Origin: Bdellovibrio sp. KM01 | GTDB taxonomy: Bacteria; Bdellovibrionota; Bdellovibrionia; Bdellovibrionales; Bdellovibrionaceae | Reading direction: 5' to 3' | DNA: 64,000 bases | NCBI RefSeq assembly: GCF_013752535.1 | Contig: NZ_CP058348.1 | Coordinates: forward strand, 1,116,001-1,180,000 | Translations under genes and position numbers: made by a program | In this document: positions 1-64,000 of the stretch, one piece after another | Layout of the letters: every line of letters begins with the position of its first letter | Numbering within the stretch: the stretch's first letter is position 1 | The notes under the pieces: model-generated | Told to the model about the DNA's origin: nothing | The model's input: only the letters and a program-made list of their open reading frames with translations | The model's database searches: none

Positions 1-819
1 GCGGCGTTCTTTGTAAAGGGAGCGCTGGGGCAGTTGCAGGATGTTTCAAAAGTTTTAAAAGAATCAGGTGAACATGTAGAGAAAGCTGCGCAACAGATAG
101 CTGAATCTTCGAGCTCCCTTTCCAAGGCCTCCACGGTGCAAGCTTCCTCATTAGAGGAAACAGTGGCGACTATGGAAGAGATGTCTTCGATGGTAAAACA
201 TAACTCTGAAAGTGCGAAAGAAGCTGCGGCGTTGGCATTGTCGGCAACGAAGGTGGCAAGCCTTGGGGGCAAGCAGATTCAAGAACTCGTTCATTCTATG
301 ACCCAGATTTCGGCAGACTCTAAAAAAGTTGTCGAGATCACCGCAGTGATTGATGACATCGCTTTTCAAACAAATCTCTTGGCTTTGAATGCGGCGGTAG
401 AGGCCGCGCGCGCGGGTGAGCAGGGGAAAGGCTTTGCCGTGGTGGCTGATGCTGTTCGCGGCCTTGCTCAGCGCAGTGGCGAAGCGGCTAAAGGTATCGC
501 TGCTTTGATCAATGAAAGTGCGGCACGCATTGAAACCGGTGAAGCCCAAGCCCAAAAAGGTGGCGCTGTGTTTGAGGAAATTTTAGAGGCTGTCAATCGC
601 ATGGCAGAGCTGAATGGAAATATCTCTGAATCAAGTGAAGAGCAAAGTCGAGGCATTACCCAAATTGGGCAGGCGATGAATCAATTGGATCAAACCACTC
701 AACAAAACGCCGCAGTCTCTGAAGAAACAGCTGCTTCGGCCGAGGAACTCTCCTCGCAGTCCACCAAGCTGAAATCGTCGGTGGATATCTTAGAAGGCGT
801 GGTGTTCGGGGTAAAATAG
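1..819 (+). CDS. Methyl-accepting chemotaxis protein, C-terminal part (5' end outside window)
   Basis: The reading frame is open from base 1 to the stop at 817-819, so the start and any sensor domain lie outside the window. The visible 272 residues form the alpha-helical cytoplasmic signalling domain of chemotaxis receptors, which docks CheA and CheW and is methylated on Glu/Gln side chains. The hairpin tip is easy to recognise: [18 protein letters not shown], then [20 protein letters not shown]. The family normally has VADEVR or VAxEVR here; this protein has VADAVR, so a tip glutamate near the CheA/CheW contact is alanine. Flanking helices are rich in A, E, Q and S with heptad spacing, as expected for the coiled coil. 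A hairpin terminator follows immediately. Confidence 0.93.
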
Positions 820-820
820 A

Positions 821-851
821 AAAAAGCCGCTCTTTTGAAGCGGCTTTTTCG
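821..851. terminator. Bidirectional hairpin terminator
   Basis: Stem AAAAAGCCGCT (821-831) pairs with AGCGGCTTTTT (839-849) around a 7-base loop. It lies between the convergent chemotaxis receptor gene and the gene ending at 852, and carries a T-run on either strand. Confidence 0.85.
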
Positions 852-1394
852 TTATTTGGCTTTTACTGGGAACAAGTATGTCGTCGTCATGGCGGCTTTT
901 TCTGAGATCGAGTGGATCTCGTAAATTTCCACCGCAGCGCCTGTTTGTTCCAGTTTCTTATCTAAAAGATAAGCTTCAACACGCGGATATACTTTCAAAG
1001 GTCCGATACCTGGTGAGCCAGTAAAGACCGCTTGTACATAGGCATGAGCCGGGATCTCGCCCTCTTTCATTTCTTCTGGCGCTCCTGCGGGCATCGCTTC
1101 GATAATGCAACCTACTTTAGAACGCAGACGGGCTTCTTCAACTTGGCGAGGATCATCAAGGTATTCACCAAAAGTGCGTTGGCAAGTTACGCCCTTTTCC
1201 TTCATGAATTTTTCAACGCGTTCGATAACCTTGTTCACTTTGTGGTAAGGGCCTACGTGTTCAATGTAAATCGTTTTAAACGGGCCTTGTTGTACTTCGG
1301 AAATTTGCACGCCTTTGAATGCGCCCAAATAAGTCGCTAGATAAACACCGAAAGAAATAACCGTCACCACGACGAAAACTAAAATATATCTCAT
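852..1394 (-). CDS. Membrane-anchored GyrI-like effector-binding domain protein
   Basis: A 180-residue protein. Residues 1-22 are a single hydrophobic segment (signal anchor or uncleaved signal). The rest resembles the GyrI/SOUL-like small-molecule-binding fold, with the family phrase GPFKTIYIEHVGPYHKV near residues 37-52 and the charged helix that follows. Stand-alone GyrI-like domains bind hydrophobic or cationic compounds, or act as regulator ligand modules; here the anchor suggests a periplasmic or membrane-surface location. The gene starts 4 bp after the stop of the thioredoxin-like gene on the same strand, so the two are probably co-transcribed. The ligand is unknown. Confidence 0.75.
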   Translation of the reverse strand: MRYILVFVVVTVISFGVYLATYLGAFKGVQISEVQQGPFKTIYIEHVGPYHKVNKVIERVEKFMKEKGVTCQRTFGEYLDDPRQVEEARLRSKVGCIIEAMPAGAPEEMKEGEIPAHAYVQAVFTGSPGIGPLKVYPRVEAYLLDKKLEQTGAAVEIYEIHSISEKAAMTTTYLFPVKAK

Positions 1395-1398
1395 TGCT

Positions 1399-1947
1399 TT
1401 ACTTCCATTTAATAGAGCAGCCCATAGAGGCTGTTTGTTCTTCAGTAACTTTTTGATTTTTTAACAGTGTTTGGACAGCATCATACAACTCGCGCTGAGT
1501 GACTTTGCTGGCATCCTTCCAAGAATTATCCAGGCGACCGCGGTACGCAAGTTTCAGGCCACCGTCATAGACAAAGAAATCAGGCGTACAAACGGCGCCG
1601 AAAGCCTTCGCCACGTCCTGTGATTCATCTACCAGATATGTGAACGAGTAGTTCTTCTCTTTCCAGCGTTTTGCCAACGCATCGAAAGAATCTTCAGGGT
1701 GATCTTTAGGATCATTCGAGCAAATTCCTACGACATTCACGCCGTCTTTTTTAAGATCAGTCCCAAGCGCAATTAGGCGTTCTTCAACAGCTTGAACATA
1801 CGGGCAGTGAGCACAAATAAACATCACTACCAATGGTTTGCCATTGGAAAAATCTTTCAATGAATAAGTTTTGCCATCAACAGCCGGAAGCTTAAACTCC
1901 GGCACAGCATTCCCCAAATCAGGAAACGGAGTAAACGTAGTAGCCAT
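1399..1947 (-). CDS. Thioredoxin-fold (AhpC/TSA-type) redox protein
   Basis: A 182-residue cytoplasmic protein with no signal peptide. The thioredoxin fold is shown by FKLPAVDGKTYSLKDF (about 19-34), the beta strand PLVVMFICAHCPYV with a CxxC-type active site (CAHC, about 45-48), and the later segment VCTPDFFVYD holding the cis-proline. This matches the thioredoxin-family proteins annotated as AhpC/TSA or redoxin-domain proteins with a CPYV motif, which are thought to be thiol peroxidases or disulfide reductases. It lies upstream of the GyrI-like gene (4 bp gap) and 35 bp downstream of birA on the same strand. The substrate is not evident. Confidence 0.85.
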   Translation of the reverse strand: MATTFTPFPDLGNAVPEFKLPAVDGKTYSLKDFSNGKPLVVMFICAHCPYVQAVEERLIALGTDLKKDGVNVVGICSNDPKDHPEDSFDALAKRWKEKNYSFTYLVDESQDVAKAFGAVCTPDFFVYDGGLKLAYRGRLDNSWKDASKVTQRELYDAVQTLLKNQKVTEEQTASMGCSIKWK

Positions 1948-1982
1948 AATTTAGACAACCTCCATTTTCGATTCTCGATTTT

Positions 1983-2738
1983 CTAAAGATCAGCCCAGCT
2001 GATCTTTTTCTTGCCTTGGTAAAGGCTGCCATCGGCTTCCATCGCTGTGTACTTTTCCTTTAGCAAAGGATGCAGGTTCAAAGCGGTTAACAAAGACAAC
2101 TGCTCCGTAGGGCTTAAAGGTTGGTCACAGTGTGAAGCTGCATCTGTTAATTCAAACATCAAGCGATCTAAGAACGCTGTGTAGTCTTCACCCAGCAAAG
2201 GTGCACCTTCGGGCAAAGATTCCAAAATGCTTGTCGAAGTTTCGACAGACTTGGGAGATGACGTGATATTGACACCCAAACCGATGATGAAGCGAACTTC
2301 ATCAGCTTGTGCGACATTTTCTAAAAGAATGCCCGCCACTTTTTTGTCACCGATGTAAATGTCATTCGGTGCTTTTAGATTCCATTTTAAAAACGGCCAA
2401 GTTGCGGAGCAGGCACGATACACGGCTAAGCCGACCAAGCAGGAAGCTGTCGGTTGCGGCATCATCGGCAAAAGGTAAGACCAAGAACTTAAAAGGGAAG
2501 AGCCCTCGGTGGAATCAGTCCACGTGTTTTTACCACGACCGCGGCCCGCTGTCTGGTGATCCGTCACGAACAGACAAAGCTGTTGTTCCAATAAGTCTTC
2601 TTCGAATGCCAATTCTTTGGCAGTCAGGTTCGTGCTTTCTTGCTGATGTTTGTATTCAACATGCAGGTGGTTGTTGCGAGCCCACTTGGCGGTCACATCA
2701 CCGATGCGAATTTCACTCATGGGATTTTCGTTTGTCAT
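1983..2738 (-). CDS. birA: Biotin--[acetyl-CoA-carboxylase] ligase, catalytic domain only
   Basis: A 251-residue class I biotin protein ligase. It activates biotin as biotinyl-AMP and attaches it to the carboxyl-carrier lysine of acetyl-CoA carboxylase. The catalytic domain shows the GRGRGKNTW adenylate-binding loop (about 66-74), a lysine-rich KAPNDIYIGDKKVAGIL segment (the usual KWPND tryptophan is Ala) and the FIIGLGVNI strand. There is no N-terminal winged-helix domain, so it is not expected to be a bifunctional repressor. Start ATG 2736-2738 overlaps the nadC stop by one base (TAATG) and is preceded by GGAGGAA, which indicates translational coupling to nadC. Confidence 0.9.
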   Translation of the reverse strand: MTNENPMSEIRIGDVTAKWARNNHLHVEYKHQQESTNLTAKELAFEEDLLEQQLCLFVTDHQTAGRGRGKNTWTDSTEGSSLLSSWSYLLPMMPQPTASCLVGLAVYRACSATWPFLKWNLKAPNDIYIGDKKVAGILLENVAQADEVRFIIGLGVNITSSPKSVETSTSILESLPEGAPLLGEDYTAFLDRLMFELTDAASHCDQPLSPTEQLSLLTALNLHPLLKEKYTAMEADGSLYQGKKKISWADL

Positions 2739-3562
2739 TATTCCTCCCAGGCAAAGATCAATGAAACGTCAGCCACGGGAGCTGAATGTGTCAATGCGCC
2801 GACAGAGATAAAGCTTACGCCGAGCTCTGCTACGGAACGAACGCGCGCCAAATTCATGTTGCCGCTGGCTTCCGTGTAAACGCCCTCTGGAACCAATGCC
2901 AAAGCTTGCTTCAGCATGTCGTTATCCATGTTGTCCAAAAGCAAGTGCTTCACATTCAAACCCACGGCTTCTTTCACTTCTGCCAATGTGCGAGTTTCCA
3001 CTTCCATCGGCAGATTGCTGTGCTCACGTGTGCGGTTCACGGCAGCCGTGATTCCACCCATAACAGAGATATGATTGTCTTTGATAAGAATCGCGGTGCT
3101 TAAGTTCATGCGGTGATTGACGCCACCACCATGAAGCACGGCTTTTTTCTCAAGCTCGCGGTAACCAGGAGTGGTTTTGCGAGTGTCCAGGATTTTAGTT
3201 TTTGTATGCTGAACCTGTTTTACAAAGCGGCGAGTGACCGTCGCGATACCTGACAAGTGGCCCAAGAAATTCAAAGCCACACGCTCGGCTTTCAAGATTT
3301 GAACGAGGTCGCCTTCGATTGTGCAGATGATTTGACCGTTTAGGATTTCATCGCCTTCTTCGAAATGCCATTTCACGCGGCAGTTAGGCTCAAGAGTTTG
3401 CATCGTTTGCTCGAAAGGAGCCGCGCCAGAAAGCACCAGGTCTTCTTTCGCTTTCAAACGAGCTCGGCCTATTTTTGGAGTGAGTGCGAGTGATTCTGTT
3501 GTGACATCGCCATTGGGCATGTCTTCTTTGATAGCGGCGCGGATTAATTCAACCAATGTCAT
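2738..3562 (-). CDS. nadC: Nicotinate-nucleotide pyrophosphorylase (carboxylating)
   Basis: A 274-residue quinolinate phosphoribosyltransferase, which converts quinolinate and PRPP to nicotinate mononucleotide, CO2 and PPi in de novo NAD synthesis. Visible signatures are RVALNFLGHLSGIATVTRRF, the PRPP/quinolinate-binding DTRKTTPGYRELEKKAV stretch, HGGGVNHRMNLS, IKDNHI, and the C-terminal barrel strands VETRTLAEV and LLLDNMD. The length is normal for the family. It is the first gene of the nadC-birA pair. Its ribosome binding site is part of a 9 bp hairpin directly before the start codon (see 3566-3597). nadA and nadB are not in the window. Confidence 0.95.
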   Translation of the reverse strand: MTLVELIRAAIKEDMPNGDVTTESLALTPKIGRARLKAKEDLVLSGAAPFEQTMQTLEPNCRVKWHFEEGDEILNGQIICTIEGDLVQILKAERVALNFLGHLSGIATVTRRFVKQVQHTKTKILDTRKTTPGYRELEKKAVLHGGGVNHRMNLSTAILIKDNHISVMGGITAAVNRTREHSNLPMEVETRTLAEVKEAVGLNVKHLLLDNMDNDMLKQALALVPEGVYTEASGNMNLARVRSVAELGVSFISVGALTHSAPVADVSLIFAWEE

Positions 3563-3565
3563 AGA

Positions 3566-3597
3566 ACCTCACATGTAGGCGTACCTTGATGTGAGGT
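3566..3597 (-). promoter_or_regulatory. Hairpin masking the nadC ribosome binding site
   Basis: Arms ACCTCACAT (3566-3574) and ATGTGAGGT (3589-3597) are perfect complements around a 14-base loop. On the nadC (minus) strand the downstream arm ends three bases before the ATG and contains the GAGG ribosome binding site. It could be an RNA switch or a DNA operator; nothing in the sequence decides between them. Confidence 0.5.
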
Positions 3598-3613
3598 GAA
3601 CAGAAAGAAGGTA

Positions 3614-4735
3614 CTAGATAGATTTCTCGGTTTCGCGCATGAGCTTATTCAACTCTTCGCGAACGATACGTTCTGCGATCTCGGGAAGGAGTTTCCAGCA
3701 AACGGATTCAATCACTTCGCGAGCTTCCTCACGAACAATCTTTTCCATCATTTCGCTGGACAAGTCCACCTTGGATTGGGTTTTACCCTGAGCATTAGTC
3801 GGTGATGTTTTTGCCCCTGCAGCAGCCGGTTGCGCTTTATTGGCAGAAGGACCTTTGTTTAAGGTCTCCATCATTTGATCTTTTACAGATTTTTCGACTT
3901 TTCCTAAGAAAGAATCCTCGGGTAAAGCTTGTGGGGGAGCCTTCGCTGCCACAGTTGTCGGTTTGCCCGTCAAATCGGGACCGTTTTCATCAAAACTGAT
4001 CTCTTCAAAGTTTCCAGAAACTTCGATGTGCGCGTTTGAAAGATCCTCGTCCTGAGGAATTACAAATTTAGATGCAAAATCGTCTGATTCGGCTTGAGGG
4101 ATGTTCAGTTTAAATTTTGTTAAATCCTGATGAGCCCAGCCGTTCTCGTCCAATTCTTCTTCGCTCTTAGGCGTGGTCAAAGGTACGGCAGCGAATTCTT
4201 CATCAGGGATATCCAAGCTCAAAGCTTCGTCTTCGCTGATCTCTGGAATCGCATCTAAACTTAACTCAGATTTTTCGGCAGGCATCTGCATTCCGCTTTC
4301 TGCCGGCATTTCTTCAAATTCAGGCATTTCTGGGAATGTCAGGTATTGGCTAACGGGATTTTCAGATGTTTTTTTAACGAGTTTGTTCACCAAGCCGCGC
4401 AGGTGCTCTGCATCGAATGGCTTTTCCAAGCGGTCATCAGCTTTGGATTCAGAGACTTTACCTTCATCGATTTCCATGAAGCCACTCCACATCAATACGA
4501 CAGGAATGTTTGCTGTTTCAGGATCGTTTTTAAGTTCCTGGCTGACTTCGTAGCCGTTTCTTTTTGTCAAAAGTACGTCTGCAAAAATAATATCTGGTTT
4601 AAAGCTTTTCGTGACAGGTAAAACGTCAAGACCCACAGGGACTGCTTTTACTTCGACCGCGAAGTCGGACAATGCCAGTTGCATTACCTTTTTGATTGTG
4701 GAACTCTCATCTGCAAGTAAGACGCGTAAAGCCAT
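3614..4735 (-). CDS. Response regulator: receiver domain, acidic linker, conserved C-terminal helix
   Basis: A 373-residue protein. Residues 1-120 form a CheY-like receiver: LLADES carries the acidic pair, DIIFADVLL the phospho-accepting Asp, WSG the Ser in place of Thr, and LEKPF the invariant Lys. The middle (about 125-300) is acidic and low-complexity, rich in E, D, P and A. The C-terminal about 40 residues (EEAREVIESVCWKLLPEIAERIVREEL) are amphipathic and resemble a helix found at the end of several deltaproteobacterial receiver proteins. There is no DNA-binding or enzymatic output domain, so a protein-interaction or polarity role is likely. I chose ATG 4733-4735; an in-frame TTG lies two codons upstream. 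Divergent from lptG. Confidence 0.85.
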   Translation of the reverse strand: MALRVLLADESSTIKKVMQLALSDFAVEVKAVPVGLDVLPVTKSFKPDIIFADVLLTKRNGYEVSQELKNDPETANIPVVLMWSGFMEIDEGKVSESKADDRLEKPFDAEHLRGLVNKLVKKTSENPVSQYLTFPEMPEFEEMPAESGMQMPAEKSELSLDAIPEISEDEALSLDIPDEEFAAVPLTTPKSEEELDENGWAHQDLTKFKLNIPQAESDDFASKFVIPQDEDLSNAHIEVSGNFEEISFDENGPDLTGKPTTVAAKAPPQALPEDSFLGKVEKSVKDQMMETLNKGPSANKAQPAAAGAKTSPTNAQGKTQSKVDLSSEMMEKIVREEAREVIESVCWKLLPEIAERIVREELNKLMRETEKSI

Positions 4736-4783
4736 AAGCAAAGTTAAATAGGATTTTGGACCTGAGTCAAGGAAACTCTAAGA

Positions 4784-5863
4784 ATGAACAGAATTGATCG
4801 ATACACATCTTGGCTTTTCTTCGGCTACTTCATGGGTGGCCTTTTGATTTTCCTGACGTTGTTCACTGCTGTCGATGCGATGTCGACGATTTCTGAATAC
4901 AAAGGTGTCAGCACTACGACGATTTTCACTTACTATCTTTACTCATTTCCTGACATTATTTCGAAACTTCTTCCGGTCGCTTGTTTATTGGGCACAATCC
5001 TGACTCTGACGAACTTAAACAAGAATAATGAACTCGTTGCGTTATTTTCATCAGGGATGAGTCTTCTGCGTATCGCGACTCCGGTTTTGTTCTGGGTGAC
5101 CCTGATATCTTTGGGCGGTTATTTTATGACCGATCGCCTGGTTCCTCGTGCGAACACTCAAAAGAACTACATCTTATACTATGAACTTAAAAAAGAGCCG
5201 CATCGCTTTTCGACGGTGAAAACCAATAAGATTTGGTACCGCACGAAAGACGCGATTTTCAATATCAAAACGTTGAGTGCCAAGGGTGATCGCGCTCAAG
5301 GTTTGACGATGTATTTCTTTAGCGATGCGTGGGATTTGATTCAAATGATCACCGCTCACGATGTTGAAATTAAAGGCAGTCAGTGGCTCTTAAATACCGG
5401 AACGGTGACCTTGTTTACCAAGGATTCCAGCTTCCCTTTGACCACGGATTTTAAAACAAAAAGTATCGTGATGGCCGAAGATTCCAAGGATCTGCAAAGT
5501 GCGGGTCAAACTGCGGAAATGATGTCCCAAGGCGAGCTTAAGCACTTCATCATGAAGAATAAAGATGCCGGTTTGGATACTATTGCCTACGAGGTGGGTT
5601 ATCAGTCTAAATTCAGTTTCGCCTTTGCGGGGCTTGTCATGAGTCTTTTAGGACTGCCATTTAGTGTGGGGAGAGGCCGTTCGGGCGGGACTATGATCAA
5701 TCTGGGTATCTGTCTGGGGCTGGTTTTCGCCTATTATGTGATGTATTCGTCAGGAATCACTCTGGGGCAGCACGGGTCAATACCTCCGGTGGCAGCCGCT
5801 TGGGCCCCGAATATCTTAATGACCGGATTGGCCTTGGTCCTTCTCAAAAGGCTGAAACGCTGA
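4784..5863 (+). CDS. lptG: LptF/LptG-family permease of the lipopolysaccharide export system
   Basis: A 359-residue inner-membrane protein of the YjgP/YjgQ family. Known members LptF and LptG, with the ATPase LptB, extract LPS from the inner membrane and pass it to LptC/LptA. The pattern is typical: three N-terminal membrane helices (about 13-33, 50-75, 98-120), a periplasmic beta-jellyroll domain (about 125-265) and three C-terminal helices after FAFAGLVMSLLGLPFSV. The start LTLFTAVD and the LNKNNELVALFSSGMS loop are family signatures. I prefer LptG over LptF from the general feel of the sequence, but a tree is needed. It heads an apparent lptG-def-fmt-rpe operon. Confidence 0.85.
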   Translation: MNRIDRYTSWLFFGYFMGGLLIFLTLFTAVDAMSTISEYKGVSTTTIFTYYLYSFPDIISKLLPVACLLGTILTLTNLNKNNELVALFSSGMSLLRIATPVLFWVTLISLGGYFMTDRLVPRANTQKNYILYYELKKEPHRFSTVKTNKIWYRTKDAIFNIKTLSAKGDRAQGLTMYFFSDAWDLIQMITAHDVEIKGSQWLLNTGTVTLFTKDSSFPLTTDFKTKSIVMAEDSKDLQSAGQTAEMMSQGELKHFIMKNKDAGLDTIAYEVGYQSKFSFAFAGLVMSLLGLPFSVGRGRSGGTMINLGICLGLVFAYYVMYSSGITLGQHGSIPPVAAAWAPNILMTGLALVLLKRLKR

Positions 5864-5869
5864 TATAAT
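5841..5869 (+). promoter_or_regulatory. Candidate sigma-70 promoter for def-fmt-rpe
   Basis: A perfect TATAAT (5864-5869) begins right after the lptG stop codon. TTCTCA (5841-5846) lies 17 bp upstream and matches four of six -35 positions. Predicted transcription would begin near 5876, inside the hairpin preceding def. Confidence 0.4.
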
Positions 5870-5871
5870 GG

Positions 5872-5889
5872 GGGCCTCGTTGGAGGCCC
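5872..5889 (+). promoter_or_regulatory. Hairpin containing the def ribosome binding site
   Basis: GGGCCTC (5872-5878) and GAGGCCC (5883-5889) form a perfect 7 bp stem with a GTTG loop. The GGAGG ribosome binding site of def (5882-5886) lies in the loop and 3' arm, one base before the ATG at 5891. Confidence 0.5.
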
Positions 5890-5890
5890 T

Positions 5891-6505
5891 ATGATCATGA
5901 AAATCCTCACTTTCCCTGACCCAAGATTGCGCGAGGTCGCAGACCCTGTATCGCTATCTGAGTTCGGCACACCTGAGCTTAAAAAGCTTCAAGAGGACAT
6001 GATCGAAACTATGTACGATGCTCACGGTATCGGACTGGCTGCCCCACAAGTGGGCGAGCTTCGCCGCATGATCGTCATCGACACTCGCCCTAAAGACGAA
6101 AAGGGCCGCCGTTATAAAGATCAAGAAATGACTGATTTGGAAAAACAAGTTGAGCAACCTTTGGTGTTGATCAACCCAACTATCGTCAAAGGCGAAGGTA
6201 AAACGACCTTTGACGAAGGTTGCCTGTCTGTTCCAGGTTATTATGAAACCGTTGAACGTTACGATTACATCGAAATGAAAGCTTTCGACGTGAACGGCAA
6301 AGAGTTCATTGTAAAAACTGACGGTTTGCTGGCGATCTGCATGCAACATGAATTGGATCACCTTGAAGGCACATTGTTCATCGATCACTTGAGCTTTGTA
6401 AAATCCAACAAGATCAAAAAACAAATTCAAAAGCACGGCTATCCAACTAAAGAAGAATTGGAAAGAGCTCGTTCAAAACAAGTTGAAGGCGAAGAGCGTG
6501 AGTAA
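5891..6505 (+). CDS. def: Peptide deformylase
   Basis: A 204-residue metal-dependent enzyme that removes the formyl group from the N-terminal Met of nascent proteins. All three family motifs are intact: GIGLAAPQVG (about 47-56), EGCLSVPG (about 111-118, metal-ligand Cys) and QHELDHLEG (about 152-160, two metal-ligand His and the catalytic Glu). The C-terminal extension is Lys/Arg/Glu rich, as in many deformylases. Two in-frame ATGs (5891 and 5897) both fit the GGAGG site; I kept the first. Its last eight bases overlap fmt, which adds the formyl group that this enzyme removes. Confidence 0.96.
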   Translation: MIMKILTFPDPRLREVADPVSLSEFGTPELKKLQEDMIETMYDAHGIGLAAPQVGELRRMIVIDTRPKDEKGRRYKDQEMTDLEKQVEQPLVLINPTIVKGEGKTTFDEGCLSVPGYYETVERYDYIEMKAFDVNGKEFIVKTDGLLAICMQHELDHLEGTLFIDHLSFVKSNKIKKQIQKHGYPTKEELERARSKQVEGEERE

Positions 6506-7442
6506 GGTCCGCATCTGCTTCCTGGGGACACCAGAATTTGCTGTCACATCATTGAAGGCCTTGCTTGCAGATGAACATTTTGAAGTTGTCGGAGTCGTGA
6601 CTCAGCCGGATCGTCCTGCGGGTCGCAAAATGCAACTTACTCCAAGCCCGGTGAAAGTTTTGGCGACAGAACACGGTCTTAAAGTTCTAACCCCTGAATC
6701 CCTTAAAAAAGATCCTGAAGCCGTCGCAGAAATTCGCTCTTGGGGAGCGGAAGTCGGCGTTGTCGTGGCTTTTGGTCAAATCCTGACTCAAGACTTTATG
6801 GATTCATTCCGCTTTGGCTGCGTGAATGTGCATGGTTCGATTTTGCCACGTTGGCGAGGAGCTGCTCCAATTCAACGTGCGATTGAAGCGGGTGATGAAG
6901 AATCCGGCGTGGCTTTGCAGAAAATGGTTAAGAAATTAGACGCGGGCGATATCATTGGTATCCGTCGCGTAAAGATCACCCCCGAGATGCATGCTTTGCA
7001 GTTGCACGATGTGCTGGCTGATTTGGGTGCGGATTTATTGCGAGTCGAGTTGATGGATTATGTGCGCGGGAATCTCGCGCCGGTTCCTCAAGATGAATCT
7101 TTGGTGACGATTGCTCCTAAGATCGACAAGGCCGAGTCTTTGGTTGATTGGAGTAAGTCAGCGAAGTCCATCGACGGAAAAGTTCGTGGCTTTGTTTACG
7201 GGCCGGGGACTTATACTTTGCTGGATGGTAAAAAATTGAAACTGCATGTTGTGCGTCCTTTGCCTTATACGGGGAGTGCGGCGGCAGGGACAGTGATCGC
7301 GGTTGACGCGGATTCGTTCACTGTCGCAACGGGTGATGGAGCTTTGAAAATGCTTGAAGTTCAGCCTGAATCCCGCAATCGTATGAAGGTGTCTGATTTT
7401 TTAAAAGGACACTCGTTAAAACCAGGAGATCACATTGGCTAA
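6498..7442 (+). CDS. fmt: Methionyl-tRNA formyltransferase
   Basis: A 314-residue enzyme that formylates Met-tRNAfMet with 10-formyl-tetrahydrofolate to make the initiator tRNA. Signatures are FLGTPEFAVTSLKAL (N-terminal Rossmann fold), the SLLP-like NVHGSILPRWRGAAPIQRAI stretch (about 107-126) with the catalytic Asn/His region, and a C-terminal OB-like domain (about 205-314). I chose GTG 6498, which overlaps the end of def by 8 bp. An upstream in-frame TTG at 6483 would add five residues and fits the family less well. Part of the lptG-def-fmt-rpe operon. Confidence 0.95.
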   Translation: MSKVRICFLGTPEFAVTSLKALLADEHFEVVGVVTQPDRPAGRKMQLTPSPVKVLATEHGLKVLTPESLKKDPEAVAEIRSWGAEVGVVVAFGQILTQDFMDSFRFGCVNVHGSILPRWRGAAPIQRAIEAGDEESGVALQKMVKKLDAGDIIGIRRVKITPEMHALQLHDVLADLGADLLRVELMDYVRGNLAPVPQDESLVTIAPKIDKAESLVDWSKSAKSIDGKVRGFVYGPGTYTLLDGKKLKLHVVRPLPYTGSAAAGTVIAVDADSFTVATGDGALKMLEVQPESRNRMKVSDFLKGHSLKPGDHIG

Positions 7443-8070
7443 AATGGTTGCCCCTTCAATTTTGTCAGCGGACTTTGCAAACCTTGAAAAAGAGGTGAAA
7501 GCAATCGCCGCTGCCGGAGCTGACTGGGCCCATGTTGATGTGATGGACGGGCACTTCGTTCCGAATCTAACAATCGGTATCCCGGTTGTGAAAGCGCTTA
7601 AAAAAGTTTCGCCAATTCCTTTAGACGTTCACTTGATGATCACTGAGCCCGAAAAATATGTGGCTGATTTTATCAAAGCGGGCGCTGATTATTTGACGAT
7701 CCACGTGGAAGCAACCAAAGATCCAGCATCAGTTCTTCGTCAAATCACAGCATTGGGTGCAAAGGCGGGGATCACTCTGCGTCCGGGAACTTCGATTGAT
7801 ACAGTTATTCCTTTATTGAACCTGTGTGATTTGGTTTTGGTGATGACGGTGGAGCCTGGATTCGGTGGACAGTCATTCATGCACGAACAGATCGCTAAGA
7901 TCTCTCGCCTGCGCCAAGAAATTTCCAAACAAAACTTGAACTGCCTGATCGAAGTCGACGGCGGTATCAACGCTGAAACAGCAAAACTTTGCCATGAAGC
8001 GGATGTGTTTGTTGCTGGCAGCTATGTCTTCAGTAAAGACTACGCGCAAGCCATCGCCTCCCTCAGGTAA
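7435..8070 (+). CDS. rpe: Ribulose-phosphate 3-epimerase
   Basis: A 211-residue TIM-barrel enzyme of the pentose phosphate pathway, interconverting D-ribulose 5-phosphate and D-xylulose 5-phosphate. Signatures include APSILSADFANL, DWAHVDVMDGHFVPNLTIG (metal-ligand His and Asp), DVHLMI, TVEPGFGGQSF and EVDGGIN. TTG 7435 is the best start: AGGAG at 7424-7428 is 6 bp upstream. The next ATG (7444) would be too far from it. It overlaps fmt by 8 bp. The stop TAA (8068-8070) lies inside a GGTAACAG repeat motif. Confidence 0.95.
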   Translation: MAKMVAPSILSADFANLEKEVKAIAAAGADWAHVDVMDGHFVPNLTIGIPVVKALKKVSPIPLDVHLMITEPEKYVADFIKAGADYLTIHVEATKDPASVLRQITALGAKAGITLRPGTSIDTVIPLLNLCDLVLVMTVEPGFGGQSFMHEQIAKISRLRQEISKQNLNCLIEVDGGINAETAKLCHEADVFVAGSYVFSKDYAQAIASLR

Positions 8071-8118
8071 CAGTTCGCTTTTCGGAATCCAGCGCAGAAC
8101 CGCAGCGGTTCCGCGCTT
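8064..8118 (+). repeat. REP-like element, GGTAACAGTTC family, copy 1
   Basis: Reads CAGGTAACAGTTCGCTTTTC, then a hairpin with arms GAACCG and CGGTTC around CAG near 8097-8111. The rpe stop codon is the TAA of GGTAACAG. Related copies lie at 41539, 53390 (reverse) and 55421. Confidence 0.6.
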
Positions 8119-8334
8119 TGTCACGCCATGATCCCAGCTGATCAGAAGAAACCCAAATTTTCCCAACGCGAATTAATGCCCCTTTAAAGCCTGCATTTGT
8201 ACTGTATGACCCGGTTACGACTCCAGTAGTGTTTCCCTGTCAAACTTACTCTGTTTTGAACTTCTCTGGAACAGCCCTATTAATGGTTCGCATAGTTAAT
8301 AAACGAAATAACCATTATTTGCCGGGAGAAGATC

Positions 8335-10572
8335 ATGTCGAACGCGAAACTTGCACTTGCAGTTTTAACGGTCCTTGGAATGTCTTTGAGTTTACAGGAA
8401 GAAGCTCACGCTGGTGGTGTAAAAGGCCACAAACACCATATCAAATGCGGTCACAAACCACCGAAGCCACCTAAACCGCCAAAGCCGCCGACGCCTCCAA
8501 AACCAACGACACCAACGCCGACTCCTTCTCCGACGCCTGTAACACCGGTGCCGACACCAACACCAAGTGTTCCAGCAAATCCGCAGCCAACACATCAGCC
8601 GTCGCCACAACCATCGGCAACGCCTGCGCCAACGGCAACTCCAAAATCGCAGCAACCTCCGGCAAAACCAGAGGAAAAACCAGCTGTGAAACCCGCGGAG
8701 CCGACAAAGGAGCCAGCTGAAGAGCCTGCAAAGGAACCAGCAAAAGAACAGCCAGCGCAAGCGGATAATCAGAACGATGAGCAAGAGCCAAATGAAGCGG
8801 CTCCAGCTCCAGAACGTCGTGATAACAAGCCGAAAAGAAAATTGAAGGCAAAATTGTTGCCAGCGTTTTTCTTGAACTTCGATTGGGGTACTCAGGTTGT
8901 CAATAAAACGGCATACAATCCACGTTTGGCAAAAGCCCTGACTTCCGCTGTTAAAGAAGATTTCAATGCAGCAAACGACACTTTGCTTTCTGGTGACTAT
9001 TCCGGGGGCTTTCAAGTGACGAAATATAAAAGTGTTGCTGCGGGTGTGGGCGTGAATTTGATGTTCTATTTTGAAAACGCCACGGGCCTGGCTCAATCTT
9101 TCTGGGGAAGCATTGGTTTGATTCCATTTGAAGGCCGCGACATGGTTTCCACGCGCAATGTAAGAACGCAATCAGAAGCCCGTAACTTTCCAGCATTGTC
9201 ATTGCCGATGAAGGCGTCTGACTTTAATGCATGGGCAGCGGGTGACAACGTCACTTATGCTTCCAATGGTGGAATTATCTTCTCGTCATCGATAGGCTTT
9301 GCTTCTGTCGGAGCAGGTCCAACTTACGTCGCACAAGGTACTTTCCAAACTTACGTTGAAAAGGTGGATAGCAAGAATGTTTACGTGCGCATCGATGATG
9401 TGAAGATCGATACTTTGCAAGCTCAGATGTCGGTTTCATTAGCGACGGTGAGCACATCGAAATTCAAAAGTGTCTCTGAAGGCATTTCTTATATGATCAA
9501 TGTCCAAGATCCTGTGGGTGCTAAAGCCTATAATGACCTGATCAAAGGAAACGTAGCTGGCGTACAAAAGTATGCGATGAACAATCCCCAAGGCCCGGTT
9601 GTGAAGTGGGAAAAAATCAACCAACGTCAAGTTGGTAAGCTGAACAACTTTTTCTTTGGTATTCCAATTTTGGCTTACAAAACTTGGTCTGCAGGAAAAA
9701 TCTTTGATATTTCCTCGACTCAAGCTTTCTATGATCAGACGAATTCCGACATTCAATACGGCATTTACTTGAAAGAAAAACGCAGCAAGCTGGGTGACAC
9801 TCATACGTCTATGACAGAAGCATTCTACGGAGCTGTCGTTAAAGTGAAAGACTTGAAAGAGCGCAGTGTGGAAAAAGCACTTTTTGGTCAATACACTTGG
9901 ACGGCTGATGATGAATCTTCCAGTCACAAAGACGTTCGCACTGCGATCAAAGAGCTGGTTAAAAAGACGGGTATGGCAAATGTCCTGATGGTGAATCTGC
10001 CGACGTTAACTGATTTGCAGTATGCGAAAGTGAACTTCACAGCGACTTTGGATGAAGCGCAGACTTTAAAAGTGATGCATAAGATATCTGGTATGTCTGA
10101 ATACCAATTCAAAGCTTTGGTGAATAAAAAAGCGGAAGAATACACACGCAACGCAGATGTTTGGGAGCTTTGCCGTAAGGACGAAGGCATGAGCAGCTGT
10201 GATATGCGTCTTAAGTGGAGTGCCAATGATGCCGCTGAAAAAATGTACTCTGCAGTAGGCGATATGGAAATGTATGTAAACCGTAATGACAGAGCTTTTG
10301 CAAACTCTTACGCGAATTTCGGTAAAGAGATGCTAAGAAGCCCGTTTCTATTTCAAACAATCTTAGACATTGCTGGTGCCGGTGTGGAAATGAACTATGC
10401 GATCAACAACACATTCATGTCTTCATATAACGTGAAGTATACGACAACAAATGTGCCTGGTCGCTACTATAAAGAGTTTGTGAAGCCAGTGATTTCTGAA
10501 GTGCCTGGTATCACTAAAGATGCAGTGAAAAATGGTTTGGCAACGCTGCCACCTCTAAAACCAGCTCTGTAA
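8335..10572 (+). CDS. Large exported protein with proline-rich linker, function unknown
   Basis: A 745-residue protein preceded by GGGAGAAG at good distance. Residues 1-27 form a signal peptide ending AHA|GG. Residues about 30-48 are His/Lys rich. Residues about 43-165 are a proline-rich linker of PKPP, PTPTP and KPAEP units passing into an acidic EEPAKEP stretch. The remaining about 570 residues are a globular region that I do not recognise, with mixed strands and helices and only two Cys (WELCRKDEGMSSC). The linker resembles those that span the periplasm or cell wall, so a surface or periplasm-spanning protein is plausible. It stands alone between rpe and a convergent NUDIX gene. Confidence 0.8.
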   Translation: MSNAKLALAVLTVLGMSLSLQEEAHAGGVKGHKHHIKCGHKPPKPPKPPKPPTPPKPTTPTPTPSPTPVTPVPTPTPSVPANPQPTHQPSPQPSATPAPTATPKSQQPPAKPEEKPAVKPAEPTKEPAEEPAKEPAKEQPAQADNQNDEQEPNEAAPAPERRDNKPKRKLKAKLLPAFFLNFDWGTQVVNKTAYNPRLAKALTSAVKEDFNAANDTLLSGDYSGGFQVTKYKSVAAGVGVNLMFYFENATGLAQSFWGSIGLIPFEGRDMVSTRNVRTQSEARNFPALSLPMKASDFNAWAAGDNVTYASNGGIIFSSSIGFASVGAGPTYVAQGTFQTYVEKVDSKNVYVRIDDVKIDTLQAQMSVSLATVSTSKFKSVSEGISYMINVQDPVGAKAYNDLIKGNVAGVQKYAMNNPQGPVVKWEKINQRQVGKLNNFFFGIPILAYKTWSAGKIFDISSTQAFYDQTNSDIQYGIYLKEKRSKLGDTHTSMTEAFYGAVVKVKDLKERSVEKALFGQYTWTADDESSSHKDVRTAIKELVKKTGMANVLMVNLPTLTDLQYAKVNFTATLDEAQTLKVMHKISGMSEYQFKALVNKKAEEYTRNADVWELCRKDEGMSSCDMRLKWSANDAAEKMYSAVGDMEMYVNRNDRAFANSYANFGKEMLRSPFLFQTILDIAGAGVEMNYAINNTFMSSYNVKYTTTNVPGRYYKEFVKPVISEVPGITKDAVKNGLATLPPLKPAL

Positions 10573-10577
10573 TACAA

Positions 10578-10593
10578 TAGGACCTGGCACCTA
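10578..10593. repeat. REP-like element, GGTGCCAGGTCC family, short copy
   Basis: TAGGACCTGGCACCTA, 16 bp, starting TAGG and ending CCTA. Its last three bases are the stop codon (TAG on the minus strand) of the NUDIX gene. It matches the arms of the long hairpin at 35229-35283. Confidence 0.65.
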
Positions 10594-11100
10594 AAGGGGT
10601 AAATCTCGGGGCGGAATTTTTCCGTCCTCCAGATACACCATCATGTAATTTTCAGAAACGGCCTTCAGGGCACTAGCAACCCGGCGAGAAATCGCCGGGA
10701 CTAACATGGAATAAGCCACGTTGATATCGACGAACTTGAAATTCTTAATATCCATCATCGAGACAACGACATTTTGTGCCTGTTTTTCGCTTAAATCGAT
10801 CGTTCCAAATAGAAAGCTTAGGTATTCGCCTTTGACGTCTTTGTTCGAGATGTAGTCGATCGCCAGGACATGGGTCGGGGTGATGTTAATTCCCAGATTT
10901 TCACGAACCTCTCGCATTAGTCCATCCATTGGGGATTCCTCGGCCTCAACCGTGCCACCAGGCAAGATCCATCCTGCAGAATAGCTTGGCTGAACTAAAA
11001 GCAGCTGGTTTTTATAAAATATCAGGGCACAGGTGCTAACGCGTTTGCCGGGGAGTGATTCATAATATTCTTTGTCGTCTCTAAAGGCGGGTCTAGCCAT
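10591..11100 (-). CDS. NUDIX hydrolase with one altered NUDIX-box residue
   Basis: A 169-residue cytoplasmic protein. NUDIX enzymes hydrolyse nucleoside diphosphates linked to another moiety, using a metal held by the motif Gx5Ex7REUxEExGU. Here the box runs from GTVEAEE to REVRENLGI, so the second Glu of the EE pair is Asn; this may weaken metal binding. The GWILPGG entry to the box is typical. ATG 11098-11100 has GGAGACC 4-8 bp upstream; a longer frame running up to 11331 is unlikely because it would cover the divergent barrel gene's start. The substrate is unknown. Its stop codon comes from the repeat at 10578-10593. Confidence 0.85.
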   Translation of the reverse strand: MARPAFRDDKEYYESLPGKRVSTCALIFYKNQLLLVQPSYSAGWILPGGTVEAEESPMDGLMREVRENLGINITPTHVLAIDYISNKDVKGEYLSFLFGTIDLSEKQAQNVVVSMMDIKNFKFVDINVAYSMLVPAISRRVASALKAVSENYMMVYLEDGKIPPRDLPL

Positions 11101-11182
11101 AGTGGTCTCCTTGACCTCGAGCTCAGGTGCTTCCAGAATTGTAGAGCAAGTAGTTTTATTTTTGTTGTTACAAAAGGAGAAG

Positions 11183-11734
11183 ATGATGAAAAAAATGTGG
11201 CTCGTTCTGGCTTTGTTCTTGGGACTATCGGGCACAGCGCACGCTGGCGTTATGATTGAACCATATTTGGGCTTTGAGATGGGAAAATTCACCGACAACA
11301 ATCCAGATGCAAAAACAGAGTTGGTAAACATGGGAGCACGTCTTGCTTGGACTACTCCAGTGATGTTGTGGCTTGGTTTGGATTACAACTTGGGTGTTAG
11401 TGGTAACTACAAACCGGATTCAGGTTCCAACGAAACAATGAAGCGTAATACTTTGTTCGCAGTGGCGGGGATCGACCTTCCGATTTTGTTAAGAGGTTGG
11501 GTTGGTTACGGTGTAACGAGTGAATTGAAAATGGATGGCGGCTCTAACGCGAAATACACGGGCAACCCGATCAAAATTGGTGTCGGTTTCACAGCTCTTC
11601 CGTTCATTTCTTTGAACCTTGAATATATCAACGAAAATATCAACAAAGTTGAAACTGATAGTGGCACAGACAACAGCCCAGACAACAAAGCAAGCTCTTA
11701 TATGTTGTCAGTTTCTTTGCCTCTTAACTTCTAA
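11183..11734 (+). CDS. Small outer-membrane beta-barrel protein
   Basis: A 183-residue protein. Residues 1-23 form a signal peptide (LSGTAHA|GVM). The mature part alternates polar and aromatic or aliphatic residues in strands such as IEPYLGFEMGKF, LFAVAGIDLPIL and ISLNLEYINENI, and ends in LSVSLPLNF with a terminal Phe, the usual BAM recognition signal. This supports an eight-strand-type barrel like OmpA or OmpW, but the exact family is not clear. ATG 11183 or 11186 follows AAAAGGAGA. Divergent from the NUDIX gene across an 82 bp gap. Confidence 0.8.
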   Translation: MMKKMWLVLALFLGLSGTAHAGVMIEPYLGFEMGKFTDNNPDAKTELVNMGARLAWTTPVMLWLGLDYNLGVSGNYKPDSGSNETMKRNTLFAVAGIDLPILLRGWVGYGVTSELKMDGGSNAKYTGNPIKIGVGFTALPFISLNLEYINENINKVETDSGTDNSPDNKASSYMLSVSLPLNF

Positions 11735-11757
11735 TTTTGATCTCACAATTTGAGAGA

Positions 11758-11787
11758 AAAAAAGCCGGTTCATAGCCGGCTTTTTTA
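11758..11787 (+). terminator. Hairpin terminator after the barrel protein gene
   Basis: AAAGCCGG and CCGGCTTT form the stem around a 7-base loop, followed by a T-run. Confidence 0.85.
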
Positions 11788-11854
11788 TTTGATTGGGCGG
11801 AGCGTTATCGGTAAAGTCGGGCCTCGTTTTAAGAATGAACCCGAAAGGCCCTCC

Positions 11855-13396
11855 ATGCAACTTACCGGTGAAAACATCACTATTGAAAACCTCTATAAAG
11901 CCGCGCACACACCCTCCATGAAAGTGGAGTTGGCGGACTCAGCCCGTGCTGCGATGAAAAAGTCCCGTGACTACATTGAAGGCCGCATTTCGGGTGGCGA
12001 AGTGATGTATGGCGTGAACACAGGTTTTGGTGCCTTTTCTTCGGTTCGTATTTCTGATTCTGAAATCGAACAACTGCAAAGAAACTTGATCCGTTCTCAC
12101 TCCATGGGGATCGGTGCCCCTTTCACAAAAACTGAAACACGCGCGATGATGATCTTGCGTGCGAATGCTTTGGCTAAAGGTCACAGCGGTATTCGTCCGA
12201 CGGTGGTCGATAAAATTTTGGAATTTTTGAATAACGACATCATCCCGGTTGTGCCTTCTCAAGGTTCTGTGGGTGCATCAGGTGACTTAGCACCACTTTC
12301 TCACTTGGCACTGACGATCATCGGTGAAGGTGAGGCTTGGGGAGCTGACGGCAAACCAGTTCACGTTAAAGAACTTTTGGAAAAGAAAAAAATCACAGCT
12401 CTTGAATTGAAAGCCAAAGAAGGTCTTTCGATGATCAATGGTTGTCAGGTGATGACGTCCATCGGTTTGCTTTCTTTGTGGGAAGCCCGTCGCTTGTTGT
12501 GGATCGCAGATCTTGCCGGAGCCATGACTCTTGAAGGTATGAGAGGTTCCAGAAAACCTTTCGATCCGTTGATTCAAGCCAGCCGTCCTCACGCCGGCGA
12601 AGGTAAAACAGGTCGCAATCTTATCAAACTTATGGGTGAGTCGAGCGAAATCGGCGACAGCCATTTGCATGAACACCAAGATCACCGCGTTCAGGATGCT
12701 TACTCTCTTCGTTGCATGCCTGCGGTTCACGGTGCTGCGAAAGATGGTATCCGTCACGCTGTTAAAGTTTTGGAAATCGAAGCGAACTCTTCCACTGACA
12801 ATCCGTTGGTATTCGCTGATGCGAACAAAGTTCTTTCTTGCGGTAACTTTCACGGGATGCCAGTGGCACACGCGATGGATTTCGCGGGTATCGTGATTTC
12901 TTCTCAAGCCAGCATTTCTGAGTGCCGAATTTCTAAATTGATTTCGACACAAATGAGCGACCTTCCTCCATTCTTGACACCAAACGGTGGTTTGAACTCA
13001 GGTCACATGATCGTACAAGTGGCAGCAGCTTCTTTGGTGAGCGAAAACAAAGTTTTGGCACATCCGGCGTCTGTGGATTCCATTCCGACTTCTGCAGAAA
13101 AAGAAGACCACGTTTCCATGGGAACCATTGCAGCAAGAAAATTTGCACAAATCCTAAGAAACGCAGAACATGTGGTAGCAATGGAATTGCTTTCCGGTGC
13201 GCAAGCGATTGATTTGATTGCGCCATTGAAACCATCCGCAGCGGTTAAAGCTGTGCATGATCACATCAGAAAAACAGTTCCGTTCGCCAAAGAAGACCGT
13301 ATCTTCCACAAAGACGTCGAAGCCATCAAAGCAATGATGATCTCTGGGGAGTTGATGAACGTTGTCGAAAAAACAGTGGGTGAACTGGAGTGGTAA
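11855..13396 (+). CDS. hutH: Histidine ammonia-lyase
   Basis: A 513-residue enzyme, normal for the family, that deaminates L-histidine to trans-urocanate as the first step of histidine use. The Ala141-Ser142-Gly143 triplet that cyclises to the MIO electrophile is present in GSVGASGDLAPLSH. Also seen are YGVNTGFG (about 52-59), NGCQVMTS and QDAYSLRCMPAVHGA. I chose ATG 11855; the frame is open 105 bp further up, but that part holds the preceding terminator. hutU and hutI are in this window but not adjacent, so hutH appears to be its own transcription unit, closed by the terminator at 13426. Confidence 0.96.
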   Translation: MQLTGENITIENLYKAAHTPSMKVELADSARAAMKKSRDYIEGRISGGEVMYGVNTGFGAFSSVRISDSEIEQLQRNLIRSHSMGIGAPFTKTETRAMMILRANALAKGHSGIRPTVVDKILEFLNNDIIPVVPSQGSVGASGDLAPLSHLALTIIGEGEAWGADGKPVHVKELLEKKKITALELKAKEGLSMINGCQVMTSIGLLSLWEARRLLWIADLAGAMTLEGMRGSRKPFDPLIQASRPHAGEGKTGRNLIKLMGESSEIGDSHLHEHQDHRVQDAYSLRCMPAVHGAAKDGIRHAVKVLEIEANSSTDNPLVFADANKVLSCGNFHGMPVAHAMDFAGIVISSQASISECRISKLISTQMSDLPPFLTPNGGLNSGHMIVQVAAASLVSENKVLAHPASVDSIPTSAEKEDHVSMGTIAARKFAQILRNAEHVVAMELLSGAQAIDLIAPLKPSAAVKAVHDHIRKTVPFAKEDRIFHKDVEAIKAMMISGELMNVVEKTVGELEW

Positions 13397-13425
13397 TCTG
13401 ACCGCGCCAAGCTCGATGAATTAGG

Positions 13426-13460
13426 AAAAGCCTGTCGATGAATTTGACAGGCTTTTTTTA
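13426..13460 (+). terminator. Hairpin terminator after hutH
   Basis: AAAAGCCTGTC and GACAGGCTTTT pair around a 9-base loop, followed by T-rich sequence. Confidence 0.9.
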
Positions 13461-13620
13461 TTTTCCCTCTCTCAAGATTCCTTCCGTGTCTCCGTCTGAT
13501 ACAGCTCCAAAGTATCTCGGTAATCTGGGCATTGAATCATCATTTAGTCTCTGGGGAACAGATCTATTTTGCCTGCAGAGATACCGATATCAGTTACAAT
13601 AGATATTCGGGGGATAAAAG

Positions 13621-14694
13621 ATGAAGGCACAATCAAAAATCGGGGTTGGATTAACAACTCTGCTCCTTTTATCTACGGGTTGCGCACCTTCAGGAAATTC
13701 CTGGCAAGCAGACTATGCATCCACTTCAGAAGAGTCTGGACAAGAGGTAAAACCAACGCCGACACCTTCGCCATCTCCATCTCCATCTCCATCTCCTTCT
13801 CCTTCTCCTTCTCCTTCTCCTTCTCCTTCAGTGACACCTAAACCTACAGTAACGCCATCTCCATCTCCGACCGTAACACCGTCTCCGTCTCCAACAGTTA
13901 CGCCGTCACCTACGGTAAGTCCATCGCCATCTCCGACTGTCACTCCATCACCGACGGCGCCAGCGCAAACTATTACGGATATAGTGAATAGTCAGATGGC
14001 GACCTCTCACGAAGCCAAAATTCCTGATATTCGTTACGAATGGCAAAAGAAACCGGAAATTATCATGCAGTCGCCTGCGGCTGCAGATATTCCAAGTTGG
14101 TTTCCTTACACGAAGCCCGCATGGTGTACACTGCTCAATTCCTGGATGCAGGTTTATGAAGCCGAAGGCAATACTGCGACCAACACTCGTGTGCAATACC
14201 GCAATATGAAGATCTATATTCTTTCGGAAGCGACTCGCAAATGGAGCCTTTTGGTGACGGATGCAGCTCCCGATACCGACACGTGGAAATATCCATTTGA
14301 TTTTGCTTCGTCGGGCGGAACGCGAGCTGAAACAACTGGCGGAGTTTCGTTTAAACCGAAGTATCCGCAATTTGCACACGGCTATGGATCGCAAAACACG
14401 ATCCAGCCTCAAGACGTGCGTGCGGTCTTTGTTACCATGGATACGCGTTTGGTTTTGGATAAGGCGACAGGCACAGATGATCGCGCTTCTGCACGCTACT
14501 TGGTGAACGTGGGGGCTGATTATTGGCCCAATGCTCAGGCCGTGAATACATCCTGGTCTTATGCGCCAGGCGTGGGGCAGGGTCGATTTATTCTAGCGAC
14601 TCCCGAATGGAGAAAGGCAACTATGATCGTGCCTAACGGCCGATATGGTTCATCCATGCAGGAGATGATCTCCAATCCACCGCCACTGGATTAA
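13621..14694 (+). CDS. Exported lipoprotein with PSPSP-repeat linker
   Basis: A 357-residue protein. The N-terminus is a lipoprotein signal with lipobox LSTGC (Cys21). Residues about 42-116 are a Pro/Ser/Thr linker built from PSP and PTVTPSP units. The C-terminal domain (about 118-357) is not one I recognise; it has Trp-rich strands such as [18 protein letters not shown] and [14 protein letters not shown]. The linker is encoded by tandem hexamers (13774-13838), which can change linker length without shifting frame. The start ATG 13621 follows GGGGGATAAAAG. Probably displayed on the outer membrane through its lipid anchor. Confidence 0.82.
13774..13838 (+). repeat. In-frame tandem hexamer repeats
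   Basis: Successive CCATCT units followed by CCTTCT units encode Pro-Ser dipeptides inside the lipoprotein gene. A unit of 6 bp keeps the frame, so slippage would change linker length only. Confidence 0.85.
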
Positions 14695-14827
14695 TAATTT
14701 AAATCCCCAAATAAGAAGCGCTGCAGAACCTGATCAGGGTTTTGCTGTGCTTTTGCAGAAAATCGATAGCTTCTTTTGATTCCCTCACAAAGATGGTGCT
14801 AGATTGGCGGCATCTAGAGGAGTTGAT

Positions 14828-15211
14828 ATGAAAGCATTGACGGTGTTGATTCTTACAAGTTTCTTGGTGGTTCCAGCGTTTGCGAAAAAAACGATTTGGG
14901 TGACGGGAACTGGTAGTGCTTCTGGTTCTTGCAAAGGTGGAGATTCTTTCTGCCCGCGCAACCTTCAATCGCGCGCAGAAACTACTGCGAAAAACAATGC
15001 GAGTTCAACTTGCACGATCAAAGGTGGAGTAACGATGGGTATTCCATCTTGTTCCGCTCATTGCTCACCGGGATATATTTCCCCAGGCAACAGCGCATGG
15101 GTTAGCTGCAATGCCAGCTGCCGTGTAAGCTGCCGAGTGGACGACAACGTTCCAGGCTTCGGTTTGCAACCAAATGGTTTCTTCGAAGGCTCCGACGACG
15201 AGATTTACTAA
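14828..15211 (+). CDS. Small exported cysteine-rich protein
   Basis: A 127-residue protein with a signal peptide (about 1-19, VPAFA|KK) and ten cysteines in the mature part, including CSAHC, CNASC and CRVSC spacings. Ten cysteines in about 108 residues suggest five disulfides and a periplasmic or released protein; no known toxin or inhibitor family could be assigned. ATG 14828 has GAGGAGTTGAT just upstream. The acidic tail EGSDDEIY is notable. It is flanked by a lipoprotein gene and the tailspike-like gene, both also exported. Confidence 0.75.
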   Translation: MKALTVLILTSFLVVPAFAKKTIWVTGTGSASGSCKGGDSFCPRNLQSRAETTAKNNASSTCTIKGGVTMGIPSCSAHCSPGYISPGNSAWVSCNASCRVSCRVDDNVPGFGLQPNGFFEGSDDEIY

Positions 15212-15599
15212 ATTTAGATTTCCGATCGCTCGGGGAATGCTAATTCTATACATGCACTTGTTTCTATCCAAAGCCTGTCCCTAAAAAGACGGGCTTTGTC
15301 GCGTTTATAGGCAGTCCTGCGGCGATAATCCACGTACGAAATTGAATCATGCCAGACCTGGAAAATGAAATAGTGTCCTCTGAAATTAGCGGCGGAAAAA
15401 TTTGGATTCGGTCGTGAGGAGCTGTTTAAATCGCCGTCATTTAGTTTTACAAAATAATTGAGTTTCTGCTCTCGTTTGCTCCAGGAGATTACGACGACCC
15501 GCTATTGACGCTTTGGAGGCCACAGCCGGATCCTAATAACATCTTGAACAGAAAATCTGGGGCTGATCTCTGCAGCTTCAATTAACATAAGGATGATTC
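15212..15599. other. Non-coding stretch of 388 bp
   Basis: No convincing reading frame. It holds a hairpin at 15270-15297 (AAAGCCTGTC pairing with GACGGGCTTT) that could end the Cys-rich gene, although no T-run follows. No promoter stands out; AAGGATG at 15588-15594 is the ribosome binding site of the next gene. Confidence 0.6.
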
Positions 15600-17432
15600 A
15601 TGCAAAGAAGACAAGTCTTGCAATCCGTGGGTAGCTCTTTGGTCACTGCTCTGTCACTCGCTACTATTTCCAGAACTGCCGAAGCAGCTGTTTTGCCAGC
15701 AAGTTTGGCTCAGGGAGAACTCGGGTCTGTAGCAGAGCTGCGTACGACACGCCCTTCAGCTAATGGCGCAAAGATGATAGTAAGAAGCTACCATTCTGGG
15801 CTTAATGTTGGTGGTGGCGACTTTGTCGGTTACTTGTCAAGTGGAACAGATGATGGCGGGACTGTCTTTGCTGGCAGTGGTTTTTATTGGCGTCGCGTGA
15901 TCAATGATCCCAACAATCTGACGGTGTTTGATTTTGGTGCAAAGGCCGACGGTAAAACTGATGCATTATCAGCGGTCAGAGCGATGTTTGATTGGTCAAA
16001 AGCTAACTATCCGACACTTGGCATTCAGTTTCCTGCGGGCACGTTTTTTATGTCTGGTTTTAATTTTGGAGCAGCAGAAATACCATTCTTCCGTATGGCG
16101 GGAGCGAACGTAAATTTCGGTTATTTCGCGGGGACAACGTTGCTCTCGGATGGAGCTACGAGTTCTTTGATTAAAGTAAATGCGCGCAGGGTAGAGCTTT
16201 CAAATCTGGTCTTCAAGGGACAGGCTGATACAAAACCAAATTACCAAGGCTTCTTTGATAATATTTGTACTGGCGGGCAGTTTTTCCGAGGGTCTTGTTT
16301 GCGCTTTGATAAAGTTGGGGGCGCTTCTATAAGTCTTATGGATACACTAGATTGCAAAATTGACCAATTTTACGCAAGTGCCTGTCAAAATGATGTGATC
16401 AGAGCCCGTTGGTCAGGGCGAGCAGCCGGAAATTGGGATCACAGCACTGCGATTGAACTTTCCAATTTCAATTTGCAAAATTGTAAAAGCGGAAAGGTTT
16501 TAAACTTACCACGCTGTACTCAGTCGCTTATTTATAATGGATGGATCGAGCACTGTACTAATCCAGGAGATATCTCCAACGGACAATGGATTCTTGATGC
16601 ATTCAGTATTGAAGACTGTGAGAATCCGTTGAACGCGCGTTGGTCGCGCTTGAATTCGCGTCAGATTAATTTGCAATCTGGAAGCAGTATTGACAATACG
16701 ATGCAGGGCACTGACCCTAGCCGCTGGTTGAGTGCTTGGGAGATGGGTTCCTCGAGAGTGGAGTCCTTTGGTGCCGCTTTCGACGGCAGTCTGAAATACA
16801 ACTTCCTTACTTCACGTTTTAGATTGAGCAACGATACCGGTCAGGCGACTTGGTTTGAGTTAGGGAATTTCTTTACGCCTAACATGGGAGATAGTTGGGA
16901 AATTGAACTATTTGGTCAAACACAGTACGGCAACGGTAGTGATACTCAGGCACTCATGAATCCGGTGAATGGAAAAACCACCGGCGGGCGCGCTATCATT
17001 CATATGCAACACAAAACGGATAAGTTGGCGGAGGCCAGTTGGTCAGCGGAAGGAAACTCGCCCGTGCTGGAAGTGCGAATTTTGCCCCGCTCCGCCACAG
17101 ATGCCAAAGTATACGTGAAGATTGCTAACTGGACGCCGGTAGTTATGGTGGTAATGAAAACCAACGGTAAGGATCGCTTTATGGCGGGGCAATGCGTACG
17201 CTTTGACGCCACCATGACAGCTACAACTCCTCCGAGTGGCAATATAGTAGCTCCTCAGCGTTTTAGTTTGCACAATGGAAAAGCCGGAATCGGTGGTAAT
17301 GAGAACGGAGATTTGTTGATGGCGTCGCGGGTTCTAACTGCTTCGCAGGTCGACACTAGCAAAGCCAAAGGCTACTTGTCGGTGGTGATCAATGGTGAAC
17401 AAGTTGCCATTCCTTATTTTGATGTAAAGTAA
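15600..17432 (+). CDS. Tat-exported, phage-tailspike-like right-handed beta-helix protein
   Basis: A 610-residue protein. The N-terminus MQRRQVLQSVGSSL is a plausible twin-arginine signal ending near AEA. Residues about 40-100 (GSVAELR, then the D-x-GGT-V-F segment, then FYWRRV) resemble the module seen just before the catalytic helix in many phage tailspikes. It is followed by VFDFGAKADGKTDA, the start signature of the pectate-lyase-3 beta-helix family. Short repeated strands of about 20-25 residues with N-rich turns run to about residue 370, with a jellyroll-like C-terminal half. Such proteins bind or cut polysaccharides; no catalytic residues can be assigned by eye. It is a single gene without phage neighbours. 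Confidence 0.75.
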   Translation: MQRRQVLQSVGSSLVTALSLATISRTAEAAVLPASLAQGELGSVAELRTTRPSANGAKMIVRSYHSGLNVGGGDFVGYLSSGTDDGGTVFAGSGFYWRRVINDPNNLTVFDFGAKADGKTDALSAVRAMFDWSKANYPTLGIQFPAGTFFMSGFNFGAAEIPFFRMAGANVNFGYFAGTTLLSDGATSSLIKVNARRVELSNLVFKGQADTKPNYQGFFDNICTGGQFFRGSCLRFDKVGGASISLMDTLDCKIDQFYASACQNDVIRARWSGRAAGNWDHSTAIELSNFNLQNCKSGKVLNLPRCTQSLIYNGWIEHCTNPGDISNGQWILDAFSIEDCENPLNARWSRLNSRQINLQSGSSIDNTMQGTDPSRWLSAWEMGSSRVESFGAAFDGSLKYNFLTSRFRLSNDTGQATWFELGNFFTPNMGDSWEIELFGQTQYGNGSDTQALMNPVNGKTTGGRAIIHMQHKTDKLAEASWSAEGNSPVLEVRILPRSATDAKVYVKIANWTPVVMVVMKTNGKDRFMAGQCVRFDATMTATTPPSGNIVAPQRFSLHNGKAGIGGNENGDLLMASRVLTASQVDTSKAKGYLSVVINGEQVAIPYFDVK

Positions 17433-17450
17433 AATTCTTGTTTCCAATCC

Positions 17451-17478
17451 AAAGCCTGATCAGAAATGATCAGGCTTT
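17451..17478. terminator. Hairpin terminator shared by convergent genes
   Basis: AAAGCCTGATCA and TGATCAGGCTTT form a 12 bp perfect stem with a GAAA loop. The stop codon of the minus-strand DTW gene (17460-17462) lies inside the stem. Confidence 0.8.
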
Positions 17479-18074
17479 ATGCCGCGACCTTGAAGCGTGC
17501 CTTCAAGTTTTGCTCGATACAATTTCATCAAAGGTTCTTTTGCGGCATCACCTTCAATAATTCCGATAGCTTCCGCGATGGCTTGCAAGGTCGCCATTCC
17601 CTCTGGAGTGTTTTCTGCGCGCATGTGGACTGGTGACTGATTCGGAGTTTTGATCATCACTCGCGGGACATCTTTTAATTCATGATGGCGATAGTGAACT
17701 TTGCTGGCTTGGCGCCAATTTCCATCCGGAACAATCAATTGAATCGGGCGGGGATCTTCGGCGACAAACTCTGCCGTCAATTCCCTGGCATCATCTGCAG
17801 GATAAAACATGACGGTGCGATACTGAGGTGTCAGTAAATCACTTAAGTCCAAAGCATTTTGATCAGCTCCGCGGATGCGCATTTCGCTATTCACCAGTGC
17901 TTCAATCGCCAAGCGCCCGGTATTGGTAGTACGTTTTAGTTCCTTGGCGTGAACCACCAGGCACAGGCGGGTTTTCAGTGTAAGTTTCGGAATGAACGCA
18001 CAGACACAGCGGCTTTTGTTTAAAAAGCACACGGGACAAGGGTCTTTGGTCTTTCTTTTGCGTTCTAGAGTCAT
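17460..18074 (-). CDS. DTW-domain protein, probable tRNA-uridine aminocarboxypropyltransferase
   Basis: A 204-residue protein. DTW-domain enzymes (TapT/YfiP and relatives) transfer the aminocarboxypropyl group of S-adenosylmethionine to a tRNA uridine. The N-terminal zinc-type cluster [13 protein letters not shown] (about 13-25) and the [10 protein letters not shown] and [17 protein letters not shown] segments are family features. The name-giving DxTW motif reads DGNW here (about 123-126), so Thr is Asn; this occurs at the proposed active site and makes activity less certain. It is divergent from hutU, with a strong hairpin between the two genes. Confidence 0.85.
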
Positions 18075-18132
18075 CGACGTATGTCTATCGTGCCGGTTTG
18101 GACAGTCAATTTATCCTTCCTTGCTGCGCCGC

Positions 18133-18172
18133 ACCCCCGAAAGGTACGGCGTACCTTTCGGGGGTATTTTTT
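18133..18172 (+). terminator. Strong hairpin with T-run in the hutU leader (candidate attenuator)
   Basis: Two perfect 15-base arms (18133-18147 and 18151-18165, starting ACCCCCGAAAGG) flank a GGC loop and are followed by ATTTTTT on the plus strand only. It lies 38 bp before the hutU start and downstream of no plus-strand gene. Confidence 0.7.
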
Positions 18173-18209
18173 GTTAGGTTCTAGCTCTTCAGATTTCAAA
18201 GGAGAGCAC

Positions 18210-19856
18210 ATGTCTCGCGTCGTTAAGGCCCCAACGGGTAATAAGATGGTTTGTAAAGGCTGGCTGCAAGAGGCCGCTTACCGCATGATCCAAAACAATT
18301 TGGATCCTTCTATCGCAGAACATCCAGAAAATCTTGTCGTGTACGGTGGTATTGGTAAAGCTGCTCGTAACTGGGAATGCTTCGATAAAATCTTGGAAGC
18401 GCTTAAAAATCTGGAAAATGACGAAACTCTTTTGGTTCAATCTGGAAAACCCATCGGTATCTTGAAAACTCACGAAGACGCTCCTCGCGTTCTACTTGCG
18501 AACTCGAACCTTGTTCCCAAATGGGCCACTTGGGAAGTCTTCAATGAGTTGGATAAAAAAGGTTTGATGATGTACGGCCAGATGACGGCGGGTTCTTGGA
18601 TCTATATCGGAACTCAAGGGATCATCCAAGGAACTTACGAATCGTTCGTTGAGGCCGGTCGCCAGTACTTCAATGGTGATTTGAAAGGCCGCGTGATTTT
18701 GACTGCGGGCTTAGGCGGTATGGGTGGAGCACAACCTCTGGCAGGTGTATTCGCTGGGGCTTGCGTGCTTGCGGTTGAAATCGATCCAACTCGTATTCAA
18801 AAACGTCTTGAAACAAAATACATCGACGAAGTGGCAACAGACATCGACGATGCGATTGCTCGTATTAAAAAATACACAGCAGCTGGTGAAGCAAAATCCG
18901 TGGCCCTTCTTGGTAACATGGCGACAGTCATTCACCAATTGATCGACAAAGGTTTCACTCCGGATCTTTTGACAGACCAAACATCTGCGCATGATCCATT
19001 GGTGGGTTATATCCCTGAAGGTTACACAGTTGAGACTGCGAAAACTTTCCGTGAAAAAGATCAAACGGCTTACTTGAAAGCTGCATACGATTCTATGGCG
19101 AAACATGTTCGCGGTATGCTTGCGATGAAAGACAAGGGAGCCGTGACTTTCGATTACGGCAATAACTTGCGTGCACGTGCTCAAGAAGCGGGTGTTGAAA
19201 ATGCATTTGATTACCCAGGATTCGTTCCTGCGTTCATCCGTCCCTTGTTCTGTAAAGGCTCTGGTCCATTCCGTTGGGTTGCACTTTCTGGTGATCCGGC
19301 TGATATCAAAGTGACTGACGATGCGATGAGAAAACTATTCCCTCACAAAAAAGATCTTTTGCGTTGGTTGGATATGGCTGAAGAGCGTATCGCGTTCCAA
19401 GGTCTTCCGGCGCGTATCTGCTGGCTTGAATACGGCGAGCGTGCGAAAGCCGGCGCAATGCTGAATCAACTTGTGGCAGAGGGCAAAGTGAAAGCTCCAA
19501 TCGTTATCGGTCGTGACCATTTGGATTGCGGTTCTGTGGCGTCACCAAATCGTGAAACAGAAGCGATGAAGGACGGTTCCGATGCAGTCAGTGACTGGGC
19601 ATTGCTAAACGCCATGGTGAACACGGCGTGCGGAGCTACGTGGGTGAGCTTGCATCACGGTGGTGGTGTGGGTATGGGTTACAGCCAACACGCAGGACAA
19701 GTGATCGTGGCAGACGGCACTGAAAAAGCGGCTCGCAGGCTTGAGCGCGTATTAACTGCGGATCCAGCAATGGGCATCTTTAGACATTTGGACGCTGGTT
19801 ATGATCTTGCAAAACAAACTGCAAAAGAACGCGGCGTGAACAGCTGCTGGTTGTAA
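18210..19856 (+). CDS. hutU: Urocanate hydratase
   Basis: A 548-residue NAD-dependent enzyme that converts urocanate to imidazolonepropionate, the second step of histidine use. Length and motifs are normal: [17 protein letters not shown] near the N-terminus, [11 protein letters not shown], the [14 protein letters not shown] stretch, the NAD-binding [16 protein letters not shown] and the C-terminal [19 protein letters not shown] 18210 follows GGAGAGCAC; the frame is open further up, but that region holds the leader hairpin. No other hut gene adjoins it; the next gene is an unrelated ABC importer behind a terminator. Confidence 0.97.
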
Positions 19857-19866
19857 AAATCAAAAA

Positions 19867-19965
19867 GTGTGCAGGCACATGAATTTATTCAAGGCGCAAG
19901 GAGGAAGCTGTACAAGTGTACTGCGACGACGAAGCAAGGCCGAAGAAATTTATGTGCCTGCGCAC
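19867..19965. repeat. Structured ~100 bp element, copy A (24 bp arms, conserved core)
   Basis: Left arm 19867-19890 begins GTGTGCAGGCACAT. Right arm 19942-19965 ends ATGTGCCTGCGCAC. They pair over 24 positions with one mismatch (two further positions are G-U in RNA). The 51-base core contains GGAGGAAGC, a small GTAC...GTAC hairpin and CTGCGACGACG. It lies between the hutU stop and the hutU terminator. A second copy is at 61797-61897. Confidence 0.8.
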
Positions 19966-19975
19966 TTACTTAACT

Positions 19976-20007
19976 GGCCGAAGCGGTCTCACTCTTCGGC
20001 CTTTTTT
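19976..20007 (+). terminator. Hairpin terminator after hutU
   Basis: GGCCGAAG and CTTCGGCC pair around a 10-base loop, followed by six T. Confidence 0.88.
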
Positions 20008-20139
20008 CTCACATTAGTGCTGTCTCCGCTTGATAATTTCACTCTCAGGCAAGAGCTGCTTTTTCTCAGCTAAATCATGTTTGCATTCTTGTGCCATCAG
20101 TCAGACCATTAAGTGATGGTTTAAAAACTGGAGGTCTTC

Positions 20140-21135
20140 ATGATGTCTCACAAGATTATTCTCAGTACGATTCTCGCATCCCTGTCATTAGCTCCCTTAA
20201 GTTTCGCAAATGCTCAAGCCAAAGGCACACCCGATGTTGTGCGCGTGGGAAATTTGAAATTCGCGCACTACGGAGCGATCAGCTACATGTCTGAATATTG
20301 CGGTAAGTATAATTTAAAAGTTCAAGAGCGCGTGTTCGCCAAAGGCATCGATATCATGCCAGCGATTATCGCGGGAGAAATCGACGTTGCTGCAAGTGCA
20401 GCTGATGCCGCTATCGCAGGTCGTGCCAGCAAAGTTCCTATTTACGCGATCGCAGGTTTCGCCGAAGGTGGCGCCCGAATCGTCGCAGGTAAAGATTCAA
20501 AAATCACTTCCGTCAAAGATTTCAAAGGCAAAAAAGTCGGTGTGGCCCGCGGGGGAGCACAGGAGCTATTGCTTCTGGCAGAGCTTGCGAAGAACAATCT
20601 AACCTGGTCTGATAAACCGGGCAAAGACGTGACGATTGTGTACATGGCCTTTGCAGATTTGAATCAAGCCTTGGCCGCGAAACAAATCGACGCCATGGCA
20701 CAGAGTGAACCGCAATCATCCCAGGCCATCAATAAAGGCTGGGGTACGGAGTTGATGAAACCCTATGACACGGAGATGGGTAAACCAATTCGTACGCTGG
20801 TTATGACGGAAAAAATGTATAATGAGAAAAAACCTATCGCTGAAAGATTCGTAAAATGCTTCGTCGAAGTGACTCAGCTTTTCATGGATAAACCAGAAAT
20901 CGCTGAAAAATTCGTGGTCGAAAAAATGTTTAAAGGTCAGATCACAAATCAAGACTTCAAAGATGCTATCGGCAACTCTCCTTATGTGTATCACTTGACT
21001 GCAGAACATATTCAAATCACCACGGATTTTATGCAAAAGTTCGGTGTGGGCCGCATGCAAAATCCCCCGAAAGCGACAGATTGGGTGAAACTTGATTTGC
21101 TGGAAGATGCGAAAAAATCTTTGGGTGTGAAATAG
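20140..21135 (+). CDS. ABC importer substrate-binding protein, NMT1/THI5-like
   Basis: A 331-residue protein with a signal peptide (about 1-27, FANAQA). The mature protein fits the NMT1/THI5-like periplasmic-binding family used for taurine, alkanesulfonate, nitrate, or pyrimidine-type precursors: VRVGNLKFAHYGAISYMSEYCGKYNL, ...GEIDVAASAADAAIAG, DFKGKKVGVARGGAQELLL, and QIDAMAQSEPQSSQA. The ligand cannot be told from sequence alone. No thiamine riboswitch is visible upstream, which argues mildly against a thiamine-precursor role. It is the first gene of a three-gene importer operon. GGAGG lies 7 bp before the first of two ATGs. Confidence 0.87.
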   Translation: MMSHKIILSTILASLSLAPLSFANAQAKGTPDVVRVGNLKFAHYGAISYMSEYCGKYNLKVQERVFAKGIDIMPAIIAGEIDVAASAADAAIAGRASKVPIYAIAGFAEGGARIVAGKDSKITSVKDFKGKKVGVARGGAQELLLLAELAKNNLTWSDKPGKDVTIVYMAFADLNQALAAKQIDAMAQSEPQSSQAINKGWGTELMKPYDTEMGKPIRTLVMTEKMYNEKKPIAERFVKCFVEVTQLFMDKPEIAEKFVVEKMFKGQITNQDFKDAIGNSPYVYHLTAEHIQITTDFMQKFGVGRMQNPPKATDWVKLDLLEDAKKSLGVK

Positions 21136-21143
21136 GGGACTTG

Positions 21144-21971
21144 ATGGCTAAGGCTAAAATAGATTTCCTATCGCGTATCAAAGGGATTTGGGTGCCAATA
21201 CTTGCCATCGCCATCTGGGAGCTGGTGGTCCGTATTGGTTGGGTGAATCCGCAAGTTTTGCCAGCCCCCTCAGCGGTGATCGTTCGTTGGTATCAATATT
21301 TAATGCCGCAAGAAGCCTATGACCCGGCATCAGGAATCTCTAAAGTATCCTGGATGTTTTCCGGCGAGCTTGTTCACGATTTATGGGCCAGCTTTTACCG
21401 CGTGATCCTGGGATGCGTGATTGGCGGAGTCTTGGCATTGCCACTCGGTCTTTTGATGGGTGCAAGCCAAAAGGTTTATGACTATTTCAATCCTTTGGTT
21501 CAAGTTCTGCGTCCCATTCCACCGATTGCCTATATTCCGTTGGCTATTTTGTGGTTTGGGTTAGGAAATCCTCCGGCGGTTTTTCTGATCGCACTGGGAG
21601 CATTCTTTCCAATCCTGATGAACACCATCGTAGGTGTGCGCGCCGTGGATTCTATCTATATCCGTGCAGCTCGTAACTTAGGCGCAGGATCTTTTTTAAT
21701 GTTTAGAAAAGTGATCGTGCCTGCAGCAATGCCGTACATTTTAAGCGGCATTCGTATTGGGATCGGGACAGGTTTTATCTGTATGATCGTTGCAGAAATG
21801 ATCGCGGTGAATTCGGGCCTTGGTTACCGCATCCTGGAAGCTCGTGAATATTTCTGGTCTGATAAAATTATCGCCGGGATGTTTTCCATCGGTCTTTTGG
21901 GACTTGCGATCGATACCGTGGTGGATAAATTGAACAATTACTTGCTCCGTTGGCACCGAGGTCTTGAATAA
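21144..21971 (+). CDS. ABC importer permease, SsuC/TauC type
   Basis: A 275-residue inner-membrane protein with about six membrane helices. The EAA loop that docks the ATPase is visible (IRAARNLGAGSFLMFRKVIVPAAMPYIL, about 170-197). The family includes the sulfonate, nitrate and taurine permeases. I chose ATG 21144; the in-frame TTG 3 bp earlier is an alternative. It follows the binding-protein gene by 8 bp, and its stop overlaps the ATPase start (TAATG). Confidence 0.9.
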   Translation: MAKAKIDFLSRIKGIWVPILAIAIWELVVRIGWVNPQVLPAPSAVIVRWYQYLMPQEAYDPASGISKVSWMFSGELVHDLWASFYRVILGCVIGGVLALPLGLLMGASQKVYDYFNPLVQVLRPIPPIAYIPLAILWFGLGNPPAVFLIALGAFFPILMNTIVGVRAVDSIYIRAARNLGAGSFLMFRKVIVPAAMPYILSGIRIGIGTGFICMIVAEMIAVNSGLGYRILEAREYFWSDKIIAGMFSIGLLGLAIDTVVDKLNNYLLRWHRGLE

Positions 21972-22783
21972 TGACAAACACAGAAACTCAAATCAAAGTT
22001 CAAGGTGTCGATAAAATCTTCGTCGGTGGTGAAGAGGGTAAAGAGGTCATTGCTCTTAAAGACATCAATCTGGAGATTCCTCGCGGGCAGTTTCTGTGCC
22101 TGCTGGGGCCGTCAGGTTGTGGTAAGAGCACGCTGTTAAATGCGATTGCGGGATTTTCCCTGCCGACGAATGGACAAGTTTTGGTCGAGAGTAAAGTCGT
22201 CCAGGAGCCGGGGCCAGATCGTGGCATGGTTTTCCAAGAGTACGCGTTGTTTCCGTGGATGTCGGTCGAAGACAACATCACATTTGGTTTGCGCATTAAA
22301 AAGAATGTGCCTGAAGATAAAATTCAAAAGACTTTGGAATCATTGTTAGAGAAATTGAAACTAACGGAATTCCGTAAGCGCTTCCCGAAAGATCTGTCAG
22401 GTGGTATGCGCCAACGTGTGGCGATCGCGCGCGTCTTGGCCCTGGATCCACCGATTATGCTTATGGATGAGCCCTTTGGAGCGTTAGATGCCTTGACCCG
22501 CAGAAGTCTGCAAGACGAGCTGATTAAGCTGTGGCAAGAGACTAAAAAGACTGTGGTCTTCGTCACTCATAGTATGGAAGAAGCGATTTATCTCGCGGAC
22601 CGTATCGTGGTCATGACCTACCGACCAGGAACCGTGAAGAAAGATCTGATCGTCGATCTTCCTCGCCCAAGAAGCCCAGCCGCCAATGATTTCAATGCCC
22701 TTAAGCGTGAAATCAGCGACTTGGTCATGGCCGAGCAAAACCGCTTCCAAAACGCCCAAATCCGCGGATCTACTGGCGACTAA
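21971..22783 (+). CDS. ABC importer ATP-binding protein, SsuB/TauB type
   Basis: A 270-residue ATPase that powers the importer encoded by the two preceding genes. Walker A GPSGCGKST (about 44-52), Q-loop VFQEYALFPWMSV, signature LSGGMRQR (about 139-146), Walker B IMLMDEPFGALD and the H-loop VFVTHSMEEA are all intact. The start ATG shares a base with the permease stop. The last four bases overlap the convergent minus-strand gene, so there is no intergenic terminator between them. Confidence 0.93.
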   Translation: MTNTETQIKVQGVDKIFVGGEEGKEVIALKDINLEIPRGQFLCLLGPSGCGKSTLLNAIAGFSLPTNGQVLVESKVVQEPGPDRGMVFQEYALFPWMSVEDNITFGLRIKKNVPEDKIQKTLESLLEKLKLTEFRKRFPKDLSGGMRQRVAIARVLALDPPIMLMDEPFGALDALTRRSLQDELIKLWQETKKTVVFVTHSMEEAIYLADRIVVMTYRPGTVKKDLIVDLPRPRSPAANDFNALKREISDLVMAEQNRFQNAQIRGSTGD

Positions 22784-23349
22784 ATCAAATTCCTATTCAA
22801 TAGTGCACTCAATTCGATCGAGTTCTCGGCATCAGCCGAGAGCTTGATACGAACTTTCACTGGTGCTAAGCATGCTTCAGCGTAAGTCATCCTATAAGTT
22901 ACCCTGACATTCAGCTTATCTTCGCTGATCGCCACATTAAAATGATTGGGAAAATAGTTTTGATTCGTTTCGAACTGTAAATAGGTCGAATCAATCTGCA
23001 CAAGCAAGGGTTGGCTGAGGAAACCTATGGCTTTCGACCCATCAAAGTCTAACGTCCAAAGTATGTTTTCATTTTGCACTTCGGCGGGAACATCACCACG
23101 CTGAATAATGTCTAGAACGCGGTTGATGTGTTCTTGAGTCAGATTTCCCTTGCTCATCGCCGCGGCGACCGCCGCTTCATTTGAGCGTTGCAGAAAGGAA
23201 TCCATCCTTTTGCGGTACAGTCGGCAGCTCGTCTGTTCCTGGGTCTCATTCAGCACCTGGGCTGTTTGAATTTTGATTTCGCCGACCAAGTGATCGGCGA
23301 AGACGGACGGTGAACTGATTAAGATAAGACTCAAAAGAAACCATTTCAT
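22780..23349 (-). CDS. Exported protein of unknown function, last gene of a six-gene secreted-protein operon
   Basis: A 189-residue protein. Residues 1-18 form a signal peptide (SPSVFA|DH). It has two Cys (SCRLY near 42 and EACLAP near 160) that could form a disulfide. The mature part mixes a helical stretch (about 45-85) with beta-rich sequence. I do not recognise a family. It follows the 413-residue gene by 9 bp on the minus strand and is the last gene of the run that begins at 27967. Confidence 0.7.
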   Translation of the reverse strand: MKWFLLSLILISSPSVFADHLVGEIKIQTAQVLNETQEQTSCRLYRKRMDSFLQRSNEAAVAAAMSKGNLTQEHINRVLDIIQRGDVPAEVQNENILWTLDFDGSKAIGFLSQPLLVQIDSTYLQFETNQNYFPNHFNVAISEDKLNVRVTYRMTYAEACLAPVKVRIKLSADAENSIELSALLNRNLI

Positions 23350-23358
23350 AAATCTTCC

Positions 23359-24600
23359 TTAGTCTTTTGAAAAGCCAACAGATCCGCTAAACATGACAGG
23401 CGTTGTGATTTCGACTGTCTCTTCTGCCTTGGAGTTATTCGCTGAAATATAAGAGTCTGTTTTGGAAGTTCCTCCCAATGTTGAGTTGGCGATATCCAAG
23501 ACAATCGCACCAGCCTGGCAATAGGGATGAGCACATTTTCTTAGCCCTTCAGCGGCAGCAGAAGCGCCATTTTTACCCGGCGTTCCTGATTCCACAGGTG
23601 GCAGAGGCACCCCAAGTCTTGCCATAGAAATGTCATCTAAAACTTCCTGCATCAATCTTTGCTTTATATCCCAAGCTGTTTGTGCTTTGACTTCCGCGCA
23701 AACGCGAGAGTCGTTACAACTCATCGTCAGTGAAAACCAGCCAGAGGTTTCTGCAGTTTCGATCAGTGACGAGGCCGTGCTAGTTTTAAAGAATCCACCC
23801 TTGGATGAAGACTCGCGAATTTTTTTAGCCAGTAGACCCTTATTGTAAGTGGCGGTGTAACCAAACGTCGCACCCACTTCGTATTTATAGAAGGCAGTTG
23901 GCGTGATCAGGCCTGCTAAAACCTGGGAATCGATTTGCTCAGGAATTTCGCGTGTGAAGGGATCACGAAGTTTACAAGCTCCAAACAAGCTGAGATCCAA
24001 GCGGGCAGAGTAACTTCCGGCGCCAACATTGCTGTCCTTGGGAAGCGGCAAGTCTTCGTTAAAAGCGATACGCATATCAGGATCTTGGTTTTTTGCCTGA
24101 TTCCAGGCAAGCGTCACTTCTTTCAACGGCACCGCCATGAAGGCCACAGGAACAGCGGTATTGTATTGACGAAAGCGTTGAACATTTTTTTCGATGTTCA
24201 TATCAAAGATCATTTCCACGGAGGCACCTAATGCCGCGGCCAGATCGCCATAGTCGGATTTGATATTCTCGCGTGTTTCGCGAATTTTGGTCAAAGCTTC
24301 CTCGTTGACCTTTCCTTTGATAGCTTCTGTCGTCTGTCTGTTAAGTTCTGTCATCATTTTATTTAATGAATTGATTTCTGCACAGCGCCCCAGGTTGCCG
24401 CTGGTGATCCCTGTAACCTTGCGTGTTGCTTGCGCCGGAGGCAGTACATAAGCTGTCTTGCAATCCGCTGTCAGAAAATAGCCGCCACTGTTAGGTGGCG
24501 TGCGGATACTTTTCGCTATATCACAGGATGTCGAAATTCTTGGACCTACAGCAAAAGCCGAACTTGAAATCACCGATAAAAAGAGGATCCATATTTTCAT
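23359..24600 (-). CDS. Exported protein with YFxxDCxTAY-type N-terminal motif, paralogue 1
   Basis: A 413-residue protein with a signal peptide (about 1-17). After TSCDIAK comes GGYFLTADCKTAYVLPP (about 39-55), then a Cys (GRCAEI), then a helical stretch (about 77-115). The same order (SC, YFxxDCxTA, third Cys, coiled helix) is found in the proteins encoded at 25978 and 28178. The C-terminal third has the pairs SCNDSRVC and KCAHPYC, which suit disulfides. I do not know the family. The stop overlaps nothing; its start overlaps the lipoprotein gene at 24597 by 4 bp, so the genes are probably coupled. Confidence 0.72.
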   Translation of the reverse strand: MKIWILFLSVISSSAFAVGPRISTSCDIAKSIRTPPNSGGYFLTADCKTAYVLPPAQATRKVTGITSGNLGRCAEINSLNKMMTELNRQTTEAIKGKVNEEALTKIRETRENIKSDYGDLAAALGASVEMIFDMNIEKNVQRFRQYNTAVPVAFMAVPLKEVTLAWNQAKNQDPDMRIAFNEDLPLPKDSNVGAGSYSARLDLSLFGACKLRDPFTREIPEQIDSQVLAGLITPTAFYKYEVGATFGYTATYNKGLLAKKIRESSSKGGFFKTSTASSLIETAETSGWFSLTMSCNDSRVCAEVKAQTAWDIKQRLMQEVLDDISMARLGVPLPPVESGTPGKNGASAAAEGLRKCAHPYCQAGAIVLDIANSTLGGTSKTDSYISANNSKAEETVEITTPVMFSGSVGFSKD

Positions 24601-24980
24601 AAATTTTCCTTTTTCAAAAATTCCTTGGCCAGATTCACCATTTCGTACGAATCACTTCTTGGGTCCGATATTATAGGGAAGACTTCCAGAAGCAGTTGAA
24701 TGCTTTCCGATTTGGGTTGGTTTTCCAATTGCAATATCACTGAACCTAAGACATATGCCTGAGCGATCGGCAAAGACTTCGGATCAGGTTGTTGCCACTG
24801 AATTTTGCCCATTTGCGAGCTCCAAGATTTGTACAATCTACTTAAAATCGTCGCTTGCATCTGAGCCTGCGAAGATACACCCGGCGTATCCTGTCCATTA
24901 TTTTCAGGTCTCGGAGTTCCGGAGTTTTCACAAGATGTAAGCAGTGAAACAATGCAAATGAGACCGAGCAGGTTTTTCAT
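24597..24980 (-). CDS. Small lipoprotein of unknown function
   Basis: A 127-residue protein with lipobox LLTSC (Cys17). A low-complexity spacer (about 18-37) is followed by an all-helical domain with no further Cys. Family not recognised. It overlaps the next gene in the operon by 4 bp (ATGA) and starts 1 bp after the preceding gene's stop, so it is translated as part of the same unit. Because the lipid anchor ties it to a membrane, it may tether the otherwise soluble products of this operon; that is inference. Confidence 0.72.
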   Translation of the reverse strand: MKNLLGLICIVSLLTSCENSGTPRPENNGQDTPGVSSQAQMQATILSRLYKSWSSQMGKIQWQQPDPKSLPIAQAYVLGSVILQLENQPKSESIQLLLEVFPIISDPRSDSYEMVNLAKEFLKKENL

Positions 24981-24981
24981 C

Positions 24982-25965
24982 TTAGTCTCCGATATTTACA
25001 TCCAACGTTTCCCCAATAACGTAATTTAACGTGTATTGGGGATTCTCAGGTTTTACGTAGTCAATGTTCATTCCCCAATTATTATAAAGCTCAGAGTCTT
25101 TCGCAGTCGCTTTCTGGGCGGTATTTAGAGTCACATAATCGGCTTTCACCGAATTCAAGAAGGTTTGAATTCTTTCGGCAGAATGAAGCATTTCTGATGT
25201 GGCCACGACAGAACGAGCGGCAACACCCAATGCGAAGGCTTCCGCCAGTTCATTTTGCTTCGTAGTGTTCTTGTTGCTGACCACGTTCGGTTGGAATTTC
25301 CAGAACTGCTGGTAAATGGATGTATAAGCGCTTTGCTTGATCCACATGGTTTTGTCTGGAAGGGCTTTTTCATAAGTGATATCTCTTACGACCGAGAACT
25401 GAACAGTTTGCTCCATAAGATCACAGGCCAAAGCATTCTTATCCGAAAGATCAATTTGAATCTCCTGACCATCGGACTCACGAACTTTTGCAGCGAGCAA
25501 AGAAATTTCTTTCTCTAAAGTTCCCTTTTGTTCGCGGTACTCCGTATCGTTAGAGATCCAGTAACCATAGTTTTTAGTCAGGTTGATTTTTGGTTCACCC
25601 ACCACCACTGAGTTTTCAAATGTCGAAAACTTGGCAAGGGCCGCAGCCGAAATCCCATCCCCGGGGATAATTAGTTTCGCCTTAAATCGCTTTCCAAGAA
25701 AGATCGACATTTTGCATAGATCACCAGCTGTCGAATTTCTTTTTGCATTAACAATCACCTTTAAAGGCGTGTTTTTAACAAACAAACGGTGAAAGCGAGA
25801 AGCTCCCGTAGGCAATTTATAAACTTCCGCGCGCAGTCCCGTATCAGAATCCAAGTAAATGCTCTCGCTTTTAAGGGTGGGAGCCCACTTTCCAAGGGAG
25901 CCCCAGTCTGTCGCTTGAGCATTCGCAGTCGTCGCGATTAATAAAATGAATGTTGCGAGTTTCAT
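24982..25965 (-). CDS. Exported protein of unknown function
   Basis: A 327-residue protein with a signal peptide (about 1-18, ANAQA). The first half is beta-rich (LRAEVYKLPTGASRFHRLFV, KAKLIIPGDGISAAALAKF); the second half is helical. Two Cys are seen (DLCKM and ACDLM). It does not carry the YFxxDCxTA motif of its neighbours. The product is not one I recognise. It lies 1 bp upstream of the small lipoprotein gene and 12 bp after the 476-residue gene in the same minus-strand operon. Confidence 0.72.
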   Translation of the reverse strand: MKLATFILLIATTANAQATDWGSLGKWAPTLKSESIYLDSDTGLRAEVYKLPTGASRFHRLFVKNTPLKVIVNAKRNSTAGDLCKMSIFLGKRFKAKLIIPGDGISAAALAKFSTFENSVVVGEPKINLTKNYGYWISNDTEYREQKGTLEKEISLLAAKVRESDGQEIQIDLSDKNALACDLMEQTVQFSVVRDITYEKALPDKTMWIKQSAYTSIYQQFWKFQPNVVSNKNTTKQNELAEAFALGVAARSVVATSEMLHSAERIQTFLNSVKADYVTLNTAQKATAKDSELYNNWGMNIDYVKPENPQYTLNYVIGETLDVNIGD

Positions 25966-25977
25966 AAAAGTCTCCGA

Positions 25978-27408
25978 TTAATTGAAGCCAGACGTGTGGT
26001 CCACAGTCGTTGTTTGATTTGCTTCTAAAGTGATACGCTCAGTGATCCAAGAATCGTCTTTAATGTCTTTAGTAAGTTCGCTCACGCCATTGCGATCTAC
26101 TCTTGTGTAGATGGTTTGAGTGCTGCAGCTTCTAGATGCGCCAATACCGAAGAATCCTGAATTGCTGGAGCAGACTTGTCTTGTACCTGTGGCAACATCT
26201 TCGGTTCCTGGCAGAATTTCTGGAGCTCCCGCAATAGGTTCCTCACTGAAGATACCTAGTTGCTTTAGTTTGTTTTCTGCACGGGTGAAGTACTGTTGAA
26301 TACTTTTGTTGATGATCCGAGCGAACGGTGACAGCTCCTCACCATCAGCAACGCCTTTCATATAGTCGTCAAAGCTGTAGGGACGGCCTTTGTCGTCGAT
26401 CGTAATGCTAAGGGAGTTATCAAGTCCGCCGGCGATTACACCTTGGGTAAAATCACGACGGGTGTACTTTCCTCTCTCGATATAGCTTTCGATATTGTTT
26501 AAGAAATCCGTCGTCTTGATAGTTGCATTCACGTCCAGCTTGATACCTGTTTGCACATTGACCTTGTAAGCCAGATTCAGTGCGACAGTTTCGCTGATCA
26601 GTCTTTCCAGATCTTCTCGATTGTCTTTGCTGTTGCAGTAAGCCGACGTCGAGATATCAACCAGACCCGTCAGTCCGCCGTTCATCGCAACATATGTTGC
26701 CTCGGGATCCAGGGTGACCCCTGCAACAGCCGGAACACGATAGCTTGGGAAATCGACATTCAAGATCGTTTTACCCACCGTTGTCTTTGCCGACTTTCTT
26801 GAAATAACCAGAGTAGAGGAGGTGATTAATGCGGGTGTGAATTTCGTTGGACCGTTCGAGCCATCCGGCAATTCATTGGCCACACGGTAAGCTTCCACGT
26901 TTTGCATGATACGGTCTTCAAGAGTGTATTTGACTCGCAATGCAGGCATGAGGTCGTAAATACCAAAGATATCGTTCTTTCTTTTTGTATAATAGGCAAT
27001 TTGCTTTCTGAGCTCTTTAATTTGCAACTTGTAGAGGTCTTTCTTTTCGGGAGGAGCCTCTGTGATTTTCAAGATCACCTGGTCAAGTTCGGCACTCAAG
27101 CTTGCGATCTTTGCGTCGTAGTCAAATGACTGGGATTTTTTATTAAGGATTTCCTTACAAAAACGGTCTGCTGCACCTGGAAGTTTCGCCCAGGATTTGA
27201 CGGCCTTGATGTTTTTCTGAGGCAATACATAAGCAGTGTTGCAGTCTTTGCTAAAATAGATCGGAGCCTGGTTTTCCACCGACGGAGCTTTGACCTGACA
27301 GGACTTTTCTGGCTTTAGAACCGCGAACTGACTTTCTTCAGGCACGGCGTGAGCGGGCTGGGCCATGCTCAAAGACAGGACGGTTCCTACGAGCAATTTA
27401 TTTTTCAT
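25978..27408 (-). CDS. Exported protein with YFxxDCxTAY-type N-terminal motif, paralogue 2
   Basis: A 476-residue protein with a signal peptide (about 1-21, PAHA|VP). KSCQVKAP is followed by IYFSKDCNTAYVLPQ (about 50-64) and a third Cys (RFCKE), then a long helical, probably coiled-coil stretch (about 95-145) as in the paralogues at 23359 and 28178. Beta-rich repeats make up much of the remainder. CSSNSGFFGIGASRSC near residue 420 suggests a disulfide loop. Function unknown. It is the second gene of the run starting at 27967. Confidence 0.74.
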   Translation of the reverse strand: MKNKLLVGTVLSLSMAQPAHAVPEESQFAVLKPEKSCQVKAPSVENQAPIYFSKDCNTAYVLPQKNIKAVKSWAKLPGAADRFCKEILNKKSQSFDYDAKIASLSAELDQVILKITEAPPEKKDLYKLQIKELRKQIAYYTKRKNDIFGIYDLMPALRVKYTLEDRIMQNVEAYRVANELPDGSNGPTKFTPALITSSTLVISRKSAKTTVGKTILNVDFPSYRVPAVAGVTLDPEATYVAMNGGLTGLVDISTSAYCNSKDNREDLERLISETVALNLAYKVNVQTGIKLDVNATIKTTDFLNNIESYIERGKYTRRDFTQGVIAGGLDNSLSITIDDKGRPYSFDDYMKGVADGEELSPFARIINKSIQQYFTRAENKLKQLGIFSEEPIAGAPEILPGTEDVATGTRQVCSSNSGFFGIGASRSCSTQTIYTRVDRNGVSELTKDIKDDSWITERITLEANQTTTVDHTSGFN

Positions 27409-27436
27409 GGTGATCTCCTTTGTGTAGGTTCGGAAA

Positions 27437-27967
27437 TTATTGAACTTCTTTTTCTCGTTGAGTGCCGCAGACGATCCATTTCTTGGATATTTTTTTGGCG
27501 CGTTGGCTTTGGCTGCTGTATCCGACTTCGATGTATTCCAGTTTCTTCAAATCAGGCGTTTTTACGAACTCGACGGCCCAGCGTTCGTCACGGCCTGTGA
27601 CATCGTCATAGTTTCTGTCGCGAAATCGATAGTGTAGCATTCGCGAATTCTGAATTTCTAATTGATGGGTTTTTGAGTATTCGAACTCAGGAATGTAAAA
27701 GGGGACATAGCGCTCAAAGCCAGTTTTATCGACGACGAGCATATCGGCAATGATGGTGCCATGAATTTCATGGGAGGATTTTGCGACTCTGCAGACCTGA
27801 ATTTCAATGTGGCAGCTACCGAGTTCATAGCGGCCTTCCATTTCTCTAAGAAATTCGATCATGCGCAGATCTTTAGGGTCGCTTGCCGCATGTGTAGGGC
27901 ACGCACCCAATTTAGCCCCGCTTTGCTGGGCCAAGAGTAACAGTGCGATGATGAAGAAAGTCTTCAT
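27437..27967 (-). CDS. Small exported protein, first gene of the secreted-protein operon
   Basis: A 176-residue protein with a signal peptide (about 1-18, QQSGA|KL). The mature part has four Cys (GACP, GSCH, QVCR, IVCG), likely two disulfides, and beta-rich sequence (HIEIQVCRV, IIADMLVVD, WAVEFVKT). I do not recognise it. It lies 28 bp upstream of the 476-residue gene and nothing precedes it closely, so the operon promoter probably lies in 27968-28140. Confidence 0.7.
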   Translation of the reverse strand: MKTFFIIALLLLAQQSGAKLGACPTHAASDPKDLRMIEFLREMEGRYELGSCHIEIQVCRVAKSSHEIHGTIIADMLVVDKTGFERYVPFYIPEFEYSKTHQLEIQNSRMLHYRFRDRNYDDVTGRDERWAVEFVKTPDLKKLEYIEVGYSSQSQRAKKISKKWIVCGTQREKEVQ

Positions 27968-28140
27968 AGAGCCCCCTCGTCAGATTGACGAGAGGCTTAC
28001 GAGCAAAGGGGATACCAGTGATTTTAGAGCTTGAATTCGATTTTAGATGAGCTGAGTGAGTTTGGTCCGGTGCCCGAGATTTGAATTTCGGACATCGGCC
28101 GGATAAATCCCGAACCTTCACCAACACCGTGGACACCTAG

Positions 28141-28165
28141 AAAAAAAAGGGAGCTATAAGCTCCC
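28141..28165 (-). terminator. Hairpin terminator for the lipoprotein gene at 28178
   Basis: GGGAGC and GCTCCC pair around a 5-base loop. On the minus strand the stem is followed by eight T. Confidence 0.9.
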
Positions 28166-28177
28166 GTTCATGTTTTG

Positions 28178-29107
28178 TTATTCTAATACTTCAGTTAGTT
28201 CGATCGGAAAGCGTTCACCGCTATTATAACGGGCCCAAGCTTTCCTCAGAAGCTTGATGCTCACATAGTCGGAAAAAATTTCTTTCGTAGACTGTGAACT
28301 TCCACAATAAACCTCCGCTGTAATGGATACGAAGCCGAGCATGCTGCTATTAAAAATTGCATATCTCGCGTCTGATTTTTTTACTCCGAACGGTGGTCGT
28401 GCGTCTTGATCAGGTGGAAAATTAATTTCGGCGATCGGCGAGGAAGCATCGAATTGTTTCTTACTAGAAATTTCTAAAACAGAATGAGGAACTTCTAAAA
28501 GCATAATTTCCAAATCTGGATTGGAATCCTTCCATGCTTGGAGGTTCGATGAATTTCCAGTCGTAAAGATATAATTAGCCAAAAGAGCAGGTCGTTGTAA
28601 ATCTGGCGGCTTGCTGTCTTTAACCGCTTCATCATGGACTTCTTGAAGTAATTTTAACTTTTGAAGCAATGTGCTTTTCTTTGCTTCATCAGGGGTATTG
28701 GTCAACGTAGCTTGGAGGTCTTGAATACGGGCTTCAATTTCTTCTGCACGTTTTTTAGATTCCAAGGCGTATTTCGTATCTTCAGAAAGATCTGCGCAGA
28801 ATGTGCTTGGTGTGGAAGATAAAACATTAACAGTATAAGTGCTTTCAACTTCAGTCAAAGGCGACAGGAACGCTGTCTTGCAGTCTTCACTGAAGTAGAT
28901 TTCTGGAACTCGAACACTGTTAGGGAAATTGATATGGCAGGATGTTTCTGATCTTGGCAAAGGTGCCGTTTTTTTCGTCTCTGCTTTTACTTGAGGGGGA
29001 GCTACAGGCTTGTCGATAAACCCGTCTTTGTAAGACTTATTTTCCGATGATTGAGAACAAGCAGCTAGAAGGGTTGTTAACGAAATAAGCGCTAATAGTT
29101 TAGTCAT
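28178..29107 (-). CDS. Lipoprotein with YFxxDCxTA motif, paralogue 3
   Basis: A 309-residue protein. The ATG at 29105-29107 gives a lipoprotein signal with lipobox LLAAC (Cys17). After a short linker (about 18-55) comes SCHINFP, then IYFSEDCKTAFLSP, then a third Cys (TFCADL), then a helical coiled stretch (about 110-165). This is the order found in the soluble paralogues at 23359 and 25978, so this copy is probably the membrane-anchored version. Function unknown. It is a separate transcription unit ended by the terminator at 28141, and its start is 136 bp from the membrane protein gene upstream. Confidence 0.75.
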   Translation of the reverse strand: MTKLLALISLTTLLAACSQSSENKSYKDGFIDKPVAPPQVKAETKKTAPLPRSETSCHINFPNSVRVPEIYFSEDCKTAFLSPLTEVESTYTVNVLSSTPSTFCADLSEDTKYALESKKRAEEIEARIQDLQATLTNTPDEAKKSTLLQKLKLLQEVHDEAVKDSKPPDLQRPALLANYIFTTGNSSNLQAWKDSNPDLEIMLLEVPHSVLEISSKKQFDASSPIAEINFPPDQDARPPFGVKKSDARYAIFNSSMLGFVSITAEVYCGSSQSTKEIFSDYVSIKLLRKAWARYNSGERFPIELTEVLE

Positions 29108-29243
29108 GTTTGCCTCGAGGTTAATTCGTAGTGCAAACATTGCAAGGGCTGAGCCAACATTCGGGAGGGCTCAGGTCTATTATAATTGGTTTATAAGGCT
29201 ATTAAGTATGACACTCAGGAAAGGTGTCTTGGAATTAGGCGGG

Positions 29244-29942
29244 CTAGTGCCCGCATTGGCAGTCGGTACCCAGGCAAGAAAGAACTTTGCCATGATTGTT
29301 GAACTGGAATTGAAATACTTTGTTGTCGTGCATTTCCAAGCTCACGGAGGAATTATCCTTAAGCTTCAAATCCATCTTTTTCTCAACGCGGGTGATTTTT
29401 CCTGTCGCTAAAAGCTTTTCGACGGTGTCGTCAGATTTCAAGGGAATTTCTTCCGGAAGATCTTGGGCATCCAATTTATAGAACTTTACGATCTTTTTGG
29501 ATTTCGCATTTGTGTTGTCAGCGCCGATCACATGCACGCGACGTTTTGTTCCGTCGGGTTGATCGAGGTGATAGTTTTCCAAAGTCGTTTCTTCGGACTT
29601 AGTTCCCAGGCTTTTGCGCAGGTATTCCATCAAAGCTTCAGGTGTTGCCACAGCTTGAGCGGCAATTTCCGGAGCACAGGCTTTCAAAGAGTCGTTGAAA
29701 GTATCTTTGTCAGAAGCAGCGACAGGTGATTGTGCCGCCGTAGCATTTCCGGCCTCAGAACCCGTCACAACAGTATTCGGTGCAGAAGCGCTTTCTCCGG
29801 CTGAGATCACGGCCGTGTTGGCACCGCTATTAACTGGTTTTTCGTGAAAAAGAATATGCAGGAAATAATAATCCGCAGCCACTCCCAAAATGAAAAGTAC
29901 TGCAGCCCAAATAAACCAATGCCTAAACTTAATTTCTTTCAT
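29244..29942 (-). CDS. Inner-membrane-anchored periplasmic protein, unknown function
   Basis: A 232-residue protein. Residues 8-28 form a single membrane helix with a short positive cytoplasmic start (MKEIKFRHW), so the rest is periplasmic. A Ser/Ala/Thr linker (about 38-80) leads to a globular part that ends in a Cys-rich tail (CLGTDCQCGH). No family recognised. It lies 7 bp after the 435-residue gene and is very likely co-transcribed with it. Confidence 0.72.
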   Translation of the reverse strand: MKEIKFRHWFIWAAVLFILGVAADYYFLHILFHEKPVNSGANTAVISAGESASAPNTVVTGSEAGNATAAQSPVAASDKDTFNDSLKACAPEIAAQAVATPEALMEYLRKSLGTKSEETTLENYHLDQPDGTKRRVHVIGADNTNAKSKKIVKFYKLDAQDLPEEIPLKSDDTVEKLLATGKITRVEKKMDLKLKDNSSVSLEMHDNKVFQFQFNNHGKVLSCLGTDCQCGH

Positions 29943-29949
29943 AATTCCT

Positions 29950-31257
29950 TTAATCCTGTTTCAGATTCGGAACCCAAACATCCCATGACTTACAGCTTCT
30001 TGCACGCTGCGAAGGTCCACGGAGCTGACCCCAGCGGTACTGAACTTCGTCCATGGGATTGTTCGAAATGAGTCCCGCAAATAATCTGCGTTTGAACTCA
30101 GCTAAGTCAATGTACTGACCGGAAGAATATTCAGTAGTACAAACAGAAATTCCGTCCACTCCCACGGGAGCCATTTTGCGAGTTTCGCTAGCCATGCTTT
30201 CTTCGATGAAAGGATAAATTTTGTTCAGACGTACACGCATGTCCAAGCTTAAATCAGATGCGTTGTTGGCAAGAACCAACTCGCGGTAAACTTTGCGCAA
30301 AGTTACGTAGTCGTCAAACACGCGTTGGTCACGGCTTGGTGTAGAGTAAGTGTCATAGTCTTCATACGCCATGCAACCACGAGTGGAGCGCAAAGCATTC
30401 AAGCCATCATTCACCGCACTCACACGGCCGACCAAACCTTGGCAAGTCACTTTCATCAGGCGCGCCATCATTTGCTCATCCGTTTCGCGACGAAGTTGCA
30501 AGCGACCTTGCGCATATTTCACCCAGCGTTTTAAAGGAACTTTGTATTGTTCTTCGCTATAGCCTGGAACTTTCCAAACGGGTTGGTTCAAATACTCAAC
30601 CGGTCTCCAGTAACGGAAGCCAGCGCCCCCTGCAGGAGTTTGGTCACCTTCGAAAACCCATTCTGGATTTGGCCAGGACTGGCGTTCTTGCAAAGTTGAA
30701 CCCGAAGTACGACCCACCGTGGAGTTGTAAACCAAGTGAGGCACACCAATCGGAAGCATTTCTTTGATCGTCCAAGAATGGTGATTCACCGCAGTTGTCA
30801 GAATCAAAGAACCCGCACGAACAGTGTTGCGTGAAATCGCAACAGGGTAGGTATCATTGGCAACGGATTTGGTGCTGACCATGTCATAGATATACAGCAG
30901 GAAGTTTTTTACGCGTTGTTCTTCGCGTTGCTTATCGAAACGCTTCATCTGATTTGAAATCGTACGACCATAAGCCGTTGGATCTTGAATCACGAAGGGA
31001 AGTTTATTTTCGTAAGCGAAAATCAAACGCATGGAGTACACAGTATCGGCACAGTCCGTGCGCAGACCGTAATAAGGATTGCTTTGACCATTCGGAAGTT
31101 TTTTGCGGGCAAAGAAATCAATTTGCCAATTGTTCTCAACCCATTCAGAGAAGCGGTCTTCCCACGTCGGAGACCAAGAGTTAACTTCTGTCCACACGGC
31201 CGCGTGGGCAAAATTACAAGAAACCAAAACCACAAGAAGCAAAATCAAACGTTGCAT
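29950..31257 (-). CDS. Exported protein with a possible NlpC/P60-like Cys/His pair
   Basis: A 435-residue protein with a signal peptide (about 1-19, NFAHA|AV). I chose the ATG at 31255-31257 because a signal peptide begins there; an earlier in-frame start would lengthen it. YYGLRTDCADTVYSMR (Cys69) followed by TTAVNHHSWTI (His159/160) resembles the Cys and His arrangement of NlpC/P60-type hydrolases that cut peptidoglycan peptides. Spacing and context fit only loosely, so this is a weak call. The C-terminal half is helical with several Cys. It heads the two-gene unit with the membrane protein at 29244. Confidence 0.65.
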   Translation of the reverse strand: MQRLILLLVVLVSCNFAHAAVWTEVNSWSPTWEDRFSEWVENNWQIDFFARKKLPNGQSNPYYGLRTDCADTVYSMRLIFAYENKLPFVIQDPTAYGRTISNQMKRFDKQREEQRVKNFLLYIYDMVSTKSVANDTYPVAISRNTVRAGSLILTTAVNHHSWTIKEMLPIGVPHLVYNSTVGRTSGSTLQERQSWPNPEWVFEGDQTPAGGAGFRYWRPVEYLNQPVWKVPGYSEEQYKVPLKRWVKYAQGRLQLRRETDEQMMARLMKVTCQGLVGRVSAVNDGLNALRSTRGCMAYEDYDTYSTPSRDQRVFDDYVTLRKVYRELVLANNASDLSLDMRVRLNKIYPFIEESMASETRKMAPVGVDGISVCTTEYSSGQYIDLAEFKRRLFAGLISNNPMDEVQYRWGQLRGPSQRARSCKSWDVWVPNLKQD

Positions 31258-31458
31258 GATGACTCCACAGATTACGCGAGGAAAACGGTACATTGCCGGT
31301 TTTTAAGATTCAAACAAAATGCCCTGCGGCCAAAGCCCATTTTTACTGGCGGTGACGTGTCATAAAACTCGGGTGAGTGCGTATTGAAATTCATTTGGCG
31401 AGTCATAGAATAAAAGGGTCGGCCGCGTTGCTTTTGCGGTCAGCAATCTGGAGGAGAT

Positions 31459-31887
31459 ATGAAAAACTTGAAGTGGATCCTGGGTCTTGTGTTCCTTGTG
31501 GGGACGGCAAACGCGGCCATTCGAGAGATTCCCGTCACGAGCGGCCGCGCGTTGCGAGCTCAGGTCGACAGTTATGTCGAGCTTCTGCAGAAGGAAATGG
31601 GGCTGGCTAAGAACAATAAAGAGCGTTTTCGCGCCATTCGCCGGGTCACTGACGAAATTAAAGTCGTGCGTGAAAATAATATGCCGCAGACAGCAGCGGA
31701 CGAAGCCTATATGGATTTAATGTTGGCAGTTTTTGATTCCGTACCAACCGAGAAAAATTTCAAAAAAAGTGACTGCACCCGCTATGAAAACGATATTTTA
31801 AGTCAATACGAGCCCACGGCGGATATAGAGCCAATGGAGCCTGCGGTTAAGCCTGCCTGGTTTGCCTTGAACATACTGTGTAGATAA
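31459..31887 (+). CDS. Small exported protein, unknown function
   Basis: A 142-residue protein with a signal peptide (about 1-19, GTANA|AI). The mature part is helical and charged (SYVELLQKEMGLAKNNKERFRAI) and has two Cys (SDCTRY and the penultimate ILCR). GGAGGAGAT lies just before ATG 31459. No family recognised. The next plus-strand gene, also exported, begins 74 bp downstream. Confidence 0.68.
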   Translation: MKNLKWILGLVFLVGTANAAIREIPVTSGRALRAQVDSYVELLQKEMGLAKNNKERFRAIRRVTDEIKVVRENNMPQTAADEAYMDLMLAVFDSVPTEKNFKKSDCTRYENDILSQYEPTADIEPMEPAVKPAWFALNILCR

Positions 31888-31961
31888 TGCTCTTGTGATT
31901 TGAGCCTAAATCCGTTAATTCTTCGGGGGATTTAATTTTAATCCCTACGAGGAGTTTTAGA

Positions 31962-32408
31962 GTGAAAAAGCTTATTTTGATGATCGCAATGACGGTGTCT
32001 TCTTCAGCCTTTGCAGCACCCAGCACGCCAGAATTCATCGATACTTTGGTAGATACAATTAACGCGAGACTTGTTGTGATCAATAACGAGCGCGCACAAG
32101 ATGGTGCCAAGCTTTATTGCAAGCAACTGAATGCAGACCAAGTAAATCTCATCGCCGCATATTTCCGTAACAAAAAAGCGAATACCTGGAAAAATTTGGG
32201 TTCCGTCAACGCCAGCAGCTTCGTGAGCTCTGTGGGCTTCAACCTTTCATGCTTCCCTAAGCCGTGCAAAAACTATGATGATTTGGTTCACGGTATTTGC
32301 AATGCAAAATCCTACAAAATGGATCGCGCACTTTTGACAAATTCTTTAGAAGCCATCAAAGGTGGAAAAGTCTACGTCAACACAACAATGGATGAAGTAG
32401 CTCGCTAA
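31962..32408 (+). CDS. Small exported protein, unknown function
   Basis: A 148-residue protein with a signal peptide (about 1-18, SSAFA|AP). Four Cys are seen (LYCKQ, LSCFPKPC, GICNA). GTG 31962 is the start, with GAGGAG ten bases upstream. No family recognised. A terminator follows at 32439. Confidence 0.7.
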   Translation: MKKLILMIAMTVSSSAFAAPSTPEFIDTLVDTINARLVVINNERAQDGAKLYCKQLNADQVNLIAAYFRNKKANTWKNLGSVNASSFVSSVGFNLSCFPKPCKNYDDLVHGICNAKSYKMDRALLTNSLEAIKGGKVYVNTTMDEVAR

Positions 32409-32438
32409 CAGCCATTATCATTGTGAAGTTGAAACTTT

Positions 32439-32466
32439 AAAAGGGACCTAATGGGTCCCTTTTTTT
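32439..32466 (+). terminator. Hairpin terminator
   Basis: GGGACC and GGTCCC pair around a 5-base loop with A-rich and T-rich flanks; seven T follow. Confidence 0.88.
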
Positions 32467-32543
32467 GTCCTGAAGAATCACATCTTGAACAGGCTTACAG
32501 TTTAGGTGGAAATATTTAAAACAAATATTTCCAAGGAAATCCC

Positions 32544-33386
32544 ATGTCTGGTCGATCGTTTAAGATCTTGCTCGTTTTTGTGGCTTTGGCATTTCAAATT
32601 CCTTTCCAAGCAGCCCATGCTGAACCAGAACCGGGAGAGGAGATGTTTATCTTTCACCTGGGATACTTTCTTCCATCCTTTGATACAACTTTGCGCGTAG
32701 ATAATAAGGCTCTGGGGCGCGGGGATGAAGTAAACCTGGAAAACGACCTGGGTCTTGATGTCGAAGAAACGACTCTTCGTGCGGATGCCATGTGGCGTAT
32801 GTCAGAGCATAATCGCTTAACACTTGGAATATTTAATTTTAATCGATCGGGCAGTCGGGTTATCAATCGGCAAATTCAGATTGGCGATCAGATTTATCCG
32901 GTCGGTGCGACCGTGAGTACTAATTTTAATTTCACGGTGATTCCCATCGCTTGGTCCTATGCATTTATCAAGAATTCAACTTGGGAAGTTGCTGCAGGAG
33001 CCGGTCTGCAGTGGTCGCAAATCAGTTTTAAAGCTGAAGGCAGTGCCTCTCTGAGTGGGATGAGCGGCAGTCGCGAAGCCACAGCATCTGCAAATGCGCC
33101 GCTCCCCCTATTAGGAATCGATGCGAAATACTATATATTTCCCACCTGGAGCGTGGGCTCGAATCTGGGAGTATTTGCTTATAAAGTTTCAGCGTCGAAT
33201 ATGGACATGCAGGGTAATATCGTGAATGCCACTATTTCTACGGATTGGTGGTTCACTAAGTATGTCGGCGCTGGTGCTGCACTGAACTGGTATTATGTGG
33301 GTGTTGATGTTCAAGGCAGTAAGTGGACGGGTGAGTTTAACTATCAATACTTGGGACCCCAACTCTTTTTGTCAGGGCGTTTCTGA
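32544..33386 (+). CDS. Outer-membrane beta-barrel protein
   Basis: A 280-residue protein with a signal peptide (about 1-26, AAHA|EP). The mature sequence alternates in barrel-like strands (MFIFHLGYFLPSFD, TLRADAMWRMSEHNRLTLGIFNF, WEVAAGAGLQWSQISF) and ends LFLSGRF with a terminal Phe, as expected for BAM-inserted porin-like proteins. The exact family is unclear. It stands alone between a terminator and a convergent S4-domain gene. Confidence 0.8.
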   Translation: MSGRSFKILLVFVALAFQIPFQAAHAEPEPGEEMFIFHLGYFLPSFDTTLRVDNKALGRGDEVNLENDLGLDVEETTLRADAMWRMSEHNRLTLGIFNFNRSGSRVINRQIQIGDQIYPVGATVSTNFNFTVIPIAWSYAFIKNSTWEVAAGAGLQWSQISFKAEGSASLSGMSGSREATASANAPLPLLGIDAKYYIFPTWSVGSNLGVFAYKVSASNMDMQGNIVNATISTDWWFTKYVGAGAALNWYYVGVDVQGSKWTGEFNYQYLGPQLFLSGRF

Positions 33387-33429
33387 TATTTCAAAGTGAA
33401 CTACCTAGAGCAGGCCTGGAAGATGGTCA

Positions 33430-33702
33430 TTAGTAGCCAAGGATATCTACGTAAGTAATGCCTTTAGCAACGCTGGAAGAAACTTTCGCGCGTTGGCCTT
33501 TGATTTGGATTTTGCCATCCAAGAACAACTGTTTGAAAGTTGTGCGAGTGATGTTGAACAGATTCAAATTTTCTTTTTGATTGCGAAGGGCATTGAGCAA
33601 AACGACATCCAAACGCTTAGCCGATTTATGAAGTTCGATCGTTACGCGAAATGATTTAGGTGGACGTGGGGGAACGTGATTTACGCCTTGATATTCTTCC
33701 AT
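33430..33702 (-). CDS. S4-like RNA-binding domain protein
   Basis: A 90-residue protein without signal peptide. KRLDVVLLNALRN, then ITRTTFKQLFLDGKIQIKGQ and KVSSSVAKGITYVDI, follows the pattern of an S4 domain (as at the start of RluD-type pseudouridine synthases): a helix, the SR-x-x-xx-L-I-x-x-G-x-V-x-V-N-G core and a final strand. No catalytic domain follows, so it is a free-standing S4 protein that may bind rRNA or stalled ribosomes. It has GGAGACC before the ATG at 33702. Confidence 0.75.
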   Translation of the reverse strand: MEEYQGVNHVPPRPPKSFRVTIELHKSAKRLDVVLLNALRNQKENLNLFNITRTTFKQLFLDGKIQIKGQRAKVSSSVAKGITYVDILGY

Positions 33703-33807
33703 GGGGTCTCCAGATTGCGATAAGGCGCGAGAATGCCACGGCTGAGGACAATTTGTCCAATGATCTTGCCAAAAGGTCCCCCTGAAGCGAAGGACCCTGG
33801 AAAAATA

Positions 33808-34320
33808 TTACAAGATAGAGATCCCTGAAGTCTTGGAGACTTGGCGAACTCCAACGTCTTTGATTAAGCAGTTATAGAACGAACGGGGGCCACCTAGAAC
33901 CTCCGTACAGCTGATGTTACCAGCGGATTTAACTGAAGCCCCAGAGAACTCCTCGGGTGCCACTTGTAAAAGGGAGTAAAGGTAATGAGCTGCCGGTCCA
34001 TGAAGGTGCACCGTTGGGGAACCTGATTGGGGACCATAGATTTCCATGCTCTTGCCGTCGTCGGTGATTTGGATGTTGGTGCCCGTTTTGCTGACACGAA
34101 TGAAGATGTTGTAGTCTTGGTTCACGAACTGAAGAATACCTTGAGTCGTTCCACCCAGCGCCGCATACACGGCTTCGATGTTTTCGCTGGAAGCATTTTC
34201 TGGCCACGGCATCAAGCCTTCGATTTTGCTCGCCGTAAGAGTGGTGATGATTTCGTGTTTCGCAGCCTGAGCTGTTAACGTGCTAAAAAGAACCGTAGTG
34301 ATAAGTAGAATTTTTGTCAT
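33808..34320 (-). CDS. Small exported protein of unknown function, third gene of XRE operon
   Basis: A 170-residue protein with a signal peptide (about 1-19, TAQA|AK). Two Cys (ISCTEV and YNCLIKD) probably pair. Beta-rich; the repeat-like SMEIYGPQSGSPTVHLHGPAAHYLYSLL is distinct. No family recognised. It lies 42 bp downstream of another small exported gene and, with it, downstream of an XRE regulator. Confidence 0.7.
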   Translation of the reverse strand: MTKILLITTVLFSTLTAQAAKHEIITTLTASKIEGLMPWPENASSENIEAVYAALGGTTQGILQFVNQDYNIFIRVSKTGTNIQITDDGKSMEIYGPQSGSPTVHLHGPAAHYLYSLLQVAPEEFSGASVKSAGNISCTEVLGGPRSFYNCLIKDVGVRQVSKTSGISIL

Positions 34321-34362
34321 AGTGATAATTCCTTTAAAAAGTTTTGAATCTATTTTGAATAT

Positions 34363-34809
34363 TTAGTGACAGTCATTGCCAGTGGGAGCCTGAACTGTGG
34401 TTACGCAAGCAAAGCGCAGAATTTGGCCGACCTTGATGCCTTTTGATTTTGGCAGATAGGCAGAGACTTTCGTGACCTTCGCCAAGCGAACCGAATCCCA
34501 TGTATGCCCTTGGAGACAGCCATCGTCGATAACGTCGCGGGCGACGACAGTTTCTTTGATAATGTTTAAAACGAGTGCTGCGTATTTCGGAACATTGTTG
34601 CCATAGGAAATGCCATCAAAATTGACCCATTTGCTTTGCTCTTCTGCAGAATCTGATTCGATTGAGCGAGCATCGCCAGGCAGAAGATAAAGAGCGATAG
34701 TTTGGCCAGAAGGTGTTTGAGCGATACATTCTTCAGTCACTGTTTCTTCAGTCGCCAAGGCTGTCGAAGCTGAAATTACAAGGGCCAGAATCGCGATTAG
34801 GTTTTTCAT
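34363..34809 (-). CDS. Small exported protein of unknown function, second gene of XRE operon
   Basis: A 148-residue protein with a signal peptide (about 1-19, STALA|TE). Four Cys (EECIA, DGCLQ, FACVT, NDCH) suggest two disulfides. The mature part is beta-rich. No family recognised. It starts 30 bp downstream of the XRE regulator gene, so it is probably co-transcribed with it. Confidence 0.7.
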   Translation of the reverse strand: MKNLIAILALVISASTALATEETVTEECIAQTPSGQTIALYLLPGDARSIESDSAEEQSKWVNFDGISYGNNVPKYAALVLNIIKETVVARDVIDDGCLQGHTWDSVRLAKVTKVSAYLPKSKGIKVGQILRFACVTTVQAPTGNDCH

Positions 34810-34839
34810 AATATCCTCTGTATAAGTTCCGGAGAAAAA

Positions 34840-35127
34840 TTAAGTTAACAAGTTGCCAAGTTGAGAGCGGAGTTCAGACAAAGTCTTTTCAACTTCTTCA
34901 AGCTTCAGGAAAAGATCTGCGTTCTTTGGCTTACGGCCCGTCATCAGTTCAAACAGGGAAACGTCTAACGCTTTTGAGAGCTTTTCATAGGGTTCACCCA
35001 GGATTTGACGGCCATTTTCCCACTCACGGTAGGTGGTCACGGGGATGCCTGCCTGGTCAGCGATTTGTTGTGCTGACATTTCTTTTTGGGTGCGCATTCT
35101 TTTTAAGCGGGTTGCTAACGTTTCCAT
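34840..35127 (-). CDS. XRE-family helix-turn-helix regulator
   Basis: A 95-residue protein. METLATRLKRMRTQKEMSAQQIADQAGIPVTTYREWENGRQILGEPYEKLSKALDV is a full Cro/C1-type HTH domain (about 5-58) with a Lys/Glu-rich coiled tail (about 68-92) suited to dimer formation. I chose the ATG at 35125-35127, which has GGAGACAAG upstream; the longer frame to 35199 has no site. It is the first gene before two exported-protein genes, so it may control them and itself. Confidence 0.88.
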   Translation of the reverse strand: METLATRLKRMRTQKEMSAQQIADQAGIPVTTYREWENGRQILGEPYEKLSKALDVSLFELMTGRKPKNADLFLKLEEVEKTLSELRSQLGNLLT

Positions 35128-35228
35128 ACTTGTCTCCGATGACGGGAGATATAGAACGACTGAAGCTTTGCGTAAAATAGAACGTTTCGATAACAACATT
35201 CCAGAATTTCGAAGGTAGTTTCATAGAA

Positions 35229-35283
35229 AGGTGCCAGGTCCTATTTCAGTATGCGGTGCTCCCGTAAATAGGACCTGGCACCT
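35229..35283. repeat. REP-like hairpin, GGTGCCAGGTCC family, full copy
   Basis: Two perfect 18-base arms (35229-35246, starting AGGTGCCAGGTCC; and 35266-35283) enclose a 19-base loop. On the minus strand the next codon after the radical SAM gene's last Gln is the TAG that opens this element. A short copy is at 10578-10593. Confidence 0.75.
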
Positions 35284-36133
35284 ATTGGAAGCGGGTGATG
35301 TATTGGCAGCGTTGGCAGAGGTTTTCGACGAGTTTATTGTCTTTAAAGCCTTTAAGGATTTTTACGGAACGCTCGGAGCCCAGGATTGATTCGATGCTGG
35401 CTTCTTTAACATTGCCTAAAGGGATCTTGCCTTCTTTGTCCAGGCAGCAGGGGACGACGGTGCCATCGGCAAGCACGCCAAAGTGGCTGGAGAGGCCATA
35501 GCAGGTGCCACGGGCGCCCAGGATCGGTAAATCTATGGAAGGCCACGTGAACTCGGTATCAAAATGTAAATGCAGGCGATTTTGGATGCGCACGCTTTTA
35601 TTTCGGCGCACGTCGATGTCTTGGTTGAAGGCAAAGCCAAATTCTGTGCAAACACGATCCAGCATCGAGCGATTTTGCTGGCCAGTACCCATTGGGTCGT
35701 CCAAATTCCACAGGCGGTAGTTGATATAAAGCTCCGGGCGCTCTTCCATCGCGCGGCGAGTGTATTTAAAGATCTTTCCAAGATAAATAGTTGGGTCTTT
35801 ATCGCCATAGTTATCGTGAAAGCTATGCAGAGAGAAATTCACCTGGCGCAGGATCGGGCGCAGCAGGAGCTCTTCTTTGACGGCATTCATCAGAACACCG
35901 TTGGTCACCAGGAATACGGGAACCTTGTGGGCTTCGCATATATCCAGAAACTCCGCCAACTTCGGGTGAACCAAAGGATCGCCCATCAAATGCAAAGTCA
36001 CCTGATCGGTCAGGGGGGCGACTTGCGTGATGACGGATTCAAAGACCTCCACGCTCATCATTTTCTTTTCGCGCTCCACAGGCGGACAGAAGCTACACTG
36101 CAGATTGCAGATGTTGCTGATCTCGATATTCAC
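35282..36133 (-). CDS. Radical SAM protein with SPASM-like C-terminal domain
   Basis: The annotated 283 residues carry the radical SAM CxxxCxxC cluster at CNLQCSFC (Cys9, 13, 16) and a typical barrel, including TLHLMGDPLVHPK and FLVTNGVLM. A second Cys set (GTCYG, VVPCCLD, ENLCQRCQ) suits a SPASM-type auxiliary Fe-S domain, as in peptide- or protein-modifying enzymes. Start is uncertain: GTG 36131 puts the first Cys at residue 9, and 13 in-frame upstream codons after a TAA (IKSTKRFHK) look like part of the family N-terminus yet hold no ATG, GTG or TTG. It begins right after the lpd terminator. The target is unknown. Confidence 0.8.
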   Translation of the reverse strand: MNIEISNICNLQCSFCPPVEREKKMMSVEVFESVITQVAPLTDQVTLHLMGDPLVHPKLAEFLDICEAHKVPVFLVTNGVLMNAVKEELLLRPILRQVNFSLHSFHDNYGDKDPTIYLGKIFKYTRRAMEERPELYINYRLWNLDDPMGTGQQNRSMLDRVCTEFGFAFNQDIDVRRNKSVRIQNRLHLHFDTEFTWPSIDLPILGARGTCYGLSSHFGVLADGTVVPCCLDKEGKIPLGNVKEASIESILGSERSVKILKGFKDNKLVENLCQRCQYITRFQ

Positions 36134-36177
36134 CTTATGAAAGCGTTTCGTGGATTTGATAACCTCAGGCCCTTAAA

Positions 36178-36210
36178 ATAAAAAAGGCCCCTGGGAAATC
36201 CCAGAGGCCT
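36178..36210 (-). terminator. Hairpin terminator after lpd
   Basis: GGCCCCTGGG and CCCAGAGGCC pair around a 4-base loop; on the minus strand a T-run follows. Confidence 0.88.
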
Positions 36211-36226
36211 TGGATTTGGAATTCTC

Positions 36227-37636
36227 TTACATCTGACGGGCGCGTTTTTCAACCGCAAGGGCGGCTTCGCGCACAACTTCTGACAAAGTAGGGTGGGCGT
36301 GGAAGGATCTTGCAAGATCTTCACTGCTGCCACCGAACTCCATGCACACGATCACTTCGTGGATCAGCTCAGAAACGCCAGGACCCACCATGTGAGCGCC
36401 CAAAAGCTTATCTGTGGCCTTATCCGCGATGATTTTTACGAAACCTTCAGTGAAGCCTTTCGCGCGGGCACGGCCGTTTGCCAGGAATGGGAATTTACCC
36501 ACGTTGATTTCGATACCTTTTTCTTTAGCTTGCTCTTCGTTGATACCTACAGTCGCCACTTCTGGGTGAGTGTAAATCACGCCTGGAACTGTGTTGTAGT
36601 TCACGTGACCTGCGCCTCCAGCCAGCATTTCTGCAACGGCGACACCTTCTTCTTCCGCTTTGTGCGCAAGCATGGGGCCGGCGATAACGTCACCGATCGC
36701 GTATACCCCAGCAACTGACGTTTGGTAATGAGCATCGACGATGATGCGACCTTGCGGATCTTTTTGGATGCCAGTTTCTTCAAGGCCCAAGCCCGTTGTG
36801 AATGGTTTGCGACCTGTCGCTACCAGTACAACTTCGGCTTTCGCAGTTGTTGCTTTACCATCAGTCAAAGATTCGTAAGTCACTTCAACGCCGTCAGCAA
36901 CGACGTTAGAGCCAGTTACTTTCGTCGAAAGAAGGAACTTCATGCCTTCTTTTTCCAAGTTACGTTTAAGAACGTTCATGCAGTCTTGATCTGTAGCGCC
37001 GCCCAGGCGGTTTGTGTACTCGATCACTGTCACTTCAGCCCCCAGGCGCTGCCATACAGAGCCCAACTCAAGACCGATCACACCGCCACCTACAACGATC
37101 ATCGTTTTAGGAACTTGTGGCAGGATCAAGGCACCTGTGTTGGAAACGATTCTTTTTTCGTCGTACTTTAGGAATGGCAATTCAACTGGAACGGAACCCG
37201 AAGCAATCAAGATGGCTTTCGTCGTTAACACTTGTGTGTTGCCGTCGTCTGTTTTCACTTCTACTTTGCCAGCTCCCAGGATTTTCCCGAAGCCATTGAT
37301 TCCAGTGATTTTATTTTTCTTAAATAGGAAGTTAATGCCATCAGTGTTGGCTTTAACGACTTTGTCTTTACGAGCGATCATTGTACCCAAGTCCAATTCA
37401 ACTTTAGGAACTTTGATACCGTGAGCAGCGAAATCATGTTGAGCCGCTACGTAGTGTTCAGAACTTTCCAAAAGAGCTTTAGAAGGGATGCAACCCACGT
37501 TTAAGCAAGTGCCGCCGTAAGTTTTGTCTTTTTCAATAACTGCGGTTTTCAATCCCAATTGAGCTGCGCGAATTGCGCCAACATAACCACCGGGACCGGA
37601 ACCAATAACAATAAGATCAAATTGATTGTCTGACAT
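36227..37636 (-). CDS. lpdA: Dihydrolipoyl dehydrogenase (E3)
   Basis: A 469-residue FAD-dependent enzyme that reoxidises dihydrolipoamide in the 2-oxoacid dehydrogenase complexes. The FAD site GSGPGGYVGAI (about 12-22), the redox CLNVGC pair (Cys44 and Cys49), the NAD site GGGVIGLELGSV and the C-terminal HAHPTLSEVV with the catalytic His-Glu pair are all intact. sucA and sucB lie 8 kb away rather than adjacent, so this E3 probably serves several complexes. AAGGAA precedes ATG 37636, and a 26 bp perfect hairpin lies just upstream. Confidence 0.96.
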   Translation of the reverse strand: MSDNQFDLIVIGSGPGGYVGAIRAAQLGLKTAVIEKDKTYGGTCLNVGCIPSKALLESSEHYVAAQHDFAAHGIKVPKVELDLGTMIARKDKVVKANTDGINFLFKKNKITGINGFGKILGAGKVEVKTDDGNTQVLTTKAILIASGSVPVELPFLKYDEKRIVSNTGALILPQVPKTMIVVGGGVIGLELGSVWQRLGAEVTVIEYTNRLGGATDQDCMNVLKRNLEKEGMKFLLSTKVTGSNVVADGVEVTYESLTDGKATTAKAEVVLVATGRKPFTTGLGLEETGIQKDPQGRIIVDAHYQTSVAGVYAIGDVIAGPMLAHKAEEEGVAVAEMLAGGAGHVNYNTVPGVIYTHPEVATVGINEEQAKEKGIEINVGKFPFLANGRARAKGFTEGFVKIIADKATDKLLGAHMVGPGVSELIHEVIVCMEFGGSSEDLARSFHAHPTLSEVVREAALAVEKRARQM

Positions 37637-37654
37637 AAATGTAAATTCCTTTTA

Positions 37655-37729
37655 GGTACGGACACACTTTTGGTAGCAAACACGCGTCAGAATGATGCGA
37701 GGTTGCTACCAAAAGTGTGTCCGTACCTT
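37655..37729. repeat. Long perfect hairpin, GGTACGGACACAC family
   Basis: Arms 37655-37680 (starting AGGTACGGACACAC) and 37704-37729 are perfect 26-base complements around a 23-base spacer. It lies in the leader of lpdA, 18 bp before its start codon, in the gap to padR. No second copy of the full arms was seen in the window. Confidence 0.7.
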
Positions 37730-37852
37730 TTTATACCCAGTTTAACATTGGCGGTCACTAAGTAAGGTTCGTTTTAGGCTCGGCGAACGGCTGAATTTGA
37801 TTAGATGTTGGCTTGCGGCGCACTTTGAGGCGCGAGATATCCTCAATATATT

Positions 37853-37899
37853 TAGCTATTTATGATCCCGATCATAGATAGCTAGGAAATATTACCTAG
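37853..37899. promoter_or_regulatory. Operator-like palindromes upstream of padR
   Basis: A 32 bp near-perfect palindrome (37853-37884; arms from TAGCTAT, centre ATGATCCCGATCAT, one arm mismatch plus the centre) is followed by an 18 bp imperfect one (37882-37899, CTAGG...CCTAG). PadR regulators bind palindromes and often repress their own operon; the site lies 68 bp before ATG 37952. Binding is inference. Confidence 0.55.
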
Positions 37900-37951
37900 T
37901 ACCTTGCAATCCGAGGTACCATGGATTACTTTGTAGCTGTAAGGGGCACTC

Positions 37952-38260
37952 ATGAATGTTCAATTTAAAAAAGGCGTGATCGAGCTTTTGGTTTTGTCGC
38001 TGCTGAATCGCAAAGACCGCTACGGGTATGAGTTGGTCGAAGCGATTTCGGAAAGCATCGAGATTGCCGAGGGGACGATCTATCCCTTGTTAAAAAGAAT
38101 GACCGATGAAGGTTATTTCAAAACCTATCTGCAGGAATCGGCAGAGGGGCCTCCGCGCAAATACTATCAAATGACGACGAAGGGTCGAACGTATTTCGAC
38201 GAGCTTCGCAAGGAATGGCGCGAGTTTTCAAAAAGTGTTGAAAAGATTTTGGGAGAATAA
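37952..38260 (+). CDS. PadR-family transcriptional regulator
   Basis: A 102-residue winged-helix protein. The PadR N-terminal domain is nearly the whole protein: [21 protein letters not shown], then [21 protein letters not shown] and [13 protein letters not shown] (the wing). Short members like this are common next to DUF1700 genes. Its stop directly abuts the next start (TAAATG), so the three genes are one operon. The palindrome at 37853 is its likely operator. Confidence 0.93.
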
Positions 38261-38821
38261 ATGACGAAGGCAGAGTTTTTCGAACAACTAAATGAAGGTT
38301 TGAAGAAAGTAAGAAAAGACGAACGCGCTGATATTTTGGCGGAGTACGAAGAACATTTTCATCATGCTTTGGCGAAAGGTAAAACGGAAGACCAAATCTG
38401 CAAGGATTTGGGATCTGTTGATCAAATCATCAAAGACTACCGCATTGAAAAAGTTTTGGCTGATCAAGTGACGGGCGAAACGGGTCACGCGAAATCCATT
38501 ATGCGTGCGGCGCTTATTTTGATGGCATTGGCTCCGTTGAACTTCCTGGTTTTCATTGGACCTTTCCTGGTGACAATGTGTTTATTGGTGGCCTTTTGGT
38601 CTGTTGGTGGCTCGCTGTTTTTAGTGGGCGCGGCGATGTTCTTTACTCTTTTGGTGAAGATTTTCTCAAGCTTGCTGGTGCCCGTTTTGATGATTGGTTG
38701 TGTGGGAATCGCATCTTTGGGGATTTTCTTTATGTTGCTGCTTTTGCCGATCACACAATTGGCGGGTGCGATGACTTTCAGATATTTGAAATGGAATCTT
38801 GATTTTGCGAGAGGTCACTAA
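38261..38821 (+). CDS. DUF1700 (HAAS-type) membrane protein
   Basis: A 186-residue protein. The N-terminal helical part (MTKAEFFEQLNEGLKKV, EEHFHHALAKGKTEDQICKDLGSVDQIIKDYRIEKV) is the HAAS/DUF1700 signalling domain; the rest (about 85-180) forms three or four membrane helices. Genes of this type follow padR in many bacteria and are thought to sense envelope state, but the mechanism is not established. The stop is 1 bp before the next ATG. Confidence 0.88.
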   Translation: MTKAEFFEQLNEGLKKVRKDERADILAEYEEHFHHALAKGKTEDQICKDLGSVDQIIKDYRIEKVLADQVTGETGHAKSIMRAALILMALAPLNFLVFIGPFLVTMCLLVAFWSVGGSLFLVGAAMFFTLLVKIFSSLLVPVLMIGCVGIASLGIFFMLLLLPITQLAGAMTFRYLKWNLDFARGH

Positions 38822-38822
38822 G

Positions 38823-39668
38823 ATGAAAAAGTACTATATCGTTTCTTTGATTGCGAGTTTCTTTGTTGCGGCTATCTGCTTGGGAGCCACGGCATCATTT
38901 GTATCCACTTGGAGTAAAAAAGAACGTGATGAAATTGAGAAAATCGCTTTTTCTAAAACTTCTTGGGCTTATAAACTGAGACCTGAAGCCGAAGAAATAG
39001 GTCATGCCTCTAACGCCAATCCGTTGGAAATTTCTTTGGCGGGAATTACTGAAGTTGAAGTGGCGGTTCCGGATGGCGATGTTAAAATTTCCGCTGGTAA
39101 GGACGCCGCAGGAACATTCACGGCGCAAGAATTGGCAGATGGCTGCCAGTTGCGAGTGACTCGCCGTAAGGATGAATTGACCATTCGCTTTTCAAAAATT
39201 GATAAGAAAAGCGAAGGGTGTTCAGGAAGTTTGATCGCAGAGATTCCTTCGTCGGTGGACTTGCATATCACTGGTGGGCAAGGGGATGTGACAGTCGAGA
39301 AAATGAAGGCTGAAATTAAGGCTCATATCGGTTCTGGTAAACTTACGATCGCGGAAAGCAAAGGGGTCGTTCGCGGCGAAGTGGGCGTAGGCGACGTTTT
39401 AATTTCCGGAGTGTCTCCAGAAATCAAAGTAGACCTTGGAGTGGGCAAACTTGATGTAAAGCTCATGGAAAAATTGAACGAGGGGGAGTGGTCTTTTAAA
39501 GTGGGCATGGGAAGTATCAGCGTCGAAGTGCCGAACGGTCAGATCGTTAACGAGAAATATACGACCGGTATGGGAAGCAAAACCCTACTGAATAAAGAGA
39601 AAGCACCATCGGAGTTTAAAATCAGCGCGACCTCCGGGGTCGGAGACATCGCCACTACGGTTAAGTAA
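38823..39668 (+). CDS. DUF4097-type exported adhesin-like protein
   Basis: A 281-residue protein. An N-terminal hydrophobic stretch (about 7-26) exports it. The mature part, from residue about 60 on, is a series of short beta strands (EVEVAVPDGDVKISAG, GGQGDVTVEKMKAEIKAHIGSGKLTIAE, GEVGVGDVLISG) typical of the DUF4097 parallel beta-helix family. Such proteins follow padR and DUF1700 genes in a widespread operon of unknown role. The start ATG 38823 is 1 bp past the preceding stop. Confidence 0.85.
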   Translation: MKKYYIVSLIASFFVAAICLGATASFVSTWSKKERDEIEKIAFSKTSWAYKLRPEAEEIGHASNANPLEISLAGITEVEVAVPDGDVKISAGKDAAGTFTAQELADGCQLRVTRRKDELTIRFSKIDKKSEGCSGSLIAEIPSSVDLHITGGQGDVTVEKMKAEIKAHIGSGKLTIAESKGVVRGEVGVGDVLISGVSPEIKVDLGVGKLDVKLMEKLNEGEWSFKVGMGSISVEVPNGQIVNEKYTTGMGSKTLLNKEKAPSEFKISATSGVGDIATTVK

Positions 39669-39696
39669 AAAGAGGGTTCTTCGGAACCCTTTTTTC
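39667..39696 (+). terminator. Hairpin terminator, UUCG tetraloop
   Basis: AGGGTTC and GAACCCT enclose TTCG and are followed by five T. The tetraloop makes the stem unusually stable. Confidence 0.9.
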
Positions 39697-39791
39697 GTTC
39701 ACTTTAAGAGTCTTTTTGCCCTCTCTGGCATGTCTTCTGAAATACGTCTTTGCATAGATTATTAAGTAATTCCTATTGCAAGGAGACCCTT

Positions 39792-41537
39792 ATGGGCATG
39801 TCCAAGGTGAATAAGTTTTTGACAGTGAGTGGCCTGTTATTGTCCTCGGCGCTGGCGCCTTCCGTGGTGATGGCGGCTGAGCAGTGTTCGGCTATTTTCA
39901 CGGCGCAAACCCAGGCACCAGCTCCAGCAGTAAATCCTGCGATTTTAATGGGTCTTTTAAAGCAGCAGCTTCAGGCTCAAGTGGGTCAGTACGCCTTTCA
40001 AATTGTAAAAGGCGATCCCACTGAAGTTCTTAAAACGAAATCCATTTCTCCTTTGAATGTGCGCGACCTGGCAGAGTTGGGCACAGTTAAGCAAGAAGCG
40101 ATTCTTTTAAATCAACTGGCGGTTTTATCAAACTCCGGAAAACTGACATCTTCATTGGTTTCACTTTTGGCGCAATTGAAGGCTCTTCCTGAGTTGGGTG
40201 GAAAACCAAATCCATTAATCGGACTTTCTAAAGAAAAAGAAGCCTATCTGATTGAAACAGCCGTCAGCAACATCGAAGGTGTTTTGGCTTTGCGTGGTTT
40301 AACGAATACGACTGTTAAATATGTAGAGTGGTCGGCACTTTCTAAAACGATGACAGAACGTTTGGATAATTCTCCAGCGGGTCTGGATAATATTTTGCAT
40401 TTTGCAAAGTCTGAATTTCATAAAACCTCTAAAGTTCAAATTCTGATCGACGGAGAGCAGTCATTTGCATTGCGTGACAGTTTGATGAGTAAGGCTAAGA
40501 AATCCATCGACGTGATGACGTGGGCGGTTTACTCCGATAAGACAGGTTTTGAAGCGGCAGATCTTTTAATTTCCAAACACAAAAGCGGCGTGAAAGTTCG
40601 CCTGATCGTGGATGGTCAAGTGGCGAAAAAGCCGGGATATACCGAGGCTGTTCAAAAAATGGAACAAGCCGGAATTGAAGTGATTCGCTGGACGAATCCA
40701 TCCCACGTGTTCGAAGGTCAACATCGTAAAATGCTAATCATCGATGGTGAGCATGTGATTTCTGGCGGTTTGAATTTTGGCGATGTGTACAGCCATAAGA
40801 ACCCAGATATGAATATTCCGCGCTGGAGAGATACAGATGTCTATGTTCAAGGTGAGTCGGTGAACGAAAGCCGCCGCCTGTTCGCAGATGTTTGGAACCA
40901 GCAAGTAAAAGAAAAGAAACTGGCTTATAAAACAATTCAAGTTCGGGCTTCCAAACAGGTGGCTCCTGAAACAGGTGATGTGGTTGCGGTATTGAATCAT
41001 GACCCCGTAAAAAATCAAAACGGCAGCACAATCATGATGACGCTGCTGAAAGGTATTCGCGAAGCGAAAAGCACGGTGGATATTGAAAATGCCTACGTCG
41101 TGATGTTCCCGGCTTTGAAAAATGAAATCCAGGCGGCAGTGGCACGTGGAGTTCGGGTGCGTGTGCTTACGAATTCTCATACGTCTGTAGATGAGCCGAT
41201 CGTAAGTCTGCCGATCTTAAGAAGTGCCCATGATCTGGCGGCAGTTGGTGCGCAAGTGTACTTGAAAAAAGGTGCAACACTCCATTCTAAGCTTGCGGTG
41301 ATCGACGGCGAGTACTCGATGGTGATGTCTTATAACTTGCATCCACGCTCTGAAAAAGTGGAAGGCGAGATGGCAGTGGTTGTGAAAGGCAAACGCTTTG
41401 CTGATACCGTGACTCAGGCCTTTACGAATGACATCAGTTCAGATCGCGCGACGGCAATTCCTTCAGCCGATTTGATTCAATTGCCAAGCAGTCCCGAGGT
41501 GGTTCCAGTTCTGCGTATCTTCTTTGATATGCTTTAA
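39792..41537 (+). CDS. Exported phospholipase D-like protein
   Basis: A 581-residue protein with a signal peptide (about 1-27, VVMA|AE). Two HxKxxxxD motifs of the PLD superfamily are intact: HRKMLIIDGEHVISGG (about 310) and HSKLAVIDGEYSMVMS (about 496), the order of cardiolipin-synthase-like and nuclease-like PLDs. The first about 230 residues have no recognised domain. A signal peptide is unusual for a cardiolipin synthase, so a secreted hydrolase acting on phospholipid or nucleic acid is more likely. ATG 39792 follows AAGGAGACCC. In a predator such an enzyme could act on prey, which is speculation. Confidence 0.86.
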   Translation: MGMSKVNKFLTVSGLLLSSALAPSVVMAAEQCSAIFTAQTQAPAPAVNPAILMGLLKQQLQAQVGQYAFQIVKGDPTEVLKTKSISPLNVRDLAELGTVKQEAILLNQLAVLSNSGKLTSSLVSLLAQLKALPELGGKPNPLIGLSKEKEAYLIETAVSNIEGVLALRGLTNTTVKYVEWSALSKTMTERLDNSPAGLDNILHFAKSEFHKTSKVQILIDGEQSFALRDSLMSKAKKSIDVMTWAVYSDKTGFEAADLLISKHKSGVKVRLIVDGQVAKKPGYTEAVQKMEQAGIEVIRWTNPSHVFEGQHRKMLIIDGEHVISGGLNFGDVYSHKNPDMNIPRWRDTDVYVQGESVNESRRLFADVWNQQVKEKKLAYKTIQVRASKQVAPETGDVVAVLNHDPVKNQNGSTIMMTLLKGIREAKSTVDIENAYVVMFPALKNEIQAAVARGVRVRVLTNSHTSVDEPIVSLPILRSAHDLAAVGAQVYLKKGATLHSKLAVIDGEYSMVMSYNLHPRSEKVEGEMAVVVKGKRFADTVTQAFTNDISSDRATAIPSADLIQLPSSPEVVPVLRIFFDML

Positions 41538-41538
41538 T

Positions 41539-41590
41539 CAGGTAACAGTTCCCTTTTCGTATTGCGATGCGGAACCGAGTGGTTCCGCAC
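41539..41590 (+). repeat. REP-like element, GGTAACAGTTC family, copy 2
   Basis: CAGGTAACAGTTCCCTTTTC is followed by a perfect 9 bp hairpin, TGCGGAACC and GGTTCCGCA around GAGT (41568-41589). It begins 2 bp after the PLD gene stop. Confidence 0.65.
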
Positions 41591-41611
41591 GTACAATAAA
41601 GGTCTATAAAT

Positions 41612-42400
41612 CTATACCATTGTTTTAAGCAAGCCGCCTTCAACTCTCATAGCAGAGCCCGTGATGGCAGACGCTTCATCCGTCGCCAGGAATGCTACGA
41701 CATTGCCGATTTCTTCAGGGCGGATAAAGCGCTGAATGATCGAAGTGGGACGAGCTGTTTTAAAGAATCCCTCTTCAACCTGTTGTTCAGAGATATGATC
41801 TTTCTCGGCCAATTGTTTTAGGAATGTTCCAACGCCTTCTGATTTTGTTGGTCCTACCAAAACAGAATTCACGGTTACGTTCGTGCGTGCTGCAGTTTCC
41901 GCAAGGCCACGGGCTAAAGCTACCTGCGCCGTTTTAGAAACGCCATAATGGATCATTTCCGTCGGAATTTGCAGGGCCGATTCACTGGAAATGAAGATCA
42001 CGCGACCCGCGTTTTTTTTCATCATGCGGGGGAAATAATAACGGGAGAGTCGGGCGCCCGACATGAAGTTTCCATTCCACATTTTTTCCCAATCCTCATC
42101 ACTGATATCGGCGAACTCTTTTGGTTCAAAGATACCAAAGTTATTTACCAAAACGTCCACTTCCGGAAAAAGTTCAGTCACTTTGAAAATCCCTGCTGTG
42201 GTTGTAAGGTCAGCGGCAACTCCGTGCAGGGAAGCTTTGTTTGCCCCAGATTTGATAAGTTCATTGATCGCGCTATTCACACGTTCTTCGGTGCGACCAT
42301 TGATGATCACATCGAAACCTTTTTTGGTCAGACTTTGTGCGATGGCGAATCCAATACCAGCGGTGGAACCTGTGACTAATGCCAATTTATTCTTTTTCAT
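41612..42400 (-). CDS. Short-chain dehydrogenase/reductase (SDR)
   Basis: A 262-residue oxidoreductase of the classical SDR fold. TGSTAGIGFAIA (about 11-22) binds NAD(P), NNFG is the structural NNxG motif, and the catalytic Ser (ISSES) and YGVSK (Tyr and Lys) are present. Classical SDRs act on alcohols, ketones or sugars; nothing shows the substrate here. It follows a DoxX gene by 7 bp and, with it, is divergent from a LysR gene, the usual layout of a regulated two-gene unit. Confidence 0.9.
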   Translation of the reverse strand: MKKNKLALVTGSTAGIGFAIAQSLTKKGFDVIINGRTEERVNSAINELIKSGANKASLHGVAADLTTTAGIFKVTELFPEVDVLVNNFGIFEPKEFADISDEDWEKMWNGNFMSGARLSRYYFPRMMKKNAGRVIFISSESALQIPTEMIHYGVSKTAQVALARGLAETAARTNVTVNSVLVGPTKSEGVGTFLKQLAEKDHISEQQVEEGFFKTARPTSIIQRFIRPEEIGNVVAFLATDEASAITGSAMRVEGGLLKTMV

Positions 42401-42407
42401 AAAGCAC

Positions 42408-42818
42408 CTATTTTTTTCTCACTAGCACGTCAAAGGAGTAGTGATTGTAGTTAAGGAAAAATAAAACAACTGTGTAAAGCAGGATGTAAATCATCTGGAT
42501 GCCGACGATCTCCCAGTTTTGGATCAGGCAGCTTCCGGCCATCAGCATAATCATCAAAGCCAGTCCTGCAATTGTCGTTGGCATCAAGAAAACACCCAGG
42601 ATCAAAAGTAAGCCGATGATCGCTTCCAGGGGAGGAATGGAATAGGCAAATGCCTGAACCGACCACGCGGGAAGAGGAGCGTCCTTAAATGTTTCTGTGA
42701 TCCAAGCGATAAACTTGGAATAGTTCGGTCCAAAGCGCACAATCCCGTGAAGGAAAATGTTAATCCCCAAAGCGATACGCAAAATCGAGACGGCTAAATC
42801 CTGGTGGTTGAGTTTCAT
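42408..42818 (-). CDS. DoxX-family membrane protein
   Basis: A 136-residue protein with four membrane helices. SILRIALGINIFLHGIVRF, GPNYSKFIAWI, and PLEAIIGLLLILGVFL are typical of the DoxX family, whose members sit in the inner membrane and are linked to redox or thiol stress in some bacteria; the role here is unknown. First gene of the DoxX-SDR unit; its start is 107 bp from the divergent LysR gene. Confidence 0.85.
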   Translation of the reverse strand: MKLNHQDLAVSILRIALGINIFLHGIVRFGPNYSKFIAWITETFKDAPLPAWSVQAFAYSIPPLEAIIGLLLILGVFLMPTTIAGLALMIMLMAGSCLIQNWEIVGIQMIYILLYTVVLFFLNYNHYSFDVLVRKK

Positions 42819-42905
42819 AAGGGCTCCTGTTTCTTGTGAAAAGTCCTGATGAACTCAGATTAGACCTTTTCTGATGCGATGATAAGCCCTTGTTTTTGAG
42901 AAACA

Positions 42906-42926
42906 TTGTTTCTAAAATAGAAACAA
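42906..42926. promoter_or_regulatory. Perfect palindrome abutting the LysR start codon
   Basis: TTGTTTCTA and TAGAAACAA are perfect 9-base arms around AAA. This fits a LysR-type T-N11-A operator. The final A is the A of ATG 42926. Confidence 0.6.
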
Positions 42927-43822
42927 TGAAAATTCAGAATATTGAAGACATTGTGGCCTTTTTATCAGTTGCTGATGCGCAGGGATTTACCCAAGCCTCG
43001 CGCAAGGTGGGCATCCCGGTTTCGATTCTTAGTAAGCGTGTCGCGCGTTTAGAAGACGATCTGGGGGTGAGGCTGTTTCAACGTTCGACTCGCGCCGTGG
43101 CTTTGACGGATGAGGGTAAAACGCTGATGCCCCAGGTTCGTCGTCTGCTGGGTGACATCAAAGAGATGGAAGAACAGTTTTCGGATAGTGATGAACTTAA
43201 AGGTCCTATTCATTTAACTATGCCTTGGGGGTTATCACAGGGGCCGGTCGCGAAGATTCTGACAGAGTTTCGTAAGCAGCATCCCCAGGTCGAAGTCGAT
43301 GTACATTTCAGTGATACTTATGAACGCCTGGTGGAGGCAGGATTTGATCTGGCGATTCGCTTTTCGAATTTGGAAGACTCGACCATGATTGCCAGAAGGT
43401 TGGGGCCGAACTATTTAAAGATGGTGGCAAGTGCCGCCTATTTGAAAGAGAATGGGATGCCTAAGACGGTCAAAGACCTGAAGGAGCATCCCCTTTTGAT
43501 GATTGGCATTCATCGCCACAGAAAGTTTATGAAAAGCGGGCTGTCGCTGAATGAAATCGCCAGCTCCTCGTCGATCATTTCTAATAACGGATTATTCTTA
43601 ACTGAAGTTGCAAAGTCGGGCGGTGGTATCGCCATTCGTTCACATTGGGATGTGGCGGAATCACTTCGTCGTAAGGAATTGGTGGAAGTGGTCGTAAATG
43701 ATCGCCTGGAATCAGGTCATGATGCTTATATTGTGACACCGTCGAATCGGTATATGTCAAAACGAGTGCGTGCCCTGATGGACACGCTCGTTAAAGAATT
43801 TCCTAAATTTTTAAAGGAATAG
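42926..43822 (+). CDS. LysR-family transcriptional regulator
   Basis: A 298-residue protein. The N-terminal winged helix (about 1-60) reads NIEDIVAFLSVADAQGFTQASRKVGIPVSILSKRVARLEDDLGVRLFQRSTR, the classic LysR HTH; the remainder is the effector-binding domain. I chose ATG 42926. No ribosome binding site can exist between the palindrome and this ATG, so the message may be leaderless. A TTG at 42890 is in frame and would add 12 residues. It is divergent from the DoxX-SDR unit and probably controls it. Confidence 0.88.
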   Translation: MKIQNIEDIVAFLSVADAQGFTQASRKVGIPVSILSKRVARLEDDLGVRLFQRSTRAVALTDEGKTLMPQVRRLLGDIKEMEEQFSDSDELKGPIHLTMPWGLSQGPVAKILTEFRKQHPQVEVDVHFSDTYERLVEAGFDLAIRFSNLEDSTMIARRLGPNYLKMVASAAYLKENGMPKTVKDLKEHPLLMIGIHRHRKFMKSGLSLNEIASSSSIISNNGLFLTEVAKSGGGIAIRSHWDVAESLRRKELVEVVVNDRLESGHDAYIVTPSNRYMSKRVRALMDTLVKEFPKFLKE

Positions 43823-43823
43823 A

Positions 43824-44627
43824 CTAGTACGATGACATCAATCCTTCATAGCTAGTATAGCTTTGAACTGGTTTGAAATCGAACTCACCCTTTTTAGTCA
43901 GATCGCTTGCGATGTAAGCGATGGATCCTGGTGATTGGGGATTTACTTTTGCCAAGTGATAGCCCACGTATTTAGGAGATGTGATCGACATTGTGTAGTT
44001 GTCGACGATTTCCCATTTTACATCCACTTCGAAATCCATAATTTCTTTGATCTTGTCGGTATTGATCGCGATCAAACCACCCTTGGAGTTTTTAAATTGG
44101 AAAAGCATTTTATCCACACGCAAAGCTTGGCGAATGAAACTGCCACCATTTTGTAGATAAGCGCGGCAGGCTTCTGACATACCACTATAGACCCACATGC
44201 CGAAGGCGATTTCATCCAGGTATTCAATGGAAGCACCATCAATGTGCACATCCAATGTTTTTAGCTGAGTGTAGCTAGTTTTAAGCCTGAACAAAGGCGT
44301 GCCACTTGCTGCCAAGAAGTTTGCATCCATACCGGCACTGATAGACATCTTTTTAGAGATCTCTGGTAATTGAGCATCCACTGATTGATAAAGCTGCGTA
44401 TCGGCTCCGTTATAGGCAGTTGGGAAGCATGTTTTAGAAGGCGAAATGATACGCAGTTGATCCGGAGAACCCGCCAGCAAGGCACCCACACCCACTTGAG
44501 ACAGTGGCTGTTGAAAAGGAATGTAACCTTGATCAGAAATAAAGTTCTCGTAAGTAGTTTTAGGGCTGCATGCCACAAGTCCGCCCATAACCAATCCCAT
44601 CAATAGAATTCTTGAATCTAAAAACAT
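43824..44627 (-). CDS. Exported lipoprotein of unknown function
   Basis: A 267-residue protein with lipobox LVAC (Cys20). The mature part is beta-rich with two Cys (KTCFP, EACRAY). I do not recognise a family. Convergent with the LysR gene, 1 bp apart. Confidence 0.75.
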   Translation of the reverse strand: MFLDSRILLMGLVMGGLVACSPKTTYENFISDQGYIPFQQPLSQVGVGALLAGSPDQLRIISPSKTCFPTAYNGADTQLYQSVDAQLPEISKKMSISAGMDANFLAASGTPLFRLKTSYTQLKTLDVHIDGASIEYLDEIAFGMWVYSGMSEACRAYLQNGGSFIRQALRVDKMLFQFKNSKGGLIAINTDKIKEIMDFEVDVKWEIVDNYTMSITSPKYVGYHLAKVNPQSPGSIAYIASDLTKKGEFDFKPVQSYTSYEGLMSSY

Positions 44628-44818
44628 GTATCCTCCCAGACGAGGGAAGTTATCGGCCGATTGTTTCGCGGCTTTAGTCTAGGGGATTGTGTCGAAAGTT
44701 TTTACGGCGGCAAATTTTCACAGGAAAAAACGTGTTGATGTGAAGCAGATCTGTAAACGAAGAAGACAAAATCGCCACTTGGAATCCAAAGTAATCAACG
44801 CTTCCAAGCGCTGCTCAT

Positions 44819-44850
44819 AAAAAAACCCGCGATTGTTAACCGCGGGTTTC
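44819..44850 (-). terminator. Second hairpin terminator downstream of sucB
   Basis: AACCCGCG and CGCGGGTT pair around a 9-base loop; on the minus strand seven T follow. Confidence 0.75.
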
Positions 44851-44933
44851 GAAAATTTCTAACTGTGACATCGAGAGATTCGAAAGAACTTTCGCCAGCC
44901 TTCAAAATAGCGAAGAACTTTTCGTCAGAAAGG

Positions 44934-44958
44934 AAAACCCCGCTCGGAGCGGGGTTTT
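44934..44958 (-). terminator. Hairpin terminator after sucB
   Basis: AAAACCCCGCT and AGCGGGGTTTT pair around CGG, just after the sucB stop codon. Confidence 0.9.
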
Positions 44959-44965
44959 AAGTGTT

Positions 44966-46270
44966 TTAGATTTCTAGAAGAAGTCTTTCAGGATCTTCCA
45001 CAAGCTCTTTGATCTTCACCAGGAAGGAAACAGCTTCTTTGCCGTCAACGATTCTGTGGTCGTAAGTCAAAGCCACGTACATCATAGGACGGATTTCAAC
45101 CTTACCGTTTACGGCCATCGGGCGGTCTTGGATTTTATGCAGACCCAAGATAGCTGATTGAGGCGCGTTTACGATCGGAGTTGAAAGAAGGGAACCGAAC
45201 ACACCACCGTTTGTGATGGAGAATGTACCGCCACCCAAATCGTTTGGAGAGATCTTGCCATCGCGACCTTTTGCAGCCAGATCACGAACAGCGACTTCAA
45301 CACCTGCCAAAGACAATGTGTCTGCGTCTTTGATGTTCGGAACCATCAAGCCTTTTTCCGTCGATACCGCGATGCCGATGTTATAGTAGTTGTGGTATTC
45401 GATGTCAGTCCCAACGATCCATGCATTCACTGCAGGATAAGCTTTTAATGCTTCCACAGAGGCTTTCACAAAGAATCCGTTGAAACCAAGGTTTAGACCG
45501 AATTTCTCTTTGAATTTATCTTTGTACTTCGCACGAAGCTCCATCACTTTCGTCATGTCGATTTCGTTGAAAGTAGTAAGCAAAGCAGCTGTGTTTTGCG
45601 CCTCTTTCAATTTTTCAGCAATACGCTTGCGGATTGTCGTCATCGGAACAAGTTTTTTATCGCCTTGTTTCGAAGGACCTGTTGCTACTGGAACAACAGT
45701 CGGCGCCGCGGCTTTTGGAGCTGGTGCTGCAGAAGGAGCAGCTGCGGGAGCGGCCGCTTTACTTGCTGTACCTGGAGTCGCTGCCAAAACATCGCCTTTA
45801 GTCAAACGACCATCTTTACCAGTGCCTGCAACTTGAGAAGGATCGATTTGGTTTTCAGTCACAATTCTTTGCACCGCTGGTGAAAGATTTGGATTTGAAC
45901 CACCAGCTGCTGCCGGAGCAGCAGTCATTTGTGCCGGAGAAGCAGAAGTTTGAGCTGCCGGTTGTACTGGTGGAGGAGGTGGAACGGCACCTGCCGCTGC
46001 GGGAGCCGGAGCTCCTGCACCTGCTTTAGCATCCGTATCCAGGGTCGCAACTGTCGCACCAATCAAAACTGTGGCGCCAGCTTCGCTGCCTGGAAGGATC
46101 GTCAACACGCCGTCATTTTCAGCGACAACTTCAACGCTGGCTTTATCTGTTTCAAGAAGCATCAAAACTTCATTACGCTTAACGAAGTCGCCGGATTTTT
46201 TAGTCCAGCTGCCGATCGTCGCCTCGGTGATGGATTCGCCCACTGCGGGAACTTTAATCTCTTGTTTCAT
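44966..46270 (-). CDS. sucB: 2-oxoglutarate dehydrogenase E2, dihydrolipoyllysine succinyltransferase
   Basis: A 434-residue core enzyme of the 2-oxoglutarate dehydrogenase complex, moving the succinyl group from E1 to CoA. Lipoyl domain (about 1-75) with Lys43 in ETDKASVEV, then an Ala/Pro linker, the peripheral-subunit-binding domain (about 125-165, [15 protein letters not shown]), a second Ala-rich linker and the catalytic domain from about 205, ending with [13 protein letters not shown] (catalytic His and Asp). One lipoyl domain only. It lies 12 bp downstream of sucA in one operon; E3 (lpdA) is elsewhere. Confidence 0.96.
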
Positions 46271-46282
46271 GTTGCTTATCCT

Positions 46283-48985
46283 TTAGCTAAAGATGCTTTT
46301 AATAATGTCAGCTTGTTCCGTTTTGTGTCTGTGGATAGAACCCACCGCTGGAGAAGCCTTTTCAGGGCGACCCGCGTATTCAAAACGAAGTTGCAATCCG
46401 GCTTTTTGAACCACTTCAATAAATTTGAAGTAAACATGTTGGAATGCGCCCATGTTTTTCGGTTCTTCCTGAGCCCAGATAAGTGTCTTAGCCTTTGGAT
46501 AGCCTTTCAACACTTCCGCCACTTGGCGAGCCGGGAATGGATAGATCTGCTCAAGACGTACCAGAGCGATGTTATCCTTTTTAGATTTTTCTCTTTCTTC
46601 CAAAAGCTCGTAATAGAACTTACCGGAAACAAATACCACTGTATCCACTTTGGATTTATCAGTCGTGTCTCCAAGAACCGGTTGGAAAGAACCATTTGCC
46701 AGGTCTTCAATTGGGGAAACAGCTTTTGGATGTCTTAACAATGATTTTGGCGTCATGATCACCAGTGGTTTTCTGAAATCACGAACCATTTGGCGACGAA
46801 GAGCATGGAAAATCTGTGCTGGCGTTGTTAGGTTGCATACTTGCATGTTGTACATCGCACAGCTTTGCAAGAAGCGCTCAAGACGGGCAGAGCTATGCTC
46901 AGGCCCCTGGCCTTCGTAACCGTGCGGAAGTAACAACGTCAAACCAGACATTTGCTGCCATTTGGATTCTGCAGCTGCGATGTATTGGTCAATCACGATT
47001 TGCGCACCATTGACGAAGTCGCCGAACTGAGCTTCCCACATCACCAAAGTGTTAGGATCGTAAGTCGTGTAACCGTATTCGTAACCCATCACGCCGTACT
47101 CTGACAGAATAGACTCTGCCACCAAAAATTTTGCTTTCGGATTTGTATCAGCCAAAGGGAAGAAGGCTTTATTTGTTTTTACATCGTACATGCCGGCGTG
47201 ACGGTGAGTGAAGGTACCGCGAACGCAGTCTTCACCTGTCAGACGAACCGACTTACCTTCAGCAAGAAGGGAGCCGTATGCCAGAAGCTCGCCCATACCC
47301 CAGTCCACTGGATCTTTTCCAGAAGCCATGTTTTTACGGCTTTCCAAAAGCTTCAAAAGTTTTGGATGTGGAGTGAAGTCTGCAGGATAAGAAGCGGCTT
47401 TTTCACCGATCTGTTTTAGTTTTGCCAAATCGAATGAAGTATTCACGGGCTTGTCTGCATCGGCTTCAACACCTTTGCGCAGACCTGACCAGTTACCCTC
47501 AAACTTAAAGTTTTTAAGTTTCGGTGGAGCTTTCTTAGTGTCTTCGAAGATTTTTTGCAGACGATCCATCGCTTGCTGGTAAAGCTCATCAGCCGTTTTT
47601 TGATCAACGCTGTTTTCACCCGCCAATTTTTGCGCGTAAATTTCACGTACGGTTGCGTGGGCTTTGATCAGATCGTACATCAAAGGTTGAGTGAATGCAG
47701 GTTCGTCACCCTCATTGTGACCGTACTTACGGTAACAGATCAGGTTGATCACAACGTCTTTGCCGAATTGTTGACGGTAGCGGATAGCGATATCCATGCC
47801 GCGCACACAAGATTCAACATCGTCACCGTTCACATGAAGTACCGGTGTGAATGTCATTTTTGCTGGATCAGAAGCATAACGGGTGGAGCGTGCATCTTTT
47901 GCGCTTGTCGTGAAGCCCACTTGGTTATCGATGATAACGTGGATTGTTCCGCCTGTTGTATGGGACTGAACTGCAGCCAACTGCAAAGTTTCCTGGATAA
48001 TGCCTTGGCCTGCGAAAGCCGCGTCACCGTGAATCAATACGCAGACAGCAGATTTTCTGTCACCCGCATTCAAGTCTTGGGCTGCACGAGTGATACCCAA
48101 AGCAACTGCGTTCACAGTTTCCAAGTGAGAAGGGTTGTAAGCCAAAGTCGCTTTAACGGAAGATCCGTTATTCGCTTTCTTTTCGGTTTTATAACCCAAG
48201 TGATATTTTACGTCGCCATCAAAGTCTTCGATTGCTTTTTCAAGTTCCAATGGACCGTTGAAATCGCCGAAGACGTATTCTTCGCCTTTACCGAAGAAGT
48301 TCACCAGCATGTTCACGCGTCCGCGGTGAGCCATACCCATGTGAAGTTCTTTGATACCTGCTTGTGAACCACGGTTCACAATTGTATCCATCATCGGAAG
48401 GATAGAGTCAGCGCCCTCAACAGAGAAACGCTTTGTTCCCACATAGCGAGTGTGAACGAACTTTTCCAAAGTTTCAGCTTTCGTCAAAGAAGCCAAAACA
48501 GTTTTCTTTTCTTCAGGAGTAAGTTTGAAAGAAGATCCTTCGAACTCTTGTTGCAACCATTTGTATTCAGCAGCAGAAGCGTCCGCCGCTTGGAGTGCGA
48601 TTTTTCCGCAATAAGCTTTTTGCAAGTGAGCGATGATCTCAGACAATGAGGCATTTTGTTTTCCAACGATCGCGCCGATCTGGAATTTCGCATTCAAGTC
48701 TTTATCGCTTAAACCGAAGGCTTTAAGATTCAAGGCTTCGTTAGCAGTTGGTTTGTAAAGTGGGTTCAAATCCGCTTCAAGATGTCCTTGAGCGCGGTAA
48801 GCTTGTATCAACTGGAAAACTGAAAGCTCCTTGTCAGACATTCCGAATTTGCCAGATTGGGCAAATTCAACGCCTTCAAAAAAACTTCTCCATTCGGGAG
48901 CAAGTGTTTCAGGCTTTGCTTTGAAGTCACCATAGAGTGCTTCAATGTATTCAAGATTTGAGCTGTTGATACCATTGTTGTTCAC
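46283..48985 (-). CDS. sucA: 2-oxoglutarate dehydrogenase E1
   Basis: A 900-residue thiamine-diphosphate enzyme that decarboxylates 2-oxoglutarate in the TCA cycle. Signatures are LYGDFKAKPETLAPEWRSFF at the N-terminus, GMAHRGRVNMLVNF, VCVLIHGDAAFAGQGIIQETLQL and PHGYEGQGPEHSSARLERFLQ. I chose GTG 48985 because GAGG lies 7 bp upstream; a start at 49084 would add 33 residues not expected from the family. First gene of sucA-sucB. An E1 of this length normally works with the adjacent sucB. Confidence 0.95.
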   Translation of the reverse strand: MNNNGINSSNLEYIEALYGDFKAKPETLAPEWRSFFEGVEFAQSGKFGMSDKELSVFQLIQAYRAQGHLEADLNPLYKPTANEALNLKAFGLSDKDLNAKFQIGAIVGKQNASLSEIIAHLQKAYCGKIALQAADASAAEYKWLQQEFEGSSFKLTPEEKKTVLASLTKAETLEKFVHTRYVGTKRFSVEGADSILPMMDTIVNRGSQAGIKELHMGMAHRGRVNMLVNFFGKGEEYVFGDFNGPLELEKAIEDFDGDVKYHLGYKTEKKANNGSSVKATLAYNPSHLETVNAVALGITRAAQDLNAGDRKSAVCVLIHGDAAFAGQGIIQETLQLAAVQSHTTGGTIHVIIDNQVGFTTSAKDARSTRYASDPAKMTFTPVLHVNGDDVESCVRGMDIAIRYRQQFGKDVVINLICYRKYGHNEGDEPAFTQPLMYDLIKAHATVREIYAQKLAGENSVDQKTADELYQQAMDRLQKIFEDTKKAPPKLKNFKFEGNWSGLRKGVEADADKPVNTSFDLAKLKQIGEKAASYPADFTPHPKLLKLLESRKNMASGKDPVDWGMGELLAYGSLLAEGKSVRLTGEDCVRGTFTHRHAGMYDVKTNKAFFPLADTNPKAKFLVAESILSEYGVMGYEYGYTTYDPNTLVMWEAQFGDFVNGAQIVIDQYIAAAESKWQQMSGLTLLLPHGYEGQGPEHSSARLERFLQSCAMYNMQVCNLTTPAQIFHALRRQMVRDFRKPLVIMTPKSLLRHPKAVSPIEDLANGSFQPVLGDTTDKSKVDTVVFVSGKFYYELLEEREKSKKDNIALVRLEQIYPFPARQVAEVLKGYPKAKTLIWAQEEPKNMGAFQHVYFKFIEVVQKAGLQLRFEYAGRPEKASPAVGSIHRHKTEQADIIKSIFS

Positions 48986-49136
48986 GACGAAATTCCTCAC
49001 TTTAGGCAGACCTTGTTTTTTCCAAAAACTCGCGCGTTTGTAACGTGTTAATGCATAGCAAAAAGCGAGAGTTTTCATATTCAAGGATGCACGGTCATGT
49101 TAGCTCTTATTTTATTGAAAATGAAGGAGTTTAAGC

Positions 49137-49883
49137 GTGTATAAGTTAGTGCTGATTAGACACGGTGAAAGTGTTTGGAATCAAGAGAACCGCTTCACAG
49201 GTTGGCAAGACGTTGATCTTTCCGAAAAAGGTCGTGCCGAAGCTGCAAAAGGAGGCAAATCTCTCAATGACAAAGGCTTCAAATTTGATGTTGCTTACAC
49301 AAGCGTTCTAAAAAGAGCTATCAAAACCCTCAATTTCGTTTTGGACGAGATCGATCAAGTGTGGCTTCCTGTCCACAAAGACTGGCGCTTGAATGAACGC
49401 CACTATGGCGCTCTTCAAGGTCTTAACAAGTCTGAGACTGCGGCCCGTCATGGCGAAGACCAAGTTAAGATCTGGCGTCGTAGCTATGATGTTATGCCAC
49501 CGGCTATGGAAAACAATGATCCACGTCATCCTTCGCACGATCCGCGTTACAAAAATGTGCCCGCAAGCCTTTTGCCTAGCACGGAATCCCTAAAAGAGAC
49601 AGTGGCTCGCTTCCTTCCGCTTTGGAACGAAACTATTGCTCCAAAAATCAAATCTGGCCAAAAAGTGCTTATCGTTGCCCATGGAAACAGTTTGCGAGCT
49701 TTGATCCAGCATTTGGAAAATATGACGCCGGATGAAATCATGGGCGTGAACATGCCGACGGGTATTCCGTTGGTCTATGAACTTGATAAAGATCTTAAGG
49801 TGATTGGCAAAGAGTTTGTCGGTGATCCTGAAGAAGTGAAGGCAGCGATGGAAGCTGTCGCGAATCAAGGTAAAGCGAAGTAG
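49137..49883 (+). CDS. gpmA: 2,3-bisphosphoglycerate-dependent phosphoglycerate mutase
   Basis: A 248-residue glycolytic enzyme that interconverts 3- and 2-phosphoglycerate. [27 protein letters not shown] holds the phospho-accepting His9; [15 protein letters not shown] and [12 protein letters not shown] hold the rest of the site. GTG start 49137 follows GAAGGAGTT. Divergent from sucA across about 150 bp; ended by the hairpin at 49904. Confidence 0.96.
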
Positions 49884-49903
49884 TCCAAATTACATATGTT
49901 TTC

Positions 49904-49936
49904 AAAAGGGAGATTTATAGAATCTCCCTTTTTTTT
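49904..49936 (+). terminator. Hairpin terminator after gpmA
   Basis: AAAAGGGAGATT and AATCTCCCTTTT pair around a 5-base loop; a T-run follows. Confidence 0.9.
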
Positions 49937-49944
49937 GACCTCGC

Positions 49945-49975
49945 CTTGACACTTTTTAAATCAATTCCATAGTTA
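49945..49975 (+). promoter_or_regulatory. Candidate promoter of the small heat-shock gene
   Basis: CTTGACA (49945-49951) resembles both a sigma-70 -35 and the heat-shock CTTGAAA box. CCATAGTTA (49967-49975) sits at sigma-32-like spacing but is a poor TATAAT. The class of sigma factor cannot be settled by eye. Confidence 0.4.
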
Positions 49976-50017
49976 ATTATGAGAAGTGATCCGGAAGCTT
50001 CCTCGAACTGTAAGCAC

Positions 50018-50054
50018 TCCAGCTTTGCTGGAGTAAATTCTCTGCACAGCAGAG
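50018..50054 (+). promoter_or_regulatory. Paired hairpins in the small heat-shock gene leader
   Basis: ACTCCAGC with GCTGGAGT (loop TTT), then CTCTGC with GCAGAG (loop ACA), lie 27 bp or more before the ATG. Upstream TCCTC (50004-50008) could pair with the GAGGA of the ribosome binding site, so a thermosensor is possible. Confidence 0.45.
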
Positions 50055-50080
50055 TTTAAACGTTTATATAGGAGGATTTT

Positions 50081-50515
50081 ATGTCAATGCGTTCATTATC
50101 ACCATGGTCAGCTCGTCGTCCAGCCAACGATCTATTCAGTCAATTCGAAGAATTTTTCGGCGACTTGGATCGCGGGTACACTCCTGCAGCTCGCGCGACG
50201 ATGGACTTTTCTCCCTCTGTAGATATCGAGGAAAAAGAAAATGCCTATATCGTAACGACGGATTTGCCGGGCTTCAAAAAAGAAGACATTAAAATTGAAA
50301 TGGCAGACAACGTTCTGACTATTTCAGGCGAAAGAATCAAAGATGCCGGAGATAAAAAATACTCCGAGCGTTCTTGGGGCAAATTCCAACGTACGTTCAG
50401 TCTTCCGATACATGTTGCGGGAGACAAAATCGAAGCGTCTTATAAGGACGGAGTGCTTGAAGTGACTCTGCCAAAAGCAGAAAACGCAAAAAGCCGTTCG
50501 ATCAAAGTACAATAA
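50081..50515 (+). CDS. Small heat-shock protein, Hsp20/alpha-crystallin family
   Basis: A 144-residue chaperone that binds unfolding proteins without ATP. The alpha-crystallin domain spans about 40-135: SPSVDIEEKENAYIVTTDLPGFKKEDIKIEMADNVLTISGER, then GKFQRTFSLP and the closing GVLEVTLPK. The short N-terminal region (RSLSPWSARRPANDLF) and IKVQ tail are typical. ATG 50081 follows GGAGG by 5 bp. Its leader carries paired hairpins. Confidence 0.93.
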   Translation: MSMRSLSPWSARRPANDLFSQFEEFFGDLDRGYTPAARATMDFSPSVDIEEKENAYIVTTDLPGFKKEDIKIEMADNVLTISGERIKDAGDKKYSERSWGKFQRTFSLPIHVAGDKIEASYKDGVLEVTLPKAENAKSRSIKVQ

Positions 50516-50931
50516 TCCACCTTCGTCTTGCAGGATACGGCGTGACAGGTCCCCGAGGCCTTGGCACGCCGAAGCTGCAGCGAAGGAATGCTTAGCTAAA
50601 GTTTGGGGTTGGTAAGACAGATGCTTGAGCTTCCCTCCAGGGGCCGCCTTGCTTATTATGTCTTTTCTCCCGAACAACCTCGACACACATTCTTTTCTCT
50701 CTTCCCTTCGAACCTTGTATTTATAGGCCTCGAAGCTTTCCGAGAATCTGCCTTATCAACCCCCAAATTTTAGCTAAGCATTTCAACCTCTCAGAGGGAA
50801 AAATGTTTTTGAAAGTGACTAGGTTTTAGTCACACTCTCGAAATGAATGACTCAAGAAGAGCATTTATGGCGACTCCAAATTGCCTGGGGTACAGTGTTT
50901 CCTGTGCTTATGACAATTGCCAGGAGGGCGC
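50516..50931. other. Non-coding stretch of 416 bp with a long inverted repeat
   Basis: A hairpin of CGGCGTG and CACGCCG lies at 50541-50567. An imperfect inverted repeat of about 58 bases each side (50586-50647, 50730-50786) spans about 200 bp. No reading frame is supported. Confidence 0.6.
50586..50786. repeat. Imperfect long inverted repeat, about 200 bp
   Basis: Left arm begins GAATGCTTAGCTAAAG; the right arm ends TTTTAGCTAAGCATTTC. They match over about 38 bases with few mismatches and then less well to near GGCC. A pyrimidine-rich centre lies between. It may be a degenerate mobile element or a structured RNA. Confidence 0.6.
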
Positions 50932-51765
50932 ATGAATACGTCGTTCAATAAACTTGTGATCGCAACCGGAATGGTTTTTATCGCTTCTTGCAGTCCGCAA
51001 TCTGCAACGAATTTAAACTCGGAAGTTGCCTCGTCCCTTTCGATCGATTCATCCAGACAAGCTTTGGTAAACTTCAAATTGGTCGATGCTCCAAACAAAG
51101 AAATTAAGTCTGTTGTTGTCGATATCGACCATCTTGAGGTCGTGGTTGCGGGGGCCAGCAAGGTCGGTCGTTTGATCTTGGCAAAAGGTATGGGCTCAGT
51201 TGATCTTTTAAAATTGCAAAATGGGATCAGCCTCCCATTGCAAGAAATCGTGGCTCCAGATGGTTTGCAAATTCAGCAGATTCGTCTGATTTTAAAGGAC
51301 TCCGGGCACTATATTATCAAAGGTGATGACTCGATTTGTGAGCTAAAAACTCCGAGCGCGCAAAAAACCGGTGTTAAAATCATCCTGACTAATAAAGTTC
51401 AGTTTGAAGCCGGCCATCAATACAATGTGACATTGGATTTTGATGCGATGAAATCTGTGGTCTTGCAAGGCAACGGCGGTTGTTTGTTAAAACCAGTTTT
51501 GAAACTGATTTCCGTAACAAAACAACAATTGCCTGAAGTCGTGGATCCACAGCCAACAGTGACGCCGTCTCCTTCTGTGGAACCGTCACCTACAGTTGAG
51601 CCATCTCCAACAGTGTCGCCTTCGCCAACTGCAACTCCAGAGCCGCCAGTGGAAATCATCACGACTCCGGATGAAAACGATGGTTCCGGTGACGGTTGGG
51701 ACTACACGCCGGTAGTTGATGGAGCCGAGCCGATCGTTGATGAAAGTCAGTTGTCGGATTTGTAA
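50932..51765 (+). CDS. DUF4382-type lipoprotein with PSP linker
   Basis: A 277-residue protein with lipobox IASC (Cys20). Residues about 45-205 resemble the DUF4382 domain, a beta-rich family often found on bacterial surfaces: VNFKLVDAPNKEIKSVVVDIDHLEV, IQQIRLILKDSGHYI and YNVTLDFDAMKSVVL. Residues about 210-245 form a Pro/Ser/Thr linker ([15 protein letters not shown]) leading to an acidic C-terminus. ATG 50932 follows GGAGGGCGC; an earlier start is in frame but lacks a site. Confidence 0.8.
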   Translation: MNTSFNKLVIATGMVFIASCSPQSATNLNSEVASSLSIDSSRQALVNFKLVDAPNKEIKSVVVDIDHLEVVVAGASKVGRLILAKGMGSVDLLKLQNGISLPLQEIVAPDGLQIQQIRLILKDSGHYIIKGDDSICELKTPSAQKTGVKIILTNKVQFEAGHQYNVTLDFDAMKSVVLQGNGGCLLKPVLKLISVTKQQLPEVVDPQPTVTPSPSVEPSPTVEPSPTVSPSPTATPEPPVEIITTPDENDGSGDGWDYTPVVDGAEPIVDESQLSDL

Positions 51766-51793
51766 GAGTTCTCTCTATTATTTTAAAAATGAT

Positions 51794-51816
51794 GGAGCCA
51801 GTTTAAGACTGGCTCC
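51794..51816 (+). terminator. Hairpin between the DUF4382 lipoprotein gene and the next gene
   Basis: GGAGCCAGT and ACTGGCTCC pair around a 5-base loop, followed by GCTCTTTT, only weakly T-rich. Confidence 0.65.
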
Positions 51817-51833
51817 GCTCTTTTGAGGAAGCA

Positions 51834-52730
51834 ATGAAGAACGCAGAAAAAAACATCATCTTGGGTACCATCGATGAAATTCTGGAAGAACATTTCGAGC
51901 AGAAAAAGAATGAGGTGGCAGGCTTTGTAAACCGCCATTTCAGTTTAAATGAAGCAGTTAAAATCCAGCGGCAGTCTGTTTTGTTGGATCTGGTTTTTTA
52001 TCCCTTGAACGCCCTGTGGGCTATTCCATTTTTGACGGCTAAAAAAGGGATTGAAATCGCTGATAAATTGGGCTGGTCTCAAGGAAATTCGCTCATTAAA
52101 AAAGTTCCCTCGGGCTTCAAAACACGCTATCAGAAAGTTTCTGAAAGAATATTACTGGATGAATTTCTGGCGTCCTCCCAAGATGAGGTATTTCAGAAAA
52201 TCCAAAAAGAACTTCAGCTGGATTCGCATTTCTCTGAAGGTGAACTCGCGCAAATAAAAAGAAAAATGTCAGATCTTTATAAAGAAGAGGTCGATAGGTT
52301 TTCGTCTGCCCAGGTGTTGGTGACGGATTTAATCACCACTGTACTTACATTGTGCGTAGGTAAAATGTTTTTCAATGACGGAGGTTTGGGAGTGACGGGG
52401 ATGGGATCAAAAATTGCCCGTAACGTCGCAAACAAAGATGCGGCAGAACATTTCTTTTTTGGTAAGAATTTAGGTGCTGCTTTTTACAGTGCTTTTCCGG
52501 TGGCTCCGACGCAAACTCAGGTTGTGGCGGCCACTTTGGGAGTTGGATTGCTACTTACTGTTTGTAGCATTGCGGTCGCGGTTTTTAGTGATCCTTTGCG
52601 TAAGGTATTGGGTATTCAAGGATACAAATTGACCACACTCGTTCAGTCGCTTGAGCAAAACCTTTATGTGCTTCTTAAGAACGAAATCAAAAATAAAATG
52701 AAGCAAAATAAGGGCTCCATAGCGGCTTAA
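51834..52730 (+). CDS. Membrane protein resembling DUF6635, function unknown
   Basis: A 298-residue protein. The N-terminus (DEILEEHFEQKKNEVAGFVNRHFSLNEAVKIQRQSVLLDLVFYPLNALWAIPFL) is, from memory, like the DUF6635 family; at least two membrane segments are seen (about 165-180 and 228-248). GTG or alternative starts are not needed: ATG 51834 follows GAGGAAGC. It lies alone before an acetyltransferase gene. The family name is a weak assignment. Confidence 0.7.
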   Translation: MKNAEKNIILGTIDEILEEHFEQKKNEVAGFVNRHFSLNEAVKIQRQSVLLDLVFYPLNALWAIPFLTAKKGIEIADKLGWSQGNSLIKKVPSGFKTRYQKVSERILLDEFLASSQDEVFQKIQKELQLDSHFSEGELAQIKRKMSDLYKEEVDRFSSAQVLVTDLITTVLTLCVGKMFFNDGGLGVTGMGSKIARNVANKDAAEHFFFGKNLGAAFYSAFPVAPTQTQVVAATLGVGLLLTVCSIAVAVFSDPLRKVLGIQGYKLTTLVQSLEQNLYVLLKNEIKNKMKQNKGSIAA

Positions 52731-52817
52731 TTTTCCGAAAATCTGCGTTGCCACAGACGGGCTTTATAATTCGTGCGACCTCGCTAAGTGTGCGGTATCA
52801 CCTATTGTGAGGTGGTT

Positions 52818-53381
52818 GTGGAGAAAGCAAAAACTGAAAAAGAAAAAATGCTCGCTGGCGAATTGTATATCGCGGATGCGGCTTTGCAAGCTGAGCAGAT
52901 CTTGGTGCAACAGCGAGTTTTGGAATACAACCAATCAAATCCAGCCGACACAGAAAAACGCACAGCGCTCTTACAAGATATCTTTGACGACGTGGGCGAG
53001 AGAGTGACTGTGCGCCCACCGTTTCACGTGGATTACGGCAGTAATACTTCCATCGGGGCGCGCACATTTATCAATTTCAATGCAGTATTTTTGGACTGCA
53101 ATAAAATCACCATCGGCGAGGACTGTCAGATTGCGCCGGGGGTGCAATTCTATACAGCCACTCATCCCTTGGATTCAAAGACTCGAAAAAGTGGGTTGGA
53201 ATCAGCGCATCCCATTACTATTGGTAACAACGTGTGGTTGGGTGGCAATGTCATCATTTGTCCCGGTGTCACTATAGGAGATAATACGGTGGTGGGGGCT
53301 GGGGCGGTTGTGACCAAAAGCCTTCCGGCGAACGTATTAGCTGTGGGAAATCCTGCAAGAGTCATCAGAGAGATTAGTTAA
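52818..53381 (+). CDS. maa: Hexapeptide-repeat O-acetyltransferase (maltose/galactoside type)
   Basis: A 187-residue protein. EKEKMLAGELYIADAALQAEQ is the N-terminal helix of the Maa/LacA family, and the rest (SIGARTFINFNAVFLDC, IAPGVQFYTATHPLD, GNNVWLGGNVIICPGVTIGDNTVVGAGAVV) is a left-handed beta-helix. The catalytic His lies in YTATHPLD. I chose GTG 52818, with GAGG 6 bp upstream; an earlier GTG at 52788 would add ten residues without a site. Substrate unknown. Confidence 0.88.
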   Translation: MEKAKTEKEKMLAGELYIADAALQAEQILVQQRVLEYNQSNPADTEKRTALLQDIFDDVGERVTVRPPFHVDYGSNTSIGARTFINFNAVFLDCNKITIGEDCQIAPGVQFYTATHPLDSKTRKSGLESAHPITIGNNVWLGGNVIICPGVTIGDNTVVGAGAVVTKSLPANVLAVGNPARVIREIS

Positions 53382-53389
53382 GGTTTCGA

Positions 53390-53424
53390 CTGCGGCGCAT
53401 TCCGAAAAGGGAACTGTTACCTTT
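53390..53424 (-). repeat. REP-like element, GGTAACAGTTC family, copy 3 (reverse)
   Basis: On the minus strand it reads AAGGTAACAGTTCCCTTTTC followed by GGAATGCGCCGCAG, as in copy 1. It lies between the acetyltransferase stop and hutI and is bracketed by an 11 bp direct repeat, TTAAGGTTTCG (53378-53388 and 53424-53434). Confidence 0.7.
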
Positions 53425-53450
53425 TAAGGTTTCGTGTTTTACTAAAGTCT

Positions 53451-54689
53451 ATGATTTTAATTCGCGATATTTCGACATTATTGACGATGGCAGGGGCGGC
53501 TTCCAAAGATGGCCGTCGTGTGACTGAAGCTGATTTGGGAATCTCTCAAAAACAGGCGATCTTAATAGATAAAGGCGTGATCCAATGGATCGGGCCTTCA
53601 GGCAAAGTGCCAAAACAATTTGCGAAATCTAAAATCAAAGAAGTCAGCGCCAAAGGTTTGACCGTGTTGCCGGGCTTTATCGAGTGCCACACGCATTTGA
53701 TTTATGCTGGTAATCGTGCGGCTGAATTTGAACTGCGCAACAATGGAGTTTCCTATCAAGAAATCGCTGCCAAGGGTGGCGGTATTTTGTCGACCATGAA
53801 AAACACTCGTCAATCTTCCGTCGGGGAACTTGCACGCACGGGACAAGAGCGCCTGGATCACTTTGTTTCTCAAGGTGTGACGACAGTGGAAATCAAATCC
53901 GGTTATGCGCTTAATCTAAAAGACGAGATGAAGGTTTTGCAGAGTGTACAAAAGCTTGAGGGCGCTCGTACGGTCGCGACTTTCTTAGGAGCCCATGCTC
54001 TTCCTCCAGAATTTAAAACTTACGAAAGTTATCTGCAGCATCTGGGCGACGTGGTTTTGCCACAAGTTAAGAAAAAGAAACTCGCTTCGCGTGTGGATGT
54101 CTTTATCGAAAAGGGGTTTTTCCCTTTGGCAGAGTCTGAAAAATACCTGCGCCGGGCTCAAGAGCTGGGGTTTGATGTTTTGATTCATGCGGATCAAATG
54201 ACTTTGTCGGGTGGGGCGGATCTTGCTGTTAAGCTGGGGGCTTTATCGGGTGATCATCTTTTGCAAATCACAGATAAAGAAATCAAGAATCTTGCAAACT
54301 CCAATGTCACTTGCGTGATGCTGCCGACGGCGGATCTTTATACCAGAACGAATTATCCCAAAGCCAAAGAATTGATCGAAGCAGGGGCCCGCGTGGCACT
54401 TGCGACAGATTTCAATCCCGGCACTTCTCCAACTCAAGAATTGAACTTGGTGGGGTTGCTAGCGCGCCTGGAAATGAAGATGACTCTGCCACAAGTCCTA
54501 TCCGCTTATACCGTAGGTGCGGCCCACGCTTTAAATTTACATAAAGAGATCGGATCTTTGGAAGTTGGCAAGTCTGCTGATATTTTGTGCATTGATCAGA
54601 GCTGGGATTGCCTGTTCTACTCGGTAGGTGAACGTCCGAAGAAGCTGGTTTTCTCTCGAGGAAAGAAGATTTTCGACAGCCTTAAATAA
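53451..54689 (+). CDS. hutI: Imidazolonepropionase
   Basis: A 412-residue metal-dependent amidohydrolase, the third step of histidine use, opening the imidazolone ring to formimino-glutamate. Signatures are GFIECHTHLIYAGNRAAEFELRNNGVSYQEIAAKGGGI (metal His pair), KSGYAL and LATDFNPGTSPT (metal Asp). Start ATG 53451 has only a weak site upstream. hutH and hutU lie over 30 kb away, and no hutG or hutF gene is seen, so the last step must be encoded elsewhere. Confidence 0.95.
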   Translation: MILIRDISTLLTMAGAASKDGRRVTEADLGISQKQAILIDKGVIQWIGPSGKVPKQFAKSKIKEVSAKGLTVLPGFIECHTHLIYAGNRAAEFELRNNGVSYQEIAAKGGGILSTMKNTRQSSVGELARTGQERLDHFVSQGVTTVEIKSGYALNLKDEMKVLQSVQKLEGARTVATFLGAHALPPEFKTYESYLQHLGDVVLPQVKKKKLASRVDVFIEKGFFPLAESEKYLRRAQELGFDVLIHADQMTLSGGADLAVKLGALSGDHLLQITDKEIKNLANSNVTCVMLPTADLYTRTNYPKAKELIEAGARVALATDFNPGTSPTQELNLVGLLARLEMKMTLPQVLSAYTVGAAHALNLHKEIGSLEVGKSADILCIDQSWDCLFYSVGERPKKLVFSRGKKIFDSLK

Positions 54690-54795
54690 TTCAATGCGTC
54701 GCAAATTTAAGAATCTTACATAGATTATAAATTTTTGTTTGAACTAGGAGCTCTTTTCTTTCTAGTCTTGTGGTGTATCCGGGGGGAGCAACAAG

Positions 54796-55224
54796 ATGAG
54801 ATCATCGTACACGACATTAATGCAGTCGAAGTATTTCAATCCTGCGTTTAACAGCGCCATCTTTGATGGGCCCGTTCGAATCTACTTTGCTCAGTTTCAT
54901 GAAGCTTTGGCTTTGAAAATCTACTTTATGATTCAACAGCAGTTGTCTGCCGAGACTGCAAAAGCCAAAGAAGCCGCAAAAGCTTCCGGCGCTAACATCC
55001 TGGTGATGGTTTACCCAACTTCTGACAGTTTCCAACTTTCCTTCGAAAATGCTAAAACCGAGAATCCTCTGGAATGCGAAAAATGGGGTGAAGACGTAGT
55101 CATCGGATTACGTGGACCGCTCGAAGATGAGAATTTGGATCTATTAATCGATACTTTGCGTATGACTATGAACAACTGGCAGCCAGCTAGTCTAGTTCGT
55201 CCTAGCGCAATCCAAGAACTCTGA
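54796..55224 (+). CDS. Small cytoplasmic protein, unknown function
   Basis: A 142-residue protein without signal peptide. An alpha/beta pattern is seen (FHEALALKIYFMIQQQL, ILVMVYPTSDSFQLSF). No recognised motif. GGGGGGAGC lies upstream of ATG 54796. It lies 13 bp before a prepilin-like gene, and may share its transcript. Confidence 0.65.
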   Translation: MRSSYTTLMQSKYFNPAFNSAIFDGPVRIYFAQFHEALALKIYFMIQQQLSAETAKAKEAAKASGANILVMVYPTSDSFQLSFENAKTENPLECEKWGEDVVIGLRGPLEDENLDLLIDTLRMTMNNWQPASLVRPSAIQEL

Positions 55225-55237
55225 TATCATAAACGAT

Positions 55238-55423
55238 ATGAATAAACGCGGTCAGATCGTGGTGGAGTATGTGCTCCTCCTGGTTATTGCAACAGGCGTG
55301 GCAGCTTTGCTCGTCAGTCAACTTGTCAGTCGTAACACTGATAAGCCCGGCGTTTTAACGGCTCAGTGGCAACTGATTCTAAACGCCGTCGGCGCCGACA
55401 TCCCCGATTCCAATAAAAAATAG
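55238..55423 (+). CDS. Prepilin-like small protein with class III-type signal
   Basis: A 61-residue protein. NKRGQIVVEYVLLLVIATGVAALLV has a positive start, a Gly-Gln cleavage point and Glu at +5, then a hydrophobic helix, the layout of archaeal-type (class III) and Flp prepilins. The tail after the helix is short. The peptidase and assembly genes are not in the window. Its TAG stop (55421-55423) lies in the GGTAACAG repeat at 55421-55437. Confidence 0.65.
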   Translation: MNKRGQIVVEYVLLLVIATGVAALLVSQLVSRNTDKPGVLTAQWQLILNAVGADIPDSNKK

Positions 55424-55437
55424 GTAACAGTTCCCTA
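55421..55437. repeat. REP-like element, GGTAACAGTTC family, short copy 4
   Basis: TAGGTAACAGTTCCCTA, starting TAGG and ending CCTA. Its first three bases are the stop codon of the plus-strand prepilin-like gene, and its last three are the stop codon of the convergent acyltransferase gene. Confidence 0.75.
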
Positions 55438-56205
55438 CAAGAATGGATTTCCGCGTTTTTGGATTTCTTCTTCGATCGCTGCCTGCATTTTTTCTTGAAT
55501 GTCCTGGGCGATTTCGTGCACCAATTCGGCGTCTTCAACCGCTTCTGGTTTGTAAGGCAGGTGAATGGGTTCCAGGAAACGAATGCGCCATTTTGCTGGC
55601 AACGGGATGATATTCAAAGGAAGTGGAATCACCGAACCTTTTAGGAATTTGGTGAATTTAAGCTTTTTTAGATTGATATGGGTTTCTTCTGCTCCCAAAA
55701 TCACCACCGGAACAATGGGGCTTTGAGTTTCTAAAGCCATACGCACAAAACCGCGTTTGAATTCCTGCAATTGATAGCGTTTTGAAGTCGGTTTAAAGTT
55801 TCCGGCTTCGCCCTCGGGGAAAAGTACGATGGCATTTCCTTTTTTAAGTGAGTTCACGCCGTTTTCATAGGTCGCTTCCGTAAAACCCATTTTGTGAGCG
55901 GGGATAGCGGTCGTTTCTGTTAAAAACCAAAAATGGTGAGTTAAAACCCTTGGAACTCGTTTGCCTTCTTGTTGGACGATGTGCCCAAGCAAAAAAGCAT
56001 CGAATCCCGAGTATCCCGAGTGGTTGGGAGCGATCACACAGGCGCCACGGCGGGGAATATTTTCGGCCCCTAAAATTTCCATACGGAAGTATTTGCGAAG
56101 GATCTCAAGCAGAAAACGGGGAAGCACTCGAAAGATCAAGGTGTCCTTGTCGAGGTTCTTCAATCCGAAGATTTTTTCGTTGGGTTTCTGCAAGAAATTC
56201 ATCAT
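55435..56205 (-). CDS. Lysophospholipid acyltransferase family protein
   Basis: A 256-residue protein of the PlsC/LPLAT superfamily, which moves acyl groups to glycerolipids. Instead of the usual HxxxxD, the site reads NHSGYSGFD, with a His-to-Asp spacing of seven, as in the MGAT-like branch. FPEGEAGNF is the second block. Start ATG 56203-56205, or the next ATG codon, has only a weak site. It is divergent from glpK with 51 bp between them, and its stop codon is in the repeat at 55421. Confidence 0.82.
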   Translation of the reverse strand: MMNFLQKPNEKIFGLKNLDKDTLIFRVLPRFLLEILRKYFRMEILGAENIPRRGACVIAPNHSGYSGFDAFLLGHIVQQEGKRVPRVLTHHFWFLTETTAIPAHKMGFTEATYENGVNSLKKGNAIVLFPEGEAGNFKPTSKRYQLQEFKRGFVRMALETQSPIVPVVILGAEETHINLKKLKFTKFLKGSVIPLPLNIIPLPAKWRIRFLEPIHLPYKPEAVEDAELVHEIAQDIQEKMQAAIEEEIQKRGNPFL

Positions 56206-56256
56206 GATAATTCTCAGGCCCCATGTTGCTTCATCGATAGTTTTTGAGGTGAATTT

Positions 56257-57741
56257 ATGTCTTCTAGTTTTATCATGGCGATTGATCAAGGAACAACCAG
56301 CTCGAGGGTTTGCATAATCAATCAAGCCGGAGGTCTCGTTTCTGAGGCTCGTGAAACCTTCAAACAAATTTTCCCTCAACCAGGTTGGGTGGAACACGAT
56401 CCTGAGGACATTTGGTTTACGACACAAAGATCGATGCGTCTGGCGATTGAAAAAGCGAAAATCAATGCTTCAGCGATCAAAGCCATTGGAATCACCAATC
56501 AACGTGAAACAGTGATGGTGTGGGATAAGAAAACTGGCAAATCTGTTTACAACGCCATCGTATGGCAATGCCGCCGCACTCAAGCACAGTGTGAAAAATT
56601 AAAGAAAAACAAAAAAGAGAAAATGATCACGGCGAAAACCGGTTTGGTGTTGGATCCGTATTTTTCGGCGACGAAAATTCAATGGATTCTTACCAATGTT
56701 AAAGGCGCAAAAGAACGTGCTCGCAATGGTGAATTGTTGGCCGGCACTGTGGATACATATTTGCTGTCGCGTTTGACCCAGGGTGAATCCCATAAAACAG
56801 ATGTTACTAATGCTTCTCGTACGATGCTGATGAACATTCACACAGGCTGGTGGGATGAGGAGCTGACAAAACTTTTTGGCGTGCCAGAAAGTATGCTCCC
56901 TGAAATCTGTCCTTCGAATGCTGATTTCGGCACAACCCGCGGTTTGGGTTTTATGCCCGATGGAATTCCTATTTGCGGAATCCTGGGTGATCAGCAGTCA
57001 GCTCTTTTTGGTCAGGCTTGTTACGATGTCGGAGAGTCGAAATGTACTTTTGGCACAGGAAGTTTTCTTTTGCTGAACACGGGTAAAAAAGCTGTGAAGT
57101 CGAAAAACAGATTGCTCACGACGATTGCCTGGAAACTTAAAGACGGTGACATGACTTATGCACTTGAAGGCGGTGCCTTTGTTTGCGGAGCTGCGGTTCA
57201 GTGGCTTCGAGATGGCTTGGGCTTATTCCAACAGTCATCGGAAATTGAAGCGCTGGCAAAAACTGTTGAAACGACGGATGGCGTGGAGTTCGTTCCGGCT
57301 TTGACGGGATTGGGAGCTCCTCACTGGCAACCCGAGGCACGTGGCGTGATTTGTGGTTTGACCCGCGGAACGACCAAGGCCCACATTGCGCGTGCGACTT
57401 TGGAAGCTATGGCATTGCAAAATGTGGATATCCTGGTCACGATGGAAAAGGACTTGGGTAAAAAAGTGCGCTCTGTGCGAGTTGACGGTGGCGCCGCTGC
57501 CAATGATCTGTTGATGCAAATGCAGGCGGACTATACCGGTGTGAATGTGATTCGCCCGAAAAATCTGGAAACGACAGCCTTGGGGGCTGCTTTTATGGCG
57601 GGGCTGGGTTGTGGTTTCTGGAAAGACATTAAAGAAATTAAAAAAATCTGGGCAACTGACAAGGAATTTAAAGTTAAAATGTCTACCAAGGAACGTAATG
57701 CTCGCAAGGTTCGTTGGGAAAAGGCGTTGAGCAGAGTTTAG
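56257..57741 (+). CDS. glpK: Glycerol kinase
   Basis: A 494-residue ATP-dependent kinase of the FGGY family that makes sn-glycerol 3-phosphate for lipid synthesis or catabolism. MAIDQGTTSSRVCIIN, GITNQRETVMVWDKKTG, TDVTNASRTMLMNIHT, and GDQQSALFGQAC are typical. GAGGTGAA precedes ATG 56257. The stop is 1 bp before the PilZ gene, so the two may be co-transcribed. No glpF or glpD is near. Confidence 0.95.
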   Translation: MSSSFIMAIDQGTTSSRVCIINQAGGLVSEARETFKQIFPQPGWVEHDPEDIWFTTQRSMRLAIEKAKINASAIKAIGITNQRETVMVWDKKTGKSVYNAIVWQCRRTQAQCEKLKKNKKEKMITAKTGLVLDPYFSATKIQWILTNVKGAKERARNGELLAGTVDTYLLSRLTQGESHKTDVTNASRTMLMNIHTGWWDEELTKLFGVPESMLPEICPSNADFGTTRGLGFMPDGIPICGILGDQQSALFGQACYDVGESKCTFGTGSFLLLNTGKKAVKSKNRLLTTIAWKLKDGDMTYALEGGAFVCGAAVQWLRDGLGLFQQSSEIEALAKTVETTDGVEFVPALTGLGAPHWQPEARGVICGLTRGTTKAHIARATLEAMALQNVDILVTMEKDLGKKVRSVRVDGGAAANDLLMQMQADYTGVNVIRPKNLETTALGAAFMAGLGCGFWKDIKEIKKIWATDKEFKVKMSTKERNARKVRWEKALSRV

Positions 57742-57742
57742 A

Positions 57743-58429
57743 ATGCAACTAGGTCAAAATATTTTTAAGAAAGTTCCGGTTTCGGAAAAAAAATTTCTTT
57801 TCCGAGAACTGGCTCATGACAAGATTCAAGTCTCCGTCAAGGGTGATGACGATTCGTTTTTTAATCTGATCGCCGTGCAAACGGAAAGAGATGAAGATCT
57901 TCTTTGCCATCACACTTCTAATTCTAAAATGTTCACGAAAAACCAATCGGTTGTAGTGAACTTTATGTTTAAAAATGAACGTTATTTCTTCCGCACAGAT
58001 CTGGTGTTTTCCACGGGCTGGGCGCATTTAAGAATAGACGGGGATTTGTTCCAGCTGCAAAGACGGGCCAATGCTCGCATTGATCTTCCGCAAAAGTACG
58101 ATGGCGTATTCAATCTCATGCAGCATAATGCCCAAAAGTTTTTCATCGATTGCAAGATCCTGGATATCAGTGCTGGTGGCGTGCGTGTCGCCATGGCGAA
58201 TGACATTCCTGCATTTAAAGAAGGCGATAATATTCGCGGCACTGTGCGCCTGGGAATTCGTCGTCCCATCGAATTTGAATTGGAAGTGCGTTTTTCTTCC
58301 AGTAAAGATGGAATTCAAACCGCCGGAATGCAATTTAAAAACGTAGACACTCGCATGGAAAGTCGCCTGCTAAGTCTGATGGTGGATTTACAGCGCGAGA
58401 TTTTCATTAAGTATCCGTCACAGAAATAA
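57743..58429 (+). CDS. PilZ-domain protein, c-di-GMP receptor
   Basis: A 228-residue protein. The c-di-GMP-binding motif RxxxR is in QRRANARIDLP (about 105-115) and the D/NxSxxG motif in DISAGGVRV (about 140-148), both intact, so it should bind c-di-GMP. The first about 95 residues look like a YcgR-N-type or similar beta domain. It lies directly after glpK; its role (motility, envelope or sugar-lipid) is unknown. Confidence 0.9.
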   Translation: MQLGQNIFKKVPVSEKKFLFRELAHDKIQVSVKGDDDSFFNLIAVQTERDEDLLCHHTSNSKMFTKNQSVVVNFMFKNERYFFRTDLVFSTGWAHLRIDGDLFQLQRRANARIDLPQKYDGVFNLMQHNAQKFFIDCKILDISAGGVRVAMANDIPAFKEGDNIRGTVRLGIRRPIEFELEVRFSSSKDGIQTAGMQFKNVDTRMESRLLSLMVDLQREIFIKYPSQK

Positions 58430-58477
58430 ATCCAAAAAGCTCTACCCAAGATTCGTGACTGCACCGAGAATGGAGTC

Positions 58478-59728
58478 ATGAACGTTGAGCTTCCGAAAAG
58501 AAAATTCACTCAGTTTATCGGTCCCGGTGTTTTAGTGGCCGTTGGCTATATGGACCCGGGTAATTGGGCCACCGATCTTGAAGCGGGTTCCCGTTTCGGT
58601 TTCAATCTTCTTTGTGTCATTTTGTTTTCCTCTGTCGCAGCGATGTTATTGCAATCGATCTGCGTACGCGTGGGCGTGGTGACTGGAAAAGATCTGGCAG
58701 AACTTTGCCGGGATCAATATCGTCCCTGGGTGAAAAATATCCTATGGGTCTTGGCCGAGATCGCCATCATCGCAACAGATATCGCCGAAGTCTTAGGAAC
58801 AGCCTTAGCCTTTAATATGATTCTGGGAGTTTGGGTTGAAAATGGGATCTTACTGACGGCATTTAACATGGTCTTTATCTTTATATTGCAAGGTAAAGGC
58901 ATGCGCAGGATTGAAGCAATCGTGCTCGCGTTTGTCTTAATGATCTTGCTGTGTTTTGTGGTGCAGGTTTTCCTAAGCTCGCCGCCGTGGTGGGAGGTTC
59001 TAAATGGTTATATTCCTAAACCCAGCTCCTTCAATACGGCGCACGCGTGGTACGTGGCGATCGGTATTATGGGAGCAACGGTGATGCCGCATAATTTGTA
59101 CCTGCATACGGCGGTGGTGCAAAGTCGGGTGATCAAGGACACTCCCGCGGAACTGAAATATTCGATTCGCATGATTACGTGGGAAGTGATCTTAAGTTTG
59201 GCAATCGCGTTCTTTATTAATTCGGCGATCCTGATCGTGTCGGCATCAGTCTTTCACTTAAATCACTATTATGAAATCACAGAGATTCAGGATGCTTACA
59301 AATTGCTAAGTCCTTTATTGGGAGCAAGTGCTGCGAGTTTCTTGTTCGCGTTGGCATTGTTTGCGGCGGGACAAAGTTCAACAATTACAGGAGCCATTGC
59401 GGGACAGGTGATCCTGGAAGGATTTATGCATTTCCATATGCCAGTCTGGATTCGCCGCGCGATTGCGCGAGTCCTGGCGATCATCCCAGCATGGATTGGT
59501 GTGCATTATATGGGCGAGCACGCTGTCGGAAGACTGCTGGTGGGAACACAAGTGATCTTAAGTCTGCAGTTGCCGTTTGCGGTGGTTCCGCTGTTGATGT
59601 TTGCTTGTTCTAAAACTCTGATGAAAGACTGGGCTTTGTCTGCAAAGTTTAAAGCGGCGGGGTGGAGTATTTGTGCCATCATCATCGCAGCCAACGTTTA
59701 TATGTTGATGCGTTTGATTCAGGAATAA
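58478..59728 (+). CDS. mntH: Nramp-family divalent metal transporter
   Basis: A 416-residue membrane protein with about eleven helices. DPGNWATDLEAG (about 26-37) and MPHNLYLHTAVV (about 203-214) are the metal-binding helices 1 and 6 of the family; proton-coupled uptake of Mn2+ (or Fe2+) is expected. A 48 bp gap and no visible MntR box separate it from the PilZ gene. It ends in a hairpin shared with the convergent cNMP gene. Confidence 0.93.
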   Translation: MNVELPKRKFTQFIGPGVLVAVGYMDPGNWATDLEAGSRFGFNLLCVILFSSVAAMLLQSICVRVGVVTGKDLAELCRDQYRPWVKNILWVLAEIAIIATDIAEVLGTALAFNMILGVWVENGILLTAFNMVFIFILQGKGMRRIEAIVLAFVLMILLCFVVQVFLSSPPWWEVLNGYIPKPSSFNTAHAWYVAIGIMGATVMPHNLYLHTAVVQSRVIKDTPAELKYSIRMITWEVILSLAIAFFINSAILIVSASVFHLNHYYEITEIQDAYKLLSPLLGASAASFLFALALFAAGQSSTITGAIAGQVILEGFMHFHMPVWIRRAIARVLAIIPAWIGVHYMGEHAVGRLLVGTQVILSLQLPFAVVPLLMFACSKTLMKDWALSAKFKAAGWSICAIIIAANVYMLMRLIQE

Positions 59729-59730
59729 AA

Positions 59731-59757
59731 AAAAAGCCCACTCGAAGTGGGCTTTTT
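59731..59757. terminator. Bidirectional hairpin terminator
   Basis: AAAAAGCCCACT and AGTGGGCTTTTT pair around CGA, between the Nramp gene and the convergent cNMP gene. Confidence 0.9.
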
Positions 59758-59762
59758 AATTT

Positions 59763-60137
59763 TTAAACTTGTTGGTCTTTTTGTTCGTCCATTATTTTTT
59801 TCAGACGGCCCACAAATGATTTCAGCATGCAGTTGGCCCAGACAGGGAGATCGTTTAAAAGTTCTTGAAATCCGTCTTCAGAAACTCGAACCACCACCAC
59901 GTCTGTCACGCACTTTGCAGAAGCGGAGCGGGGAGCATTGTCTAACAGAGCGAACTCGCCAAAGGATTCACCATCGGCAATGCGGTTGATTTCCACTTCT
60001 TTGCCCGCGCGATCCAGGGTGCAGATTTTAACTGTGCCGGTTTCGATGATGTAGAAATGCTTTTCTACGTCGCCTTGAAAGAAAATAAATTCGCCGGCTT
60101 TATATTCCTGTTTGTGTAACTGCTCGAGTGCTGACAT
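59763..60137 (-). CDS. Stand-alone cyclic-nucleotide-binding domain protein
   Basis: A 124-residue protein made only of a Crp-type cNMP domain: EYKAGEFIFFQGDVEKHFYIIETGTVKI, then GESFGEFALLDNAPRSASAKCVTDVVVVRV, which is the phosphate-binding cassette. No HTH or enzyme domain follows, so it may act by protein contact, with cAMP or cGMP as ligand. ATG 60135-60137 has AGAGG about eight bases upstream; I rejected a longer frame. Confidence 0.85.
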   Translation of the reverse strand: MSALEQLHKQEYKAGEFIFFQGDVEKHFYIIETGTVKICTLDRAGKEVEINRIADGESFGEFALLDNAPRSASAKCVTDVVVVRVSEDGFQELLNDLPVWANCMLKSFVGRLKKIMDEQKDQQV

Positions 60138-60340
60138 CCGTATCGCCTCTGGTTTTTTGATTTTATACAAGAATTGTACACAGAATTGCGGACTGCAAGC
60201 AAGAGGGTTGAATTTGTCGAAAATGCGGTCTTATCGTGGACTCATGAAGATGAAATACGTTTTACCCCGGTTATGGTCAGTTTGGCGAAGACAGGATAGG
60301 GACGACGTCAGAACCGGGCGCCGTCCGCTGGGTTTTCCGA

Positions 60341-61741
60341 TTAAATCAGACGGCTCAAATCTTTGACGTTTTTGATGTAAGAAATCTTTTTATCACCAGA
60401 AATTTTCAAATCCGCCAGGTGGCGTTTGTTTGAGTACGGAATGACAAAATGTTGGAAGCCGAGCTTATCAGCCTCTTTGATACGGCTTTCAACGAATGAA
60501 ACCCCGCGAACTTCGCCCGTCAAACCGATTTCTCCAAAGAAAACAGTCTTTGCGTCAAGATCACGACGACCTTCCGTTGATAAAATGGCAGCCGCCACTG
60601 CTAAATCCGCTGCCGGCTCCACCAATTTCAAACCACCGACGACATTTACGAAGATATCATTGCTGGAAAGGCGCACATCCAAGTGACGATCCAAAACCGC
60701 CGTCAATAAATGCAGACGGTTGACATCAATACCCAAAGAAGTACGACGAGGCATCGCCATATTCGTGGAAAGAGTCAGCGCCTGCACTTCACATAAAAGT
60801 GGGCGAGTTCCTTCCATTGAAGCGAAGACAGCGGAACCGATCAGTTGATCCCCACGCTCTTCCAGAAAAAGTTCCGAAGGATTTAAAACTTCCTCCAAAC
60901 CTTTGGAGTTCATTTGGAACACGCCCAATTCATGAGCGGCACCGAAACGATTTTTCAAAGTTCTTAGCAAGCGGAAATCATAAGACGTGTCACCATCAAA
61001 GGAAAGCACGCAGTCCACCATATGTTCCAGCACTTTGGGACCAGCAATTGTTCCGTCTTTGGTGACGTGACCGATCAGGATCACGGCAATGCCGTCTTGT
61101 TTTGCAAGACCCATCAAATGCCCGGCGCACTCACGCACCTGAGAAACTGAACCCGGAGCTGCCTGCAAATCAGACAAATACATTGTTTGAATCGAGTCGA
61201 CGACCAAGACATCTGGTTTTTTATGACGAGCCAGTTCCATTACGTTATGAAGGTTGGATTCAGCACCCACTTCAATCAGCGGGGAACGTATCCCTAAGCG
61301 ATGAGCACGTGATCCTGTTTGGGAGACACTTTCCTCGCCAGAGATATAGAGAATTTTGCGCTTGTCCGAAGCTAAGCCGCCAGCCATTTGTAAAAGCAAA
61401 GTTGACTTACCAATACCAGGTGATCCACCTAATAACACGAAGCTTCCACGCGCAAGACCGCCGCCCAGCACGCGATTCAGCTCTTGGAATCCCGTATCAA
61501 AGCGATCCAATTTAATCGCTTCGAGGCTTTGGTCTAGAGAAACGGGTTTACCTGCTCCAGGTGCAGTGCTCGTTTTTTCGACACTTCCTGTCGACCATCC
61601 TCTGGTTTTAGGCTCCTCCAGCTGCAATTCCTCGACGAAAGAATTCCAGGCGCCGCAGTCCGAGCACTTACCTTCCCAACGAGGTCGCTGGGCTCCACAA
61701 TTTTGACAGGTATAGACAGTTTTATTTTTCGATTTTGCCAT
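60341..61741 (-). CDS. radA: DNA repair protein RadA/Sms
   Basis: A 466-residue branched-DNA helicase and recombination ATPase of the RecA fold with a C-terminal Lon-like part. N-terminal zinc finger TCQNCGAQRPRWEGKCSDCG (about 10-30), Walker A GGSPGIGKSTLLLQ (about 95-108), the LKNRFG motif (about 255-260), and the Lon-type segment at the C-terminus (about 300-450). Divergent from the transglycosylase gene. Confidence 0.95.
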   Translation of the reverse strand: MAKSKNKTVYTCQNCGAQRPRWEGKCSDCGAWNSFVEELQLEEPKTRGWSTGSVEKTSTAPGAGKPVSLDQSLEAIKLDRFDTGFQELNRVLGGGLARGSFVLLGGSPGIGKSTLLLQMAGGLASDKRKILYISGEESVSQTGSRAHRLGIRSPLIEVGAESNLHNVMELARHKKPDVLVVDSIQTMYLSDLQAAPGSVSQVRECAGHLMGLAKQDGIAVILIGHVTKDGTIAGPKVLEHMVDCVLSFDGDTSYDFRLLRTLKNRFGAAHELGVFQMNSKGLEEVLNPSELFLEERGDQLIGSAVFASMEGTRPLLCEVQALTLSTNMAMPRRTSLGIDVNRLHLLTAVLDRHLDVRLSSNDIFVNVVGGLKLVEPAADLAVAAAILSTEGRRDLDAKTVFFGEIGLTGEVRGVSFVESRIKEADKLGFQHFVIPYSNKRHLADLKISGDKKISYIKNVKDLSRLI

Positions 61742-61762
61742 AGATATTCGGTATCATTGTTA

Positions 61763-61792
61763 AATGATGGTGACAAGGATGATGCCATCATT
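61763..61792. promoter_or_regulatory. Inverted repeat in the radA/transglycosylase gap
   Basis: AATGATGG (61763-61770) and CCATCATT (61785-61792) are perfect 8-base arms 14 bp apart, between divergent genes. It could be an operator. Confidence 0.35.
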
Positions 61793-61796
61793 GCTA

Positions 61797-61897
61797 GTGC
61801 GCTGTCCGATTGATTTATTCAAGGCGGACCGGAGGAAGCCGTACAACTTGTACTGCGACGACGGGCCAACGCAGAAGAAACCAATCGGACAGCGCAC
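61797..61897. repeat. Structured ~100 bp element, copy B (24 bp arms, conserved core)
   Basis: Left arm 61797-61820 begins GTGCGCTGTCCGATTG; right arm 61874-61897 ends CAATCGGACAGCGCAC. Two of 24 pairs are mismatched. The 53-base core matches copy A (19867-19965) at AAGGCG, GGAGGAAGC, GTACAA and CTGCGACGACG. It ends 19 bp before the transglycosylase start. Confidence 0.8.
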
Positions 61898-61916
61898 TTC
61901 TCGAGGGAGTGACGGG

Positions 61917-64000
61917 ATGCGGACCACAATTGCAAAGTCTGTTTTGCTATCTATTTTGCTTTCAGTGCCAATGGCGATGGCTCAGTCTAATAAAGACGAG
62001 CTGGATTCTTTTAAGAAAGCTTTAGATCAATTTAAATCTGGGAAATACGAGCAAGCCATCCCTACGTTTCAAACGATTGCTCAAAATAAATCTGAAATGG
62101 AAGAGTATGCGCGTTATTACTTGTCGCAATCTTTCCTAAAAACTTCCAAATTGGATGAAGCTTATAAAGAGCTGGAGCAAATCCAAAAACTTTCTCCGAA
62201 TGTGAAAATGACGATCGACGTGCAAACGTTGATGGGCCAAATCGCGCTTGAAAAAAAGAATTACAAGCAAGCGGCGGATATTTTCACAAAGCTTGAAAAA
62301 CGCACTCGCAATACCGAATCTTATCCGGAAGTTATTTACAACCTGGCAGCGGCAGAGCAGGGCTTGGGTAAGCGCGCCTTGATGTGTAAGTGGTTGGTAA
62401 AACTTTATGAAAAACATCCGGGCTATTCTAAAGTGGCGCATTGGGAAGTGGATCTGGCTTCGTCAAAATTCGAAGGCAAAGAGACGGCTTGTGCCACCAG
62501 CACCGAAGACTTCCGTACTCGCGTAAGATACTTGCTTTTCGCAGGTCTTGATTCCCGCGCGCAGACGGAAATCAATGTGATGAAAACCAACCTTGCTAAA
62601 GTCGACAAGTATCTTGCAGATAAATTGCAAGTTCAGTTCTATATGCAAGAAGGCGAGCTGGGGAAAGCGGTTGATCTTTTAAAACCCTATTATGAAGAGA
62701 AAAAACGCGACTTCGATTACCTGATCCTGTTTGCTTCCGCATCGGCTCGTGCCGGTGAGGTGCAATTGGCGGTGGGTTCTTATTATTCCGCTTACAAGTT
62801 ATCTCCGCGCTCGAAAACGGGTCGTCAGGCGTTGTATCAATCAGCCTTCCTAAGCTATCAGTTTCAGGACTATGATGGGGCGGCGCGCAGATTCCAAGAG
62901 TTCATGAAGCTTTATCCAACATCGGGTCTTTCTAAAGATGCGAAATGGCACTTGGCCTGGTTGAAATATCTTAAAGGTGATTATACGGGCGCTTATAAAG
63001 CTTTCGCAGAAATGCAGAGCGAGAAACGCCGTAACAATCGCGCGTGGAAGACTTTCCCGAATGACCGTGTGAATTATTGGATGGCGATGAGTTTGTTCCG
63101 CCAAGGAAAAATGGTTGAAGCCCGTAACAAGATGACGACGTTGTCTAAAGATCCTCTTTTGGGTTACTACGCTATCGCCGCTCAGGCTCGTTTGAAAAAG
63201 ATGGAAGTGATTCCCTTGCAAAAATTGGCGACGACGAATCTGCCAACAACTCCACGCATGATCGCGCGCTTTTCAGCGAGTGAGTTCCTGATGCCAAATG
63301 TGGATGATGTCAGCTTCCGCGGTGATGATTCTGAATCGGAAGAGAACTTGATGATCACTCAATACTCTGCTGATGACGAAAAAGAAAGCGACGAAGAAGC
63401 CGACGTGGAAGCAAACCCAGACAATAAGTCTGTGGAGGTCGCACAAGGTGAAGATGGTGCTCCAGCCGAAGGTGACGAAGCTGCTGAAGGTGGCGATAAG
63501 GCTGTGGCCTTTTCTTCTCCGATTTTGATGAAGCGCTTTGAACGTGCTCGTGATTTGATGATCATCGGTGAAAACGAGTGGGCACGTTGGGACCTTTATG
63601 ATATCGAAAAGAAAACGCGCAACCGCGATTACCTGAAAACTTTGATGTCTGAGTACTCCACTGCGGGTCACTTTAATCGTTCTTCTTATATTGCGCAGGT
63701 GACGTTCGGTACCACGCGTGCTTCTCAAGGTGTTGAGGGCGGCCGTGCGATGTGGGAACTGGCTTATCCGCGCGCGTATTCTGATTCTGTTGATAAATAC
63801 ACAAAGCAGTTCACAGTTCCGACAGAACTTGTTTGGGGCATCATGAGAGCGGAGAGTTCTTACCGTCGCGATGCGATTTCCCCAGTGGGTGCTTTAGGCT
63901 TGATGCAAGTGATGCCGTTCACAGGTTATAAAGTAGCAACTTTGGTGGGCGATAAAGATTTTAAACCGCCGCAATTGCTTGAACCAGATGTTGCGGTAAA
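61917..64000 (+). CDS. slt: Soluble lytic murein transglycosylase (3' end outside window)
   Basis: The frame runs open to the window end (694 full codons). Signal peptide about 1-22 (MAMA|QS); TPR-like helical repeats about 25-455, as in the Slt70 superhelix; an acidic low-complexity insert about 462-525 (DDEKESDEEADVE and EGDEAAEGG); then the SLT catalytic domain from about 620 with the catalytic Glu (IMRAESSYRRDAISPVGALGLMQVMP, about 643). Such enzymes cut glycan strands to 1,6-anhydro-muropeptides in the periplasm. ATG 61917 follows GAGGGAGTGACGGG. The ~100 bp structured element lies just before it. Confidence 0.92.
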   Translation, partial: MRTTIAKSVLLSILLSVPMAMAQSNKDELDSFKKALDQFKSGKYEQAIPTFQTIAQNKSEMEEYARYYLSQSFLKTSKLDEAYKELEQIQKLSPNVKMTIDVQTLMGQIALEKKNYKQAADIFTKLEKRTRNTESYPEVIYNLAAAEQGLGKRALMCKWLVKLYEKHPGYSKVAHWEVDLASSKFEGKETACATSTEDFRTRVRYLLFAGLDSRAQTEINVMKTNLAKVDKYLADKLQVQFYMQEGELGKAVDLLKPYYEEKKRDFDYLILFASASARAGEVQLAVGSYYSAYKLSPRSKTGRQALYQSAFLSYQFQDYDGAARRFQEFMKLYPTSGLSKDAKWHLAWLKYLKGDYTGAYKAFAEMQSEKRRNNRAWKTFPNDRVNYWMAMSLFRQGKMVEARNKMTTLSKDPLLGYYAIAAQARLKKMEVIPLQKLATTNLPTTPRMIARFSASEFLMPNVDDVSFRGDDSESEENLMITQYSADDEKESDEEADVEANPDNKSVEVAQGEDGAPAEGDEAAEGGDKAVAFSSPILMKRFERARDLMIIGENEWARWDLYDIEKKTRNRDYLKTLMSEYSTAGHFNRSSYIAQVTFGTTRASQGVEGGRAMWELAYPRAYSDSVDKYTKQFTVPTELVWGIMRAESSYRRDAISPVGALGLMQVMPFTGYKVATLVGDKDFKPPQLLEPDVAV

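Follow-up and report, generated by a model that had tools for sequence, protein, structure and literature searches.

A headless WceF/AmsF-lineage gene of Bdellovibrio, predicted to encode an exported exopolysaccharide glycosidase that probably acts on prey slime

The gene at 15600-17432 of the window (the whole stretch of 64 kb that was analyzed) belongs to the WceF/AmsF lineage of tailspike-fold exopolysaccharide (EPS) glycosidases. According to the explanation that we favor, with a probability of roughly 0.55, it encodes a secreted polysaccharide hydrolase of this lineage, laterally shared with Erwiniaceae, that cuts the slime of the prey. A bacterial EPS glycosidase with a Tat signal and a tailspike fold is already known (WceF, described in passages of PMC7949094), and so is the presence of an "AmsF" in Bdellovibrio, reported in 2018 from the genome SKB1291214 and taken at that time as phage-associated and horizontally acquired (PMC5941755). 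Our search of the open-licence literature retrieved this 2018 note and, among the matches listed, no paper linking WceF to Bdellovibrio; the terms "exopolysaccharide" and "depolymerase" do not occur in the excerpt of PMC7137782.

The gene and the domains of its protein

The ORF listing of the window includes an ATG-started ORF of 610 amino acids that coincides exactly with the gene (Table 1). This is more than a chance ORF, since (i) five homologous copies, found in four Bdellovibrio genomes, are open over their full length, (ii) their pairwise dN/dS ratios range from 0.10 to 0.32, and (iii) the protein matches PHROG 4250 (phrog_4250, "EPS depolymerase") with an E-value of 4.4e-199. The gene noted by the first-pass annotation is thus real and intact, and it is under purifying selection. 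Its GC content is 47.3%, compared to 47.2% for the surrounding region.

Table 1. Features of the gene, of its protein and of its insertion site (window coordinates)
Feature	Position	Strand	Basis
Small protein with cysteines, secreted-looking; marks the left side of the insertion site	14828..15211	+	ORF; no Pfam match
Gene for a Tat-signal, tailspike-fold EPS glycosidase, headless WceF/AmsF lineage	15600..17432	+	ORF, PHROG, phmmer, tree, Foldseek, VIA
Putative twin-arginine signal peptide, aa 1-29 (QRRQVLQ ... AEA/A)	15600..15686	+	read from sequence; cleavage site inferred
Neck domain, aa 37-100 = WceF 166-229	15708..15899	+	phmmer alignment; WceF limits from passages of PMC7949094
Right-handed parallel beta-helix, aa 107-388	15918..16763	+	structure model, VIA, conserved acidic residues
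Jelly-roll beta-sandwich, aa 405-542 = WceF 531-667	16812..17225	+	alignment, structure model
C-terminal stem, aa 553-610 = WceF 678-735	17256..17429	+	alignment, structure model
Inverted repeat of 12 bp without mismatch, loop GAAA, between the glycosidase and DTW genes	17451..17478	.	by eye; terminator-like
Gene for a DTW-domain protein, convergent with the glycosidase gene; marks the right side of the insertion site	17460..18074	-	Pfam

The protein starts with MQRRQVLQSVGSSLVTALSLATISRTAEAA, continues with GSVAELR, which belongs to the neck, and then with FDFGAKADGKTD, at which the beta-helix begins. As read from the charge of the n-region and from the hydrophobicity, two adjacent arginines are followed in this start by a core of moderate hydrophobicity and an AxA end; the first-pass annotation had already recognized the twin-arginine signal. 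An M[K/Q]RR start, taken by our script wherever one occurred upstream, is present in all five genus copies and in 53 of 55 WceF loci (the two others being truncated ORFs), compared to none of 36 phage or viral relatives (rows that include at least one duplicate, L008 and L122 being from one contig) and none of 27 members of a second Erwiniaceae group. The window genome encodes TatC and has four secretin-domain genes. The protein would therefore be predicted from its signal to take the Tat route, and we infer a subsequent passage of the outer membrane.

In the alignment to WceF, the neck comes directly after the signal, and the P22-like head that separates them in WceF (residues 34-146) is absent. 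The neck starts at residue 39 in the window protein and at residue 50 in the copy L005, compared to about 160-179 in 52 of the 53 WceF rows that have an RR start, which indicates that the head is missing from the genus copies. The lone exception among WceF proteins, that of Pantoea sp. A4 (L045:6001-7896, 634 aa; neck start at 65), resembles the window protein in having its signal joined straight to the neck. Unlike the latter, it sits within the Erwiniaceae WceF clade and keeps the FSQRLA..GYQLIGE linker; its loss of the head therefore looks independent of that of the genus copies.

The acidic residues D85 and D121 and, within the beta-helix proper, the six residues D248, D251, D255, E286, E317 and E338 show no variation across the relatives that were aligned (47 of 47). 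On the basis of this conservation, the six helix residues are candidates for a putative active-site groove. A term search of the main text of the WceF paper (PMC7949094) returned neither "active site" nor "catalytic".

Structural matches

The first-pass annotation had recognized a tailspike architecture in the protein, and this reading stood. Among PDB sequences, phmmer matched residues 37-610 to 6TGF (WceF of Pantoea stewartii) with an E-value of 4.2e-253, the runner-up being a phage depolymerase matched over 79 residues (E = 4.5e-12). An AlphaFold2 monomer model built from a 47-row alignment has a mean pLDDT of 84.9 and a pTM of 0.65, residues 1-31 and 398-404 being below 50. With this model, Foldseek again placed 6TGF first (E = 9.7e-72, compared to 5.9e-14 for the first phage chain). 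VIA gave it a Z of 49.9 with 62% identity and an rmsd of 7.9 over 568 residues, a value that we take as reflecting the placement of the domains in a monomer model. Below 6TGF, VIA found tailspikes, with Z up to 27.6 for the next row, and alginate epimerases and polygalacturonases, with Z of about 21-24 on the helix alone. In the viral structure library, the best eight matches have 21-35% identity, and most of them are named EPS depolymerase. Model, Foldseek and VIA thus all revealed a right-handed parallel beta-helix with a tailspike neck. By analogy with WceF, the protein would form a trimer of such helices.

The neck, beta-helix, jelly roll and stem are homologous to those of 6TGF, and the Tat-type RR signal is also shared with WceF/AmsF. 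A pectate lyase or another plant-wall enzyme was considered and rejected, since the Pfam match to the pectate-lyase-like family PF12708 (17.8 bits) lies under the curated cut-off of 27 and polygalacturonases rank far below WceF in VIA; a closest match of the pectate-lyase type was not seen in the Foldseek comparison either.

Relatives and phylogeny

Among the 368 genomes of the phylum, only four carry the gene, all of them belonging to Bdellovibrio, in which they represent 4 of 24 genomes (species). Outside this genus, the best 80 of 140 relatives found among genome contigs (the 60 others being weaker) fall into two sets: 55 loci at 54-66% identity (L015-L069), whose titles name Pantoea, Erwinia, Mixta, Izhakiella, Enterobacter and other Enterobacterales, and 25 loci at 37-42% identity (L070-L094), which make up a second Erwiniaceae group devoid of the RR signal. 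When 394 genomes were sampled evenly from the order to which P. stewartii belongs, eight of them gave a match, five of these matches being of the WceF type (59-65% identity). Plasmids gave 15 matches, with a best identity of 40%; on Pantoea megaplasmids (L011, L014), the second-group gene follows an autotransporter-domain gene. The search of phage records matched 231 of them, with a best identity of 43.8% among the matches listed, and that of viral contigs revealed 29 loci, with a best identity of 44%.

A total of 123 loci were read, 16 of which (fragments or near-duplicates) were dropped before tree building, leaving 107; a quick tree included 68 rows and a careful tree, based on the columns from the neck to the end, 37. 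The careful tree unites the five genus copies with 19 WceF rows in one clade (100/100; support of 99 in the quick tree), outside which fall nine phage rows and four rows of the second Erwiniaceae group. Within this clade, the WceF rows are grouped at 100/100 and four of the genus copies at 100/98. The fifth copy, L005, is placed with Erwiniaceae WceF (support 96/91); it is also closer to Pantoea proteins (71% identity) than to the window protein (66-67%). A simple single transfer is therefore disfavored. It should be emphasized, however, that L005 occupies the same locus as the window gene and that a tree uniting all five genus copies in one clade could not be rejected (p-AU = 0.49).

The best reading of these data is that lateral transfer links the Erwiniaceae WceF genes and the Bdellovibrio copies. 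That Erwiniaceae were the source is an idea resting on the distribution and not on the tree, and the reverse direction is also possible. The proposal that a phage depolymerase had been taken over was not borne out: outside the genus, the closest relatives are cellular WceF/AmsF proteins with the same signal, the phage relatives being clearly further off. If the ultimate source was a phage, the gene was most likely captured before the genus and Erwiniaceae copies diverged.

Locus, neighbors and history

The gene neighbors, searched with Pfam and PHROGs (10 proteins), include a 357-aa lipoprotein-like protein, the small secreted-looking protein, hutH, the DTW gene, hutU, an ABC transporter and a NUDIX family protein. 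No phage structural cluster was found among these 10 proteins, in agreement with the first-pass annotation, which had noted no phage nearby; a partial match between the NUDIX protein and a PHROG named "portal protein" seems spurious. The 357-aa protein (13621-14694) has a long PTPSPSPS repeat and no Pfam match, and its version in the genome G012 has a different repeat; it is missing in the genomes G022 and G011, where the gap between hutH and the small protein is just 35 and 106 bases, respectively. The terminator scan did not list the inverted repeat of Table 1, and promoter and terminator scans near the gene gave no more than shuffled sequences. No RNA element was found in Rfam at the gathering threshold in 13300-18300, nor any tRNA gene in the window.

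The order hutH - small protein - glycosidase gene - DTW is common to the window genome (G000), G012 and G022, in which the copy is L005. Matches to the small protein occur in 21 of the 24 genomes of the genus, and several of these matches contain internal stops. In G011, just 35 bases lie between the portions of the small protein and of the DTW protein that were matched, i.e., the site is uninterrupted. The copy of this genome, L003 (region L124:6692-8867), lies at another place, with a tRNA-Leu gene about 0.2 kb away. tRNA genes are common integration sites. A second copy of G022, L004, is found at a third site. Contamination is excluded by the one-contig genome and by the same locus in G012 and G022.

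The dS values, obtained by NG86 (rough near or above 1; one pair not computable), are almost the same for the glycosidase gene and hutH at the shared site (0.777 vs 0.776 for G000-G022b), whereas they are lower for the glycosidase gene than for hutH in the comparisons of G000 with G011 (0.555 vs 1.033) and with G022a (0.605 vs 0.776). This suggests vertical descent of the glycosidase gene at the shared site, followed by its spread within the genus. The occurrence of the gene at three sites across the four carriers, together with the uninterrupted site of G011, would fit a small mobile prey-range cassette, i.e., the slime-trimming enzyme of the prey itself, acquired by the predator in headless form and moved between chromosomal sites within the genus, with only some species working through Erwiniaceae slime; we put this forward as a tentative idea. 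Since the gene is carried by just 4 of 24 species, it is dispensable for predation in general.

Function and alternative explanations

The role on a polysaccharide, perhaps that of the prey, proposed by the first-pass annotation is probable. According to passages of PMC7949094, WceF is a trimeric stewartan hydrolase with a Tat signal and a tailspike fold, encoded in an EPS cluster. The preferred reading would proceed as follows: a gene of this lineage would have been exchanged laterally between Erwiniaceae and a few Bdellovibrio species; its product would leave the cytoplasm folded, via Tat, and the mature protein would assemble as a trimer of beta-helices. This trimer may cut the stewartan/amylovoran-type EPS of Erwiniaceae prey, the analogy with WceF pointing to a beta-1,3-galactosyl link as the putative site, and by this cleavage the predator would be able to get through the prey slime or loosen it. 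Both the substrate and the role in predation are thus proposed by analogy. Two points speak against this reading: the head that WceF needs against aggregation in vitro, constructs without it aggregating (passages of PMC7949094), is missing here, and 54-66% identity to WceF (55 loci) does not fix the sugar bond. Pantoea sp. SOD02, isolated as prey for Bdellovibrio studies (PMC9583809), carries members of both groups, L024 being of the WceF type and L080 of the second group, and the prey range of Bdellovibrio SKB1291214 is described as limited to some Enterobacteriaceae (PMC5941755).

Binding rather than cutting may matter, since WceF is described as far slower than a phage enzyme and as agglutinating with stewartan (passages of PMC7949094). 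The protein could then be mainly a glycan-binding lectin, secreted or at the surface, that recognizes prey with little catalysis, in the manner of the MAT fibers of Bdellovibrio; these are secreted, phage-fiber-like and trimeric, and bind prey glycans (passages of PMC10769870). The fast evolution of the gene would suit such a lectin (68% amino acid identity against 97% for hutH, G000-G022b). However, the protein retains every acidic residue that does not vary among the phage and WceF relatives, which would be unexpected if catalysis had been lost, and Pfam found neither S74 nor any other known binding domain in it. Compared by description, MAT proteins have a conserved beta-rich domain of about 130 aa directly after the signal (passages of PMC10769870), whereas residues 37-610 of the window protein align to WceF. 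We regard a lectin as unlikely.

The functional analogy with WceF, whose mutants in Pantoea make longer stewartan (passages of PMC7949094), would rather lead to the trimming of the organism's own EPS. This is very unlikely, since a Poly_export (Wza) protein was found in none of the 24 Bdellovibrio genomes, including the window genome, but in all six WceF genomes tested, the E. coli control being positive; an own Wza-exported EPS is therefore improbable as the substrate, an argument that covers Poly_export routes only, so that an own substrate made by other EPS routes stays possible. Furthermore, the Poly_export gene of P. stewartii lies about 8 kb from wceF (G370 C32), whereas the window gene is outside any EPS biosynthesis cluster, among genes of histidine degradation and transport. 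The window organism, probably a predator, thus probably lacks the EPS that its enzyme would cut. A direct capture from a phage by Bdellovibrio, as a prophage remnant or a domesticated tailspike, would account for the PHROG 4250 match, the many matched phage records and a fold common in tailspikes; the gene indeed shares the family profile and fold with phrog_4250 EPS depolymerases of Erwinia, Pantoea and Xanthomonas phages. However, these are encoded by phage genomes, have at most 44% identity to the window protein, below that of the WceF loci, lack the RR signal and branch outside the clade uniting the genus copies and WceF, while the window gene does not encode a virion part amid phage genes. 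Such a capture is highly improbable.

Significance

The preferred reading of a secreted hydrolase directed at prey would mean that a type of enzyme used by plant-associated bacteria on their own slime is found here in a predator, which has probably turned it on its prey. To our knowledge, the way predators handle the capsules or slime of their prey, as well as the determinants of prey range, are largely open questions. A role on prey slime is directly testable here, since only one gene is concerned, few species of the genus have it, and the structure and the substrate of a homologue are known. Furthermore, the Bdellovibrio copies are natural headless WceF proteins, with which the function of the head could be studied.
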